DNA of 48,778 nt, taken from the IMG/VR virus record IMGVR_UViG_3300025314_000361, positions 1 through 48,778 of that record; one strand, 5' to 3'. Each line of letters begins with the position of its first letter. The first letter of the stretch is position 1. A model generated the notes under the pieces. That model saw nothing but the letters and a program-made list of their open reading frames with translations, ran no database searches and was not told the origin of the DNA. Source of the DNA: a virus. Of this stretch, positions 1-48,778 are shown one piece after another. The translations under genes were made by a program, and so were the position numbers.

Positions 1-1
1 G

Positions 2-163
2 TACGGGGCATCCATAGGGTACGGGGCATCCATAGGGGACGGGGCATCCATAGGGGACGGGGCATTCATAGGGGACGGGGCATTCATAGGGAACCGGGCA
101 TCCATAGGGAACCGGGCATTCATAGGGAACCGGGCATCCATAGGGGACGGGGCATTCATAGGG
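2..163 (+). repeat. 18-bp coding tandem repeat, left-end part (9 units)
   Basis: Nine head-to-tail 18-bp units, each encoding a hexapeptide of the form X-(G/R)-A-(S/F)-I-G. Only three unit types occur: TAC GGG, GAC GGG and AAC CGG, followed by GCA, TCC or TTC, ATA and GGG. The array continues at 48509-48778 on the other end of the window. Base 1 is a single g, the last base of a truncated preceding unit. Confidence 0.95.
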
Positions 164-391
164 GAAAATTCCAAGCCCAAGTGTCTGTTCATTATGGGAA
201 CGTCCGGTCACGGGGTAGCTTATTGGGGACAAGAAGAAATACAGATCGGTTGTATTAAAAAAACCTTTGTTGAATGGGATGCAGAATATAAGGAAGTTGG
301 TAAAGAAAATTCATACAAAAAAGATCAGGTCGAAGAATACTTTTCTTATATTCAAATGGTCAAGGCTTTTCACGAAGCCAATAAAAAATAA
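2..391 (+). CDS. Hexapeptide-repeat (left-handed beta-helix) protein, C-terminal part
   Basis: The reading frame is open from base 2. It starts inside the repeat, so the true start is missing here and is almost certainly the ATG at 48407. Nine hexapeptides (positions 2-163) are followed by a non-repetitive C-terminal domain of about 75 residues. That domain contains GTSGHGVAYWG and a W-D-x-E-Y-x-x-V-G segment ending in a Tyr-rich helix. From memory, similar tails occur on phage and bacterial hexapeptide proteins. Such repeats fold as a triangular beta-helix, seen in acyltransferases and in phage fibres and spikes; no acyltransferase active site is visible. It lies 18 bp upstream of the recombination genes. 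A role as a surface or fibre protein is inference. Confidence 0.8.
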   Translation, partial: YGASIGYGASIGDGASIGDGAFIGDGAFIGNRASIGNRAFIGNRASIGDGAFIGENSKPKCLFIMGTSGHGVAYWGQEEIQIGCIKKTFVEWDAEYKEVGKENSYKKDQVEEYFSYIQMVKAFHEANKK

Positions 392-409
392 CCCCTAAAA
401 ATTTACAGA
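391..409 (+). promoter_or_regulatory. Start-proximal leader motif CCCCTAAAAATTTAC
   Basis: The A/T-rich element CCCCTAAAAATTTACAGA sits immediately before ATG 410. Close copies precede starts at 5777, 6779, 11315, 42578, 46120 and 48407. There is no Shine-Dalgarno sequence; this may be the translation-initiation or 5'-leader signal. Confidence 0.5.
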
Positions 410-1267
410 ATGGAAGAAATGAAAATCACTTCCGTCACGGACGTTGAAGTATTATCAACCCTTGTTCACACAGAAATTGACATTCAGATCGCAACAGCCA
501 AGAAGTACCCCCGGGCTGAATTGGCCGTCATTATTAAAAAAATAGAAGACCTTGTTTTCTTGACTGAAGACATTACCGAAAGTTGTGCATACGCTTTACC
601 CAGGAAGGAACGGGATAAGAAAACGAACCAATGGACAACGAAGATCATTTCAGGGCCAAGTGTTCGGTTCGCTGAAATCGTTGCACATTGTTACGGGAAC
701 ATTCGTTGCGGGGCAAGGGTAGTCGGCAACGATGGCCGGAAGATCACTTCACAAGGGTTCTGTCACGATCTTGAAAGCAACGTATTTGCAGCCTTCGAAG
801 TTCAACGCAAGATCACAACTTCAACAGGTCAAACCTATTCGGAAGATATGCAGATCATTACAGGCAATGCAGCTTCAAAGATTGCTTATCGTGTTGGAAT
901 ATTCAGCGTCATCCCGGCGGCTTTGGTTGCTGTTGTATTCGATAAGGTTCTGAAGAAGATAAAGGGTAAAGAAGAAGACTTGCCCCAACGACGTGAAAAG
1001 GCAATCAGTTGGTTCACTTCAAAAGGCGTGACGGACGTTCAGATATTCGAAGCCCTGGGTATAAAGAACGCTGAACAAATTGATCTTGAAAAATTGCAAA
1101 TACTTTCCGGGATGAAGACTTCGATCAATACCGGTGAATTCACCGCCGAAGAACTATTCCCGCCAATTGGGGATGATAAGAACAAAAGCAAGGCAGGGGC
1201 GGCAACTGATTCAACGCTTGGTCTATTCGACGGACAGGACAAAAAGACCAATGGCAAAAAGAAATAA
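410..1267 (+). CDS. Probable phage recombination (single-strand annealing-like) protein
   Basis: 285 residues. The central block contains SGPSVRFAEIVAHCYGN, then a G-F-C-H-D-L-E-S-N segment and an A-A-S-K-I-A-Y-R stretch. From memory, this resembles a phage family (I/S-GPSIRLAE, then AxDLETN, then ANxGARxxR) that is commonly encoded next to a nuclease. It ends 27 bp before a YqaJ-type exonuclease. Annealing proteins are classically paired with such exonucleases (Red beta/exo, RecT/RecE), so a single-strand annealing role is a reasonable inference. No canonical RecT motif is visible. The C-terminus is Lys-rich and probably disordered. ATG 410 follows the AAAAATTTAC leader; a second ATG at 419 is also possible. 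Confidence 0.6.
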   Translation: MEEMKITSVTDVEVLSTLVHTEIDIQIATAKKYPRAELAVIIKKIEDLVFLTEDITESCAYALPRKERDKKTNQWTTKIISGPSVRFAEIVAHCYGNIRCGARVVGNDGRKITSQGFCHDLESNVFAAFEVQRKITTSTGQTYSEDMQIITGNAASKIAYRVGIFSVIPAALVAVVFDKVLKKIKGKEEDLPQRREKAISWFTSKGVTDVQIFEALGIKNAEQIDLEKLQILSGMKTSINTGEFTAEELFPPIGDDKNKSKAGAATDSTLGLFDGQDKKTNGKKK

Positions 1268-1294
1268 TTCTCTTCCTTTACCGAACAGACAGCA

Positions 1295-2587
1295 ATGAAT
1301 AAGAAAAATTTGATCCTGACTTCAACGGTCGGGATGAACCGGGAAGAATGGCTTGCCTTCAGGAAGCCCATGATACACGTTGAAAACTTCTTGACCCAAC
1401 AACTGAAGAAGCCCCGCAACAAATGGACGTATGAAGAACTGAAGACATTCTTCGCCGGGCCTTCTTGGAAGAACTTCACGTTCCCTTGTGTCGGCGGTTC
1501 AGAGATCGCCACAATGATGGGCCTGAACCCTTATCAATCCGTCATTGAACTTTACTTCGAAAAGATCGGGGCCAAAGAAATACACGACTTCGACAATGCC
1601 GCAATGTTTTGGGGCCGGGAACTTGAAGAACAGATCGCCGACAAATGGCAGTATTGGGACGGCGATCCCGACCGGTTGATCGAAAACTTCAAGGCGAAGC
1701 GAATATCCAGGCGTTGCCGTAGGTTGAACGCATACGTCCAAAACAAGGCTTTCCCCTGGATATTCGTTTCCATTGACCGGTTGATAAATAAGCAAAGGAC
1801 GGGGACGGAAACGATTGACGAAGGGGTAAACGAGTGCAAGACAATTTCCGGGTATGCAGCGAATATGTGGGAAGCCGGTATCCCGCCAATGTACGTCGTC
1901 CAATTACAGACACAGATCACAGTCCTTGAAACAACCTTCGGGGAAATGACGATCCTGAAAGATGGCCGTTGGTTCGAAGTATATCCCTTCGACCGCAATG
2001 AAAGGATTTCGGCCCGGATACTTGCCCGGGGAAAAGAATTCTTCGATATGTGCAAGGCCGGGATCGTTCAATTCATCCTTCACAGCTTCGCCCGCAAACA
2101 ACACCTTCAGCAATGGCATTATTCCGAATGTGAACGCATGGCCCCTGAACCCGACGGATCACTTGCATACGAACAATACCTTGCCACTAAGTATCAAGAC
2201 AAGGGCGGTTCGATCCTGGGCAATAACCTTCAATTGGAAATGGCAAAGGAATGTAAGTATTACCGGCGGCGGATCAACAAGTTCTTGGCCCTTGGCCGGG
2301 AAACTTCCAACAGGCTGAAAGCGGCCCTTGGTGAATCGCAAAAAATGTCCTTCATGGAAGAAGGTTCCGTGACATGGACGGAAAACGGAAGGGGCGGGCG
2401 AACCTTCAGGATCAATCTTCGGCTTCCGGCTGACTACATACCCGATGCCATGAAGGAAGACCCGAACCGGGCCGGTGAAGACCCTGTTCTTGCAGCCGTC
2501 GGCAAGGTCAAGGTTGAAACTAAGTTGATCCCGACAGGGCCGTTGAAGAAGAAAAAGAAGAAGCGGAAATCCACAAAAAAGAAATGA
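1295..2587 (+). CDS. YqaJ-family (lambda-exonuclease-like) viral exonuclease
   Basis: 430 residues. The N-terminal NREEWLAFRKP and VGGSEIATMMGLNPY (about residues 67-80) match the YqaJ/lambda exonuclease signature. The PD-(D/E)XK catalytic set is visible: Glu in FWGRELEEQ (about 109-112), Asp in FVSIDRLI (about 161) and ECK (about 180-182). These are followed by a G-I-P-P-M-Y-x-x-Q-L-Q-T-Q helix typical of the family. Such enzymes resect double-stranded ends processively and hand the strand to an annealing protein, here probably the upstream gene. The C-terminus has a long poly-Lys/Arg tail, which may bind DNA. The protein is longer than lambda exonuclease because of extra C-terminal sequence. 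Confidence 0.85.
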   Translation: MNKKNLILTSTVGMNREEWLAFRKPMIHVENFLTQQLKKPRNKWTYEELKTFFAGPSWKNFTFPCVGGSEIATMMGLNPYQSVIELYFEKIGAKEIHDFDNAAMFWGRELEEQIADKWQYWDGDPDRLIENFKAKRISRRCRRLNAYVQNKAFPWIFVSIDRLINKQRTGTETIDEGVNECKTISGYAANMWEAGIPPMYVVQLQTQITVLETTFGEMTILKDGRWFEVYPFDRNERISARILARGKEFFDMCKAGIVQFILHSFARKQHLQQWHYSECERMAPEPDGSLAYEQYLATKYQDKGGSILGNNLQLEMAKECKYYRRRINKFLALGRETSNRLKAALGESQKMSFMEEGSVTWTENGRGGRTFRINLRLPADYIPDAMKEDPNRAGEDPVLAAVGKVKVETKLIPTGPLKKKKKKRKSTKKK

Positions 2588-2670
2588 CAGTCTTGATAAG
2601 TTAAAGGTTGTCCACATAAAATGAACTTGCTGTTCACAATTTCTTTGCATATTCTTGCCGTCTGTTCTTC

Positions 2671-2758
2671 GGGGTGCATCCGAAAAATAGTACATTTGTC
2701 ACGATCTTATTTCAAACGCCTTGGCCGTAGGGATGCACCCCCGAAAGCCGGGGCGTTT
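2671..2758 (+). promoter_or_regulatory. Interlocking inverted repeats in intergenic leader, with TACATTTG
   Basis: GGGGTGCATCC (2671-2681) is perfectly complementary to GGATGCACCCC (2731-2741). That right arm lies in the loop of a second hairpin, 2714-2725 with 2747-2758 (12 bp including two G-U pairs). Both cannot form except as a pseudoknot. A TANNTTTG-type -7 element, TACATTTG, is at 2691-2698, between the arms. No T run follows, so this is not a simple terminator. Confidence 0.55.
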
Positions 2759-2769
2759 CCTTTACTCCA

Positions 2770-3474
2770 ATGATTATAAGAACAATCCGCAAAGAAACCT
2801 TCACCAACATTTGCAACGATCTTTTGAATGACTGCGAAATAAGCTTCCGGGGCAAGGGTCTTCTTTGCTATTTAATTTCACGGCCCCCCAACTGGAACGC
2901 CAATGTCTGCCACTTAGCTAAAAACTTCAAGGAAGGAAAGGACGCTATTTATTCCATTATCAACGAATTGATTGAAGCCGGATACATTACCCGGATCATT
3001 CTGAAAGACGAAAAGGGCAGACACAACGGCGTTGAGTATCATGTCTATGAAACAAAGGAACCAAAACGGGATATTCCCGAAGTGGCTATTCCCGAAGGGG
3101 AAAAGCCCGATAATAATAAAGACGGAAGTTTAATAAGTAAAGAAGTTAAGAAGGAAATATCGCCACAAGAACAATTGAGACAAAAGAAAATTTCCTTTAT
3201 GAAGCTTGTAATTGATTGGGGTATCGAACACCCGAACAAGTATCCAAAGCTTCTTTACAAACAATTCGTGATCTATTGGACTGAACAAGCCATATCGAAA
3301 AAGATAAAGCTTCGATATGAAGATCAAAAATTCTTTGATGTTGGCCGTCGGCTTGCGACATGGTTCAGCAAGTCCCAGGATACAGACATTACAAAAATGT
3401 GGGAAGAAGAAAAGAAGCTTCCTTCAGTAAACGAAATCTTCAAAGAAATACTTGGTGTCAATGGCAAACAGTAA
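2770..3474 (+). CDS. Winged-helix replication initiator-like protein (DnaD/replisome-organizer type)
   Basis: 234 residues. Residues about 25-85 form a winged-helix domain: ISFRGKGLLCYLIS, then a K-E-G-K-D-A-I-Y-S-I-I-N-E-L recognition-type helix, then EAGYITR. This is the usual N-terminal domain of phage replisome organizers that bind the origin and load helicase. The remainder is charged, with a predicted helical C-terminal part. It overlaps the DnaB helicase gene by 14 bp, which supports a role as helicase loader or initiator. The preceding 180-bp gap carries inverted repeats and a -7-like element. The origin of replication may lie in or near this gene; that is inference. Confidence 0.75.
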   Translation: MIIRTIRKETFTNICNDLLNDCEISFRGKGLLCYLISRPPNWNANVCHLAKNFKEGKDAIYSIINELIEAGYITRIILKDEKGRHNGVEYHVYETKEPKRDIPEVAIPEGEKPDNNKDGSLISKEVKKEISPQEQLRQKKISFMKLVIDWGIEHPNKYPKLLYKQFVIYWTEQAISKKIKLRYEDQKFFDVGRRLATWFSKSQDTDITKMWEEEKKLPSVNEIFKEILGVNGKQ

Positions 3475-4957
3475 CGATAAAAAACGACGGACAAAAGAAT
3501 TGGCAGATCAAACAAGGGAACGTGAGGTCTTGCAAATGACTTTCGGGAAGGTTCCACCGCAAGCTAAAGACATTGAAGAAGCGATCCTTGGGGCAATTAT
3601 GCTTGAAACATTTGCCTTCGATAAGGTGAACGAAATGATTCACCCGGAAGTGTTTTACGTTTACGCACACCAAATAATTTACGAAGCAATGATCCGGCTG
3701 TCAGTAAAGTCACAGCCGATTGATATTCTTTCCGTGTCCGAAGAATTGCGGGCAATGGAAAAGCTTGAAGAATGTGGCGGGCCTTACTATGTGACGAAGC
3801 TTACCAATACAGTTGTATCGTCGGCCCATATTGAAAACCATGCAAGAATTGTTTATCAAAAATACATTCAACGTGAAATGATAAATCTTGGCGGTAAATT
3901 GATTACCGGGGGATATGAAGATGTTACGGACGTGTTCGATCTATTAGACGAAGCGGAAACGGCCTTGTATGACGTGTCCAATGCCCTGCACCGGAAGAAC
4001 TATGTCGGCATTGACAACCTTCTTGTCAAGGCTGTTCAGGAAGTTGAAACGGCCCGCCATTCGAACCAACAGATTTCCGGGGTCACTTCCGGCTTTCCTT
4101 CAATAGATCAAATCACATACGGTTGGCAAAAGCCTGACTTGATTATCCTTGCCGCCCGGCCTTCCGTTGGCAAGACAGCGTTGGCCCTTTCCCTTGCCCG
4201 CAATGCCGCCCTTGATCCATTCAAGCCGACACCTGTTGCCTTCTTCAGTCTTGAAATGTCGGGGGGCCAATTGATAAAGCGTCTTATGAGTTCGGAAAGC
4301 GAAATCCCATTGATAAAGATTCAACGGGGCCGTATGGAAGAACAGGATATGAAAGACCTGTATCAAAGGGGTGTTCAAATGTTATCGAACGCCAAGATAT
4401 ACATTGACGACACAGCTTCGATGAACATATTCGAACTAAGGGCCAAGGCCCGGCGATTGAAACAGAAACACGACATTGGACTTATCATTGTGGATTATCT
4501 TCAACTTATGTCCGGGACGGGATCAAGTAATTCAAGGAACCGGGAACAGGAAATAAGTGAAATATCCCGGGGGCTGAAGCGGATCGCAAAGGAACTTGAT
4601 ATACCTGTCATTGCCCTTTCACAGCTATCCAGAGAACCGGAAAAAAGGGCGGACAAAATTCCGCAACTGTCCGATCTTAGGGAAAGCGGCGCAATCGAAC
4701 AGGATGCCGACATTGTTGCTTTTATTTATCGGCCCGAATACTATGGAATTCACATTGACAAATTGGGTGAAAGCAACCCAGGGGAAACACATATAAAGTT
4801 TGCTAAGAACCGGAACGGCGTATTGGAAACGGTGAAGCTTCGGGCGCAATTGTGGATTCAAAAGTTCAAGGAATGGGATGCCCCAATGTTGAAACAACAG
4901 CCGGGCCAACAACCGCTTGACCAAGGTTGGACACAATTTTTAAAAGAAGAACTTTAA
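3461..4957 (+). CDS. dnaB: Replicative DNA helicase (DnaB family)
   Basis: 498 residues, a normal DnaB length. After the N-terminal helical domain (AILGAIM near residue 42) comes the RecA-fold ATPase. It has Walker A ARPSVGKT at about 232-239, a Walker B LIIVDYLQLM, and the family signature with NREQEISEISRGLK and ALSQLSREPEKR. RESGAIEQDADIV and an arginine-finger region follow. It unwinds DNA at the phage fork. The ATG at 3461 is preferred over TTG 3452; the start overlaps the upstream initiator gene by 14 bp, suggesting translational coupling. The last codons run into the palindrome AAACTAAGTTT before the next gene. Confidence 0.95.
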   Translation: MANSNDKKRRTKELADQTREREVLQMTFGKVPPQAKDIEEAILGAIMLETFAFDKVNEMIHPEVFYVYAHQIIYEAMIRLSVKSQPIDILSVSEELRAMEKLEECGGPYYVTKLTNTVVSSAHIENHARIVYQKYIQREMINLGGKLITGGYEDVTDVFDLLDEAETALYDVSNALHRKNYVGIDNLLVKAVQEVETARHSNQQISGVTSGFPSIDQITYGWQKPDLIILAARPSVGKTALALSLARNAALDPFKPTPVAFFSLEMSGGQLIKRLMSSESEIPLIKIQRGRMEEQDMKDLYQRGVQMLSNAKIYIDDTASMNIFELRAKARRLKQKHDIGLIIVDYLQLMSGTGSSNSRNREQEISEISRGLKRIAKELDIPVIALSQLSREPEKRADKIPQLSDLRESGAIEQDADIVAFIYRPEYYGIHIDKLGESNPGETHIKFAKNRNGVLETVKLRAQLWIQKFKEWDAPMLKQQPGQQPLDQGWTQFLKEEL

Positions 4958-4967
4958 AACTAAGTTT
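4957..4967 (+). promoter_or_regulatory. Palindrome AAACTAAGTTT abutting a start codon
   Basis: Exact copy of the recurrent 11-bp palindrome. It overlaps the helicase stop codon and directly touches ATG 4968. Confidence 0.55.
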
Positions 4968-5477
4968 ATGCGATCAATCGAAATTCCTTCTTTCTTATCT
5001 CATTTGAAAACGGATGCCCGGGGATACCCGGTTCCTTACTTCGTTCCCTGGATCAATGGCAAGCCCGACTTCAGAATGATTTCGAAACAATGCCTTTTAG
5101 AATGTGTTGAAAGGAAGCTTTGCGGAATATGTGGCAAGAAGCTTCACGAATATCAATACTTCATTACCGGGCCAATCGGCTTATCCAACGGAACACACAG
5201 CGACCCCCCTGCACACCGGGACTGTTGTGAATATTCGCTTCAGGTCTGTCCACACCTTCACTTTGAAAAGGCCGACCGAAACGACCGGGGCAATGAATAC
5301 AAAGAAGCCGTTCAGTTGAACAAGTCCGGTATCCTTACAAAGTCACCCGAACTATATTTGATAAAGGCCGACAAGTTCAAATTGGTACATATCCCAGGGG
5401 GGGAAACGATTATCAAGTTCAGAAAAATTTCATTTGACAAATACATTTACATTGACGGAACTTTACAAAAATCTTAA
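4968..5477 (+). CDS. Conserved phage/plasmid Cys-His protein of unknown function
   Basis: 169 residues. The central zinc-site-like cluster reads K-L-C-G-I-C-G-K-K-L (about 51-60), then P-P-A-H-R-D-C-C (about 83-90) and QVCPHLH. C-x2-C-G ... D-P-P-x-H-x2-C ... C-P-H/F is a layout I recall from uncharacterised actinophage and bacterial proteins. Metal binding is likely. The gene sits between the helicase and a 3-bp-spaced small gene, so it is probably part of the replication operon. No catalytic function can be assigned. Confidence 0.7.
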   Translation: MRSIEIPSFLSHLKTDARGYPVPYFVPWINGKPDFRMISKQCLLECVERKLCGICGKKLHEYQYFITGPIGLSNGTHSDPPAHRDCCEYSLQVCPHLHFEKADRNDRGNEYKEAVQLNKSGILTKSPELYLIKADKFKLVHIPGGETIIKFRKISFDKYIYIDGTLQKS

Positions 5478-5479
5478 AT

Positions 5480-5734
5480 ATGGCAGCGGGATTAAAAACA
5501 ACATCATTTCAACGTCAACGGACTGAAGTAAAGACCTTCAGTGAAGCAACCCTTGGCGATCTTGAAACAGCCTTTACAACCTATGAAGGGACGCAAGCGG
5601 CGGACACAACGAAGACATATAGTGTGAGGGTTATCAACAGTTACTTCGACGGAAGCAATTTCATATTGATCGCTGAAGCTTCTTATCCTGAAACAAATAC
5701 CGATCCGACGGGTCAGGTTCCGATTGCACCTTGA
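5480..5734 (+). CDS. Small hypothetical protein (possibly Cse60-like)
   Basis: 84 residues, starting 2 bp after the previous stop. The central part T-E-V-K-T-F-S-E-A-T-L-G-D-L-E, followed by a short beta region ending I-L-I-A-E-A-S-Y, resembles the small Cse60/phage family with an N-terminal strand, a helix and a closing strand. That likeness is weak. The C-terminal tail is Pro/Thr-rich. No function is proposed. Confidence 0.55.
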   Translation: MAAGLKTTSFQRQRTEVKTFSEATLGDLETAFTTYEGTQAADTTKTYSVRVINSYFDGSNFILIAEASYPETNTDPTGQVPIAP

Positions 5735-5753
5735 TAAGTTTTTTCTATATTTG
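5724..5753 (+). promoter_or_regulatory. Bacteroidota-type promoter TTG-N19-TATATTTG
   Basis: TTG at 5724-5726 and TATATTTG at 5746-5753 are separated by 19 bp, matching the Bacteroidota -33/-7 consensus. The predicted start of transcription (about 5760) falls just before the CCTAAAAATTTAC leader of the gene at 5777. Confidence 0.6.
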
Positions 5754-5776
5754 GAACACCTAAAAATTTACGCTGG

Positions 5777-5866
5777 ATGAATAAATACCTTCAGTTACTT
5801 ATCATTTACGCAATCATTATCATTGCGGTTGCGATACTCATTCTTTACCAAAACAATAGACTGTAA
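5777..5866 (+). CDS. 29-residue single-pass membrane peptide
   Basis: Short ORF beginning MNKYLQLLIIYA and continuing with an unbroken hydrophobic helix rich in Ile, Ala and Leu, ending YQNNRL. It is supported by its position 31 bp after a good -7 element, by the AAAAATTTAC leader directly upstream, and by the 2-bp gap to the next gene. Function is unknown; it could be a small inner-membrane regulator or simply a leader peptide. Confidence 0.55.
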   Translation: MNKYLQLLIIYAIIIIAVAILILYQNNRL

Positions 5867-5868
5867 TC

Positions 5869-6324
5869 ATGGGAAAGCTTATCGAACACCCGGACAAAGA
5901 CCTTGCCCGGATCAAAAGGGAAACAACAGCCGTCGGCGATATTATCAACAAGGAAATGATCGCCTTGCAAAAGAAGTTCCCGAATCACTTCTTTGAACTG
6001 TCATTTGAATTTCAACGGATCGGAAAGCAAAAGTTTTACCGAATACATATCAAGACCTTCACCGATCCAACAGAAAAGGAAAAGACCCCGACGGAATTGT
6101 TGCTTGACTTCATTGTATCCAAAGAACTTGATCTTGAAAACTATCATTCATTGATCGAACCATTGAACAAGCTGTTCACTATATGGGAAATGAAAGCAGG
6201 GACGAAAATCCCGGCGACAAAACAATTGGTTGATCGAATTATCCGTTGGGAAAAAGGGGAACAGGAAGCAAGCCTTGAAGCCACATTGAACCGGTTGTTC
6301 ATTATCGAAATGGGAAAACGATGA
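5869..6324 (+). CDS. Hypothetical protein
   Basis: 151 residues, mostly helical and charged, with a beta-like segment H-F-F-E-L-S-F-E-F-Q-R near residue 40. No family recognised. It starts 2 bp after the small membrane peptide and overlaps the NinG-like gene by 4 bp (ATGA), so it is translated in the same operon. An accessory role in recombination or replication is suggested only by its neighbours. Confidence 0.65.
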   Translation: MGKLIEHPDKDLARIKRETTAVGDIINKEMIALQKKFPNHFFELSFEFQRIGKQKFYRIHIKTFTDPTEKEKTPTELLLDFIVSKELDLENYHSLIEPLNKLFTIWEMKAGTKIPATKQLVDRIIRWEKGEQEASLEATLNRLFIIEMGKR

Positions 6325-6731
6325 ACGATAAAAAGCTTTGGAAGGTCTTCAGCGAATACATTCGGCTTCGTGATAGTAACGAAAGGGGGTATTGCAAATG
6401 TTTTACTTGTGGCGGAATTCGTTATTGGCGGAACATGGATGCAGGTCACGGTATTCCCCGGGGCCACATGGCAACGAAGTTCAATGAAATGAACAATCAT
6501 GCCCAATGTAAAATTTGCAACGGGCCAAGGTCGGGGGATCGGAAGAACTATCGAAAGGAAATGGAAAAACGATACGGCCCGGAAATGTGGACTGAACTTG
6601 AAATAGAAGCCCGGACGGTCTGCAAGTGGTCACAGTTCGACATTGACCTGTTGGAACTTGCATACAAAGAAAAGGTGAAAGTTCTGAAGCGATCAAAAGA
6701 ACTGAAGCCAGCCGATCAAATACGGGCTTGA
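6321..6731 (+). CDS. ninG: NinG/Rap-like recombination nuclease
   Basis: 136 residues. FSEYIRLRDS, a C-x-C-x2-C-G cluster (about 25-31), D-A-G-H-G-I-P-R (40-47), N-N-H-A-Q-C-K-I-C-N (about 58-67) and a later Y-R-K-E-M pattern match the NinG/Rap family. These HNH-like zinc-binding nucleases promote branched-DNA processing in phage recombination. The protein is shorter than lambda NinG at the N-terminus. It overlaps the upstream gene by 4 bp and lies in the replication/recombination cluster with the YqaJ exonuclease gene. Confidence 0.8.
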   Translation: MNDKKLWKVFSEYIRLRDSNERGYCKCFTCGGIRYWRNMDAGHGIPRGHMATKFNEMNNHAQCKICNGPRSGDRKNYRKEMEKRYGPEMWTELEIEARTVCKWSQFDIDLLELAYKEKVKVLKRSKELKPADQIRA

Positions 6732-6758
6732 CATTGCCGGATATTTTTCGCATATTTG
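6728..6758 (+). promoter_or_regulatory. Promoter-like TTG-N20-CATATTTG upstream of the Toprim gene
   Basis: TTG at 6728-6730 and CATATTTG at 6751-6758 (one mismatch to TANNTTTG) have the usual spacing. The element is followed by CACCCAAAAATTTACACG and a TTG at 6779. This argues that 6728 is a promoter element rather than a start codon. Confidence 0.45.
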
Positions 6759-6778
6759 AACACCCAAAAATTTACACG

Positions 6779-7912
6779 TTGAAGGAATACTTTGAATCAA
6801 GAAGTCTGACAGGCAATATCAATGTTGCTTGTAAGTTTGAAAATCAACCAACCCGTTATTGGACGACGACGAAAGAAGAAGTCGTTCGCAACATTGCGAA
6901 GATCGTGAACCGATACGCCAAAGAAGGGGAAACACTTACACTTCGCCAATTACATTATCAATTTGTTGGTCACGTCCCTGGGTATGTGAACCATGACACG
7001 GCATATAAAAAACTTGGGAACATTCTTGATGACCTTCGGTATTGTGGCGTTGTACCCTGGAACAGTTTTGAAGATCGGGGCCGCAAGCCATTCTTGCCGT
7101 ACAGCGTGAAGGATATTCCCGACGCTTTGAAGGATACTGTTGACCAATACAGGCTTGACCGGCAAGAAGGGCAACCGGTTCATGTTGAATTGTGGACGGA
7201 AAAGGATGCCTTGTCCGCAATATTTTCAAAGATCACTTCTGAATATCATGTCCGGCTTGTTATCAACAAGGGATATACTTCTTCAACGGCGGCATACGAA
7301 GCTTACAGGCGATTTGCTGAACAGATACAGGCGGGCCGAAAGGTTGTGATACTTTACTTTGGTGACCACGATCCTTCCGGGTTGGACATGGTTCGTGACA
7401 TTACCGAACGGATCAGCTTCTTCCTTTCCAGGGGTGAACAGCTTGATATGCGAAAAGAAATGGACGATTGGCATGAACAACAGCGAACAACCGTTTGGGA
7501 AATTTGCGATTACTATGACCGGGAAAGGTTGGCCGCAAGGATAATGAAACAGGGAAGTGATCCGTCTAATGACGATTGGGAAGAATGGAACGGGCTTCGC
7601 AACCGTTACTTCCTGGAAAAATCTGAACTATTCCAGGTCAAGCATATTGGTCTGACAATGGATCAAATCAAACAATTCAAACTTCCTGAAAACCCTACTA
7701 AGTTGACAGACAGCCGGGCCGACGGATACATTCGGAAGTTCGGAAAGAAGTGTTGGGAAGTTGATGCCATTGACTTGGTGGAATTGCGCCGGATACTTCA
7801 GTCCGCAATTGAAAAGACCATTGACATTAAACAGTTCAAGTCAGTTGTTTCCCGTGAAAAAAAGGAATTGAAAGAACTGAAATCAATCATTGCAAAATTT
7901 AAAGACGAATGA
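6779..7912 (+). CDS. Toprim-domain protein resembling the Spo11/topoisomerase VI A subunit
   Basis: 377 residues from TTG 6779, chosen because the AAAAATTTAC leader precedes it; a longer TTG 6728 start would add 17 residues. The N-terminal half has L-T-L-R-Q-L-H-Y-Q-F-V and a P-W-N-S-F-E-D-R-G-R-K segment, as in winged-helix domains of this group. The Toprim half has V-E-L-W-T-E-K-D-A-L (about 136-145, the acidic residue) and F-G-D-H-D-P-S-G-L-D-M (about 194-204, the DxD motif). A K-x-T-D-S-R-x-D-G-Y block follows. Spo11/Topo VI A proteins cleave DNA through a tyrosine. Whether the phage protein does so is unknown, and I cannot pick out the catalytic Tyr. It overlaps the next gene by 4 bp. 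Confidence 0.7.
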   Translation: MKEYFESRSLTGNINVACKFENQPTRYWTTTKEEVVRNIAKIVNRYAKEGETLTLRQLHYQFVGHVPGYVNHDTAYKKLGNILDDLRYCGVVPWNSFEDRGRKPFLPYSVKDIPDALKDTVDQYRLDRQEGQPVHVELWTEKDALSAIFSKITSEYHVRLVINKGYTSSTAAYEAYRRFAEQIQAGRKVVILYFGDHDPSGLDMVRDITERISFFLSRGEQLDMRKEMDDWHEQQRTTVWEICDYYDRERLAARIMKQGSDPSNDDWEEWNGLRNRYFLEKSELFQVKHIGLTMDQIKQFKLPENPTKLTDSRADGYIRKFGKKCWEVDAIDLVELRRILQSAIEKTIDIKQFKSVVSREKKELKELKSIIAKFKDE

Positions 7913-8424
7913 TATTAGGATTCAAGCCATTCTTCCCTTGGGGGGAACCAACAAACTTTTGGCAAAAGATTATTGCTTCGGTTGCGGTTGATCCCGTGAA
8001 CCCGCAAGCTTCGCCGGGCAATATGTTCAGTTCTTATCAACCCAAGATTCACAGCATACGGGAAGGGCAACGATTCAAAGCGGGGGATTTACTTCACATG
8101 GCAACGGGTGTAAGGTCGAAGCATTACAACCAATTCAACAAGGGGATAGAACAGCTTTCCCGAGTGAAGTCCGTCCAACGCTTTGATCTTGCTTGCAGGA
8201 ACCCGGATCGGATCATTCTATTTGTTGACCGGGAAATCATGTACGTTCGGAACTTCAGCAATACAACGCATATTGAAAAGGGTCTTGATTGGATGCACGA
8301 ATTCGCTATGAACGACGGCTTCCAGGACATTGACCAATTCTTCCGTTGGTTCAGGAAGCCAATCCGAAACGGACAGGTCATCCATTGGACAGACAAAAAA
8401 TATACGAATGGATCAACGCTTTAA
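7909..8424 (+). CDS. Conserved phage protein, possibly ASCH/PUA-like
   Basis: 171 residues. Starts ILGFKPFFPWGEPTNFWQKI and has P-K-I-H-S-I-R-E-G (about 45-53), then G-D-L-L-H-M-A-T-G-V-R-S-K-H-Y. The ...PTxFxxKI...PKIHTIR...G...IHxxxGxRTK pattern recurs in phage proteins near replication genes. The P-K-I-H-T-I-R signature is reminiscent of ASCH-type RNA-binding folds. The start overlaps the Toprim stop (ATGA). Function is unknown. Confidence 0.65.
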   Translation: MILGFKPFFPWGEPTNFWQKIIASVAVDPVNPQASPGNMFSSYQPKIHSIREGQRFKAGDLLHMATGVRSKHYNQFNKGIEQLSRVKSVQRFDLACRNPDRIILFVDREIMYVRNFSNTTHIEKGLDWMHEFAMNDGFQDIDQFFRWFRKPIRNGQVIHWTDKKYTNGSTL

Positions 8425-8698
8425 AAATGGAATGGAAGTTTTGTTGAACGGCGGATCAATTGCCTTCGCCGGGAAGAATTATCGCATACGTGACAAGGAC
8501 AGTAATCCAGTAATGACGATCAGATATTCAACCTTCATTGGATATACCCGGCATTGCAGGAAAGTTAAAGGGGTCTTCGTTATCAATAAGAAGAAAATAC
8601 TTTCATATCACGGCAAGTCCTGGATCAAAAAACGTTACAAAGAACTTCGTAATAAAAACAGCAAAAATGACAGTTCAAACCAAGAAACAGGTTCTTGA
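8408..8698 (+). CDS. Small basic hypothetical protein
   Basis: 96 residues, strongly basic (many K and R in the C-terminal half). ATG 8408 is chosen over an upstream ATG at 8330 because the earlier one would bury 95 bases in the preceding gene. It overlaps both neighbours: 17 bp upstream and 32 bp downstream. No family recognised; the charge suggests nucleic-acid binding. Confidence 0.55.
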   Translation: MDQRFKNGMEVLLNGGSIAFAGKNYRIRDKDSNPVMTIRYSTFIGYTRHCRKVKGVFVINKKKILSYHGKSWIKKRYKELRNKNSKNDSSNQETGS

Positions 8699-9560
8699 CC
8701 TGTTGAATAAACTGAAGGAAGCCGGTATCAAGGGCAAGGCTTTGAAGCAATTCGAAGACTTGGATCGGCTTCTTCGGGATGAATGTTCATCCATTGCGGG
8801 CGGGATCATGCCGAAACTTATCCGGCCCTGTTGTGTCCTTGACCTGGAAACAACAGGGGTCAATGTTGATCTTGACTTTATCGTTGAGATCACAATACTT
8901 CGAATTGACACCGATCTTTCGGAAGAAAAGAAGACTATGTTGTTGAACCCAGGTGTTCCGATCCCGGATGAAGCCCGTCTTATTCATGGGATCACGGATG
9001 AAATGGTCAAGGATGCCCCGACCTTCGTTCAGGTATCGAAGGGGATATTGAAGTTCATTGAAGGGTGTGACATTATCACTTTTAACGGGAACCGGTTCGA
9101 CGTTCCCCTGTTGTCATCCATGTTCCTTCGTTCCGGCCTCAAATGGGATTGGAAGAAGGTTCACTTGATTGACGTGTCAAATATCTTTCGTATCCATGAA
9201 AAGCGAACCTTGACGGATGCCGTTGCCTTTTACCTGAACAGGGAACACAGCGAAGCCCATTCCGCCGAAGCGGACGTTGCGGCAACCAAAGCGATATTCG
9301 TTCGCCAATTGTTGAAATATAATCTTCCTGTTCAAATGGACAAGCTTGCATCGTACTGCATGGATGGCAAAGAAATTCTTGACTTCGACAGGAAATTCGA
9401 ATTGAATGATAAAGGCTTTGTTGTATTCGCCTTCGGGAAACACAAGGGCAAGATCGCCAAGTATGAAAAGTCGTACTTGTCTTGGATGGTAAACACCGGC
9501 GAATTCACCCGGGACACGAAAGCCTTTGCACAACAACAGTTGGATATACCTTTAAAATAA
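8667..9560 (+). CDS. DnaQ-like DEDDh 3'-5' exonuclease with C-terminal extension
   Basis: 297 residues from ATG 8667; an upstream in-frame ATG at 8538 would overlap the previous gene heavily. Exonuclease motifs are clear. V-L-D-L-E-T-T-G (about 57-64) gives D59 and E61, F-N-G-N-R-F-D ends at about 145, and H-S-A-E-A-D gives H198 and D203. Together these make the DEDDh set. After residue about 230, a second domain reads F-x-F-G-K-H-K-G-K ... Y-L-S-W-M, similar to the small domain often fused to such exonucleases (DUF3820-like). Likely roles are proofreading, primer trimming or DNA repair. It ends 4 bp before the DUF5131 gene. Confidence 0.85.
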   Translation: MTVQTKKQVLDLLNKLKEAGIKGKALKQFEDLDRLLRDECSSIAGGIMPKLIRPCCVLDLETTGVNVDLDFIVEITILRIDTDLSEEKKTMLLNPGVPIPDEARLIHGITDEMVKDAPTFVQVSKGILKFIEGCDIITFNGNRFDVPLLSSMFLRSGLKWDWKKVHLIDVSNIFRIHEKRTLTDAVAFYLNREHSEAHSAEADVAATKAIFVRQLLKYNLPVQMDKLASYCMDGKEILDFDRKFELNDKGFVVFAFGKHKGKIAKYEKSYLSWMVNTGEFTRDTKAFAQQQLDIPLK

Positions 9561-9564
9561 TCGC

Positions 9565-10362
9565 ATGGCACAAACAACAATTCAATGGTGTTCAACCCTG
9601 TTGCCGAATGGAACCTTTCACCCGGGTTGGACTTTCAATACACATTGGGGCTGCACCGAACAGGGGCCGGAATGTGACAACTGTTATGCCCGGGTAATGG
9701 CAACCCGTTGGGGGTTCGATATTTGGGGTAACAAGGCGGATCGCCGGTTCTTCCAGGACGAACACTTCAAGAAGCTTCTTTCCTACAATGCCGCCGCCGA
9801 ACGTCTGAAGACCCCGTTGAAGGTGTTTTGCAATTCAATGTCAGACCTGTATGAAGCCCGGGCCGACCTTGTTGATCCCCGCCGGAAGTTATATGACAAG
9901 ATCAAGGTGACAAATTGGCTGAATTATCTTTGCCTGACAAAGCTTCCGAACCAAATCAACCGGCTTGCCCCCGAACACGATCTTCCAAACGTGTGGTATG
10001 GCACAAGCGTCGGGGTGGACAAAAGCCGTTGGCGGATTGACCGGCTGAACAAGGTGAAGGCTTCCGTCCGCTTCCTGTCCCTGGAACCCCTTTTGCAGCC
10101 CCTTCCCGGGCTTGACCTGTCCGGGATCAGTTGGGCCGTCATAGGCGGCGAAAGCGGAAACAAGGCCCGTCCCTGCGATCCTGATTGGATTTTTGACTTT
10201 GTTCAGCAATGCAGGGCGGCGGGCGTTGCCCCGTTCGTCAAGCAGTTGGGGACAAAGCTTGCCAAAAAAATGAAGCTGAAGGATGGCAAGGGCGGGGATA
10301 TAAACGAATGGCCTGAAGAACTACGGGTTCGGGAATTCCCCGTCCAAAACTTAGTTTTGTAA
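9565..10362 (+). CDS. Phage Gp37/Gp68-family (DUF5131) protein
   Basis: 265 residues. T-H-W-G-C-T-E-Q-G-P-E-C-D-N-C-Y-A has Cys30, Cys37 and Cys40. V-F-C-N-S-M-S-D-L-Y, L-S-L-E-P-L-L-x-P-L, V-I-G-G-E-S-G-x-x-A-R-P and a F-V-K-Q-L-G-T-K segment follow in family order. DUF5131 proteins carry a radical-SAM-like Cys cluster and are common in phages, but the reaction is unknown. Length is normal for the family. The end of the gene contains the palindrome AAACTTAGTTT within its coding sequence. Confidence 0.8.
   Translation: MAQTTIQWCSTLLPNGTFHPGWTFNTHWGCTEQGPECDNCYARVMATRWGFDIWGNKADRRFFQDEHFKKLLSYNAAAERLKTPLKVFCNSMSDLYEARADLVDPRRKLYDKIKVTNWLNYLCLTKLPNQINRLAPEHDLPNVWYGTSVGVDKSRWRIDRLNKVKASVRFLSLEPLLQPLPGLDLSGISWAVIGGESGNKARPCDPDWIFDFVQQCRAAGVAPFVKQLGTKLAKKMKLKDGKGGDINEWPEELRVREFPVQNLVL
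10347..10357 (+). promoter_or_regulatory. Palindrome AAACTTAGTTT before the nucleotidyltransferase gene
   Basis: Exact copy of the recurrent palindrome. It lies inside the last codons of the DUF5131 gene and 7 bp before ATG 10365. It also contains TAGTTTTG, a possible -7 element (10352-10359), but without a well-spaced TTG. Confidence 0.5.
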
Positions 10363-10364
10363 TC

Positions 10365-10649
10365 ATGGAACTGAAATATTCAAGGGAACACGGTGAAGCT
10401 GTTGTATCGTTTCTTCAGAAGAACGGCTTCAATCCTGAACTGATTGGAAGCCTTGCGAAGATTGGATTTTCAAACCATGACATTGACATATACGTTCGTA
10501 ACAGTGGAACAAGGGAAGACCGGGAAAAACTAATTGAATTATTCACCGGCGGAACGGTTGACGAAACTGATTGGGGCGGAATGTATTTCAATGACACGGA
10601 ATTTGGGGACGTTGATATATTCTTTTCAATAGACGGATTTGATTATTGA
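10365..10649 (+). CDS. Minimal nucleotidyltransferase-fold protein
   Basis: 94 residues. L-I-G-S-L-A-K-I-G-F-S-N-H-D-I-D-I-Y-V carries the Gly-Ser (28-29) and the two metal-binding aspartates (39 and 41). V-D-I-F-F at about 83-87 supplies the third acidic strand. This matches the minimal NTase (Pol-beta superfamily) fold, used in MNT-type antitoxins/toxins and in small-molecule NMP transfer. No HEPN partner gene is adjacent. The substrate is unknown. Confidence 0.7.
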   Translation: MELKYSREHGEAVVSFLQKNGFNPELIGSLAKIGFSNHDIDIYVRNSGTREDREKLIELFTGGTVDETDWGGMYFNDTEFGDVDIFFSIDGFDY

Positions 10650-10667
10650 CAACTTAAACTTTTACCA

Positions 10668-11279
10668 ATGGCAAAGAAGACCACGATCAAGGATTTGACC
10701 CTTGATCCGAAGAACGCAAACAAACATTCCGAATTCGGTACGGGCCTTTTGGAAAACTCCCTTCGTGAAAATGGCTTTGGCCGATCCGTTGTTGTATCGA
10801 ATGACGGGGTTGTGATCGCCGGGAACGGAACGGTGAACGGGGCGGCGGCGGTTGGAATGGAAAATACCAGGATCATTGAAACGGACGGACAAGAATTGAT
10901 AGTCGTCAAGCGAACTGATATAAAAAGCAATACCCCCGAATTTTACAAGCTTGCTTTGGCTGACAATATCGTTGCCCAAAAGAACATTGTGTTGGATATA
11001 CCAACCGTTGAAGCCATTGTCGAAGAATACAAGGGGCTTGAAACTTGGGGCAGTATTGTCACCGATCCGCCGGGATCGAAAAAGCTTGCCGATCAAGACA
11101 AGGCGAACCGTGTCACGATGCTGTTCCAACTGACAGGTACACAAGCGGAAAAGATCAAGAAGGCGGTGAAGATTTCAAAAGACCTGAACGCCGCAAAGAT
11201 GCAGAACGCCGGGAATGATAATGAGAACGCCAACGCCCTGTATTTTATCGTCCTGGAATATTTGAAAGCCCATAAATAA
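10668..11279 (+). CDS. ParB N-terminal-domain protein
   Basis: 203 residues. D-P-K-N-A-N-K-H-S-E, L-E-N-S-L-R-E-N-G-F-G-R-S-V-V-V-S and G-V-V-I-A-G-N-G-T-V are the ParB/Srx-type N-terminal signature. In phages such domains are often attached to methylase or nuclease modules, or stand alone. The C-terminal half (from about 125) is Lys/Ala-rich and helical with no recognisable helix-turn-helix. A second ParB-like gene is at 47276-48112. Function could be DNA binding or CTP-dependent clamp formation; this is inference. Confidence 0.75.
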   Translation: MAKKTTIKDLTLDPKNANKHSEFGTGLLENSLRENGFGRSVVVSNDGVVIAGNGTVNGAAAVGMENTRIIETDGQELIVVKRTDIKSNTPEFYKLALADNIVAQKNIVLDIPTVEAIVEEYKGLETWGSIVTDPPGSKKLADQDKANRVTMLFQLTGTQAEKIKKAVKISKDLNAAKMQNAGNDNENANALYFIVLEYLKAHK

Positions 11280-11291
11280 TTTTTACCTTCA
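11262..11291 (+). promoter_or_regulatory. Promoter-like TTG-N19-TACCTTCA
   Basis: TTG at 11262-11264 and TACCTTCA at 11284-11291, spaced by 19 bp. The element starts 31 bp before ATG 11315, the same distance as in the 5746/5777 promoter, and is followed by the CCTTAAAAATTTGC leader. Confidence 0.5.
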
Positions 11292-11314
11292 CGATACCTT
11301 AAAAATTTGCGTCA

Positions 11315-11656
11315 ATGTTTCTTCTTTACCTGACTTCCAACCAACGGATATTGTTCCTTGTCATTATTGCTGTTGGGCTTATTTATTTAATCCCCTGGGT
11401 GAACCGGAACGTATGCCGGAAACATTTGACTATGAAGACCCTGAAGGCTTACAATCCTAAATCCAAAGACCTGTATTGCGAAGAATGTATGAAAGAATCA
11501 ACCAATCCTTCAATGAAATGTCCTTGCGGTTGGAATGGCCGGTTGTCTGAATGTGGGTCAAGGAACGTGACGACCGATATTCCGGGTTGCTTCAATGAAT
11601 TCGTTGCCTACTCATGCCCAACTTGTGGAAAGGAAATCATTCAGTATGACAATTGA
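11315..11656 (+). CDS. Membrane-anchored zinc-ribbon protein
   Basis: 113 residues. Residues about 10-28 form one transmembrane helix (I-L-F-L-V-I-I-A-V-G-L-I-Y-L-I). After that come two Cys groups, Y-C-E-E-C and C-P-C-G-W, then S-E-C-G-S and S-C-P-T-C-G-K, giving eight Cys in ribbon-like CxxC spacing. It is likely a cytoplasmic zinc-binding domain tethered to the membrane. It is the first gene of a run of overlapping small genes and has its own promoter and leader. Function unknown. Confidence 0.65.
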   Translation: MFLLYLTSNQRILFLVIIAVGLIYLIPWVNRNVCRKHLTMKTLKAYNPKSKDLYCEECMKESTNPSMKCPCGWNGRLSECGSRNVTTDIPGCFNEFVAYSCPTCGKEIIQYDN

Positions 11657-11855
11657 CAGGTATGAAAAGGGAAAGAAGTATTGGCGGCAATCAACCCGAA
11701 CAGTTCGATCCAGGACAAAAGTGACGACGGATGCAATCTTCGTCGTTGAAGTTGACAAGACCAACAATCGAATATCCGCTTCCGTGAATGGACTACCGGC
11801 GACATGGTTCAATGAAGAAAAGTTTTCCCGTTGGAAAAAAGATAAACCCCAATGA
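11646..11855 (+). CDS. Small basic hypothetical protein
   Basis: 69 residues from ATG 11646, which overlaps the previous gene by 11 bp. An in-frame ATG at 11595 exists but would overlap by 62 bp. Arg/Lys-rich N-terminus, then a beta-rich A-I-F-V-V-E-V-D segment and a Trp-containing end. No family recognised. Overlap of 4 bp with the next gene. Confidence 0.55.
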   Translation: MTIDRYEKGKKYWRQSTRTVRSRTKVTTDAIFVVEVDKTNNRISASVNGLPATWFNEEKFSRWKKDKPQ

Positions 11856-12130
11856 CTTCAGACTACGCATACCAATTCAGAAAGGTGAAGGGTCGGCCCT
11901 TCATAATGATCGAAGACAAGGACATTGGCGGCAAAAGCTTGACCAATGACATTGACCGTGTTGTTCACATTATCGCCAAAAAGGAAAGGATCAATCCCGT
12001 CGAATATTATATCATTTACCGGGACAGCGAAGGTATTTGGGACGGGTATGAATTCGCAACGAAGACCTTCTTCCCATTGCGTCAACCCCATTGGCTTAAA
12101 GCAGCAATCAAAGCAATCAATTATGAATAA
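11852..12130 (+). CDS. Hypothetical protein
   Basis: 92 residues beginning M-T-S-D-Y-A-Y-Q-F-R-K-V-K-G-R, with a central V-E-Y-Y-I-I-Y-R-D-S-E-G-I-W-D-G segment. Alternating hydrophobic residues suggest a small beta-sheet domain. It overlaps both neighbours by 4-8 bp, as expected for a tightly packed phage operon. No function proposed. Confidence 0.55.
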   Translation: MTSDYAYQFRKVKGRPFIMIEDKDIGGKSLTNDIDRVVHIIAKKERINPVEYYIIYRDSEGIWDGYEFATKTFFPLRQPHWLKAAIKAINYE

Positions 12131-12299
12131 GGAATCACAGTATTACAAGAACGGCTTCGATGCCGGAAAGAATGGCCCCAACACAACGAACACACATTTC
12201 AGCAACTTTGAAACAAAGGAAAGAACGGCGGAATGGGAAGCCGGGCAACAGGCAGGAAAGAAAGCCAAATCCCATGCAAAAAAAGAATTAAAGAAATGA
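12123..12299 (+). CDS. Small protein resembling ribosome modulation factor/CrpP
   Basis: 58 residues from ATG 12123 (the frame opens much earlier, but upstream sequence is inside another gene). The pattern N-G-F-D-A-G-K-N-G, then R-T-A-E-W-E-A-G-Q-Q-A-G-K-K-A-K is the double G-x2-x-G helix pattern of RMF/CrpP-like proteins. RMF dimerises ribosomes, while CrpP-like phage homologues have diverse roles. The match is by pattern only and the basic tail is compatible with RNA binding. Its stop overlaps the next start (ATGA). Confidence 0.5.
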   Translation: MNKESQYYKNGFDAGKNGPNTTNTHFSNFETKERTAEWEAGQQAGKKAKSHAKKELKK

Positions 12300-12502
12300 C
12301 ACCGCAAACGATCAACTTGACGAATAAGACCAACGGCGAAATCGCAAAGCTTTGGAATGATCTTTCCCGGGCATTTGAAAAGAAGGGGAATTGTTCCGTT
12401 GGGTTCCTGGAACTATCCAGGGAAACAGAACGCCGGGGGCTTGTACTTGACAAGAACAAGCTTGGCAATATTATTCTTCAACCAAAGCCTGAATCGGTTT
12501 GA
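12296..12502 (+). CDS. Small hypothetical protein
   Basis: 68 residues from ATG 12296, overlapping the previous stop by 4 bp. Amphipathic helices (E-I-A-K-L-W-N-D-L-S-R-A-F-E-K-K) dominate. No family recognised. It ends 13 bp before the interrupted gene at 12516. Confidence 0.55.
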   Translation: MTPQTINLTNKTNGEIAKLWNDLSRAFEKKGNCSVGFLELSRETERRGLVLDKNKLGNIILQPKPESV

Positions 12503-12504
12503 TA

Positions 12505-12515
12505 AAATTTAATTT
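12505..12515 (+). promoter_or_regulatory. Degenerate palindrome AAATTTAATTT abutting ATG 12516
   Basis: Two substitutions away from AAACTTAGTTT, at the same position directly before the start codon as in the exact copies at 4957 and 16963. Confidence 0.35.
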
Positions 12516-12779
12516 ATGGCAAAGCTTAAAGTATCACAGTTCGGAATGAATATGCACATGAACCTTGGCAAAGGGTGTCATTCGTATATGTATTGAGGAT
12601 ATATTGACCAACCCGGTCACGAACTGCATGGAAAGAAGATATTCAATTCCAAATATTCTGAAAAGGGGCAAACGAAGGAATCGAAGTGGTCTGTTGATGA
12701 CGGGGCAAAGGAACCCAATTGGTTCAATTCCCTGTTGCTTCTTATGGATCATTACAAATTAAAACCCATACCGGAATGA
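12516..12779 (+). pseudogene. Small gene interrupted by in-frame TGA (codon 27)
   Basis: ATG 12516 opens a frame of 26 codons ending Y-M-Y, then TGA at 12594-12596. The same frame then runs another 60 codons (G-Y-I-D-Q-P-G-H-E-L-H...P-I-P-E) to a TGA at 12777-12779. The second half has no ATG near its beginning, but its stop overlaps the next gene start in the typical ATGA arrangement. Its codon choice matches the neighbours. This looks like one 87-codon gene in which a Trp TGG became TGA. Readthrough, a population variant or an assembly error are alternatives. TGA is used as a normal stop elsewhere here. Confidence 0.6.
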
Positions 12780-13102
12780 AGTACATTGTTAAACAGCGAA
12801 TCATTTTTTGGCAATACTTTGTTGTTGAAGCTGACAGCAAGGATCAAGCCCTTCGGCATTGGCCGGATCAAGAAGAATGTACTATCCTGGAACCCGGGGA
12901 GTTTGTAAACTTGAAGGCGGAACGCTATGAACCGGGATCATTGGTCTGTTGCGGGAAGTTCAGCTTCATTGTTGTCACGGCCCGGAATCTTCAGCATACG
13001 GCCCGCAAGCTGTTGAAGCGGATTGGCCGGATACCGGTGTTCAGGCCGGTGGATGAAAGTAAAGCCCAACCCCTGAACCGGAAAAACCCCCTTTTCAAAT
13101 GA
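12776..13102 (+). CDS. Hypothetical protein
   Basis: 108 residues from ATG 12776, which overlaps the TGA of the interrupted gene (ATGA). An upstream in-frame ATG at 12719 would lie inside that gene. N-terminal K-Y-I-V-K-Q-R-I-I-F-W-Q-Y-F-V-V-E-A-D-S looks like a small beta-alpha domain. The C-terminus is basic. No family recognised. Confidence 0.55.
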   Translation: MKYIVKQRIIFWQYFVVEADSKDQALRHWPDQEECTILEPGEFVNLKAERYEPGSLVCCGKFSFIVVTARNLQHTARKLLKRIGRIPVFRPVDESKAQPLNRKNPLFK

Positions 13103-13335
13103 GTAAGCAAACAGGAATATCGGATCAGTTGCCGGAATGGACGAATGGGGTTGAAGTCCCCGACCCGGATTACAATACCCTTATGGAACTTATAATCCGT
13201 TGGAACGAAGAACAGGTCTTCATTGAAAAGTATATCAAAGACCCGTTCATCATTTACGGCCATGTGCGGGCGCAAGAAGATATTGTATCTGAAATATTGG
13301 TCATCTATAAAAAACACGAAAATGCAATCAATTGA
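13099..13335 (+). CDS. Small hypothetical protein
   Basis: 78 residues, acidic, starting with a 4-bp overlap on the previous gene. Helical C-terminal half (D-I-V-S-E-I-L-V-I-Y-K-K-H-E). No family recognised; it belongs to the run of coupled accessory genes. Confidence 0.5.
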   Translation: MSKQTGISDQLPEWTNGVEVPDPDYNTLMELIIRWNEEQVFIEKYIKDPFIIYGHVRAQEDIVSEILVIYKKHENAIN

Positions 13336-13738
13336 CTTTCCCGAAGCAAACCTTCCATTGGCGAAGGATCAACCCCAATACCGGACTTTGTATGTCCATG
13401 TAAACAAGAAAGACCCAACTGTTGAAATGACCTGTTGTATGGAATTATCTGAAGAAGAAATCGCCGAAATAGTTAGTACAAAGAAGGTCTTCTTTACACA
13501 AGTAACATTTGGCCGGGGATATTCACCGATCCGAATGAGTACAACGAACCCCTTCATTGTCCCGATCATTACTGACAAGCAACCGGCGGATGAAAACAGA
13601 ATATCGGCGGACGAATGGGATCGTACCCATTACCGGGACAGTCATACACACGTTGTCCACGATGAAGAAGGGCCGTGTATCAATTGCGGCAACGCTGAAG
13701 CAAATCATTTTTGGTCATCCCGTCAATGTGAATTATGA
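13322..13738 (+). CDS. Hypothetical protein with C-terminal Cys-His motif
   Basis: 138 residues from ATG 13322 (overlap 14 bp). The C-terminus reads P-C-I-N-C-G-N-A-E-A-N-H-F-W-S-S-R-Q-C, a C-x2-C-G-x6-H-x6-C zinc-knuckle-like motif. A very similar motif recurs in the 40-residue protein at 14141-14263. The rest of the protein is unrecognised. It overlaps the next gene by 4 bp. Confidence 0.55.
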   Translation: MQSIDFPEANLPLAKDQPQYRTLYVHVNKKDPTVEMTCCMELSEEEIAEIVSTKKVFFTQVTFGRGYSPIRMSTTNPFIVPIITDKQPADENRISADEWDRTHYRDSHTHVVHDEEGPCINCGNAEANHFWSSRQCEL

Positions 13739-14001
13739 TGTATCCAAATAACGAAGGGCCAAAAACGGTCAAGATACCCGAACAGTCATTCACAAGTTGT
13801 TCGGGCTGCAAGTTCCTGGATCGCCGACTTGTCAGGTCGGGCCGTGATCCGAAATACCGGAACGATTGCAAACACCCTGACAACGGGCAGGACAAAGCGT
13901 TCAAGCTTTCCTTCACCGGCAATCTTGTACAGAATTCAGCCGGTGTCATCGTCACCCCGGATTGGTGTCCATTTAAAAAGCAGGGGGTAAGCAATGCGTA
14001 A
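13735..14001 (+). CDS. Small Cys-rich hypothetical protein
   Basis: 88 residues. S-C-S-G-C-K-F-L, D-C-K-H-P-D and a C-terminal D-W-C-P-F give four Cys and a His in a layout seen in many small phage zinc proteins. ATG ATG at the start overlaps the previous stop. No function proposed. Confidence 0.55.
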   Translation: MMYPNNEGPKTVKIPEQSFTSCSGCKFLDRRLVRSGRDPKYRNDCKHPDNGQDKAFKLSFTGNLVQNSAGVIVTPDWCPFKKQGVSNA

Positions 14002-14086
14002 GCTGTTGGGATATATTCCCCTTGATCCAGGCGAAGACCAATTTGCCATTGCGAAAGAAACGGACGTTGTAAAGATCGAAGACTAA
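13994..14086 (+). CDS. 30-residue ORF overlapping the previous gene
   Basis: Encodes M-R-K-L-L-G-Y-I-P-L-D-P-G-E-D followed by an acidic end. It overlaps the upstream gene by 8 bp, in the style of the other genes here. Coding style is like its neighbours. Too short to classify. Confidence 0.4.
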   Translation: MRKLLGYIPLDPGEDQFAIAKETDVVKIED

Positions 14087-14140
14087 TGGTTCAGGCTTAC
14101 TGAAGTATGGATACCGGGCGTTGCAACTGTAAAAATAAGC

Positions 14141-14263
14141 ATGGGAAGAACAGTTGATTTAAAGAAGGATGAATTCCTTTCCGATCCGTACGGTAAACTT
14201 TGTGTCAATTGTGGTAAGCCCAAGGATGAACATATATTCTTCACAGTATGCCCCAAAACATAG
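14141..14263 (+). CDS. 40-residue zinc-knuckle-like protein (stop followed by in-frame extension)
   Basis: The C-terminal half is L-C-V-N-C-G-K-P-K-D-E-H-I-F-F-T-V-C, matching the C-x2-C-G-x6-H-x5/6-C motif of the gene ending at 13738. After the TAG at 14261 the frame stays open for 17 more codons (K-E-K-E-A-I-R-R-A-K...) to TAA 14315, with phage-like codon use. The true product may therefore be longer if the TAG is a mutation or is read through. A 16-codon ORF at 14107-14157 with C-N-C overlaps the start; I regard it as doubtful. Confidence 0.5.
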   Translation: MGRTVDLKKDEFLSDPYGKLCVNCGKPKDEHIFFTVCPKT

Positions 14264-14420
14264 AAGGAAAAGGAAGCAATCCGCCGGGCTAAAATACCAG
14301 CAAATCCAACCGGCTAATTGGCTAATTCCTGAAGCAAATAATACTTTTCCTTTCGTTACTATATTTTTCATTTGTGCCAATTTCTTTATTTTTAACGGCA
14401 AGAACAGACAACCGTTGATA

Positions 14421-15032
14421 ATGGCTAAATTCAAACTGAAGGACAAACACGTTCTATTCGTCAATGCTATTGTTGGCGGGATGACCGCCCGGCAAGCTTA
14501 CATTGAACACATGGCCGTAAATGAAAAGGTGACGATCCATAGTGCATCCGTGACCGCTTCCCGATTGATGACCCGCCCCGAAATCAAACAGCTTCTTGAA
14601 CGTACCCGGTTGGCCCGGGAAGAAGCGATCACGGGTGAAATATCCAGGCAAGTGGCAAAGGAATTCACCGGGCTTGTGTTGACTAACGATGAAATGGACG
14701 CATACAATTCGGCGATTGTTCAAGGCTTTGTCGAAGTCGAAGAAGTTGTTCCGCAATGGACGCTTGACGAAATCCTTGACGGTGAAGGGAAGGTTGTGAA
14801 GCGGACGAAGCGGCAAACATTCGTTCGGGTCAAGCGTCCGGCCAATATCCGGGAACGCCAAATATCAATGGACATACTGTTCAAACGGTTCGGAAGCTAT
14901 GCAGCAAGGAAGTTGTTTGCTGCTGTTGGCAATGTCAATGACGAAGGCGAACTTGAAAACGTGGAACGGTTTGTTCTGTTATCGAACGGTGACAAGATAC
15001 CTTTATTTCAAAACAAAAAGCTTCCAGGATGA
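14421..15032 (+). CDS. terS: Terminase small subunit
   Basis: 203 residues from ATG 14421; the frame is open upstream to 14169 but that part is not coding-like. K-D-K-H-V-L-F-V-N-A-I-V-G-G-M-T-A-R-Q-A-Y is the small-terminase helix-turn-helix. A-S-V-T-A-S-R-L-M-T-R-P-E-I follows (pattern: vAsRLlkrpeV). It recognises packaging DNA and recruits the large subunit. It overlaps a nuclease-like gene by 4 bp, which in turn precedes the large subunit. Length is normal for the family. Confidence 0.85.
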   Translation: MAKFKLKDKHVLFVNAIVGGMTARQAYIEHMAVNEKVTIHSASVTASRLMTRPEIKQLLERTRLAREEAITGEISRQVAKEFTGLVLTNDEMDAYNSAIVQGFVEVEEVVPQWTLDEILDGEGKVVKRTKRQTFVRVKRPANIRERQISMDILFKRFGSYAARKLFAAVGNVNDEGELENVERFVLLSNGDKIPLFQNKKLPG

Positions 15033-15580
15033 CACCTTCACAACAGACCATTTCATTCACTGGAATTACACATAAGGAACTTGTTGAAGCGGCTTACAAA
15101 TGGCTTGTAAAGAACGGAAGCGTTGGTGTTGTCTTCAAGGAACTGAAGTCATGTGCAATCGAAATACCGGACGTGATCGGCTTTGATAGTTGGCAAAGCG
15201 TATTGATCGAATGTAAAGCTTCCCGATCCGACTTCTTTGCTGACAAGAAGAAAGCACACCGATCCACATTCAAAGGAATGGGCAATTGGCGGTTCTATTG
15301 TTGCCCAAAGGGAATGATCCAGGTAAATGAATTGCCGCCCCGTTGGGGATTGATATACATTGATGAAGCGGGAAAAGGCAGGGTTGAATATGATTGCAGA
15401 CGAAAGACAATCGCAAGCCCTGAACTTGCACACTTGGGGCCGGACTTCAAGACCCGTATAGTGAGGGCGGATGAAAACAAGTTTGAAGTGGATCAAGAAG
15501 AAGAACGCCGGATCATGTACTCGGCATTGCGCAGACTATTCCTTCGGGGCCACATGAAGGAAATATACAAAATGCCATAA
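15029..15580 (+). CDS. PD-(D/E)XK nuclease-like protein between terminase genes
   Basis: 183 residues. P-D-V-I-G-F-D-S-W-Q-S-V-L-I-E-C-K-A-S-R-S-D-F (about 49-72) carries D-x(10-14)-E-C-K, the PD-(D/E)XK core. Then comes a Y-C-C-P-K-G-M segment and E-L-P-P-R-W-G-L-I-Y-I. The pattern resembles MmcB-like and related small nuclease-fold proteins. It overlaps the terS gene by 4 bp and ends 14 bp before terL. Possible roles are packaging-linked DNA cleavage or host DNA degradation; neither is shown by the sequence. Confidence 0.65.
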   Translation: MTPSQQTISFTGITHKELVEAAYKWLVKNGSVGVVFKELKSCAIEIPDVIGFDSWQSVLIECKASRSDFFADKKKAHRSTFKGMGNWRFYCCPKGMIQVNELPPRWGLIYIDEAGKGRVEYDCRRKTIASPELAHLGPDFKTRIVRADENKFEVDQEEERRIMYSALRRLFLRGHMKEIYKMP

Positions 15581-15594
15581 CACGGACAGACCTT

Positions 15595-16962
15595 ATGAAC
15601 AAGCCAAAAGAAGTTGTCGCCTTCGCCTTCCGTCATCCCGAAACAGGCAAGATCAATGAACCGCAATGTGAATTCCACGATCTTGTTATGAAGGCAATGG
15701 CCTTTCTGAATTCGACCCGCTTCTTCTTTTACGGCGGGGCGATCCGGGGCGGCAAGACTTATGTTTGCCTGTTCATCCTTGTCACCCTTGCCCGTATATT
15801 CCCCAAATCCCGTTGGCACGTTTTCCGATCCGACTTCCCTGAACTGGAAGACACGACGATCCCTTCAATGGAAAAGCTTATTGGAACGGAAGGGAAGGAC
15901 TTCATTTGGAAAAGGAAGTCATCCAATTATCATGTACTGTTCAGTAATGGATCGAAGATATTCTTCAAGTCAGAAAACTTGATGAAAGACCCCGAACTAA
16001 AATGGATGCTTGGGTTGGAAACGAACGGTATCTTCCTGGAACAAATGGAAGGGCTGTCCGAAAAGCTATTCGCAAGGGCCATTGAAAGGGTCGGGTCATG
16101 GTACATTGCCCCCAATATGCCGCCGCCGTTGATCTTCGGAACCTTCAACCCAACGGATACCTGGGTCAAGAAGAAGATATACGACGCTTGGCGGGAAGAC
16201 CTGTTGCCGGACAATTGGCATTTTCAGGAAGCTTTGCCGGAAGACAATCCATTCGTCACGTCCGAACAGTGGACAAACTGGAAGAACCTTGATCCCATTT
16301 CATACAATCAACTTATCAAGGCTGTTTGGAAGTTCCTTACTGAAGCGAAGTTGTTTGCATACTCATTCGATGCCAACAGACACGTCGTTGATATAAACAC
16401 CCTGGAAGGAAAAGATTTTATGAAGGCGGACAAGAAGTTGCCCGTCCGGTTGATCTTCGACTTCAACGTTGACCCTATCACTTGCCTTGCCGTACAACAT
16501 GACGGTATTCGTTGGGCCAAAGTGATAAAGGAATACAGGCTTCGGAACAGCGATATATTTGAACTATGTACCCGGATCAAAAGCGATTGGGCCGGATACT
16601 ATGTGACAGCAACGGGCGACGCTTCAGGTCGGCAACGATCCGCCTTGACCAAAGGAAAGCGGACGTATATTACAACGATCCAAAAGCTGTTGGGCCTGTC
16701 ACCCCGACAAATGCAGTTCCCGAAATCGAACCCTTCAGTTGCCAACACCCGGATACTACTCAACAGCATACTTCACAGTCATCCCGAATTCTATATTTCT
16801 TCTGAATGTCAGTTCTTGATTGATGACCTTGCAACTGTCAAGGTGGATGACGACGGCGAAATTGACAAGAAAAAGGATGCCTTGAAGACACACTTGTTGG
16901 ATAATATCCGATACTTCGTTTGGAATTACTTTCGGAAATTCCTTAATACCTTCAATTCATAA
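15595..16962 (+). CDS. terL: Terminase large subunit
   Basis: 455 residues, a normal length. The ATPase part has the Walker A G-G-A-I-R-G-G-K-T (about 47-55) and the Walker B G-I-F-L-E-Q (about 145-150), followed by F-G-T-F-N-P-T as coupling motif. The nuclease part has L-I-F-D-F-N-V-D-P (Asp at about 289), T-G-D-A-S-G (about 340-345) and D-N-I-R-Y-F near the C-terminus, giving the RNase H-like acidic triad. It packages DNA into the procapsid and cuts it. The stop is followed directly by the palindrome AAACTTAGTTT. Confidence 0.92.
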   Translation: MNKPKEVVAFAFRHPETGKINEPQCEFHDLVMKAMAFLNSTRFFFYGGAIRGGKTYVCLFILVTLARIFPKSRWHVFRSDFPELEDTTIPSMEKLIGTEGKDFIWKRKSSNYHVLFSNGSKIFFKSENLMKDPELKWMLGLETNGIFLEQMEGLSEKLFARAIERVGSWYIAPNMPPPLIFGTFNPTDTWVKKKIYDAWREDLLPDNWHFQEALPEDNPFVTSEQWTNWKNLDPISYNQLIKAVWKFLTEAKLFAYSFDANRHVVDINTLEGKDFMKADKKLPVRLIFDFNVDPITCLAVQHDGIRWAKVIKEYRLRNSDIFELCTRIKSDWAGYYVTATGDASGRQRSALTKGKRTYITTIQKLLGLSPRQMQFPKSNPSVANTRILLNSILHSHPEFYISSECQFLIDDLATVKVDDDGEIDKKKDALKTHLLDNIRYFVWNYFRKFLNTFNS

Positions 16963-16973
16963 AAACTTAGTTT
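16963..16973 (+). promoter_or_regulatory. Palindrome AAACTTAGTTT abutting a start codon
   Basis: Exact copy lying between the terL stop and ATG 16974, which it touches. Confidence 0.55.
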
Positions 16974-17849
16974 ATGCGAAAATCAATTCTTTCATTCTTT
17001 ACAACCCTATTGATCGCAATGTCAATCCAGGGTCAAGACAGTCTTTACATTGCAACAGACAAGCCCGCAAGTAATGAAGTGGACAGCCCGGTTGAATTGG
17101 GCGTTGTGATCCGTCCTTCAGTGGATGGCTTTGTTCGTTGGATCAAGTATTACAAGACTACTGCGAACGATACGGCAACGGTCAAGCTGAACTTGTATGA
17201 TTTCACGGGGAACGTTCTATTCGCAACATTCAATTCGGCCCCTGGAAAGACCGGTTGGCAACGTGTTCGGGTTCCGTCTGAAATACTTATGAAGGCAAAC
17301 ACGAACTATGTTGTTTCCTTGTTCACTCCAACGGGCCGATATGGACAGCGAACCAATGTCTTTACGTCCGCCCGAACCCGGGGGATCATTACGGCCCCTG
17401 CAAGCAATACGGTTGCCGGTAATGGCCGATACAAGTACGGCGGCGGATTTCCCAATTCGACGTACAACGGGTCTTCCTATATGCTTGACGTGGTATTCCA
17501 AAAGGATCAACCCAGGAACCCACTTATTGTGAACGCCGGGCGGGACACTTTGCTAAAGTATCCAACGGACAGCTTCCGGCTTCAGGGTGTTGTCACCGGG
17601 GATGAAGTGGTCTTCAAATGGACAGACCCGGCCAATCCAACGTGGTCAAGTACGGCCCTTCAACCGGTCATCAAACCTTTGATCCTTCAACACTATACCT
17701 TCCAGTTGGACGCAACGGATCGCTACGGGGTGTCAATGACTTCATACGTGAACATTGATGTTGTCCGGCCAATCGTCCTTTTACTGTCCGACGGGTCTTG
17801 GATCATGCTGAAGGGGGACATTCTTGTTGATCCTCAAACGTATAAATGA
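16974..17849 (+). CDS. Secreted DUF4082-domain protein
   Basis: 291 residues. An N-terminal signal peptide is visible (R-K-S-I-L-S-F-F-T-T-L-L-I-A-M-S-I-Q-G-Q, cleavage near 20). Residues about 38-175 match the DUF4082 pattern: V-E-L-G-V-V-I-R, V-R-W-I-K-Y-Y-K, L-Y-D-F-T-G-N, G-W-Q-R-V-R-V-P, A-N-T-N-Y-V-V-S. Residues about 190-265 look like an Ig/PKD-type module (V-N-A-G-R-D-T-L ... F-K-W-T-D-P). DUF4082 is typical of extracellular Bacteroidota and actinobacterial proteins. Here it may alter the host surface or be a virion decoration. It sits between terL and a lipoprotein gene. Confidence 0.7.
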   Translation: MRKSILSFFTTLLIAMSIQGQDSLYIATDKPASNEVDSPVELGVVIRPSVDGFVRWIKYYKTTANDTATVKLNLYDFTGNVLFATFNSAPGKTGWQRVRVPSEILMKANTNYVVSLFTPTGRYGQRTNVFTSARTRGIITAPASNTVAGNGRYKYGGGFPNSTYNGSSYMLDVVFQKDQPRNPLIVNAGRDTLLKYPTDSFRLQGVVTGDEVVFKWTDPANPTWSSTALQPVIKPLILQHYTFQLDATDRYGVSMTSYVNIDVVRPIVLLLSDGSWIMLKGDILVDPQTYK

Positions 17850-17864
17850 CAGGGGCTTTTACTA

Positions 17865-17895
17865 TTGCCGGGGATGGCCTCGGGAAGTATCTTTG
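17865..17895 (+). promoter_or_regulatory. Promoter TTG-N20-TATCTTTG upstream of the lipoprotein gene
   Basis: TTG 17865-17867 and TATCTTTG 17888-17895, spaced 20 bp, in the short gap before ATG 17915. The lipoprotein gene may thus be transcribed on its own. Confidence 0.6.
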
Positions 17896-17914
17896 ATCTA
17901 TAAAACAGACAAAC

Positions 17915-18391
17915 ATGAAACACCTTTTTTTCCTTATCGCAGTTGTATTGACATTGGCTTCTTGTTCAAAGAACGCTGAACGTGACCTTGCCGCCGTTGA
18001 TCCAGGACAGGACAGCAAGATCGAATTCAAGTTCGACGGGAACCTGAAGCAATACTTCACGGTATCCGCCGGGGTTGCTCATGTGACCGGGGTAAACGTG
18101 TATTCATTCGTTGGAGTGAAGAACCCGACCAACGACAATATCTTTCAATTGGTCTTTATGACGGACAGCCTTCGCCCTGGAACCTACAATGTGAACACCG
18201 GGATCGTTGCCTTCAGGGAAGCGAACACCGTCGCAACAAATATTTCTTCGACTGATTTCACCGTCACGATCACAAGCAACGTGAACGGTCTTGTGAATGG
18301 ATCGTTCAAGGGAACTGTTTACAATCAGACTGCAAGCCACAACAGTACAATCCTTGAAGGACTGATTCAGAATATCCAGTTGATTTACTAA
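17915..18391 (+). CDS. Phage-encoded lipoprotein
   Basis: 158 residues. A type II signal peptide ends in the lipobox L-A-S-C (Cys17), followed by S-K-N-A-E-R-D. The mature part is a beta-rich domain with N-G-L-V-N-G-S-F-K-G-T-V near the end. It has its own promoter and is followed by two terminators, so it may be expressed independently of the late genes. Phage lipoproteins often act in superinfection exclusion or lysis; that role is inference. No family recognised. Confidence 0.75.
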   Translation: MKHLFFLIAVVLTLASCSKNAERDLAAVDPGQDSKIEFKFDGNLKQYFTVSAGVAHVTGVNVYSFVGVKNPTNDNIFQLVFMTDSLRPGTYNVNTGIVAFREANTVATNISSTDFTVTITSNVNGLVNGSFKGTVYNQTASHNSTILEGLIQNIQLIY

Positions 18392-18418
18392 CTTTGGGTA
18401 GTGTAAAAGATTTGTGAT

Positions 18419-18448
18419 CCGTTGTGTCGAAAGACCAACGGGTTTTTT
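18419..18448 (+). terminator. Rho-independent terminator after the lipoprotein gene
   Basis: CCGTTG, bulged T, GTC, loop GAAA, GAC, CAACGG, then G and six T. Confidence 0.8.
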
Positions 18449-18499
18449 ATTTACATTGCATGACGGCGATATTGCCGTAACTCATAGATATTGGATTTA

Positions 18500-18536
18500 C
18501 AAGCCCCGTCGTTTCCACGAAGGGGCTTGGTTTTTT
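18500..18536 (+). terminator. Second rho-independent terminator
   Basis: CAAGCCCC (18500-18507) pairs with GGGGCTTG (18522-18529). An inner TCGT/ACGA extends the stem, and G plus six T follow. Only about 50 bp separates it from the preceding terminator. Confidence 0.8.
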
Positions 18537-18538
18537 CC

Positions 18539-18560
18539 TACCTTCGGCTAAACTTACTTT
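18539..18560 (+). promoter_or_regulatory. TACCTTCG and degenerate palindrome before the endolysin gene
   Basis: TACCTTCG (18539-18546) is one base from TANNTTTG. AAACTTACTTT (18550-18560) is one base from the recurrent palindrome and ends one base before ATG 18562. No well-placed TTG is seen. Confidence 0.35.
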
Positions 18561-18561
18561 T

Positions 18562-19089
18562 ATGAACCAACCCGAATACGAATGGCTGAAGAACGAAACA
18601 GCCCCTAAAATGATCGTTGAAGCTGTCAAGCTGTTGGGTGTCCACGAAATTACCGGCAATCCTTCCAACCCTGTTATAATGGCCTGGGCAAAAGAAATCG
18701 GATACGGGGCCAAATACAGCAACGATGACATTCCTTGGTGTGGTCTGTTCACCGGTGTTGTTGCACACCGGGCCGGCAAGAAGTTGCCGTCCAATCTTCT
18801 TTGGGCTTTGAATTGGCAGAATTTTGGTACAAGGGTAAAGGAACCGATGTTCGGCGACATACTTGTATTCAAGCGTCCGACCGGCGGACACGTTGGGCTT
18901 TATGTAGGCGAAGACAATGCCGCCTTTCACGTCCTGGGGGGGAATCAGGGCAATGAAGTCAAGATCGCAAGGATTGAAAAAGCCCGGTTATACTCAGCAA
19001 GAAGACCCGAATACAACATTGGTCAACCGGTACAAGTGAGAAAAATTTTCCTTTCCGATAAGGGTGCATTATCCACAAACGAAGCGTGA
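18562..19089 (+). CDS. Endolysin, NlpC/P60-type (TIGR02594-like)
   Basis: 175 residues. A-V-K-L-L-G-V-H-E-I-T-G-N-P-S-N-P, D-I-P-W-C-G-L-F-T-G-V-V (Cys60), G-G-H-V-G-L-Y-V-G (His110) and L-G-G-N-Q (Asn128) give the Cys-His-Asn set of the TIGR02594 peptidoglycan amidase/endopeptidase group. There is no signal peptide, so it needs a holin; membrane-protein candidates lie far downstream at 36.2-37.8 kb. The gene stands alone between strong terminators, which suggests its own promoter. Confidence 0.88.
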   Translation: MNQPEYEWLKNETAPKMIVEAVKLLGVHEITGNPSNPVIMAWAKEIGYGAKYSNDDIPWCGLFTGVVAHRAGKKLPSNLLWALNWQNFGTRVKEPMFGDILVFKRPTGGHVGLYVGEDNAAFHVLGGNQGNEVKIARIEKARLYSARRPEYNIGQPVQVRKIFLSDKGALSTNEA

Positions 19090-19175
19090 ATTGACAAGTA
19101 ATGTTTAAAACTTTGTACAATTCCCCTATGACAAACCGCTAATTTTGACCCTGAATTTAATGGGTTAGTAAGAAC

Positions 19176-19214
19176 AACCGGGTTGCTTATGCAGGGCTTC
19201 CCGGTTTTGTTTTT
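19176..19214 (+). terminator. Rho-independent terminator after the endolysin gene
   Basis: AACCGGG (19176-19182) pairs with CCCGGTT (19200-19206), followed by a T-rich TTTGTTTTT tract. Confidence 0.7.
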
Positions 19215-19242
19215 GTGTGAACCCGTCCGTTCCTTACCTTCA
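19213..19242 (+). promoter_or_regulatory. Promoter-like TTG-N19-TACCTTCA for the tail genes
   Basis: TTG 19213-19215 and TACCTTCA 19235-19242, spaced 19 bp. It lies just downstream of a terminator and 22 bp before ATG 19264. Confidence 0.5.
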
Positions 19243-19263
19243 CCAGACAGACAACAGACTTCC

Positions 19264-19890
19264 ATGACATACGAACTGATAAGCGAAAAGGTGGAAAACA
19301 AACGTCCAACCAGGACGTACAAGAACAAGCAGACCGGCGGCGAAACTAAGTTGTACTTGATCTATGAAGACAAGGACAATCCTGCAAAGGGCCGTTGGTG
19401 GGGGTTCACCGATCTTTATAAAATTCCGATCATGCGAATGGTCATGGCCCGGAACATCACAGACCTTTACAACGTTGGTCTTTCACTGAAGGACATTCAG
19501 GATTGGTGCAGTCAGGAAAAGACACTTCTTCGTTCTTCCGATCCTGAGAAATACGAAAAGCTTTATCAGTTGGTATTGGAAAAAGAAAAGCTTGCTACGT
19601 TCACCGCCGACCCTATCAAACAACAAATTGCACTCTGTACCGTGTACGTCTTGGCGGATGACGAACGGATTGATTACTTCGACGAACAAAAGTCTTATGA
19701 AAAGCTTCAATCCTGGAAGCCATTCCCTGACTTGTCAGCTTTTTTTTTGCATTGGCTGAACAAAGTCACACAACCTTATTTAGATCGCTTGGCGAAAATT
19801 TCAACAACTGCTTTGAAAGCGGATCAGGTAAGAACAGGCGAATGGAACAACCTGTTGGAGCAATTCAAACCCTTAAAAGGATCGGAATAA
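19264..19890 (+). CDS. Putative tail assembly chaperone (G-like)
   Basis: 208 residues from ATG 19264; an in-frame ATG at 19183 would span the terminator. No sequence family is recognised. The position is diagnostic: two overlapping genes in different frames upstream of the tape-measure gene. In most siphophages these are the G and GT chaperones that coat the tape-measure protein. The overlap (19731-19890) contains a nine-T run at 19740-19748 (zero-frame TTT TTT TTG) and CTTAAAA near the stop. Both are candidates for a -1 slip into the downstream frame. A slip would give a fusion of about 268 residues. Confidence 0.6.
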   Translation: MTYELISEKVENKRPTRTYKNKQTGGETKLYLIYEDKDNPAKGRWWGFTDLYKIPIMRMVMARNITDLYNVGLSLKDIQDWCSQEKTLLRSSDPEKYEKLYQLVLEKEKLATFTADPIKQQIALCTVYVLADDERIDYFDEQKSYEKLQSWKPFPDLSAFFLHWLNKVTQPYLDRLAKISTTALKADQVRTGEWNNLLEQFKPLKGSE

Positions 19891-20069
19891 GAGATCGGAA
19901 GCAACAACTTTTTATTCGTGCCATTACCAACGGGGTATTGTCAGAACGTGACCTTTTACTTTCATACTTCATTGGTGAATTTTACAACGAAATGTCGCTG
20001 TTCATCGAAGAACAGGAAATGAAGAAGAAAGCATTGGATGAAGCCAAAGCGAAGCAAAAGAGGAAATAA
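19842..20069 (+). CDS. Putative tail chaperone extension (T-like), -1 frame
   Basis: 75 residues from ATG 19842 if translated independently. The frame is open from 19731, and a TTG at 19752 is another possible start. It overlaps the upstream gene by at least 49 bp in the -1 frame and ends in a Lys/Glu-rich helix (E-E-Q-E-M-K-K-K-A-L-D-E-A-K). As with the T part of GT, it is probably made mainly by ribosomal frameshifting and joins the chaperone to the tape measure. Frameshifting is inferred from layout and slippery sequences only. Confidence 0.6.
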   Translation: MEQPVGAIQTLKRIGIRDRKQQLFIRAITNGVLSERDLLLSYFIGEFYNEMSLFIEEQEMKKKALDEAKAKQKRK

Positions 20070-20088
20070 GTCACCAAAATAACAAGTC

Positions 20089-20454
20089 ATGTCAACACCT
20101 TCTTACATCACACAACCCGATTGCAGGGCCGCTATAAATCAATTAAATAATATTTCAGATTTTGTACTGAAGTTTTATCCAGGGGAAATTGGAAAGGGCA
20201 ATCAAAAGCAGGGGGAAACAGTTTCCGAAGTCATTGTCCGTCTTTTATCGCCAACTGAAACCGTCAACGATACCAACGCAAAGGTTCCCAATTGGGCCGT
20301 TGATACCCTTGCCAAAAAAGAACTTCGCCGGTTGGCCCAATACGTGTTGAACAATTTCCCGCAACGTATCCAGGAAGGCGGGGTTGTTGATACCGTCATT
20401 GGTATGTTGGAAGCGTCGTATCTTCCGAATCAATCAAGTAATTGTTCACCTTAA
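20089..20454 (+). CDS. Hypothetical tail-region protein
   Basis: 121 residues, with L-N-N-I-S-D-F-V-L-K-F-Y-P-G and a helical second half. No family recognised. It lies between the tail chaperone pair and the tape measure, in the same orientation with short gaps, so a structural or assembly role in the tail is likely but not shown. Confidence 0.55.
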   Translation: MSTPSYITQPDCRAAINQLNNISDFVLKFYPGEIGKGNQKQGETVSEVIVRLLSPTETVNDTNAKVPNWAVDTLAKKELRRLAQYVLNNFPQRIQEGGVVDTVIGMLEASYLPNQSSNCSP

Positions 20455-20465
20455 AAAATAAAACA

Positions 20466-20852
20466 ATGGAATTCAACTTGAACACAATCAACAGGGACAC
20501 CGTTGAAGGCAAGCTTTTATTTGCTGCCTTGATCGAATTGACAACCCGGCATTGGACAAAGACAACACCGGACGAAGCGATCAAAAGTCTTTGGGAAATT
20601 CACAAGAACACTGAAGAAGCAAACGGGCGAAAGGATTCTTGTGTTTCTTCTTCACCAACTTCATTGCCTTTCTCAAAAGCTGTCAACATTTCAATCCAAA
20701 AGGATCAACAGAATCAAAATGCAAAGCTTGAAGAACTGAATAATTCATCAAACACAATCCTTTTATTTGCAACGCCGTCAATGAACCCGGAAGATTATTG
20801 TTCCTTGGAAAGTCTTCTTGTTAAGCTTTACCGGCATCATTTAAAATCTTGA
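20466..20852 (+). CDS. Hypothetical protein
   Basis: 128 residues from ATG 20466, preceded by the A-rich AAAAAATAAAACA. The N-terminal half is helical; the middle (about 55-95) is rich in Ser, Asn and Gln and probably disordered. It is followed by a terminator, so it ends the first tail transcript. No family recognised. Confidence 0.5.
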   Translation: MEFNLNTINRDTVEGKLLFAALIELTTRHWTKTTPDEAIKSLWEIHKNTEEANGRKDSCVSSSPTSLPFSKAVNISIQKDQQNQNAKLEELNNSSNTILLFATPSMNPEDYCSLESLLVKLYRHHLKS

Positions 20853-20874
20853 TTTGTCATACTTTTCAACGTTC

Positions 20875-20907
20875 AACCCGGGGACTTCCTTCACCCCGGG
20901 TTTTTTA
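20875..20907 (+). terminator. Rho-independent terminator before the tape-measure gene
   Basis: AACCCGGGG (20875-20883) pairs with CCCCGGGTT (20894-20902), then a T run. Confidence 0.85.
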
Positions 20908-20909
20908 TT

Positions 20910-20931
20910 TAGTTTTGGCAAAACTTAATTT
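20910..20931 (+). promoter_or_regulatory. TAGTTTTG and near-palindrome AAACTTAATTT before the tape-measure gene
   Basis: TAGTTTTG (20910-20917) fits TANNTTTG but no TTG is at the right spacing. AAACTTAATTT (20921-20931, one mismatch to the palindrome) touches ATG 20932. Confidence 0.45.
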
Positions 20932-23900
20932 ATGCCGGAACCAGAAGATAAAGTCCTGTTTGGTGCAGAATTCGACGCAAGCAAAGTGACGGAAGGGGTT
21001 GACGAAATACTTTCTTCCTTGACAAAAGCTGAAGAAGCCCAAGGCTTATTGAAGCAAGCAATCAAGGAAACAACCGACGCTTTAAAAGCAAATAGGAAGG
21101 AATTCGCAGCAACGGAAAAAGCAATGAAAGGAACCCTTGACCAAAAGCTTGTTGACGACTACAAAAAGAAATTGGACGGGCTTAATGATTCGTATGATGA
21201 TCTTTCTCAACAACAATCCGACCTTGGCGTTGCATATAAGAAGACCAATTCTGTCATCAAGGAATTCAACAAAGCGCAAACCGAAAGTACACACGGTTCA
21301 AACGAAGTTTCTAAGGCAATCAAGAAGGTAACGTCACTTCACCACATTGCAGCCGACGAAATAAAAAAGGTTGGCAGGAACGTGAAGGAAATGGCCCTTG
21401 GATTTATAACCGGGTTTGCCGGCGGATTGGTTGCAACAGTAATACCGACCTTGATTGAATTGATCGAAAACATGGACGAATTCGGTTTTTCCCTGGATGC
21501 AACTGCCAAGAGAAGAAAGACATTGAACGAAGTGTTTGAATCGGCTGCACAAGGGGCCGGTTCCGAAATTGCAAAGCTTACTGTCTTCAAGGACAAGTTG
21601 AACGATACCAATATCCCGGCGGCGGAACGTGTACGACTTGCCAAGGAGTACAATAAAACGGCTGAAGAAACAAACAAGATTGACATAAAACAAATTGACA
21701 ATCTTGACTTGATAAACCAACAGCTTGAAAAGCAAAATAAGCTTATCATCGCCCGGGCCATTTCAACGGCTGCATTGTCCAAGCTGACTGAAAAGGCAAC
21801 TGAATTGGTCGAAGCCCAATTGAAGCTTGATGAAGACCTTAGGGAAAAGGGTATAAAGGAAGCGGATATTACTTCAAAACTTTCTTTGCGGGCCAAACAG
21901 GAAAGCGAAGGGGCAAGGAAAGCCAACATTGCAAATCAACAGGCGCTTGACGGGGTGAATACCCAATTGCGGGCAAATGTGTCTTTGGAAATTGAAAGGC
22001 AAAAGGCTGCAAAAGGCGGGCTTGTAAACATAACAGCCGAAGAACGGGCCGTCGAAAAGCTTATCAACAAAAGGAACCGGGCGCAAGAAGAATTGAACAA
22101 TTTGGCCGACCTGTTGAACCCGTTGATTTCTGTTGACGGGTTGACCACTAAGACAACCAAAGCAGTGGCGACAATTGAAAATGTTTATGCTCAAAAGCTT
22201 GCCGAACTGAAGGCAAGGTTGTCATCCATAACACAAGGAACCTTCCAGAGCGAAGGATTGATCAGAAAGAAATTTGAAGATCAGCTTGACAAGGATTATG
22301 TTGATATTGCCAAGTTGTTGAAAGAAAAGAAGCTGACAGTTCCACAAGCCGACATATTGAAAGGACTGTTGAAACAAATCAATGATGTTGAACTTGCCAA
22401 CGGTCTGAAGGAATTTAAGGATAAGCAAACGGCTGCATTGAAAGCGATCAATGATGAACTATTCAACACCCAGGTTGAAGCCCAAACAAAGAAGGTTGCC
22501 AATATCCGGGATGACTTTGAAAAGGAACAAGCGCAATTGGATTTGAACTTTGAACAAGCGAAAGCCGCCCTTGGTAAAAGGCAGGCGGATTTACTGAAGA
22601 AGATTGATGAAGACACTAAATCCGGTTTGATATCCCCTGAACTTGCGGCCCGAAAGAAAATAATGATCCGTTTTGTCTTTGGTGACTTGCTGGATCAAGC
22701 TGAACAGGCAAAAACAAATGCCCAACTTGACCTTGCAATGAAGACCTTCCAACATACGTTGGAGCAAGCGAAACTTGGTTTTGAAAATGAAATATTGGCC
22801 GGCAATGAATCAACAACTAAATTGATCCGTGAACAGGTTGGTTTGTACCTGGAGGGAAAGATCACATACGAACGCTATCAAAAGAACCTTACCAAAATAC
22901 TTCGGGAGGAAACGACGGAAAGAAAGAAGATCGCTTTGAGCGAAGCGGAACTTCAGCTTGAATTGGTTCAAAAGGAATTGGCTTCAACAAGTGATCCCAA
23001 GAAGCTGAAGCAATTGCAGGATCAAGAAGCGGCCCTTCGCAATCAAATATCCGGTTTGAAAAGGGAAGTCGCAACCGGGGCGGCGGACGATGAAAACAGC
23101 GAAGAAAAGAAGAAGATTGACCAATTGCTTGCATACGTGAACGCCGTACAAGGATTGGCAACGGCTGTCCTGAACTTTTGGCAGCAAGTCAATGCAGCCG
23201 AAGCCGCCGCCCTGGATCGTTCTATTGCATTGCAGAACCGCCGTGTTGAAAACGCCCGGGAAATTGCTGATAAGGGCAACGCTGAATTCCTTGAAATGGA
23301 ACAGAAGCGATTGGATGAACTTGAACGGAAGCGTGAAGCCAATGCCCGGAAACAAATTGCGATCAACAATGCCTTGGTTGCTTCACAGGCGATTGTTGCG
23401 GCCATTTCAGCCATTGCGCAAGCAGTATCAACCGGAAGTCCTATTGCGGCGATTGCGGCCCTTGCTGCGGTAATTGGGGCCATTGGTGCAGCCTTCAGCT
23501 TTGTGAACTCATTACAGCCCCAATCGGCGGAATTCTTTGAGGGAACCCCATTTGTCAACGGGCCTGAAGGAAGGGATAAGGTTGCCGCCAATTTGACCCG
23601 GGGCGAACGTGTAGTGACCAAGAAGGACAACGAAGCGTATTGGCCCGCCCTGGAAGCAATGCGAAGGGGGCTTGTCACACCTGAAGAAATGAATTCGTTC
23701 GTTCAACAATACCCGGTATCCACTGTTCCCGGCATAGACTTCGACCGGCTTGGTCTTGCCACTGAAGGAAAGATCGGTGTTGACAATGCAGAATTGTTGA
23801 ACAAGGTGGACAGGCTGAACGGGACAATGGAACAAGTTGTTGTTGGTCTTTCTGAAATCGGTATCAATGTCAACATGGATGAACACGGTCTTGAAGTGGC

Positions 23901-23946
23901 AATATCCAGGGCAAGGAAATCCCGCCGGTTGAAATCACGTTCGTAA
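20932..23946 (+). CDS. Tail tape-measure protein
   Basis: 1004 residues and the longest gene here, implying a tail of roughly 150 nm by the usual length rule (inference). The N-terminal coiled coil begins K-V-T-E-G-V-D-E-I-L. A hydrophobic segment lies at about 153-172 (G-F-I-T-G-F-A-G-G-L-V-A-T-V-I-P). Long charged coiled coils follow (residues about 250-780). A second Ala/Ile-rich hydrophobic stretch is at about 816-863. The ending is typical, with G-R-D-K-V-A-A-N-L-T-R-G-E-R-V-V-T. It fixes tail length and may form the DNA channel in the host membrane. Confidence 0.9.
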   Translation: MPEPEDKVLFGAEFDASKVTEGVDEILSSLTKAEEAQGLLKQAIKETTDALKANRKEFAATEKAMKGTLDQKLVDDYKKKLDGLNDSYDDLSQQQSDLGVAYKKTNSVIKEFNKAQTESTHGSNEVSKAIKKVTSLHHIAADEIKKVGRNVKEMALGFITGFAGGLVATVIPTLIELIENMDEFGFSLDATAKRRKTLNEVFESAAQGAGSEIAKLTVFKDKLNDTNIPAAERVRLAKEYNKTAEETNKIDIKQIDNLDLINQQLEKQNKLIIARAISTAALSKLTEKATELVEAQLKLDEDLREKGIKEADITSKLSLRAKQESEGARKANIANQQALDGVNTQLRANVSLEIERQKAAKGGLVNITAEERAVEKLINKRNRAQEELNNLADLLNPLISVDGLTTKTTKAVATIENVYAQKLAELKARLSSITQGTFQSEGLIRKKFEDQLDKDYVDIAKLLKEKKLTVPQADILKGLLKQINDVELANGLKEFKDKQTAALKAINDELFNTQVEAQTKKVANIRDDFEKEQAQLDLNFEQAKAALGKRQADLLKKIDEDTKSGLISPELAARKKIMIRFVFGDLLDQAEQAKTNAQLDLAMKTFQHTLEQAKLGFENEILAGNESTTKLIREQVGLYLEGKITYERYQKNLTKILREETTERKKIALSEAELQLELVQKELASTSDPKKLKQLQDQEAALRNQISGLKREVATGAADDENSEEKKKIDQLLAYVNAVQGLATAVLNFWQQVNAAEAAALDRSIALQNRRVENAREIADKGNAEFLEMEQKRLDELERKREANARKQIAINNALVASQAIVAAISAIAQAVSTGSPIAAIAALAAVIGAIGAAFSFVNSLQPQSAEFFEGTPFVNGPEGRDKVAANLTRGERVVTKKDNEAYWPALEAMRRGLVTPEEMNSFVQQYPVSTVPGIDFDRLGLATEGKIGVDNAELLNKVDRLNGTMEQVVVGLSEIGINVNMDEHGLEVAISRARKSRRLKSRS

Positions 23947-23958
23947 AACTTAGTTTTG
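23929..23958 (+). promoter_or_regulatory. Promoter TTG-N19-TAGTTTTG overlapping palindrome AAACTTAGTTT
   Basis: TTG 23929-23931 and TAGTTTTG 23951-23958 have ideal spacing. The palindrome AAACTTAGTTT occupies 23946-23956, so the palindrome overlaps the -7 element. ATG 23963 follows 6 bp after the palindrome. Confidence 0.5.
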
Positions 23959-23962
23959 ATCC

Positions 23963-25954
23963 ATGAAGAACCGAATAAAAATATCTTTTCGGCAAAAGCA
24001 ACTTATACTTGACGGCGATCCGCTTCAACCCGTCATTGTTCAATGTAATATGGACGGAACGGCTGAATATGTTCCGGGAACTGTCCCTTCGCCCGGGTGG
24101 ACGGATATGACCGAATGGACTGAAGGGTTGGATAAGATCAAATTCAATTGGTCGGCTATCACACAAGATGCAGTCGAAAGCGATCCTTCAACCGGCAATC
24201 AGTTGGGATCGAACTATCAAAAGGGACTGTCCGCCGATCTTAAATTCTTCGGCCCTGCTTTCAATTATATATTCGGTTGGTTGATGACCGAAAGCTGTCA
24301 ATTGCTGAACAGTATAGAAGTCCTTTTGCATGACAATGAATGTGACCGGGATTACCGGATTTTTGAAATCAAACTTGACAATACACAGTATGCCCCCAAT
24401 GATGAACCCTGTATCGTTTCAATGCCATTACGTGAAGCGGATGGCACAATACACGTCTTTCAAAAAACAGCTATTGAAGACAATTGGCAAAACTGGTTTA
24501 ACCAGGATGGCACAAGTACGAAGGATCACCCGACCTTCCAAATGATAATTGAGAAGAAGCCAAAGTTCTTCCTTGCCATTTATGCCGTGTTGATTTACTT
24601 GGCCGGTATGTTATCCGTTGGAATACTTCTTGCGTTCACTGAAGGCAAGCGTTGGATTTCAAAATGTCTTGGCTTTACATACTTCTGTCCTTCACCGTTG
24701 ATCCGTACATACATTGAAAACATTTGTTCAAAGTATGGCTTCACCTTCGACACGATCTTTGACGACGATCCGGGCAACCCTTATCGGGACGTATGTTTCT
24801 TTTGGCCCGCTTCAACGTCGCTGAAGAATTTTGAAGCGAATGACTATTCAAGCCCTTCAACAAAGTTTGTTTGGGACAACCGATCAGTTCTTTCCTTCAC
24901 TAAGTTCCTGGATCAATTGAAGGCGGTGTTCAATGCCGAATGGTATGTGACCCCTGACAGCAAGCTTGTATTCAAACACAAATCCTTCTTCGACAATGCC
25001 GCCCCGATATATGACTTCACGCTTGCAGGAAATGACAAAATATATTTCCTGAAGTACACATTCAACGGGACGAAGAAGCCAGCATACGGGAATTATCAAT
25101 ATCAAGTTGATCCGCAAGACACTTGTTCAAATGAACTGAAGTGGCGATACAACGATATTGTGGACTTTGACGGCCCGATTGACAATCCAATGTTGGAAGG
25201 CAACGTGACCAAATCATTTGAATTCGCTTCGACTTCTTTTATGAACGATGGAAGTTCCGAAGACTTCATTGAAGAAGGTGTGAAGCTTGGAAGGACGATT
25301 GCCATTGTTGCATTGATCGTCGGTTTGGGCCAACTGTTCGCCGCTTCCAATATCCTGACTGTTGCCATTGTTGCGGCCCTTCTTGCGATTGGCTATACAA
25401 TTACCAACGACTATGTGAACAACTATTTCAACAATGCTGACTTGAACGGAATGGTTCGGGTATCTAATTCAGAATTGAATACACCCCGCCTTCTTCTTTG
25501 GGATCGTACAACGCCGTTGGATGAAGCGAAGGTTGTAAGTGTTCCATTCCCCGACGTGAACCCTACATACAACCCGGATGCAATAACTTATTACGCCGAA
25601 CACCCGACGTATGACAATGTTGGCGGTATCTTTGAACCCGGGGGAACTGTTGAAGTTGTTTATAATTATCCCATGTATGTGGACGCAATGTATTTGGACA
25701 ACCTGTATGACCGGTTCCATGAATATGACAACCCGCTTCACAACCCGGTAATAAATCAAACTTGGGAAGGACAAGTTGATCTTTGTTGCGAATGGCTTGA
25801 TCGCCTGGGTATATTTAGCGGGCAGTTCGCACAAATCGGGGCCGTTGTTATACTGGAAAAAAGAGGGCCACGATTGATAAAGGGAAGGATCACAGACTTT
25901 GATCTTGATTACGATTCAGGAATAATTAACCTAAAAGGAAACGTCTTACGATGA
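23963..25954 (+). CDS. Tail hub/distal tail-like protein with membrane-like segments
   Basis: 663 residues directly downstream of the tape measure, where distal-tail or tail-associated proteins are encoded. Two long hydrophobic stretches are visible. One is at about 203-225 (F-F-L-A-I-Y-A-V-L-I-Y-L-A-G-M-L). The other is at about 445-480 (I-A-I-V-A-L-I-V-G-L-G-Q-L ... V-A-I-V-A-A-L-L-A-I-G-Y). The remainder is beta-rich with many Asp, Asn and Tyr. Membrane-spanning segments in a tail hub would fit channel formation during DNA ejection. No named family is recognised. It overlaps the next gene by 4 bp. Confidence 0.6.
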   Translation: MKNRIKISFRQKQLILDGDPLQPVIVQCNMDGTAEYVPGTVPSPGWTDMTEWTEGLDKIKFNWSAITQDAVESDPSTGNQLGSNYQKGLSADLKFFGPAFNYIFGWLMTESCQLLNSIEVLLHDNECDRDYRIFEIKLDNTQYAPNDEPCIVSMPLREADGTIHVFQKTAIEDNWQNWFNQDGTSTKDHPTFQMIIEKKPKFFLAIYAVLIYLAGMLSVGILLAFTEGKRWISKCLGFTYFCPSPLIRTYIENICSKYGFTFDTIFDDDPGNPYRDVCFFWPASTSLKNFEANDYSSPSTKFVWDNRSVLSFTKFLDQLKAVFNAEWYVTPDSKLVFKHKSFFDNAAPIYDFTLAGNDKIYFLKYTFNGTKKPAYGNYQYQVDPQDTCSNELKWRYNDIVDFDGPIDNPMLEGNVTKSFEFASTSFMNDGSSEDFIEEGVKLGRTIAIVALIVGLGQLFAASNILTVAIVAALLAIGYTITNDYVNNYFNNADLNGMVRVSNSELNTPRLLLWDRTTPLDEAKVVSVPFPDVNPTYNPDAITYYAEHPTYDNVGGIFEPGGTVEVVYNYPMYVDAMYLDNLYDRFHEYDNPLHNPVINQTWEGQVDLCCEWLDRLGIFSGQFAQIGAVVILEKRGPRLIKGRITDFDLDYDSGIINLKGNVLR

Positions 25955-27498
25955 AACTAATACCCGCCGGGTTCGGTGAAATGGCTACACCGTACACCGA
26001 TCTTCTTTTCAACTGCACACGGAACCAAAAGTGTCAACGGACTTTTTATGTTCCTGTCAAGCTATTCAGTGACATTGTATTGTTCACCGATCTTCCAGGG
26101 GAACCAACCCTTGTGCAAATTGACGTGTTGAATGTTTGCGACATTGAAAACGAAGGTTCAGCCGTTGCAAGCAAGTATGTTGCCGGGACAAAGCCCGACG
26201 GGTCTTGGTATGCTGTTCTTGGTTCATTGATCGTGACCCCGCCAATCGGTGTCGTGTATCACAAGTTCTTCTTCCGGGTCACGTTCACAGTATCCGGTAT
26301 TGATTACATATATTTTTCAGAACAATACGAATTCCCGATTTGCGAAACATTGACTTTCGTTCGGGGTTGTTATCCCAATCAAGAAGTTGGGACAGATGCC
26401 TTCGATTGCAACGGCATATACTACGGGTTCCCGAACAATGAAGAAGACTTCCTTGGGGATCATAATTACCGGTATGTTCATTCGGGATATGTCCGCCTGG
26501 GTTCTGTTATTGAGCAAAGAAACAAGATGACCTTCACGGCTTTCAACAACAGGACAACATACAAGTCTGTCTTCAACCGTGAATGGTTATTTGAACAAGA
26601 TATTGTCCCGACGTTTTATAAGGACGTATTGATTGGAATATATAACCGGGGCATGGTTCAAGTGGATGGCAAGGAATGGAAGCTTGCAGACAGCCAGGAC
26701 GTTGCCATGATTGACACAGACAGCAAACTTTGGCGTTTGGATATTGTCTTCGATGAAGAATGTAAACAGTCTTATGGATGCAAGCCCCGGGATTGCTTCT
26801 TGCCTGTTGACCCTTGTTGTGTTCCGACGCTTATTTCCGCCGATGCTGTCATTTGCGAAACTCCGACCGTTGCTTCAGGATTGCCATTGGCGAACGCCCA
26901 GGTTGGTGTATTCTATGACCAAACGATCACGTTCACCGGCCCGGTTCCGATTGCCTTTTCGGACGGCGGAATTCCTTTCGTAGATAAACCGGCTTGGATG
27001 ACATTGATCATTGTTGGTAATACTGTTCACTTGACAGGAACCCCGGACGTTACAGGAACAGACGTTCCGGTTCAATTCAATGTGTTCAATTGTAGCGGGG
27101 ATTTCGTTGCCATTGATGAAGAAATAAACGTGACCGAAGTTGGTGAAGACAATTTCAATATCAATTGCGTTGGCAGTGTTGATGTGACCGTCACTGAAGT
27201 TGAAACGGAAGACGATTGGTATGAAGTGTCTTCAGGAACATTCCCGGTCACACCGGGCAACCAAATCGTTGGTCATCAAACAGGGGTTGCCGATCCCCCG
27301 GGCCGGATCATTGTACACGTAACGACCCCGGGTGACTTTACACGATACATGAAGCTTGTGAAGAATGGAATTGTCGTTAATTGTCAATTCTTCGTTTTCA
27401 GTGGAACGTATCAAATACCCTGGAACTATCCGACAACAACATTGGATTGGGTTGAAGCGGACGTGATCGAAATAAGAATTGACACCGTACCTTGTTAA
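25951..27498 (+). CDS. Baseplate/tail appendage protein with Ig-like (He_PIG) module
   Basis: 515 residues. The N-terminal 300 residues are an unrecognised beta-rich domain with a Cys-rich end (C-K-P-R-D-C-F-L-P-V-D-P-C-C). Residues about 310-378 are a putative Ig domain of the He_PIG type: Q-V-G-V-F-Y-D-Q-T-I ... K-P-A-W-M-T-L ... L-T-G-T-P-D-V-T-G ... N-C-S-G. Residues about 405-515 form a C-terminal module, F-P-V-T-P-G-N-Q-I-V-G ... K-N-G-I-V-V ... I-E-I-R-I. Both modules recur in the next gene. A role in baseplate or host contact is inferred from position. Confidence 0.65.
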   Translation: MKLIPAGFGEMATPYTDLLFNCTRNQKCQRTFYVPVKLFSDIVLFTDLPGEPTLVQIDVLNVCDIENEGSAVASKYVAGTKPDGSWYAVLGSLIVTPPIGVVYHKFFFRVTFTVSGIDYIYFSEQYEFPICETLTFVRGCYPNQEVGTDAFDCNGIYYGFPNNEEDFLGDHNYRYVHSGYVRLGSVIEQRNKMTFTAFNNRTTYKSVFNREWLFEQDIVPTFYKDVLIGIYNRGMVQVDGKEWKLADSQDVAMIDTDSKLWRLDIVFDEECKQSYGCKPRDCFLPVDPCCVPTLISADAVICETPTVASGLPLANAQVGVFYDQTITFTGPVPIAFSDGGIPFVDKPAWMTLIIVGNTVHLTGTPDVTGTDVPVQFNVFNCSGDFVAIDEEINVTEVGEDNFNINCVGSVDVTVTEVETEDDWYEVSSGTFPVTPGNQIVGHQTGVADPPGRIIVHVTTPGDFTRYMKLVKNGIVVNCQFFVFSGTYQIPWNYPTTTLDWVEADVIEIRIDTVPC

Positions 27499-27509
27499 AT
27501 TTGTGATCT

Positions 27510-28391
27510 ATGGCAAACCAAATAACAATAAATTTTGAACCCTGCACCCCGGCCCCTTCCGGTGGATACCTTGTTCAATACCGTCCTGTTGGGTCAAGTG
27601 ATCCATACATACAGTATCCGACACCCTTCTTTGGTTCGCCAATAGTATTCACGGATGAAGGGGCGGAACCCGACGGTACTGAATATGAAGGTTTTCTTTT
27701 CACTGATTGCGGCGAAGGAAATCCGGGAACACCTGTTGCTTGGTCAAGCGAAGATTGCGACGCTGTTACATTACCTGAAGACATTGCCTTCCCGGATGCA
27801 ATCATTGGTGTTCCGTATTCATACAGCTTTGTACTTGGTGGATCGGCCCCGTTTGCCTTGGCCCCCGGTGTCATCAAACCTTCATGGATGACGATTACCA
27901 TTGTCGGAAACAACGTCAACTTCGCCGGAACACCGCCGGACGGATCGGAAACTGAAGACTTTGAAATTGTCTTCACGATCACAAACTGTTCGGGAACCCA
28001 TTCAGCCCCGTTGCCTGAAGGAACGACGATCAATGTTCTTGCTGTCAACTTGTTCATTGAGAACTTGACGACGGACAATGCCCAATGGAATATTCAAAAC
28101 TTTACCGGTGTTCCAGGTTGGGGGCCGGGAACTGGATATACAATTGTTTCGGGGGCGTTCCCTGTTGGGCCGGGTCAAACATTGCTTGGTGTTCATACAG
28201 GTTATCCAGGGCCATTGATCGGAAGCCTTACCGTTCACCTTGCAGGGGGAACACCGAACAAAAAAATTCAGGTAAGGAAGAACGGTATCATTGTATTCAC
28301 ACAAAACTTGGCGGCAACGTCACTTGTTTATTTCACCGGATTGGCGTTCACGGCGGCGGATGAAATCAGGATACAAATTGTTCACATTTAG
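27510..28391 (+). CDS. Tail appendage protein sharing Ig-like and C-terminal modules
   Basis: 293 residues. An Fn3-like start (G-G-Y-L-V-Q-Y-R-P-V-G-S-S-D-P-Y) comes first. A He_PIG-like Ig domain at about 91-160 follows (G-V-P-Y-S-Y-S-F ... K-P-S-W-M-T-I ... F-A-G-T-P-P ... N-C-S-G). The C-terminal module is at about 180-293 (F-P-V-G-P-G-Q-T-L-L-G ... R-K-N-G-I-I-V ... D-E-I-R-I-Q-I). It looks like a shortened paralogue of the upstream gene with a different head. It is followed by a promoter, so it ends the tail-tip block. Confidence 0.6.
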   Translation: MANQITINFEPCTPAPSGGYLVQYRPVGSSDPYIQYPTPFFGSPIVFTDEGAEPDGTEYEGFLFTDCGEGNPGTPVAWSSEDCDAVTLPEDIAFPDAIIGVPYSYSFVLGGSAPFALAPGVIKPSWMTITIVGNNVNFAGTPPDGSETEDFEIVFTITNCSGTHSAPLPEGTTINVLAVNLFIENLTTDNAQWNIQNFTGVPGWGPGTGYTIVSGAFPVGPGQTLLGVHTGYPGPLIGSLTVHLAGGTPNKKIQVRKNGIIVFTQNLAATSLVYFTGLAFTAADEIRIQIVHI

Positions 28392-28407
28392 AATTTCCCT
28401 ACTTTTG
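28378..28407 (+). promoter_or_regulatory. Promoter TTG-N19-TACTTTTG
   Basis: TTG 28378-28380 and TACTTTTG 28400-28407, spaced 19 bp, overlapping the end of the previous gene and 96 bp upstream of ATG 28504. It probably drives the structural block that follows. Confidence 0.65.
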
Positions 28408-28503
28408 GAATTGTAATTGCCTTCACATATCGCTTTTTTGTTGCCCCGTACCGGCTTACCGTACAAGTAAAAAGCTTTTTAACAACAATCAAATAATCTT
28501 TTT

Positions 28504-29148
28504 ATGAACGCTTTACTAAGCTTTATAAAGGTGTTCCTTATGCCGTACACTTCCGGCCCTGCTTGTACTATCCAGGAAGGTTGTGCAGAACCCGCCTTCC
28601 CGCAATCAACAAGTCAATGTGTTTGTGAAATCGCCGTCGGCGGTATCAATGAACTTTATTTCATCCCATGTACTGAAACATTCAGCGAAGTGAACGTCAC
28701 AAACGTCGCTTGGTGGAGTACGTTAGTAGGTACAGTTGAAGACCCCGGGGTATTGGGGCGTTCAGGGTTGGGAATTGGTTCCATTGCCAAAGGCGGACAG
28801 CAAAACGAAAGGGTTGCGTCATGCAGAACGGAACAACTTATATCAATCACCTGGAACCTTACGTTCCAAATCAAGTGTTTCGATAAGTCTTCAGCCCGTT
28901 CGACTTGCGCCAAAATGACGGAACTGATAAAGAACTTCAACCTTTATTATGTAGCTGCAAGAATGTGTGACGGTGACAATACCATTCTACCCATTGGGGT
29001 ATTCAATACGTCCGACTTTGATTGGACGGTTCCCGACAATAATGAAGAAAGTCAGGTTGCACAGATAGTCATTTCCTGGAAAGAACTTGGCTTCCCTTGC
29101 ACCGTTGATGTTGCCGGTCTTTCCACTGTACTTCCGAAATTGTCATAA
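28504..29148 (+). CDS. Cys-rich putative virion structural protein
   Basis: 214 residues with ten Cys, and a possible alternative start at ATG 28540 (M-P-Y-T-S-G). It is the first gene of the block leading to the portal. G-G-Q-Q-N-E-R-V-A-S-C-R-T-E-Q-L-I-S-I-T-W-N-L-T-F and a late V-A-Q-I-V-I-S-W-K-E-L-G suggest a beta-sandwich, as in tail-tube proteins, so a major tail protein is possible. I do not recognise a specific family. Confidence 0.55.
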   Translation: MNALLSFIKVFLMPYTSGPACTIQEGCAEPAFPQSTSQCVCEIAVGGINELYFIPCTETFSEVNVTNVAWWSTLVGTVEDPGVLGRSGLGIGSIAKGGQQNERVASCRTEQLISITWNLTFQIKCFDKSSARSTCAKMTELIKNFNLYYVAARMCDGDNTILPIGVFNTSDFDWTVPDNNEESQVAQIVISWKELGFPCTVDVAGLSTVLPKLS

Positions 29149-29154
29149 TCAGGC

Positions 29155-29165
29155 AAACTAAGTTT
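29155..29165 (+). promoter_or_regulatory. Palindrome AAACTAAGTTT before the portal gene
   Basis: Exact copy of the recurrent palindrome in the 20-bp gap, 3 bp before ATG 29169. Confidence 0.55.
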
Positions 29166-29168
29166 TTC

Positions 29169-30968
29169 ATGCCGTTGCCAAAATTCAAAAGTGAACAGGA
29201 ACTTGTTTCCTTTGTCATTGGGGCGAAATTACCCGAATGGCAAAGGAAACTTTTCAAGCTATATAGGGAAGCGATCCAGGTACACAGTCAGGGTCATATT
29301 TTCTATAAGCTTGACCGCCTGTTCCCCAACGAACACCCCGAAAGCAAGGAACACCGTATCCTTTCATTTGAAAGTGTCACGGAAGCTTCCTTTGGCCGGG
29401 CCGCAAACAATGTGAACCGGATATTCAAGAACAGTTCGTACACTGTTGAAGCTTCCGATAAGGTTGTGACGGCAACAACGGAACACAATTATGACGGACA
29501 CAACTTTTACGCTTGGTTCCTGGATCAATGGGTAATGATGGCCCTGAAGCAAGATGCCAACGCCCGGATCGTTATATATCCCCCGGAATACGTGAAGGAA
29601 GGATACGAACCGGTTTGTTTCGTTGACACCTGTTGGTTGAAACACCTGTCCGACGACGTTGTTGTTTTTATCAGTGAAAAGGAAAGTACAATCGAATGGG
29701 AAGTCAGGGAAATGGAAGTGTGTTCGGAAGTCTTTTACGATCAAACTATCAACAGAAAAAATGTTCGTGAATCCCAAAAGAACACGTACACCCCGAAGCT
29801 TGAAGGAACGGTCAAGAAAGCCGTATATCATGCCTTCTTCAAGGGTGTTGGAATGTATCGTATTGAACAGACCAACACAGCCAATGAATACTTGATTGAC
29901 TTTTATCCGATTGAACAGGACTTCATGCCGGTCATTGATGCCGGGGGCGAAAAGGGAAAGAACAATGTGAACAAGTCGTTCTTGTATCCGTTCGTTTCAT
30001 TCGGCAATCTTGCGTTGCTTCAACACTCCCAACATACAGCCGTCAATTTCACCTTCAGCTTTCCCCGTATGTCCGAAGTTCAGACCCCGTGTGACAGCGA
30101 AGGGTGTCAAAGCGGACGTGTCATTTGCGAAACACCGGCGGACATTGCAGCCTTTGGCGATACGAAGGCTTGTATCAAATGCGGCGGTTCAGGATACACC
30201 CGGAACCAAACACCGTACAAGGTATATGTCAAGCAGTACGATCCGCAAGGAATTGAAGGGGATACCAAACACCTGGAAATTGATGACGTGAAGTATTACA
30301 CCCCGGAAACAAGTATCCTGGATTATTCCAAAAAGGAATGGCGGGATTATTTGGAAATGGCCGAAACAGCCGTTTACATTTCGCAAAGGGTTTCAACCGG
30401 GAACGTTCAGAGTGCAGACAGCAAAGAAATTGACAGGGACGATATGTATTCATTCCTGTTCCGTGTTGGGCAATGTTACTTCAACCGGCTTCGGTTCGTT
30501 CTTCAGTCGTTTGAAAATTACCTTGTACCGTCACCAATGCAAGTATCAATTGCGGTTCCTTATTCGTATGCGATCTTGTCCGAAGGTGAAGCGTTTACAG
30601 CCCTGAAAGACATACTTGCGTCAAGTGTTCCGATCATGCTGAAGGCAAGTCAGGTCGAAGGATTTATCAACAAATTCGTTTCACAATCTTCACCGATCCG
30701 AAAGTTCATTGACGTGTTGAAGGTTGTTGATCCGCTTTTATATTACACACAAGGCGAAATTGCGGGGTTCCGATCCAACTTCATTGTATCGGCTGACCAA
30801 CAGGCGGTTCATGTATTCGCTTATCCGGCCCTTCAGAATATGTACTTCAAAGACAAGAACCTGTTCATGGAAGACACCCAATCCATTGCCGACAAGTTGC
30901 TGAAGGAATTACAAGCGAATTACAAGCCCGTCCCGGCCCCTACATTGCGCCCAACTCCGGTTGAGTAA
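29169..30968 (+). CDS. Putative portal protein
   Basis: 599 residues, in the size range of portals. An N-terminal E-W-Q-R-K-L-F-K-L-Y-R-E-A is followed by S-F-G-R-A-A-N-N-V-N-R-I-F, and there is a long helical C-terminal half. Inserted at about 305-342 is a C-x4-C ... C ... C-x2-C-G-G-S-G-Y cluster resembling a DnaJ-type zinc ribbon. The next gene is MuF-like, the usual neighbour of a portal. The identification rests on size, order and general layout rather than a named motif. It overlaps the next gene by one base (TAATG). Confidence 0.6.
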   Translation: MPLPKFKSEQELVSFVIGAKLPEWQRKLFKLYREAIQVHSQGHIFYKLDRLFPNEHPESKEHRILSFESVTEASFGRAANNVNRIFKNSSYTVEASDKVVTATTEHNYDGHNFYAWFLDQWVMMALKQDANARIVIYPPEYVKEGYEPVCFVDTCWLKHLSDDVVVFISEKESTIEWEVREMEVCSEVFYDQTINRKNVRESQKNTYTPKLEGTVKKAVYHAFFKGVGMYRIEQTNTANEYLIDFYPIEQDFMPVIDAGGEKGKNNVNKSFLYPFVSFGNLALLQHSQHTAVNFTFSFPRMSEVQTPCDSEGCQSGRVICETPADIAAFGDTKACIKCGGSGYTRNQTPYKVYVKQYDPQGIEGDTKHLEIDDVKYYTPETSILDYSKKEWRDYLEMAETAVYISQRVSTGNVQSADSKEIDRDDMYSFLFRVGQCYFNRLRFVLQSFENYLVPSPMQVSIAVPYSYAILSEGEAFTALKDILASSVPIMLKASQVEGFINKFVSQSSPIRKFIDVLKVVDPLLYYTQGEIAGFRSNFIVSADQQAVHVFAYPALQNMYFKDKNLFMEDTQSIADKLLKELQANYKPVPAPTLRPTPVE

Positions 30969-31822
30969 TGACAATCAAGGATTATATAAAGAGGCTAAGA
31001 CAGGCCAAACAATTGGCCGTAGATCGTTGGGGCAACCTGTCACAACTTGAACGGGCTGTTGTTGACGGTTCCTTTGATTGGTTGGTTGACAACCTGGAAA
31101 TAAAGCGGGGTGAAATTCAGGTCAACGAAGACCTGTCCGGGACGATGGACGACTTTGTTCGGGCTGTCCTTCAGACGATCAACAATGTTCCTGTCTTCCA
31201 ATCCAAAATGAAATTGTTCCTTCAGGACTTGACCACGATAAGCAACAACAACAAATCCTTTCACCGGACGACGAACAGCTTCAACATTGACAAGGCGGGC
31301 GTGAATGATGTTCAGAAAGCAGTCGTTGACCAAATCCTTGACCAATTCCGGGGCAATGGATTGAACGCACATTTCGCCCAACCGCTGAAGGAAAACATTT
31401 TCAGGAATATACTTGCCGGGGCCAATATGCGTGAAGTGAAGGAAGTGTTGAACAACTACATTATTTCCGGGGCCGACGGATCGGGAAAACTTAGTTCGTA
31501 CCTGGATCAGACAGCAATGCAAGCGGTAGATGCTTATACGGGAGCAATCAACCAACAACTGTTGGAAGAATTCAAGTTCACGGGAATGATTATTTCAGGA
31601 TCGTTGATTGAATCAAGTTCCAAACAATGTGTATTAGCTGTTGAAAATTCATCAAAGACCGGTGGATACCTGACAATGGATGAATGGGAAGAAATAATTG
31701 ACGTTGCCCGTAACAATGACAAAGCGAAGTTGATCCCGGGGACTACGCTGAAAAATTTACCTTTGAATAAGCTTCATTGGGGTTGCCGACATGACTTCAC
31801 CCCGGTTATTATTAACGAATAA
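30968..31822 (+). CDS. MuF-like minor head protein
   Basis: 284 residues. The C-terminal third has S-K-Q-C-V-L-A-V-E ... G-G-Y-L-T-M-D-E-W-E-E-I ... L-N-K-L-H-W-G-C-R-H-D-F, the Cys...W...H-x2-C-R-H pattern of Mu protein F-type head morphogenesis proteins. It follows the portal candidate directly (TAATG). Such proteins are packaged in small copy number and may be ejected with DNA. The N-terminal part is helical. Confidence 0.65.
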   Translation: MTIKDYIKRLRQAKQLAVDRWGNLSQLERAVVDGSFDWLVDNLEIKRGEIQVNEDLSGTMDDFVRAVLQTINNVPVFQSKMKLFLQDLTTISNNNKSFHRTTNSFNIDKAGVNDVQKAVVDQILDQFRGNGLNAHFAQPLKENIFRNILAGANMREVKEVLNNYIISGADGSGKLSSYLDQTAMQAVDAYTGAINQQLLEEFKFTGMIISGSLIESSSKQCVLAVENSSKTGGYLTMDEWEEIIDVARNNDKAKLIPGTTLKNLPLNKLHWGCRHDFTPVIINE

Positions 31823-31835
31823 AAAAGAACTTCTT

Positions 31836-32849
31836 ATGTACCCGATTTCAACCGTTGATAAAATCAGTTGTATGCAAGCCCTTGTTGGTATTCGTACAGC
31901 TTGCGATCCTGGAACCAACTATCCGTTTTGGATCGAAGACATTGAAGGTGTGGACGTGTCGAAGCTTGCGAAGATTGCAAAGTCAAGCAATCCTTCAGGC
32001 AAGGACTTCGCCAATCAACTTATCAACAACGCTTCACGGCAAATGATGGGTGACTTGGAACTGTTCTTGAATGACGGGTATCGCCTGAACAATGTCGTCG
32101 GGGATATGTGTTCAACCTGTACCCTTCTTCCGACATACGTTGTGAACACTGGGATCGTGGTCAAGTCTTCAGTCGCAACCAATTTCAACATACTTCGGAT
32201 CACGAAGTTTCAGATACTTGCCAACAACACCGGCACGTTCCAAATGGTCATTGATGACGGGGAAACACCTGAATACTTCGATATTGAACTGACAGCCGGG
32301 ACGATCATGCCTGTTGTTCTGAATTATTTCACTAAGAAGAAAAGTGCAAAGGTGTACTTCAGCGATCCGACTGTTTCCCTGGGTCAAGTCATGTGTTCGA
32401 CTTCTTCTTCTTGCGGTTGCGGTGGATCGGCAACAAGCAACAACCCGATCACAGTGACCGGGCTTGTGGCAGGGGTCGAAAGTTCCACACAATACGGCTT
32501 CCTTCCTTGCGCCGCCGTCGGCTGTTCTTATGACAGCCTTGTTTGTGGTCTTGTCAAGCAAGCCCCGAATATATTCGGCTTGGCCCTGCTTTACAAGGTC
32601 GGGGCTTTGTACTATGACAACAAACGTGTCGGGGATCGAAACAATGATGCAATCAGTTTTAATGACGAAGAAGGAACCGAAAAGGAAGATCAGAAAAAGA
32701 ACTATGACCGGTTGTATTGGGCAAAGATGAAGGGAACAACATCCGTCCTGGGTATCAACAAAGTGGTCAAGGACTACTTGAAGAACAACAGAACAGACAA
32801 GTGTGTAATTTGTGACAGTAAACTTTTAACAGCATACGCAACAGGATGA
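31836..32849 (+). CDS. Cys-rich putative head/neck structural protein
   Basis: 337 residues from ATG 31836; an in-frame ATG at 31791 lies inside the previous gene. Twelve Cys are present, including M-C-S-T-C, S-S-C-G-C-G-G and a terminal C-V-I-C. The centre is beta-rich (F-Q-I-L-A-N-N-T-G-T-F-Q-M-V-I). Position between MuF-like and tail-completion-like genes suggests a head, neck or tube protein. It overlaps the next gene by 4 bp. No family recognised. Confidence 0.5.
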   Translation: MYPISTVDKISCMQALVGIRTACDPGTNYPFWIEDIEGVDVSKLAKIAKSSNPSGKDFANQLINNASRQMMGDLELFLNDGYRLNNVVGDMCSTCTLLPTYVVNTGIVVKSSVATNFNILRITKFQILANNTGTFQMVIDDGETPEYFDIELTAGTIMPVVLNYFTKKKSAKVYFSDPTVSLGQVMCSTSSSCGCGGSATSNNPITVTGLVAGVESSTQYGFLPCAAVGCSYDSLVCGLVKQAPNIFGLALLYKVGALYYDNKRVGDRNNDAISFNDEEGTEKEDQKKNYDRLYWAKMKGTTSVLGINKVVKDYLKNNRTDKCVICDSKLLTAYATG

Positions 32850-33316
32850 CCGGCTTCAATTCAAATCTAAATGAACTGATTGTTCGCTTCAAGGCGATCA
32901 AGACAGGTTCGCAACAAGTGGACTTTTCGGACGCTTTGGTTCTTGGTGTCAATGCTGCAAAGGGATCAATGCAGAATAGAATATTCAATCAAGGTCTTGA
33001 CGCAAAAGGTGTAACATTGGGGCCATATATTTCAAAACAGTATAAGAAGAAAAGACAGAAGCCGCCTAAAAAGCAAATCTTATACAAAGACCTTGAATTC
33101 TCTGGAACACTTCGCCGGGGGATCGTGGTCATAAAGGAAACGCCAACAAGCGTCATTTGTGCAATACCCAATGATAAGTTGATTGTAATTGCCCGGGGGC
33201 AGGAAGAATACTTGAAGACTTTGATCTTTGCGTTGTCAGACAGCGAACGAAAATTGATGGTCACGAATGTTCATGCAGCAATAAAACAAATTTATGATAG
33301 GCTTTTCAACCCTTAG
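32846..33316 (+). CDS. Putative head-tail joining/tail completion protein (gp10-like)
   Basis: 156 residues. M-Q-N-R-I-F-N-Q-G-L-D-A-K-G-V-T-L-G-P-Y and K-K-K-R-Q-K ... Y-K-D-L-E-F-S-G-T-L-R-R-G-I match the pattern of small phage morphogenesis proteins (...RIFxxGxDAxGxxxGxY...kdLexTGxL...). These join head and tail or cap the tail. The start overlaps the previous stop (ATGA), and the end overlaps the next gene by 23 bp. Confidence 0.6.
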   Translation: MTGFNSNLNELIVRFKAIKTGSQQVDFSDALVLGVNAAKGSMQNRIFNQGLDAKGVTLGPYISKQYKKKRQKPPKKQILYKDLEFSGTLRRGIVVIKETPTSVICAIPNDKLIVIARGQEEYLKTLIFALSDSERKLMVTNVHAAIKQIYDRLFNP

Positions 33317-34172
33317 TAATCTATTCAACAATGTCATTGCAACGGGCATTGTGAACAGGATATATCATTCAGTCATGTTGAAGCCGATTGACGGCGGCGG
33401 CAACAAACCGGCTGCACCCGTTGAAGGACGTTGGAAATATGTCGGCTTCGATGACACGGACGGCTTTTCCTGTTATTGCAGACAGACCGGATCGGCGGAC
33501 GTTCAAGGGTTTAACAGGGTCGGCGGTTGCAATAAGAAGATATATCGCTTCCAGGTTCCTTGTAAACTTGTTTTGTTCAGTGACTTTGAAGAAAGATCGC
33601 ATGACGACCTTATCGCCAAAATATCAGGGGCCGTAATGAAGACCCCTTTTATCAACATTCAAAAGATCATTACGAACCCGGATGAAATACTTCGATCCGA
33701 AGCCCCGACCGGGAAGCTCACCTTCAAGGAAAATACTTTGTTCTGTTCAATTGATTTCTTTCTGTTGGTTGATTTGCAGTCCGACAACTGTGAAGAAGAA
33801 ATACAATGCGAAAAGATACCGAACCCATATTGTGTACCCGGGGAACCCCTGGGTTGCACCCGGATTGATTGGTCAACGAACTTCGGCACACAACCGGGAT
33901 CGGCCCCTGACTTTGCCTTTATTATTTATAAGAACGGTGAAGCTGTTGTCAGTGAACAAACCCCGGGACAGGCAAGCGGAACGATCCAGGTCAATGAAGG
34001 GGACGAAATAGAACTTTACATGGGACATTCAGGAAACTTCGCAATATATGGCTATTCAATAAGCGACAACACCGGTGTAATTGATTCAAGCGGCGGATCA
34101 CAAGGATACGTTGATGCCTCATTCACGATTGCTTGTGCAAATGGCCCTTACACAATAACAGGCAGTATATAA
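33294..34172 (+). CDS. Putative tail completion protein with C-terminal beta domain
   Basis: 292 residues. The first 165 residues include a Cys-rich stretch and F-D-D-T-D-G-F-S-C-Y-C-R-Q-T-G. From about 185 a separate beta-rich domain (F-A-F-I-I-Y-K-N-G-E-A-V-V ... V-N-E-G-D-E-I-E-L-Y-M) resembles the C-terminal K-N-G...D-E-I modules of the genes at 25951 and 27510. The join looks like a domain fusion. The start overlaps the previous gene; a later ATG at 33375 is possible. Confidence 0.5.
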   Translation: MIGFSTLSNLFNNVIATGIVNRIYHSVMLKPIDGGGNKPAAPVEGRWKYVGFDDTDGFSCYCRQTGSADVQGFNRVGGCNKKIYRFQVPCKLVLFSDFEERSHDDLIAKISGAVMKTPFINIQKIITNPDEILRSEAPTGKLTFKENTLFCSIDFFLLVDLQSDNCEEEIQCEKIPNPYCVPGEPLGCTRIDWSTNFGTQPGSAPDFAFIIYKNGEAVVSEQTPGQASGTIQVNEGDEIELYMGHSGNFAIYGYSISDNTGVIDSSGGSQGYVDASFTIACANGPYTITGSI

Positions 34173-34183
34173 TATAATTTTTC

Positions 34184-34191
34184 TACTTTTG
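34184..34191 (+). promoter_or_regulatory. -7-like element TACTTTTG
   Basis: Fits TANNTTTG and is identical to the elements at 28400 and 40327, but I see no TTG at the expected spacing. Followed by a hairpin and ATG 34235. Confidence 0.4.
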
Positions 34192-34205
34192 GTTTCTCAA
34201 CTGAT

Positions 34206-34234
34206 AAAGGGGGTCATTCTTCAAACCCCTTTTT
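34206..34234 (+). terminator. Hairpin plus T run directly abutting ATG 34235
   Basis: AAAGGGG (34206-34212) pairs with CCCCTTT (34226-34232); the T run ends in the ATG. It can act as a terminator for upstream transcription or as an attenuator/leader hairpin for the downstream gene. Confidence 0.6.
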
Positions 34235-34687
34235 ATGACAGAAATAGAAAGAATTCGGGCTATCGTTGACAACGCAAAAGCCAACAACGTTCCGGTATAT
34301 ACTTTGAACACAGAAGATTTGGACGATCTTCTTGCTGCCTTGGATATATTGGAAGCCGGATCAAGACCTTACAAAGTATATTCGGCAATTATAAATCAAG
34401 CGGGTTCACTTGCTGCCCCGGTAATGACCGTACTTGAAAACACTTTGGGGGCTGTTCCGCTTCCGGGCGTTGCCGATGATGGTCAATTTGATTTAACATC
34501 TGTCGGTCTTTTTCCCGCCGGGAAGACTTTCATTCAATCAATACCGGGAAGCTTTCCAGGGTCAGGAATGTTTCTAAACGTTTTCAGAGGTAGCGATGAC
34601 ACAATTATCCTTTATAACCTTGATTTGTCAGGAACCTATGATAACGGCATTGTAAACGGCATGATTGAAATTCGTGTTTATCCTTAA
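34235..34687 (+). CDS. Virion-associated hypothetical protein
   Basis: 150 residues. The N-terminal helix (I-E-R-I-R-A-I-V-D-N-A-K) is followed by a domain with Y-K-V-Y-S-A-I-I-N-Q-A-G-S and V-L-E-N-T-L-G. From memory, this pattern (YKVYtAlltQsG...VLENTLG) is common in Bacteroidota phage and prophage proteins of unknown function near tail-fibre genes. It probably belongs to the host-contact apparatus together with the next gene. Confidence 0.55.
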   Translation: MTEIERIRAIVDNAKANNVPVYTLNTEDLDDLLAALDILEAGSRPYKVYSAIINQAGSLAAPVMTVLENTLGAVPLPGVADDGQFDLTSVGLFPAGKTFIQSIPGSFPGSGMFLNVFRGSDDTIILYNLDLSGTYDNGIVNGMIEIRVYP

Positions 34688-34692
34688 TACTT

Positions 34693-34703
34693 AAACTAAG
34701 TTT
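34693..34703 (+). promoter_or_regulatory. Palindrome AAACTAAGTTT before the propeller-like gene
   Basis: Exact copy of the recurrent palindrome, ending 2 bp before ATG 34706. Confidence 0.55.
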
Positions 34704-34705
34704 TT

Positions 34706-36127
34706 ATGTCATTCATAGTTGCCCCCGTCTATTTCGACGGAACACTTCATCACAACCCGGCTGTCAATCAGAACATATCAACACATTGTTCGGACGGTGA
34801 CGATTCGATATTGAAGCCATTCAAAGAAGTGTTGATCGAATGGGACGGCATTGCCTGGGAAGAAGTGACCGTGTTCACCGCCGGTCTTTCCGTTGTCGCT
34901 TTACGTGTGGACAACATTTGTGACGATACATTCCAGTACATAAACGTTCCCTTCCAGGACTTTCGAATATTGGGTGTTTGCTGTCAGAACTGTCCGATTG
35001 CAGCCGTTGACGCAAACTTCATTCTTCCCGACGCTGTTGCCGGGCAAGCTTATAACGCTTCATTCCCTATCCTTGGAAATGGCCCCTTTTCCTTGATTGT
35101 AAATAGTAAGCCCGCTTGGATGACCATTACACTTGAACCGGGCGGAAACGTTTCATTCACCGGAAATCCTGTTGCCCCCGGCGATCTTGATGAAGAAGCC
35201 GGCGTTTCAATCGTTGTCAATAATTGCGGCAAGGAAGCCTTAATTGGCCTTGATACAACAATTGGGGTATATGAAGCCCTTGTCTTCACGTTGCGTTCTG
35301 CACCCGCCGCAATTTATCGTGACATTATTCATGACGGTTCGCAATTCATTGCCGCCGGTGAATTGGTTGTTGCACATTCGGACGACGGTATCACATGGGT
35401 TGCGGGAACTAATCCAGGAAGCCCGGCGGGGGCCAACAAATGTCTTGCTTTCAAAGCGGGCTTATATGTTCTTATCCGACAAACTTCTTCAGGATTGCGC
35501 CGTTCCTTTACGAGTGCAGACGGTGTGACATTTGCCGGGGGTAGTACATTGCCTTCAAATTTCGATAGCTTGTCGGGCTTATGTTATGATTCTGTAAACG
35601 ATTTATTCATTGCTGTTGGAGATTCAGGAACAGTGAGGGCCGCAACGTCACCTGACGGGTCAACATGGACGGCAAGGACGATCACAAATACAGTTACTTG
35701 GAACAGGGTTCGTCACTTGGCCGCTTTGAATGTTGCCGTTGGTATGGATAGTATTTCAACTTCAACAGACGGGATCACATGGACACCCCGGACGGTTCCT
35801 TCAGGCGATTGGGCCGACGTTGTTCACGATGGCGTTCAATACTTAGTCGTTTCCGCCGACGGTACAAATTACTTGACAAGCCCTGACGGTACAACATGGA
35901 CACCCGGGGTATTTGATACAACATTGCCGGGCGCAAATATCGTTGCGGCGATCTTCGCCAATAGTCAGTATATCCAAATTTCACCGAACACAGCTAACAA
36001 TCTTCACAGTATTGACGGCGATCATTGGCACGTTTCGGGCGGTGGAATTGGGAATAATATTGCCTTTGGTGACGGGCTGTTTGCGAAAGCGGGTAACAAC
36101 GGGATATATACAAGTCCCGGGGTATAA
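34706..36127 (+). CDS. Putative receptor-binding protein: Ig-like module plus beta-propeller-like repeats
   Basis: 473 residues. Residues about 100-185 are a He_PIG-like Ig domain (Q-A-Y-N-A-S-F-P-I ... K-P-A-W-M-T-I ... F-T-G-N-P ... N-C-G). From about 195 to the end, degenerate repeats of 40-50 residues carry the motif S-x-D-G-x-T-W-T: D-G-I-T-W-V, D-G-S-T-W-T, D-G-I-T-W-T and D-G-T-T-W-T. This is BNR/sialidase-like and typical of beta-propellers. Host-surface recognition is the likeliest role. There is no signal peptide. Confidence 0.65.
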   Translation: MSFIVAPVYFDGTLHHNPAVNQNISTHCSDGDDSILKPFKEVLIEWDGIAWEEVTVFTAGLSVVALRVDNICDDTFQYINVPFQDFRILGVCCQNCPIAAVDANFILPDAVAGQAYNASFPILGNGPFSLIVNSKPAWMTITLEPGGNVSFTGNPVAPGDLDEEAGVSIVVNNCGKEALIGLDTTIGVYEALVFTLRSAPAAIYRDIIHDGSQFIAAGELVVAHSDDGITWVAGTNPGSPAGANKCLAFKAGLYVLIRQTSSGLRRSFTSADGVTFAGGSTLPSNFDSLSGLCYDSVNDLFIAVGDSGTVRAATSPDGSTWTARTITNTVTWNRVRHLAALNVAVGMDSISTSTDGITWTPRTVPSGDWADVVHDGVQYLVVSADGTNYLTSPDGTTWTPGVFDTTLPGANIVAAIFANSQYIQISPNTANNLHSIDGDHWHVSGGGIGNNIAFGDGLFAKAGNNGIYTSPGV

Positions 36128-36144
36128 CTTTTTATGAACGTGCA

Positions 36145-36155
36145 AAATTAAGTTT
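36145..36155 (+). promoter_or_regulatory. Degenerate palindrome AAATTAAGTTT
   Basis: One substitution from AAACTAAGTTT, 21 bp upstream of ATG 36177 in the short gap after the receptor-binding gene. Confidence 0.35.
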
Positions 36156-36176
36156 GGCTTTATTATCGCTTTGGCT

Positions 36177-36464
36177 ATGGAAAATGAAACAATGAATTCA
36201 GTCGAAAAAAAGGAAATCCGGGGACTAAGCATCAAAACAATTTGGTGGCTTGTCGCAACGACGGCGGTTGTTGTGTTCACTATATTGGGAACATACTTTT
36301 CGATCCTGGAACGATTGACTAAGATCGAAATTTCCAATACAGCGAATGAACGATACAATGACCTGAAGACCCAAACGCTTGATGTTAGAATGTCTGCCCT
36401 GGAATTAGAAGTCAGGGAACTGAAAGATAAGTTTGAAACATTTCGGATACAACATTCAAAATAG
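36177..36464 (+). CDS. Single-pass membrane protein with coiled coil (lysis candidate)
   Basis: 95 residues from ATG 36177. One transmembrane helix at about 19-41 (I-W-W-L-V-A-T-T-A-V-V-V-F-T-I-L-G) is followed by a charged coiled coil (S-A-L-E-L-E-V-R-E-L-K-D-K-F-E-T). This topology is seen in phage holin accessory proteins, spanins and Rz-like proteins. It heads a cluster of four small membrane genes, the most plausible source of holin and spanin functions for the endolysin. Assignment is by topology only. Confidence 0.55.
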   Translation: MENETMNSVEKKEIRGLSIKTIWWLVATTAVVVFTILGTYFSILERLTKIEISNTANERYNDLKTQTLDVRMSALELEVRELKDKFETFRIQHSK

Positions 36465-36468
36465 TTTT

Positions 36469-36711
36469 ATGAGCGACGCAATAATCACGGGACTGATAAC
36501 AAGCTTTACAACGATTGCAGTTGTAATAATTACCGGAAGGATCAACGCCATAGCCAACCGAAAACAGAACGAAGCGATCACGAAAAAGGTCGAAAACTAT
36601 CACAAGGAAGTGAACGGCAAAATGTAAAAGTTGCTTATTACTACTGAAGCCCTTGGCGTTGAAAAAGGAAAAGCCGACGAAAAGGAAAGCCAAAAGAGGG
36701 AATCCCTGTAA
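36469..36711 (+). pseudogene. Small membrane (holin-like) gene interrupted by in-frame TAA (codon 53)
   Basis: ATG 36469 encodes 52 residues: one hydrophobic helix (I-I-T-G-L-I-T-S-F-T-T-I-A-V-V-I-I-T-G), then Y-H-K-E-V-N-G-K-M and a TAA at 36625. The same frame continues 27 codons (K-L-L-I-T-T-E-A-L-G-V-E-K-G-K-A-D-E-K...) to TAA 36709, with phage-like codons and no other feature in that stretch. N-G-K-M-x-K-L-L reads naturally as one helix, suggesting a sense codon such as GAA or AAA mutated to TAA. TTG 36631 could start the second part separately. The 52-residue form could also be functional. Confidence 0.5.
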
Positions 36712-36731
36712 TTTAAAATCAACAATGTGAT

Positions 36732-37133
36732 ATGTCATTAAAAAGCTTTATGAATGAAATCCGTTGGCCGAAGGTCAATATCCGAAATCTTCTTGCTGTT
36801 GTCGTTGTATTCTCAATAACCGGAATTATTATCCTGGGCCATTACAAAGCGATCCCCGAGGTGAACAAAGAACTTATTTCCGGGGCCGTGAACCAATATC
36901 TTGTTGTTGGCTTCGCTGTTGTGATCGCATACTTCTTCGTTGCATCAAAGAACGATTCGGATTGGCAAAAACACAATCAACAAATTGACGTGTTGAAAAA
37001 GGTTCCTTTGACTGAACTGTTGGGCAAATGCAAGGACGTATTGCTTGAACGATCCGAACGGGAATCTTGGTTCAAGAAGCTTCAAGATCAATACCCCGAA
37101 TACGCCGGTGTAAAGCTTGACGATTTGGTATAG
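36732..37133 (+). CDS. Two-helix membrane protein (holin candidate)
   Basis: 133 residues. Two transmembrane helices are visible at about 18-37 (N-L-L-A-V-V-V-V-F-S-I-T-G-I-I-I-L-G) and about 56-72 (Y-L-V-V-G-F-A-V-V-I-A-Y-F-F-V). A charged cytoplasmic tail follows. Two closely spaced helices with a charged tail fit class II holins, and the neighbours are small membrane proteins. No family recognised by sequence. Confidence 0.5.
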   Translation: MSLKSFMNEIRWPKVNIRNLLAVVVVFSITGIIILGHYKAIPEVNKELISGAVNQYLVVGFAVVIAYFFVASKNDSDWQKHNQQIDVLKKVPLTELLGKCKDVLLERSERESWFKKLQDQYPEYAGVKLDDLV

Positions 37134-37159
37134 TTTTGCATACACAACAATTTGTATGT

Positions 37160-37798
37160 ATGAAAGTAGTTTCCTTGGATCGCATTTACCAACTTGTTAT
37201 TGTTGCCTTGATCCTTCTTCTTCTTTGGAAGTGGAATTGCGCCGGGGGCCGATCCTGCCCGCCGATCACAACAACGATAAAGACCGATACACTTTGGAAG
37301 GAACAACCGAAGGACAGTTCCAATTGGTCAAAACCCGAACCGGCAAAAGTTACAACCGGCAAAATCCCTGAACCCCGAATTGTGATCCGTGAAGTTCCAG
37401 GGCAAGCCCCGGATACCTTCTTCGTTGATGTTGATACGGGGGCGATCCTTGCCGACTATTATGCAAGGGCAGATTATGACACGACGTACAAGTTCCCAGG
37501 GGGAAATATCCAGGTTCAGAATGTGGTCTTCCAAAACAGACTTCAGTTGCAACGTGTACTTCCGACGTTCAACACAATGGAAGTGACGACGACAATCACA
37601 AAGGCTGAAAAGAAAAGAAGGCAATTTTTCCTTGGTTTAAATGGATATGGGGGAAAACAATACCCATTGTACGGGGCCGGTCTTTCGATCACATACAAGG
37701 ATAGAAAAGATCGTATGTATGAAGTCGGGCCGGTGTTGTTCAAGGATCAACCCGTAATGATCCAGGCGGGGGCAAAATTCTTGATTTCTTTCAAATGA
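37160..37798 (+). CDS. Membrane-anchored protein, possible spanin
   Basis: 212 residues from ATG 37160; a TTG at 37136 is possible. One N-terminal helix (Y-Q-L-V-I-V-A-L-I-L-L-L-L-W) is followed by N-C-A-G-G, a Thr/Pro-rich linker and a long extended region. The C-terminus is beta-rich with a G-L-N-G-Y-G-G ... Y-G-A-G-L-S-I-T-Y pattern like the last strands of an outer-membrane barrel. Spanning both membranes would suit a spanin in a diderm host. This is topology-based inference. Confidence 0.45.
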   Translation: MKVVSLDRIYQLVIVALILLLLWKWNCAGGRSCPPITTTIKTDTLWKEQPKDSSNWSKPEPAKVTTGKIPEPRIVIREVPGQAPDTFFVDVDTGAILADYYARADYDTTYKFPGGNIQVQNVVFQNRLQLQRVLPTFNTMEVTTTITKAEKKRRQFFLGLNGYGGKQYPLYGAGLSITYKDRKDRMYEVGPVLFKDQPVMIQAGAKFLISFK

Positions 37799-37799
37799 C

Positions 37800-37807
37800 T
37801 ATATTTG
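37800..37807 (+). promoter_or_regulatory. -7-like element TATATTTG
   Basis: Matches TANNTTTG immediately after the previous stop codon and 19 bp before ATG 37827; the nearest TTG (37781) is spaced 16 bp, slightly short. Confidence 0.4.
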
Positions 37808-37814
37808 AACCGAA

Positions 37815-37825
37815 AAACTTAGTTC
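37815..37825 (+). promoter_or_regulatory. Near-palindrome AAACTTAGTTC before ATG 37827
   Basis: One terminal mismatch to AAACTTAGTTT, ending one base before the start codon. Confidence 0.4.
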
Positions 37826-37826
37826 G

Positions 37827-38156
37827 ATGCCCTGTTGTTGTACCAATACTTTGAACCTTTGTAAAGCTTCCGTTTGCCAACCGGATACAATTATCGTCGG
37901 CATGAACGCCCCGGCGGACGGTGAATACAAGCTTGTTCTTGGATACCTTGGCAATGACATTGTGATCCGAAAAACTTTTGACGCAAACGATCCCCTTGTT
38001 TTTTCTGCACTCAATCTGAATGAGAAGTACACGTACACCGGCAAGATCATTGATCCGACCGGGAACACCCTTACCATTACAAACGGCGAAGGAAACTTCG
38101 ATTGTGTGTCATTTCAAACCGTCCTGACATACGAAACTGAAATCGTAAATCCTTAG
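37827..38156 (+). CDS. Small Cys-rich beta protein, virion-associated candidate
   Basis: 109 residues. The N-terminus is unusually Cys-rich: P-C-C-C-T-N-T-L-N-L-C-K-A-S-V-C, six Cys within 17 residues. The rest is a small beta-sandwich-like domain (G-E-Y-K-L-V-L-G-Y-L-G-N, F-S-A-L-N-L-N-E-K-Y-T-Y). It lies upstream of the scaffold/capsid block and may be a capsid decoration protein; this is a guess from position and size. Confidence 0.5.
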   Translation: MPCCCTNTLNLCKASVCQPDTIIVGMNAPADGEYKLVLGYLGNDIVIRKTFDANDPLVFSALNLNEKYTYTGKIIDPTGNTLTITNGEGNFDCVSFQTVLTYETEIVNP

Positions 38157-38158
38157 TC

Positions 38159-38614
38159 ATGCAAACAATACTTGATCTTCTTGCAATAATTCTTTTGGCG
38201 TTCGTCCCGGCAACATTCAATTACTTCCTGGATTACTGTTTTGGTGATCCAATGTCAGACAAGGTATCTGACAAAGCGATCTTCTTCCGGTATTCGCTGT
38301 TCCTTGCCAAACGAAGGGTATCCATGCAAAAGGAAAAAGAAATTGTTGCGGCATTGGCCCCGTTGCTGAATAGCGACAACCCGGACACCCGGGCGCAAGG
38401 GAAGAAGCAATTGAACCTTTCATTCGTTGCGGCGGGCCGGGACTTGTTCACATGGGAACAGGCTTTTGGAATGTGTCCGTACTGTACGAATTTTTGGATC
38501 GCTTTCTTCACCGCCTTGATCGCTTATTTTTATTTCCCACTTACTGCAATTGATCCGATCCTGTTGTTCATCATGCAACCCATTTTTTCACACACAATAT
38601 TGCGTAAACTTTAA
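38159..38614 (+). CDS. Membrane protein with CPYCTNFW motif
   Basis: 151 residues. Hydrophobic helices at about 3-22 and at about 115-145 flank a soluble middle. G-M-C-P-Y-C-T-N-F-W precedes the second helix. From memory, a C-P-x-C-T-x-F-W motif next to a helix is a feature of small Bacteroidota phage membrane proteins. The CxxC pair could be redox-active or bind metal. It lies 2 bp after the preceding gene. Function unknown. Confidence 0.55.
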   Translation: MQTILDLLAIILLAFVPATFNYFLDYCFGDPMSDKVSDKAIFFRYSLFLAKRRVSMQKEKEIVAALAPLLNSDNPDTRAQGKKQLNLSFVAAGRDLFTWEQAFGMCPYCTNFWIAFFTALIAYFYFPLTAIDPILLFIMQPIFSHTILRKL

Positions 38615-38626
38615 AAATTTTCTACA

Positions 38627-39211
38627 ATGGAAAAAGCGTTAATCGAAAAGTATTCGCCGTTCAACGCAAAAAATTTGACGGCGGATGAACTGAAAGCAAT
38701 GCAGGACTTCACAGTTGATGACCTGAAAGAATTGTCAGAAGCTTATCCCAACAAAGGGAACCAAAAAGCTTATTTGATCCTGTTCGATAAGGGCAAGCCC
38801 GAAAACAAACAGGTGTTCCCGTTGTCCACATGGACGAACCTGTATCAACTGTTCCGCCTGGGGAACAAACAATACACGGCTTATTCCTTCAAGGGAGTAT
38901 TCAACAGGCAAAAGCAAGCCGTGAAGAAAATTGCCCCGATCCAGGACTTGACCAACAAAGCGGCAAAGGAAGAATTGAAGACAGCCCAATCGCAAACGGC
39001 CAAAGCAGTGAAGCCCGTGAAGACAGCCGTTCCCGTTGCTGCCAATCAAACAGCCGTGAAGAAGGAACCAACCGGTGTCGTCACACCGAAGTCTTTCAAG
39101 AAAATGAACGTTGATGAATTGGCGGCGGCTTATAAGACAGCCTTCAAAAAAGACCCGGGTTCAATGACGAAGAAAGATTTGGTCACCGCCCTGGAAGCGA
39201 AGAAAAAATAA
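38627..39211 (+). CDS. Hypothetical protein upstream of the scaffold
   Basis: 194 residues. A structured N-terminal part (D-L-K-E-L-S-E-A-Y-P-N ... F-P-L-S-T-W-T-N-L-Y-Q-L-F-R-L-G) is followed by an Ala/Lys/Thr-rich linker (about 105-155). The end looks like a SAP/Rho-N type helix pair (M-N-V-D-E-L-A-A-A-Y-K ... M-T-K-K-D-L-V-T-A-L-E). It may be DNA-binding or capsid-associated. A leader of the ACTTTAAAAATTTTC type precedes it. Confidence 0.5.
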   Translation: MEKALIEKYSPFNAKNLTADELKAMQDFTVDDLKELSEAYPNKGNQKAYLILFDKGKPENKQVFPLSTWTNLYQLFRLGNKQYTAYSFKGVFNRQKQAVKKIAPIQDLTNKAAKEELKTAQSQTAKAVKPVKTAVPVAANQTAVKKEPTGVVTPKSFKKMNVDELAAAYKTAFKKDPGSMTKKDLVTALEAKKK

Positions 39212-39237
39212 TTTTTCACTTTTAAAATTTTATATCT

Positions 39238-40185
39238 ATGCCTGAACAGCACGTACAACTGATGAAGGGGTTGGGGATAAGCGACGATGAAATCAAAGCA
39301 ATCGAAGCCCTTACCCCGGATCAAATGAAAGCCTGGGCCGAAAAGCCGACCGATCCCGAAAGCCTTAAAATCTTCGATCCGTCGAAGTATGTCGGGAACG
39401 TTCAGACCGGTATCAAGACCAAGCTTTCAAATGATCCCGAATTCCTGAAGACAATTCCTGAAGACAAGATTGATCCGGCCATACTGAAGAAGTATGAAAG
39501 CGGTCAATATGCAAGGTTCCAAAATGAACTTGTTGAAGTCGCAACAAAGAAGCTTGGATTGGAAGATAAAGACTTGACAGCCGATGACCGGAAAAGCATT
39601 AAAGTCCTTGCGGAAAAGATCGCCGTTTCGTACCTGTCAAAGAATACGAAGGACGGATCACTGAAGGAAATGCAAACACAGCTTCAAACAGCTTTGCAAT
39701 CGGTCGAAACAATGAAGACCGAACACACGACCAACCTGACAAAAGCGTTGGAAGAAACGAACGGTAAGCATACGGCCAAGCTTATCAAGACACTTACCAA
39801 AGTTGAATTGGCAAGTATTGACGGGATCACGCTGTCCGTTGGGGCTTCATTCATTTCCGATCCTGTTCTGTCTGCATTGACAGCGAAGTATGCAGTCGTC
39901 CTTGATGACAATGACAACCTTGTTCTGAAACAAAAGGAAAATCCTAAGCTTGACGTTATTGACACGGCGGGCAAGACTGTCACATTCCAACAGGCTTTAA
40001 AGGAAACAGTCGTTGCAAATAAACTTGGCGTTGTGAAAGCAGCCGACGACAAGGATAAAGACAAGGACAAGGATAAGAGGAATAAAATCATTATCGGCGG
40101 CGGTGACGGCGGCGGCGGTGAAATTGACCTTGTTCCTTCATACATTGCTGACAAGATTTCAAAAGCTCCTGTTGATAAGGAATAA
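39238..40185 (+). CDS. Putative capsid scaffold protein
   Basis: 315 residues, encoded immediately before the major capsid candidate. It is highly charged and helical, with a coiled-coil-like middle (about 140-185), a D-K-D-K-D-K-D-K tract near 280 and a Gly-rich segment. Position, charge and coiled coil fit a scaffold or a head maturation protein, but there is no protease signature. No family recognised. A terminator follows, separating it from the capsid gene. Confidence 0.6.
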   Translation: MPEQHVQLMKGLGISDDEIKAIEALTPDQMKAWAEKPTDPESLKIFDPSKYVGNVQTGIKTKLSNDPEFLKTIPEDKIDPAILKKYESGQYARFQNELVEVATKKLGLEDKDLTADDRKSIKVLAEKIAVSYLSKNTKDGSLKEMQTQLQTALQSVETMKTEHTTNLTKALEETNGKHTAKLIKTLTKVELASIDGITLSVGASFISDPVLSALTAKYAVVLDDNDNLVLKQKENPKLDVIDTAGKTVTFQQALKETVVANKLGVVKAADDKDKDKDKDKRNKIIIGGGDGGGGEIDLVPSYIADKISKAPVDKE

Positions 40186-40270
40186 ACTTTTATATTGTGC
40201 TTATCTTACACGTTTGACAGGCTTCCCGCCCAATCATTGTGTAAATTTTTAGGGTTGAACTTCGGTTCAC

Positions 40271-40306
40271 AAATCCCCTTCCTTTCCAGGCAGGGGATTT
40301 TTTTTT
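40271..40306 (+). terminator. Rho-independent terminator between scaffold and capsid genes
   Basis: AAATCCCCT (40271-40279) pairs with AGGGGATTT (40292-40300), followed by a T run of at least eight. Confidence 0.85.
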
Positions 40307-40334
40307 GTCCGTTTCGCTGGAAGGTTTACTTTTG
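40305..40334 (+). promoter_or_regulatory. Promoter TTG-N19-TACTTTTG for the capsid gene
   Basis: TTG 40305-40307 sits at the end of the terminator T run and TACTTTTG is at 40327-40334, spaced 19 bp. It gives a predicted 5' leader of about 150 nt before ATG 40493. Confidence 0.65.
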
Positions 40335-40426
40335 GACTGCAATTACAATTTCTTCCTGTTGGCCCGGTATGCCTCAATACCAAAAACTCACTTCTTTTTT
40401 TGTTGGTCGGAACAGCCTTATTGTTC

Positions 40427-40437
40427 AAACTAAGTTT
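40427..40437 (+). promoter_or_regulatory. Palindrome AAACTAAGTTT in the capsid leader
   Basis: Exact copy, here 55 bp upstream of ATG 40493 and therefore inside the predicted untranslated leader. Confidence 0.5.
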
Positions 40438-40492
40438 CCCCTTTGTTGGCTTATTGCCTTAAACATTCATTCAAACTTTAAATTGTTTTTAT

Positions 40493-41614
40493 ATGCCAAT
40501 GGGTAATATAGGGACTTACGTTTGCAGAAACTTGCAAGCAGCCCTAATAGATTATTTCGGAAGGAACGCCGCCCAATTCAGAACATTGGGTTCCGTGTCT
40601 TTCATCAAATGGCTTTTATCGCCGCAAAATACAAACGGCTTCAGGAAGATTTCCGATGACATACAAGGTGTACCGGGTAAGAAAAGGGGCGTTGCCTTCA
40701 GGGTGGACGATCCTTATTGCTATACCCTTTGCGCCCTGAATGTGGATTGCACAACAAACAACGTTCAGTATGTTGATCCCGCTTCAAGGGAAATCGTTTT
40801 CGATCTTACCAATGCCCCTTTCCGTCATTGCGACGACCAGGGAAGACCGGTCAAACTTCGTTTCAAGGAAGCCGACCTTGAAAAGTATTGTACCATTACC
40901 AACACGGAATGGATACGCGATCAAATTCTTCGCTACCTGTTGAGGTTTGAAGAAGCCCTTGACGCTGCATTGACAACCCTTCTGAACGCTGAAGTTGGAA
41001 ACAACGGCAATGACGAAGCGATCACAAACGTTCCAATTTTCACGGCTGCAAATGCTTACACGCCCAACATGGCCGTGTTGAACCCCGAAGCAATGTGGTA
41101 TATAGATCAGGTTTACAAAGACCTGGGCCTTGACGGTCAATTCGGAATGATTGGCGGAACCATTATCAACAAGATCGCCCAATACAACAAATGGGCAACA
41201 TGGAACGGGGCCGGTCTTGATATGAGCAAAGCCGATGCAATCAACCCATACCTGTTTTACAACAGGAATTTCAACACAACCTTTGGTCAACAGGACTTTA
41301 TAATTGCTGCACCCGGGGCGCAACAGCTTGTGACCTGGAACAAGTACAAAGGCGAACGTGTACGGGGTGTCACAGACCTTTATAGCAAAGGCACGATCAT
41401 TCTTCCAACAACCGGTTTGGAAGTGGATTGGAAATGGACATACGACTATTCTTGCGAAGAATGGGTGTACGAAGCTTTCCTTCATGCAGAATTGGCAACA
41501 GTTCCGAAGGGCGGTTGCGGCGACAACATGGAAAATGTCAACGGCATTATCCGTGTTCACGATTGCGGTACACAGCCATTGATCCCGGCTTGTCCTGAAG
41601 AAGCCGAAGCCTAA
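40493..41614 (+). CDS. Putative major capsid protein
   Basis: 373 residues, a normal capsid size, encoded after the scaffold candidate with its own promoter, long leader and a neighbouring terminator, as expected for a very highly expressed gene. An N-terminal helix is followed by F-R-T-L-G-S-V-S-F-I-K-W-L-L-S. I-A-A-P-G-A-Q-Q-L-V-T-W-N and a late G-L-E-V-D-W-K-W-T-Y-D-Y-S-C-E-E-W are present. Ten Cys residues are unusual for a capsid protein. No HK97 sequence signature can be named by eye, so the call rests on context and composition. Confidence 0.65.
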   Translation: MPMGNIGTYVCRNLQAALIDYFGRNAAQFRTLGSVSFIKWLLSPQNTNGFRKISDDIQGVPGKKRGVAFRVDDPYCYTLCALNVDCTTNNVQYVDPASREIVFDLTNAPFRHCDDQGRPVKLRFKEADLEKYCTITNTEWIRDQILRYLLRFEEALDAALTTLLNAEVGNNGNDEAITNVPIFTAANAYTPNMAVLNPEAMWYIDQVYKDLGLDGQFGMIGGTIINKIAQYNKWATWNGAGLDMSKADAINPYLFYNRNFNTTFGQQDFIIAAPGAQQLVTWNKYKGERVRGVTDLYSKGTIILPTTGLEVDWKWTYDYSCEEWVYEAFLHAELATVPKGGCGDNMENVNGIIRVHDCGTQPLIPACPEEAEA

Positions 41615-41676
41615 GAAGGCCCGGCAATTCTTCGAAGCGTTCGAAACAAGTTTTTTTTAAAGACCAATTTTTTTAT

Positions 41677-42138
41677 ATGAAATCATTTTTGAAAATCGTT
41701 TTGCTGTTGGCCGTCTTTACGGCGGTAATACAGCCAACCGTCGAAGCCCAAATATTGACCCGACAGGTGACAACCGGAAACAAAAAAGATAGTGTCACGG
41801 GGGCCGGGACGAAATACTTCAGCTTCTTTAGTACACCGTCCACTGTGACAGGGGTATCATTTTCCGGGCTGAAGGCTTCAACAGGCGGCGGAACTGTCAG
41901 TTCATACATTATCCTGCAAGTCAGAACGGATACAATGCCGGGGACTGCAACGGGTTCGTGGATTGATTACGTGTATCCTGGAACAACGAAGCGGGACACC
42001 TTATTTATGACCGACCTGACAACCGTTCAGGGTTATCAATGGCCGGTTCCTGTTCAGTTCTTCAACGGTGTCCGGGCAAAGGTTGTGTCAACGGGGGCGC
42101 AAAAGTTCTATGTATATTTTTCACACCTTCGACGGTGA
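41677..42138 (+). CDS. Secreted protein with signal peptide, downstream of the capsid gene
   Basis: 153 residues. A clear signal peptide (K-S-F-L-K-I-V-L-L-L-A-V-F-T-A-V ... V-E-A-Q) would be cleaved near residue 24. The mature part is a beta-sandwich-like domain with G-A-G-T-K-Y-F-S-F and a repeated Val/Ser/Thr pattern. From memory, similar signal-peptide proteins follow capsid genes in Bacteroidota phages. A secreted function encoded in the late region is odd. It could modify the host surface or be a displayed decoration. Followed by a terminator. Confidence 0.65.
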   Translation: MKSFLKIVLLLAVFTAVIQPTVEAQILTRQVTTGNKKDSVTGAGTKYFSFFSTPSTVTGVSFSGLKASTGGGTVSSYIILQVRTDTMPGTATGSWIDYVYPGTTKRDTLFMTDLTTVQGYQWPVPVQFFNGVRAKVVSTGAQKFYVYFSHLRR

Positions 42139-42174
42139 AACTTCTTTCCCTTTTATCAGTTGAGTCTGTTCGAT

Positions 42175-42205
42175 CCCCTGTCATTACAAGGCAGGGGTTT
42201 TTTTA
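42175..42205 (+). terminator. Rho-independent terminator ending the late block
   Basis: CCCCTG (42175-42180) pairs with CAGGGG (42192-42197), followed by seven T. The minus-strand gene ends at its right edge. Confidence 0.75.
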
Positions 42206-42418
42206 TTCGAATAATCCGCCGCCCGTTACCTGCAACGGTTCACCCAGGCGGACGCAATCCTTCAATTGCCTCCAAACGAACTTTGAAAATATCCGGGGCT
42301 TAGCCCAGGTCAAGACTTCCTTGGCCCTTGTTGTTTCCAGTTCTTCCGTTTCGATTACAATTTTATGAACAGTCCGAAGCGATCCGGGCTTCGTTGTTGT
42401 TGAATAAGCTATTATCAT
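42203..42418 (-). CDS. Small minus-strand gene of unknown function
   Basis: 71 residues from the minus ATG at 42418; the frame is open to an earlier ATG at 42481 (92 residues). It is the only convincing gene on this strand. Codon choice matches the phage (CTG GAA, AAG GAA, CGG ATA, TTG AAG), unlike the shadow frames elsewhere. The product has K-I-V-I-E-T-E-E-L-E and W-A-K-P-R-I-F-S-K-F-V-W-R-Q-L-K-D-C, ending G-G-G-L-F-E. It converges on the terminator of the late block and diverges from the gene at 42578. No family recognised. Confidence 0.6.
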   Translation of the reverse strand: MIIAYSTTTKPGSLRTVHKIVIETEELETTRAKEVLTWAKPRIFSKFVWRQLKDCVRLGEPLQVTGGGLFE

Positions 42419-42422
42419 AAGC

Positions 42423-42453
42423 GAAAAATACAATGTGATCCGGTTCCTCGCAA
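42423..42453 (-). promoter_or_regulatory. Minus-strand promoter-like TTG-N20-TATTTTTC
   Basis: On the minus strand, TTG (42453-42451) and TATTTTTC (42430-42423) are spaced 20 bp. The ATG at 42418 follows 4 bp after the element, implying a nearly leaderless transcript. Two mismatches to TANNTTTG make this tentative. Confidence 0.3.
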
Positions 42454-42577
42454 TAGTAAAATCCCTTAGTAAAAATGTCATTTTAGAATGAAAAAATACC
42501 TTTTCAATGTAAAATATAGTTTACTTACTGATTCGCTTTGTATATTTACATATCATTTTAACCCTAAAAATTATACA

Positions 42578-43210
42578 ATGGCAAAGAAAACAACCCTTGA
42601 AACAATCTGCAATAAGTATTGCACGATCCAACACAATGACGATAATTACTCAATTGGCGGTGGTTTAGACGGAAGTAAATTCGCAAGCCGTAGGCATGAA
42701 GACGCTAAGAATGATGATGGTAAATTGACAGAAGGCCAAGCGACACAATTATTTAAAAAGGCAACAGGATTGGAATTAGACGTTGTGAAAGAAATCATAA
42801 ACTATGCAGTGCCGAATATGGAGTGGCATCATGCCGGCAAATTGCCAAAGTCTTACGGCGGCGGGATGAAAAAAACATATTTCTTAAATGCTTCTGAAAT
42901 TTGCGACGTTGCTAAAAATTGGAATCAATATGCGGAAAAGCTTGATCTTTCAAAAGCAGCCGCAAAGGTAGCGGCTGAAAACAAAAAAGATTTGGAACAA
43001 CGCAAACACGATTTCTTAACTGCCAACGCTAAAAGGTTTGAAAGATTATCAGCAACACCGGCACGTAATTATATTTTAACAGCAACAGAAATGAATGGTA
43101 AATACGGATGGTTCGATAGCACTTATAAGTCTTATAAGTTGCCTGAATATTTTTCAGGGTGGGAATTTGAAAGCGAAGAAAAGTATAATCAATATTTAAA
43201 CATAGAATAA
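42578..43210 (+). CDS. Hypothetical protein in an A/T-richer patch
   Basis: 210 residues from ATG 42578, chosen because ACCCTAAAAATTATACA directly precedes it; the earlier ATG 42488 would add 30 poor residues. Features are H-N-D-D-N-Y-S-I-G-G-G-L-D-G, a L-T-E-G-Q-A-T-Q-L-F-K-K-A-T-G-L helix, and a charged helix near 135-160. Codon use is more A/T-rich (TTA, AAT, GAT) than in the structural genes, which may indicate later acquisition. Function unknown. It is coupled to the next gene by TAATG. Confidence 0.6.
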   Translation: MAKKTTLETICNKYCTIQHNDDNYSIGGGLDGSKFASRRHEDAKNDDGKLTEGQATQLFKKATGLELDVVKEIINYAVPNMEWHHAGKLPKSYGGGMKKTYFLNASEICDVAKNWNQYAEKLDLSKAAAKVAAENKKDLEQRKHDFLTANAKRFERLSATPARNYILTATEMNGKYGWFDSTYKSYKLPEYFSGWEFESEEKYNQYLNIE

Positions 43211-43368
43211 TGAGAATAAGATATTCGTCCTTCACATGGACGCCAACACAAATCGCCTTTCTTCTCGAAAATTGGAACAAAAAAAGTGCAACCGAAATCG
43301 GTTCAAAGATCAAGAAAAGCAGAAGCGCAGTATTGGGCAAAGTCAGGCGATTAGGATTGAAAAAATAA
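43210..43368 (+). CDS. GcrA-like small DNA-binding regulator
   Basis: 52 residues, starting with a one-base overlap on the previous stop (TAATG). F-T-W-T-P-T-Q-I-A-F-L-L-E-N-W, then S-A-T-E-I-G-S-K-I, then S-R-S-A-V-L-G-K-V-R-R-L-G-L-K-K. This is the GcrA N-terminal helix-turn-helix pattern (W-T-x-E ... S-R-N-A-V-I-G-K-x-x-R-L-G-L). Only the DNA-binding domain is present, without the sigma-interacting C-terminus of alphaproteobacterial GcrA. It may regulate transcription in this divergent region. A strong hairpin follows. Confidence 0.7.
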   Translation: MRIRYSSFTWTPTQIAFLLENWNKKSATEIGSKIKKSRSAVLGKVRRLGLKK

Positions 43369-43377
43369 TTAATAACC

Positions 43378-43407
43378 GACCGGGAGAAATCCCGGTCATT
43401 AAACTTT
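43378..43407 (+). terminator. Stable hairpin after the GcrA-like gene
   Basis: GACCGGGA (43378-43385), loop GAAA, TCCCGGTC (43390-43397), followed by the moderately T-rich ATTAAACTTTTATT. The weak T run leaves open a leader role for ATG 43412. Confidence 0.6.
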
Positions 43408-43411
43408 TATT

Positions 43412-43939
43412 ATGGAACGCTTAAAAATCAAACTTTCGATGTTGAAGCCGAATGACTTCTTCCAATTGCATGACGAAAATGGTGCATTGTATTATCAATT
43501 GGCCACAAAGGTTGAAGGAAGATATTCATATTACTACGTTGACGAAAACGAAGTGACTTTGTTCAAGGTAACTGAAGACAAGGAAGTATATGAAGTCAAC
43601 GAAGTCCCGGAAAATTTGTTGAAGAACCTTGGCCGAAATAAGGCCGTTCTTTCTGTTGAAATAAAGATGAAGTATATAATCAGCCGGGTCGAAGCCGGGC
43701 CATTGACTTCATACGAAGAAGGTGAATTATTCGAATTGCTTGAAAGATTTTCGAACAATGATTCTATTTATAACATTGCAGTAAAGAACCATTTCCTTGC
43801 AAAGAACGCCGGGTCGGACGTGGATACATGGGACTTGATCGCCGGGCTTGCATCGCAATGTATGGACGACTTGTTCACAATGGTATGTTGCTTCAATCAA
43901 GATACTGTCATTTACTTATTACGAACTGTTAAAAAATAA
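43412..43939 (+). CDS. Hypothetical protein
   Basis: 175 residues. An N-terminal beta-rich part (D-F-F-Q-L-H-D-E-N-G-A-L-Y-Y-Q-L-A, Y-S-Y-Y-Y-V-D-E-N-E-V) is followed by a helical second half with F-L-A-K-N-A-G-S. No family recognised. It lies 2 bp from the next gene and probably belongs to an operon running to the methyltransferase. Confidence 0.55.
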   Translation: MERLKIKLSMLKPNDFFQLHDENGALYYQLATKVEGRYSYYYVDENEVTLFKVTEDKEVYEVNEVPENLLKNLGRNKAVLSVEIKMKYIISRVEAGPLTSYEEGELFELLERFSNNDSIYNIAVKNHFLAKNAGSDVDTWDLIAGLASQCMDDLFTMVCCFNQDTVIYLLRTVKK

Positions 43940-43941
43940 GC

Positions 43942-44739
43942 ATGAAAAAAGACATTTTTGAAACAGCCGACACCAAGCCCAAGAAGGATATTGTAATCTT
44001 TGAGATCAACGACACGGGCCGTCAACACGAATACAAAGCAGCGACGGGATATGTGGACGCTTTCATTGGCTTCCTGGAAAGCCTGGGATACGAACCAACC
44101 CGCAAGTATGAACATTCGACGGACATTCAACTTGATGGTATTTCGTTCGGCATAAACACCGGCAACGCTTCATATATGAGCAAGAACATTTACACCCGGG
44201 ATCACTTTGTCAGGAAGCCGGACAACCGTTGGATTAGTCTTGAAAAGGGCTTTGAAAAGATGGCCGTCAAGGTATATATCAACAAAGAAATGGATGCCGC
44301 CAAGATAAAGAAACAGATCAATGGGGCCATCGAAAAAGCCAAGGGGCAGTTTAAGGAAATTGAAGACACAAGGGCCAAGGACAAAGCCAATTCAATTACC
44401 ATTGGCGAACATTATTCGAAATGTAAGTTGGTTATAAGGCATTGCCGGGGCATATATATCGAAAAGGGTGTATTATCGTTTGACTTGAAGGGGTATTCAA
44501 GTATTCAAATCAAAGCCGACGGTTCGTTCATGGGCTTCAGCTTATATTTTTCAAAGGTGGAAACGATAACCGACATTCCGAAGGTTGCCGGGATCATTGA
44601 AAAGGAAATGAAATTCGTCGAAGCCATTGCCAAGGAAGTGACCGGGTTCGCCAAGCTGTCCGCCGATCTTCAGGAATGGACGGTCAAGGCTTATCACGTT
44701 CGGTATGACGTTCAGAAAAAAAAGCTTTTTGAATATTAA
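43942..44739 (+). CDS. Hypothetical protein
   Basis: 265 residues. A beta-rich N-terminal region has G-Y-V-D-A-F-I-G-F-L-E-S-L-G-Y-E-P-T-R. A Lys/Glu coiled coil lies at about 110-150. A second domain has G-V-L-S-F-D-L-K-G-Y-S-S-I-Q-I-K-A-D-G-S. No family recognised. It is located two genes upstream of the cytosine methyltransferase, with short gaps on both sides. Confidence 0.55.
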   Translation: MKKDIFETADTKPKKDIVIFEINDTGRQHEYKAATGYVDAFIGFLESLGYEPTRKYEHSTDIQLDGISFGINTGNASYMSKNIYTRDHFVRKPDNRWISLEKGFEKMAVKVYINKEMDAAKIKKQINGAIEKAKGQFKEIEDTRAKDKANSITIGEHYSKCKLVIRHCRGIYIEKGVLSFDLKGYSSIQIKADGSFMGFSLYFSKVETITDIPKVAGIIEKEMKFVEAIAKEVTGFAKLSADLQEWTVKAYHVRYDVQKKKLFEY

Positions 44740-44749
44740 AATTTTAGCC

Positions 44750-45106
44750 ATGTTTTTAGTAAAAGAAAATGATGTGTATAAGCGTGAACGGGTAGTTGAA
44801 TTCACCAACAACGAAACGATCACATTCAAACAGCAGGAAATTGCCGTGTACCAAAAGCATGAAAGCGATTGGTACATGACCATTGCTTTGGAAAAATCCG
44901 ACTTGGTGAAAGAAGACAGACACCTATTGACGTACAAGCTTCTTGTTGATTATCGTTGGGCTGTTCGTGAAGGGTTCAACCATGAACTTGACAAAAGCCT
45001 GAAGAACCCGTACAGCTACCCCCGGAACAGAAATACAGTCAAAGGAATACAGGGATATATTGCCCGAATTGTAAAGGCTTCGGAAGCCGAAATGAAATCA
45101 TTATGA
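44750..45106 (+). CDS. Hypothetical protein preceding the methyltransferase
   Basis: 118 residues from ATG 44750; the in-frame start at 44705 lies inside the previous gene. Charged, with E-R-V-V-E-F-T-N-N-E-T-I-T-F-K-Q-Q-E-I-A and a basic helical C-terminus. It overlaps the methyltransferase gene by 4 bp (ATGA), so the two are translationally coupled and may act together. No family recognised. Confidence 0.55.
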   Translation: MFLVKENDVYKRERVVEFTNNETITFKQQEIAVYQKHESDWYMTIALEKSDLVKEDRHLLTYKLLVDYRWAVREGFNHELDKSLKNPYSYPRNRNTVKGIQGYIARIVKASEAEMKSL

Positions 45107-45987
45107 CACCAACAGCAAAGGGGTATTTTTCGGGTTGCGGAGGTATGGAAATTGGTTTGATGCAAGCCGGGGTTCAAATGATCCAATCGCTTGACCTTGA
45201 TCCCCGGGCCGTGAATACGATGAAGCGGAACAATCAATACTTTGGTCACTCTGTATTACAACAGGACATAAAGGATATGACAGTTCTTCAGCAAAAGTCA
45301 AGTGACATTATTGTTGGAACTTATCCATGTACAAAGTATTCGACGATTGCAGACATTCACGGGGCAAGAACCGGCGACGATCTTTTTCTTCACTTCTTCC
45401 GTCATATAGCAATCGAACAGCCGGAAATGTACATTGTTGAAAACGTTCCAGGAATGAAGAAGTTTCCAATTGTCATGGAAGCAATGACGAAGTTGCCGCA
45501 ATATTATATCAACGTGTTTTGCCCAATGAAGGCTTGCAATTGGTTGCCGCAAAAACGTGACCGCCTTATCTTGATCGGGACGAAGAAGCCGGTCTTCATT
45601 ATGGAACCGAACCGGGCGAACAACCGGCCCCGGATAAAAGATATTTTGGAAATCAATCCCAATATCAACATTCCCGACAATGTTTATTCAAGGCTGAAGG
45701 GCAAGTATAGGGACAAGCCGATCATTGTTGATCCAAGCCAACCCGGGGCCATTGCGCCGACTTGCGTTGCCCATTACGCAAAGGATCAAGGAACCCGGCT
45801 TGTCATGGATAAGAACTTCAAACACGGTGTCCGGCCCTTTACAATAAGGGAATACGCCCGCTTGCAGGGCTTCCCGGATGACTTCAGCTTCGACGAAGAA
45901 CTTTGGTCATATCAACTTATTGGCAACGCCGTCCCGGTTCCAATGGCCCGGTGGATCGGTCTTCAGGCAATGAAATATTTTGCATAG
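45103..45987 (+). CDS. dcm: DNA (cytosine-5)-methyltransferase
   Basis: 294 residues, compact for the family. Motif I is Y-F-S-G-C-G-G-M-E-I-G (about 8-18). Motif IV is G-T-Y-P-C-T-K-Y-S with the catalytic Cys76. Motif VI is E-N-V-P-G (113-117) and motif VIII is Q-K-R-D-R-L-I-L-I-G (about 150-159). Motif IX is R-P-F-T-I-R-E-Y-A-R-L-Q-G-F-P and motif X is I-G-N-A-V-P-V-P-M-A. The target-recognition region is short. No restriction endonuclease gene is adjacent, so it is solitary and probably protects phage DNA from host restriction. Confidence 0.92.
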   Translation: MTPTAKGYFSGCGGMEIGLMQAGVQMIQSLDLDPRAVNTMKRNNQYFGHSVLQQDIKDMTVLQQKSSDIIVGTYPCTKYSTIADIHGARTGDDLFLHFFRHIAIEQPEMYIVENVPGMKKFPIVMEAMTKLPQYYINVFCPMKACNWLPQKRDRLILIGTKKPVFIMEPNRANNRPRIKDILEINPNINIPDNVYSRLKGKYRDKPIIVDPSQPGAIAPTCVAHYAKDQGTRLVMDKNFKHGVRPFTIREYARLQGFPDDFSFDEELWSYQLIGNAVPVPMARWIGLQAMKYFA

Positions 45988-45988
45988 T

Positions 45989-46014
45989 AAAAGCCCCGGT
46001 TCGCCGGGGTTTTT
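45989..46014 (+). terminator. Strong rho-independent terminator after the methyltransferase gene
   Basis: CCCCGG (45994-45999), loop TTCG, CCGGGG (46004-46009), extended by A/G pairing with the T run. Confidence 0.9.
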
Positions 46015-46037
46015 CATAGGACAAATACTATCCGCTT

Positions 46038-46045
46038 TATCTTTG
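46038..46045 (+). promoter_or_regulatory. -7-like element TATCTTTG upstream of the early block
   Basis: Matches TANNTTTG 24 bp after a strong terminator. A second candidate, TACCTTTA, is at 46080-46087. Neither has a well-spaced TTG. Confidence 0.4.
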
Positions 46046-46066
46046 TAATATATATTTTACATTTAT

Positions 46067-46077
46067 AAACTTAGTTT
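46067..46077 (+). promoter_or_regulatory. Palindrome AAACTTAGTTT upstream of the DUF932 gene
   Basis: Exact copy, 42 bp before ATG 46120. The ACCCAAAAATTTACAGA leader (46104-46119) follows, so both recurrent motifs occur in this one region. Confidence 0.5.
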
Positions 46078-46119
46078 TCTACCTTTACGGCAATTCGAAT
46101 TCACCCAAAAATTTACAGA

Positions 46120-47244
46120 ATGAAAAAATCCCTTCACAATCCCAAGGAACTCAAACAACTTGTTGATGTCCTGGAATATCAAGACAGCGTTAAAAAAGAC
46201 CTTGTACTTGATTCAGCAAAACACCTTCACTTTATCGGCGGGCAATTGGTTCTTCTTGATGGCAAGAAGAAGATCAAGTTGAACCCGACCGAACACTTTC
46301 ACACCCAGGTTGCCGAAAAATTCGACATACCCCGGGGGTATTACAAAAAAATGTTGGCCGACGCAACGAAGCTTCTTGACAGCAACGTGAACCATTGGTT
46401 GAAGTCAGAAAGTAAAAACCTTCTTCTTCGTACGTTCCAGGGCGGGGCCGATTATTACAAGTCCACTGCCCGGGCCTTATTGTCAGACCGGTATTCAATG
46501 ATTGACAATTATGCTGTACTTATGGAAGCCCTGGAAGCGATCAAGGAAACGGGCTTGAAGATCGAAGTCGTGAACGCCGAACTTTCGGAAACAAGAATGT
46601 ATCTGAAGGTTGTTTGCCCGGACGTTGAAATCAAAGCCAAGGAACTGTTGTACATGAACAGGCAATCCGTTGATCTTGGCGTTGGGGTCATTTCAGGCTT
46701 TACCCTTTCCAATAGTGAAATCGGGGCCGGCTCATTCAAGATCACACCCAGGGGCGTTGTGTTGGCTTGTACCAATGGCCTTATCAGTACGAAGGACGAA
46801 TTGAAAAACATTCACCTTGGTTCTAAAATGGAACAATTGGGCTTCGATAAGAACAAGGACGTTATGCGGGCCAACCTGAAGTTGATCCGGGAACAGATCA
46901 AACACGCTGTCAAAATCTTCCTGTCAAAAGAGTATCTTAAAAAACTGATTGACGTTTACAAACAACTTGGGGACAAGCCCATTGAAGCCCCAATCGAAAA
47001 AGTCATACAGGTTGTCGGGAAAGAATATCAAATCAGTGACGAACGGAAGTCTTCGATCCTGAAGTATTTCATCGAAGGCGGTGATACCCGAAGAATGGGC
47101 CTTGCTTCAGCAATGACCCGGGAAGTACAAGACCTTCAGAACGCCGATCAAAAGCATGAAACGGAAGTCGCAAGCTTCGATATGTTGAACAACTTCGACG
47201 CAATCGAAAAGGCTGCTTTCAAGATAAAAATTTCAGCATCTTAA
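46120..47244 (+). CDS. DUF932-family (phage/plasmid-like) protein
   Basis: 374 residues. H-T-Q-V-A-E-K-F-D-I-P-R-G-Y-Y-K-K-M (about 66-83), then F-Q-G-G-A-D-Y-Y-K-S-T-A-R-A-L-L-S-D-R-Y-S-M, then a late N-S-E-I-G-A-G-S-F-K-I-T-P match the DUF932/phage-plasmid TIGR03299 pattern. Such genes are frequent in early regions of plasmids and phages; the function is unknown. It is the first gene after a terminator, with the AAAAATTTAC leader at its start, so it probably begins an early transcript including ParB, XRE and the repeat protein. Confidence 0.75.
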   Translation: MKKSLHNPKELKQLVDVLEYQDSVKKDLVLDSAKHLHFIGGQLVLLDGKKKIKLNPTEHFHTQVAEKFDIPRGYYKKMLADATKLLDSNVNHWLKSESKNLLLRTFQGGADYYKSTARALLSDRYSMIDNYAVLMEALEAIKETGLKIEVVNAELSETRMYLKVVCPDVEIKAKELLYMNRQSVDLGVGVISGFTLSNSEIGAGSFKITPRGVVLACTNGLISTKDELKNIHLGSKMEQLGFDKNKDVMRANLKLIREQIKHAVKIFLSKEYLKKLIDVYKQLGDKPIEAPIEKVIQVVGKEYQISDERKSSILKYFIEGGDTRRMGLASAMTREVQDLQNADQKHETEVASFDMLNNFDAIEKAAFKIKISAS

Positions 47245-47275
47245 ACAATCATTATTCATTTAAAAAATCGAAACA

Positions 47276-48112
47276 ATGGCAGACATGGTAAAGCGGAACA
47301 ATATTTTTTTGATTCCGTTCACGAAATTGAAAATCCTTGACAACTTTAATGACCGTCAAGACTACGGGACAACTGAAGAAATGAACGAATTGACTGAAAG
47401 CATTTACAACAACGGTTGCCGGGTTCCCCTTATGGGATACAAGGACGGCGAAAAGTATGTTGTCATGCAAGGTCATCGTCGCTTCAGGGCCGGGGAAAAG
47501 ATCAAGGAAAAGTACAAGAAGACAATCATTTATAAAATGATCGTGTATCCCCCCGGTACAACTGACAAGGAAATGTTGCTTGATACATTGCTTACAAATT
47601 CCGGGAAGGATTTGACCCCGTTGGAAAAAGCTTCAGTCGTCACGAAGTTGATCGCTGAAAAGGCAACTACAAAGGAAATTGCCGCCGCCTTGGGCGGGGT
47701 GTCCGAAGTGTACGTCAAGAACCTTGATCGCCTGTCTTCGGCCCCGGAAGAAGCCAAGAAGCTTATCCGTGACGGTGTGGTATCCGCAACCCTTGTGATC
47801 GGGTATCTGAAGAACAAGAACGCCAACATGGAAGAATTCATCCAGGAAGTGAAGAAACAAGCCGAATTGGAAGGATCGGGAACCGGCAAGGGAAAAGGCA
47901 ACAAGAAGAAACAGGCCAAGGTAACGGCTAAAAAGGTCACTAAAAAGGACGGGGCCAAAGGGTCAAGCCTTGCGGAATTCAAGCGATTTATGAAACAGAA
48001 CCCGGACACGTTCGAAAGCAAAGACAAACAAGCTGCTTACGAGTTCTTCACCCAGGTCATAAACAACAAGGTGTCATATCTTGAAATCCTTTCATGGTTC
48101 ACCGGTAAATAA
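47276..48112 (+). CDS. ParB-like nuclease/CTPase-domain protein
   Basis: 278 residues. The N-terminal ParB fold has E-E-M-N-E-L-T-E-S-I-Y-N-N-G-C-R-V-P-L and G-H-R-R-F-R-A-G (about 66-73). A helix-turn-helix-like block follows, T-T-K-E-I-A-A-A-L-G-G-V-S-E-V-Y-V-K-N-L. A Lys/Gly-rich linker at about 205-230 leads to a helical C-terminus. ParB proteins bind parS-like sites and act as CTP clamps. No ParA is present, so partition is unlikely to be its sole role. Transcription or replication control is possible. Confidence 0.8.
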   Translation: MADMVKRNNIFLIPFTKLKILDNFNDRQDYGTTEEMNELTESIYNNGCRVPLMGYKDGEKYVVMQGHRRFRAGEKIKEKYKKTIIYKMIVYPPGTTDKEMLLDTLLTNSGKDLTPLEKASVVTKLIAEKATTKEIAAALGGVSEVYVKNLDRLSSAPEEAKKLIRDGVVSATLVIGYLKNKNANMEEFIQEVKKQAELEGSGTGKGKGNKKKQAKVTAKKVTKKDGAKGSSLAEFKRFMKQNPDTFESKDKQAAYEFFTQVINNKVSYLEILSWFTGK

Positions 48113-48117
48113 TTGAT

Positions 48118-48381
48118 ATGCCGAAACTTAAAGACAGCGTTCCACGTACAACGTTGGAACAACAACAGATCAAGGCAATTGGCCGGGCGTTTAGAATCGC
48201 CCGGCTTGACCTTGATCTTCAGCTTCAACAAATCGCTGAAGCGTCCGGGGTGTCCCGGCTGACAATTGGCAAGATCGAAAAAGGAACCCTTGCCAATGTC
48301 AGCTTGGAAACTTTGAACCGGATTGCAACGGCCCTGGATATGAAGATCACATACACTGTTGAAGCCAAAAAGAAGAACTAA
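48118..48381 (+). CDS. XRE-family helix-turn-helix regulator
   Basis: 87 residues. F-R-I-A-R-L-D-L-D-L-Q-L-Q-Q-I-A-E-A-S-G-V-S-R-L-T-I-G-K-I-E-K-G is a complete Cro/C1-type helix-turn-helix. It is followed by V-S-L-E-T-L-N-R-I-A-T-A-L-D-M-K-I (HipB-like). It is a single-domain DNA-binding protein, likely a repressor of a phage promoter. The recurrent palindromes are candidate operators, but no link is shown. It begins 5 bp after the ParB stop. Confidence 0.8.
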   Translation: MPKLKDSVPRTTLEQQQIKAIGRAFRIARLDLDLQLQQIAEASGVSRLTIGKIEKGTLANVSLETLNRIATALDMKITYTVEAKKKN

Positions 48382-48406
48382 GTTTTTAACTCTAAAAATT
48401 TATAAA
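48375..48406 (+). promoter_or_regulatory. Near-palindrome GAACTAAGTTT plus AAAAATTTATA leader
   Basis: GAACTAAGTTT (48375-48385) overlaps the XRE stop codon and differs from the palindrome by one base. CTCTAAAAATTTATAAA then runs up to ATG 48407. Confidence 0.45.
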
Positions 48407-48778
48407 ATGCAAGAAGTAAAAATTCATCTATTCGTTTTCGGCGAAGGTTGGAAAGAATTCAAGACAACTGATGTTGAAGAACTTAAAGCCCGCAACATTA
48501 CCATTCACAACCGGGCATCCATAGGGTACGGGGCATCCATAGGGGACGGGGCATCCATAGGGGACGGGGCATCCATAGGGAACCGGGCATCCATAGGGAA
48601 CCGGGCATCCATAGGGAACCGGGCATCCATAGGGTACGGGGCATCCATAGGGTACGGGGCATCCATAGGGAACCGGGCATTCATAGGGTACGGGGCATCC
48701 ATAGGGTACGGGGCATCCATAGGGAACCGGGCATTCATAGGGGACGGGGCATCCATAGGGAACCGGGCATTCATAGGG
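48407..48778 (+). CDS. Hexapeptide-repeat (left-handed beta-helix) protein, N-terminal part
   Basis: Thirty-four unique residues come first (Q-E-V-K-I-H-L-F-V-F-G-E-G-W-K-E-F). Hexapeptides of the form N-R-A-S-I-G, Y-G-A-S-I-G or D-G-A-S-I-G then run to the window end without a stop. Fifteen complete units are visible, and the gene continues at 2-391, so the whole protein has at least 24 repeats. It is the last gene of the DUF932-ParB-XRE operon. Joining the two ends directly leaves one extra g, so the real junction must overlap or differ. Repeat number is probably collapsed in the assembly. Confidence 0.85.
   Translation, partial: MQEVKIHLFVFGEGWKEFKTTDVEELKARNITIHNRASIGYGASIGDGASIGDGASIGNRASIGNRASIGNRASIGYGASIGYGASIGNRAFIGYGASIGYGASIGNRAFIGDGASIGNRAFIG
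48509..48778 (+). repeat. 18-bp coding tandem repeat, right-end part (15 units)
   Basis: Exactly 15 units of 18 bp fill this interval. Unit order by first residue is N Y D D N N N Y Y N Y Y N D N. The AAC unit always carries CGG, and the TAC and GAC units always carry GGG. The third site is TCC except in units 10, 13 and 15, which have TTC. Confidence 0.95.

Follow-up and report, generated by a model that had tools for sequence, protein, structure and literature searches.

What kind of protein is encoded by a viral gene that consists largely of a single repeated 18-bp unit, and that lies at both extremities of a contig classed as linear? The question is raised by the stretch of DNA analysed here (hereafter the window), which is the complete 48778-bp IMG/VR virus record IMGVR_UViG_3300025314_000361. 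At its right end an open reading frame begins with an ATG at 48407 and stays open to the last base, while the frame at its left end is open from base 2 (frame 2) and runs to a stop codon. The right-hand piece encodes 34 unique residues ahead of 15 hexapeptide units; the left-hand piece encodes nine further units followed by a unique C-terminal part (Table 1). Tandem repeat finding and the reading frames agree on these unit numbers and boundaries, as had been read from the sequence in a first-pass annotation. The Pfam Hexapep profile (PF00132; cut-off 27 bits) matches the right piece with 73 bits (E=7e-21) and the left piece with 42 bits (E=4e-11), and by this measure the product is a hexapeptide protein of tandem [LIV]-G-x-x-[STAV]-x units with a predicted left-handed beta-helix. 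Consistent with this, an AF2 model of the C half (mean pLDDT 83) has one short strand per six residues.

Table 1. Features of the array gene and its surroundings in the window.
Feature	Position	Strand	Evidence
ParB-like protein	47276..48112	+	phrog_1033 E=2.6e-26
XRE-type HTH regulator, directly upstream of array gene	48118..48381	+	Pfam HTH_3; homologue right before RecT in L086
Leader motif CTAAAAATTTATAAAATG	48392..48409	+	pattern search
N-terminal part (N-cap, MQEVKIHLFVFGEGWKEFKTTDVEELKARNITIH)	48407..48508	+	ORF; PHROG_5353 positions 5 onwards
Hexapeptide array, right piece, 15 x 18-bp units, open at contig end	48509..48778	+	TRF (18-bp unit, 15.0 copies at 48509-48778, 91% matches), unit translation, Hexapep
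Hexapeptide array, left piece, 9 x 18-bp units, open at contig start	2..163	+	TRF (18-bp unit, 9.1 copies at 3-165, 93% matches), unit translation, Hexapep
C-terminal part, stop 389-391	about 164..391	+	phrog_32789, cap HMM, AF2, BFVD
Cap domain inside C-terminal part	about 182-388	+	four strands, two helices predicted
phrog_3657 protein, directly downstream of array gene	410..1267	+	phrog_3657 E=2e-46, family without assigned function
RecE/lambda-exonuclease-type nuclease	1295..2587	+	TIGR03033 above cut-off; phrog_434 E=6e-46

Whether the two pieces are halves of one gene can be judged from a protein family that covers both. PHROG_5353 (256 positions) aligns with the right half over profile positions 5-131 (E=9e-31) and with the left half over positions 129-250 (E=1e-23), so that the N part, the repeats and the C-cap are all matched. 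In addition, the related contig L086 carries a ParB-like gene (2758-3639), an XRE gene (3646-3903), a RecT-like gene (3940-4815) and an exonuclease gene (5042-6256), which is the order obtained when the genes at the window's right end are read on into those at its left end. Because PHROG_5353 spans both halves and L086 has this order, the window ends are neighbours and, on this comparative evidence, the two halves belong to one gene that was split by the assembly. The hexapeptide gene spanning both ends that the first-pass annotation had proposed is therefore upheld. Its claim of a single reading frame stands for each half but not for the ends as written: plain concatenation leaves one surplus G and a +1 frame, and a one-base overlap restores reading through. 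No exact overlap longer than one base was found between the window ends. Since the ends are off by one base and lack a longer overlap, the total of 24 units is a count made by the assembly and not a measured one. In L086 the gap between the XRE and RecT-like genes is just 36 bp, without an array gene between them; the array gene is thus an extra, accessory gene at its site.

The C-terminal part contains a domain of about 65 residues, which we call the cap, with the pattern GSxHxVxYxGxxxIxIGCxxxTIxxWxxxYxxIGxxxGYTxEQIEEYxxYI. The window copy is matched by phrog_32789 (E=8e-11) and by a cap HMM (E=1e-26), and is modelled by AF2 at a pLDDT of about 90 as four strands and two helices. The cap is common to about 35 phage, prophage and plasmid elements, among them two human gut phage records, Leptospira plasmids, a Chloroflexota plasmid, a Vibrio/Shewanella phage and about 30 IMG/VR contigs. 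In most members its fusion partner is a run of hexapeptide repeats; elsewhere it is joined to pentapeptide repeats (L014, L020, L034, L037, L038 and the second gene of L013), VYGNA-type hexapeptides (L027, L028, L036 and L063) or an ILGGT repeat (L029). When the AF2 model of the C half was searched against BFVD, viral pentapeptide-repeat proteins were retrieved with a probability of 1.00, one of which superposes on the cap alone at 1.1 angstrom. No solved structure in the PDB resembles the cap by sequence or by fold; for the array the silence of Foldseek is uninformative, as the search also missed known beta-helix entries, perhaps through repeat masking. A full-length model of the L019 protein was weak (mean pLDDT 71, with lower values in the caps) and was left out of the analysis. 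Searches with the window's own C-terminus found no close relatives, the unit used as a DNA pattern matched no other viral contig, and two scans of genome contigs with the cap alignment confirmed no relative, possibly limited by the pattern pre-filter. The N-cap is 61% identical over 36 aa to copies on a Leptospira mayottensis plasmid. On that plasmid (L011, 2088-5018) five consecutive genes have a common N-cap, and the annotated three genes before the fourth end without a C-cap; this run of genes indicates that the family also expands as whole genes. On another plasmid (L013, 3704-4935) a hexapeptide gene adjoins a pentapeptide gene, both with cap-like C-termini.

The arrays themselves differ between close relatives. 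In the Leptospira interrogans elements L012, L013 and L021 the N-terminal DNA is identical at 93/93 positions and the C-terminal DNA at 201-222 of 210-228 bases, and yet the arrays contain 18, 11 and 19 units, respectively, each of different composition. Units differ too in the near-identical pair L017/L018. Array length and content are therefore hypervariable between close relatives, as seen in Leptospira and not in the window's own species, and a variable unit number, suspected between virions in the first-pass annotation, is found when related elements are compared. Looking through phage and plasmid collections for further isolate alleles added little. The Leptospira element L024 has 25 whole units; a stop codon within its array divides the copy into two ORFs (5434-6201). 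The L094 array is cut at the end of the stored stretch.

Arrays of the cap family do break assemblies. By inspection, 8/32 cap-bearing IMG/VR contigs begin or end inside the array gene (L026, L030, L034, L037, L043, L053, L060, L063), against about 1.0 predicted by the lengths of contigs and genes (P = 5.5e-5 in simulations for at least 7 such contigs). Two contigs from one Leptospira genome, L026 and L096, are both broken in the same array and have 22 units each in their assembled pieces. These counts agree with the earlier suggestion that the array explains why the window's assembly was opened at this gene.

Variation between the units of the window follows a strict formula, ATA GGG [TAC/GAC/AAC] [GGG/CGG] GCA [TCC/TTC]. 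The ATA, GGG and GCA codons are invariant throughout, five distinct unit types occur, no synonymous differences exist among the units compared, and every change at the three variable codons alters the amino acid. The codon identity emphasized in the first-pass annotation thus holds for the framework of the unit. By itself the window provides four steps between codons (P=0.11 for synonymous depletion), and with only four steps selection is not demonstrated for the window alone. We note the pooled result from 24 arrays that were selected through their cap, without regard to the repeats: the observed codons are separated by 154 non-synonymous and 29 synonymous steps, counted as minimal spanning steps rather than under a codon model and with the Leptospira arrays being mutually non-independent. 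The synonymous steps are depleted relative to the ~65 expected if the variable columns are neutral and the remaining columns strictly conserved (0/200,000 simulations as low), and 12 of the 24 arrays have no synonymous step at all.

The order of units speaks to how this uniformity arose. Adjacent units are no more similar than shuffled ones, and a test for adjacency of identical units was not significant in any array. Within units, pairs of sites 4-13 bp apart occur in all four combinations in most arrays, the window included. Unclustered units together with all four site combinations fit repeated exchange rather than one recent expansion. Accordingly, where recent expansion or homogenisation had been proposed, homogenisation stands and a simple recent tandem expansion is not favoured. 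Targeting by a diversity-generating retroelement was rejected, there being no match to the reverse transcriptase model RVT_1 in the 48.8-kb record, which may be incomplete.

The surroundings of the gene belong to the early region of the phage (Table 1). The product encoded directly downstream is probably RecT-like, judging from relatives with the same neighbours, and replication genes including a DnaB helicase follow the exonuclease. Rfam and tRNA scans across the window gave no matches. A leader motif, CTAAAAATTTANANAATG, stands ahead of the array gene and again ahead of the RecT-like gene (395-412), exact in its defined positions in both places; its pattern has 7 matches in the window versus 1.65 expected, a number reached in 0/100 shuffles. 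Near-copies of the motif stand ahead of early genes at 395-412, 46105-46122 and 48392-48409, two of them exact and one with one mismatch. In this phage it probably acts as a promoter or start signal, and the array gene would then be expressed early, probably with the RecT-like gene. Most relatives with nameable neighbours likewise have methyltransferase (L015, L016), exonuclease (L010, L041, L020) or annealing-protein genes nearby, the latter Erf- and Sak4-like (L028, L017), and PD-(D/E)XK nucleases occur in L012 and L013. The L040 cap gene adjoins a virion-protein gene, and several other members have neighbours without a name. The other RecT-like relatives that were fetched had no cap gene in the sequence available around them.

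The reading that we favour, tentatively and at somewhat less than even chances, is that of an accessory phage protein whose surface is shuffled by recombination and diversifies, and would likely serve binding in phage-host or phage-phage conflict. According to this model, an N-cap would be followed by a left-handed beta-helix built from many hexapeptide units of 18 bp each and then by the conserved C-terminal cap. The presumed inward-facing codons (I, G, A) would be kept the same in all units, with variation confined to the outward positions i+2, i+3 and i+5. Frequent unequal exchange between units would add, remove and shuffle them while the framework stays homogeneous, and selection would retain differing exposed residues, giving each lineage its own surface and length. 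Such a fast-changing binding surface might be used as a decoy, adaptor or inhibitor against host defence or rival phages. Against this reading, members L023, L025, L033, L040 and L084 have more divergent arrays or few units. Neither window half and none of five relatives matched known anti-phage defence proteins in PADLOC. Mimicry of DNA by charge was rejected as a general rule, since the arrays lack a consistently acidic character: across the family, net charge per 100 residues ranges from -17 to +6 and is mostly near 0, with +4.4 and -1.9 for the window halves.

The weightiest alternative, possible though in our judgement unlikely, is a neutral, structural rod or spacer: slippage and unequal exchange would renew its repeats, its exposed positions would be unconstrained and its length would be of little relevance. 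Exposed beta-helix positions do tolerate change, homogenisation of a tandem array requires no selection, and the window alone fits neutrality at the exposed codons. New repeat copies moreover show relaxed constraint plus positive selection in general (PMC5120217), which we count in favour of the neutral rod. Against it stand the pooled synonymous depletion, units that are not more clustered than in shuffled order, and the recurrence of the same pattern when one cap is combined with several repeat types that are unrelated. An artefact of assembly, in the array or in its unit number, would fit the ends that are one base off and exact repeats of up to 60-61 bp, the longest present, from which collapsed or chimaeric unit orders are possible; we regard it as very improbable, because intact genes of the same design occur in complete plasmid records and in many contigs, and PHROG_5353 fits both halves.

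A self-assembling cytoplasmic scaffold resembling bactofilins, for which length and regularity would matter rather than surface sequence, is suggested by the highly regular beta-helix, a weak BFVD match (E=0.02) to a phage protein called polymer-forming cytoskeletal, and the ParB-like gene close by. It is improbable given the highly variable surface and the absence of any hit to bactofilin in Pfam at E<=0.1; folded caps at both ends would, moreover, be expected to block end-to-end stacking. The fibre or coat protein of the first-pass annotation, its length set by repeat number, we consider distinctly improbable. Some phage fibres are beta-helical, as this protein is predicted to be, and the L040 relative lies next to a virion-protein gene, but the site itself is an early one, between the XRE and RecT/RecE-type genes, and is empty in L086; the leader motif is held in common with the RecT-like gene; DNA-metabolism neighbours recur in many relatives; and the array gene matches only PHROG families of unknown function, with no tail match. 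An acyltransferase or other hexapeptide-repeat enzyme is hardly credible: plasmid relatives are annotated as LpxA-, DapD- or GlmU-like and the Hexapep profile does match, whereas curated NCBIfam models of hexapeptide acyltransferases (LpxA/LpxD/GlmU/DapD) match the repeats only and far below cut-off (best 35 bits versus 207), and a pure repeat would leave no space for a catalytic loop.

Hypervariable repeat proteins are well known as fungal immune sensors. In the fungal NLRs HET-D and HET-E (PMC12222747, PMC4986451), WD40 repeats are kept near-identical by concerted evolution, a few hypervariable sites are under diversifying selection, and the repeats are polymorphic in length and escape recovery in Illumina assemblies (PMC12222747). 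The phage family has the same hallmarks on beta-solenoids, namely near-identical repeats, hypervariable sites and, in the Leptospira relatives rather than in the window's species, length polymorphism; the likeness would be one of analogy and not homology. HET-D and HET-E are eukaryotic immune receptors that join a beta-propeller sensor to effector domains, whereas the phage protein is a capped beta-helix alone. TAL effectors, which have no homology to the array gene, also combine near-identical DNA repeats with few hypervariable codons, in alpha-helical DNA-binding repeats. NeuO is reportedly an O-acetyltransferase whose phase-variable repeat is not itself the beta-helix. This protein of prophage CUS-3 has a left-handed beta-helix fold and carries a variable tandem repeat (PMC3046976). 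Archaeal Borg elements contain recently formed, fast-evolving in-frame repeats within genes (PMC9879509), which create disordered regions, whereas the phage repeats are predicted to fold into an ordered solenoid that bears one conserved cap. PHROG_5353 matches the array gene along its length and phrog_32789 the cap alone; both are unnamed families, in which neither the variable array nor the fusion of the cap to other repeats is described, and our literature searches, within the papers accessible to them, found no description of this family.

It is conceivable, if doubtful, that these genes form an undescribed and widespread phage and plasmid class in which one cap is placed on varied beta-solenoids and exposed residues are diversified by selected repeat shuffling, tracking host or rival-phage targets. 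Such a class would correspond, among viruses, to the immune receptors built from hypervariable repeats. If the phage family has the same evolutionary signature as those receptors, it points to a quickly changing target, and the variable codons would mark the contacting residues. Short-read virus assemblies break or collapse these array genes, which are therefore undercounted, and the cap domain offers a handle to find family members regardless of repeat type.

Outside the array locus, an exact copy of the leader motif lies on the minus strand at 40235-40252, between two structural genes, and no evident gene follows it. Even the closest terminases are remote: the top match, at 25% identity, comes from a Bacteroides phage, and some of the remaining ones come from flavobacterial phages. 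From these matches the host is likely a member of the Bacteroidota. The window also encodes a C-5 cytosine DNA methyltransferase (45103-45984; Pfam DNA_methylase, E=3e-38), which possibly protects the phage against host restriction.
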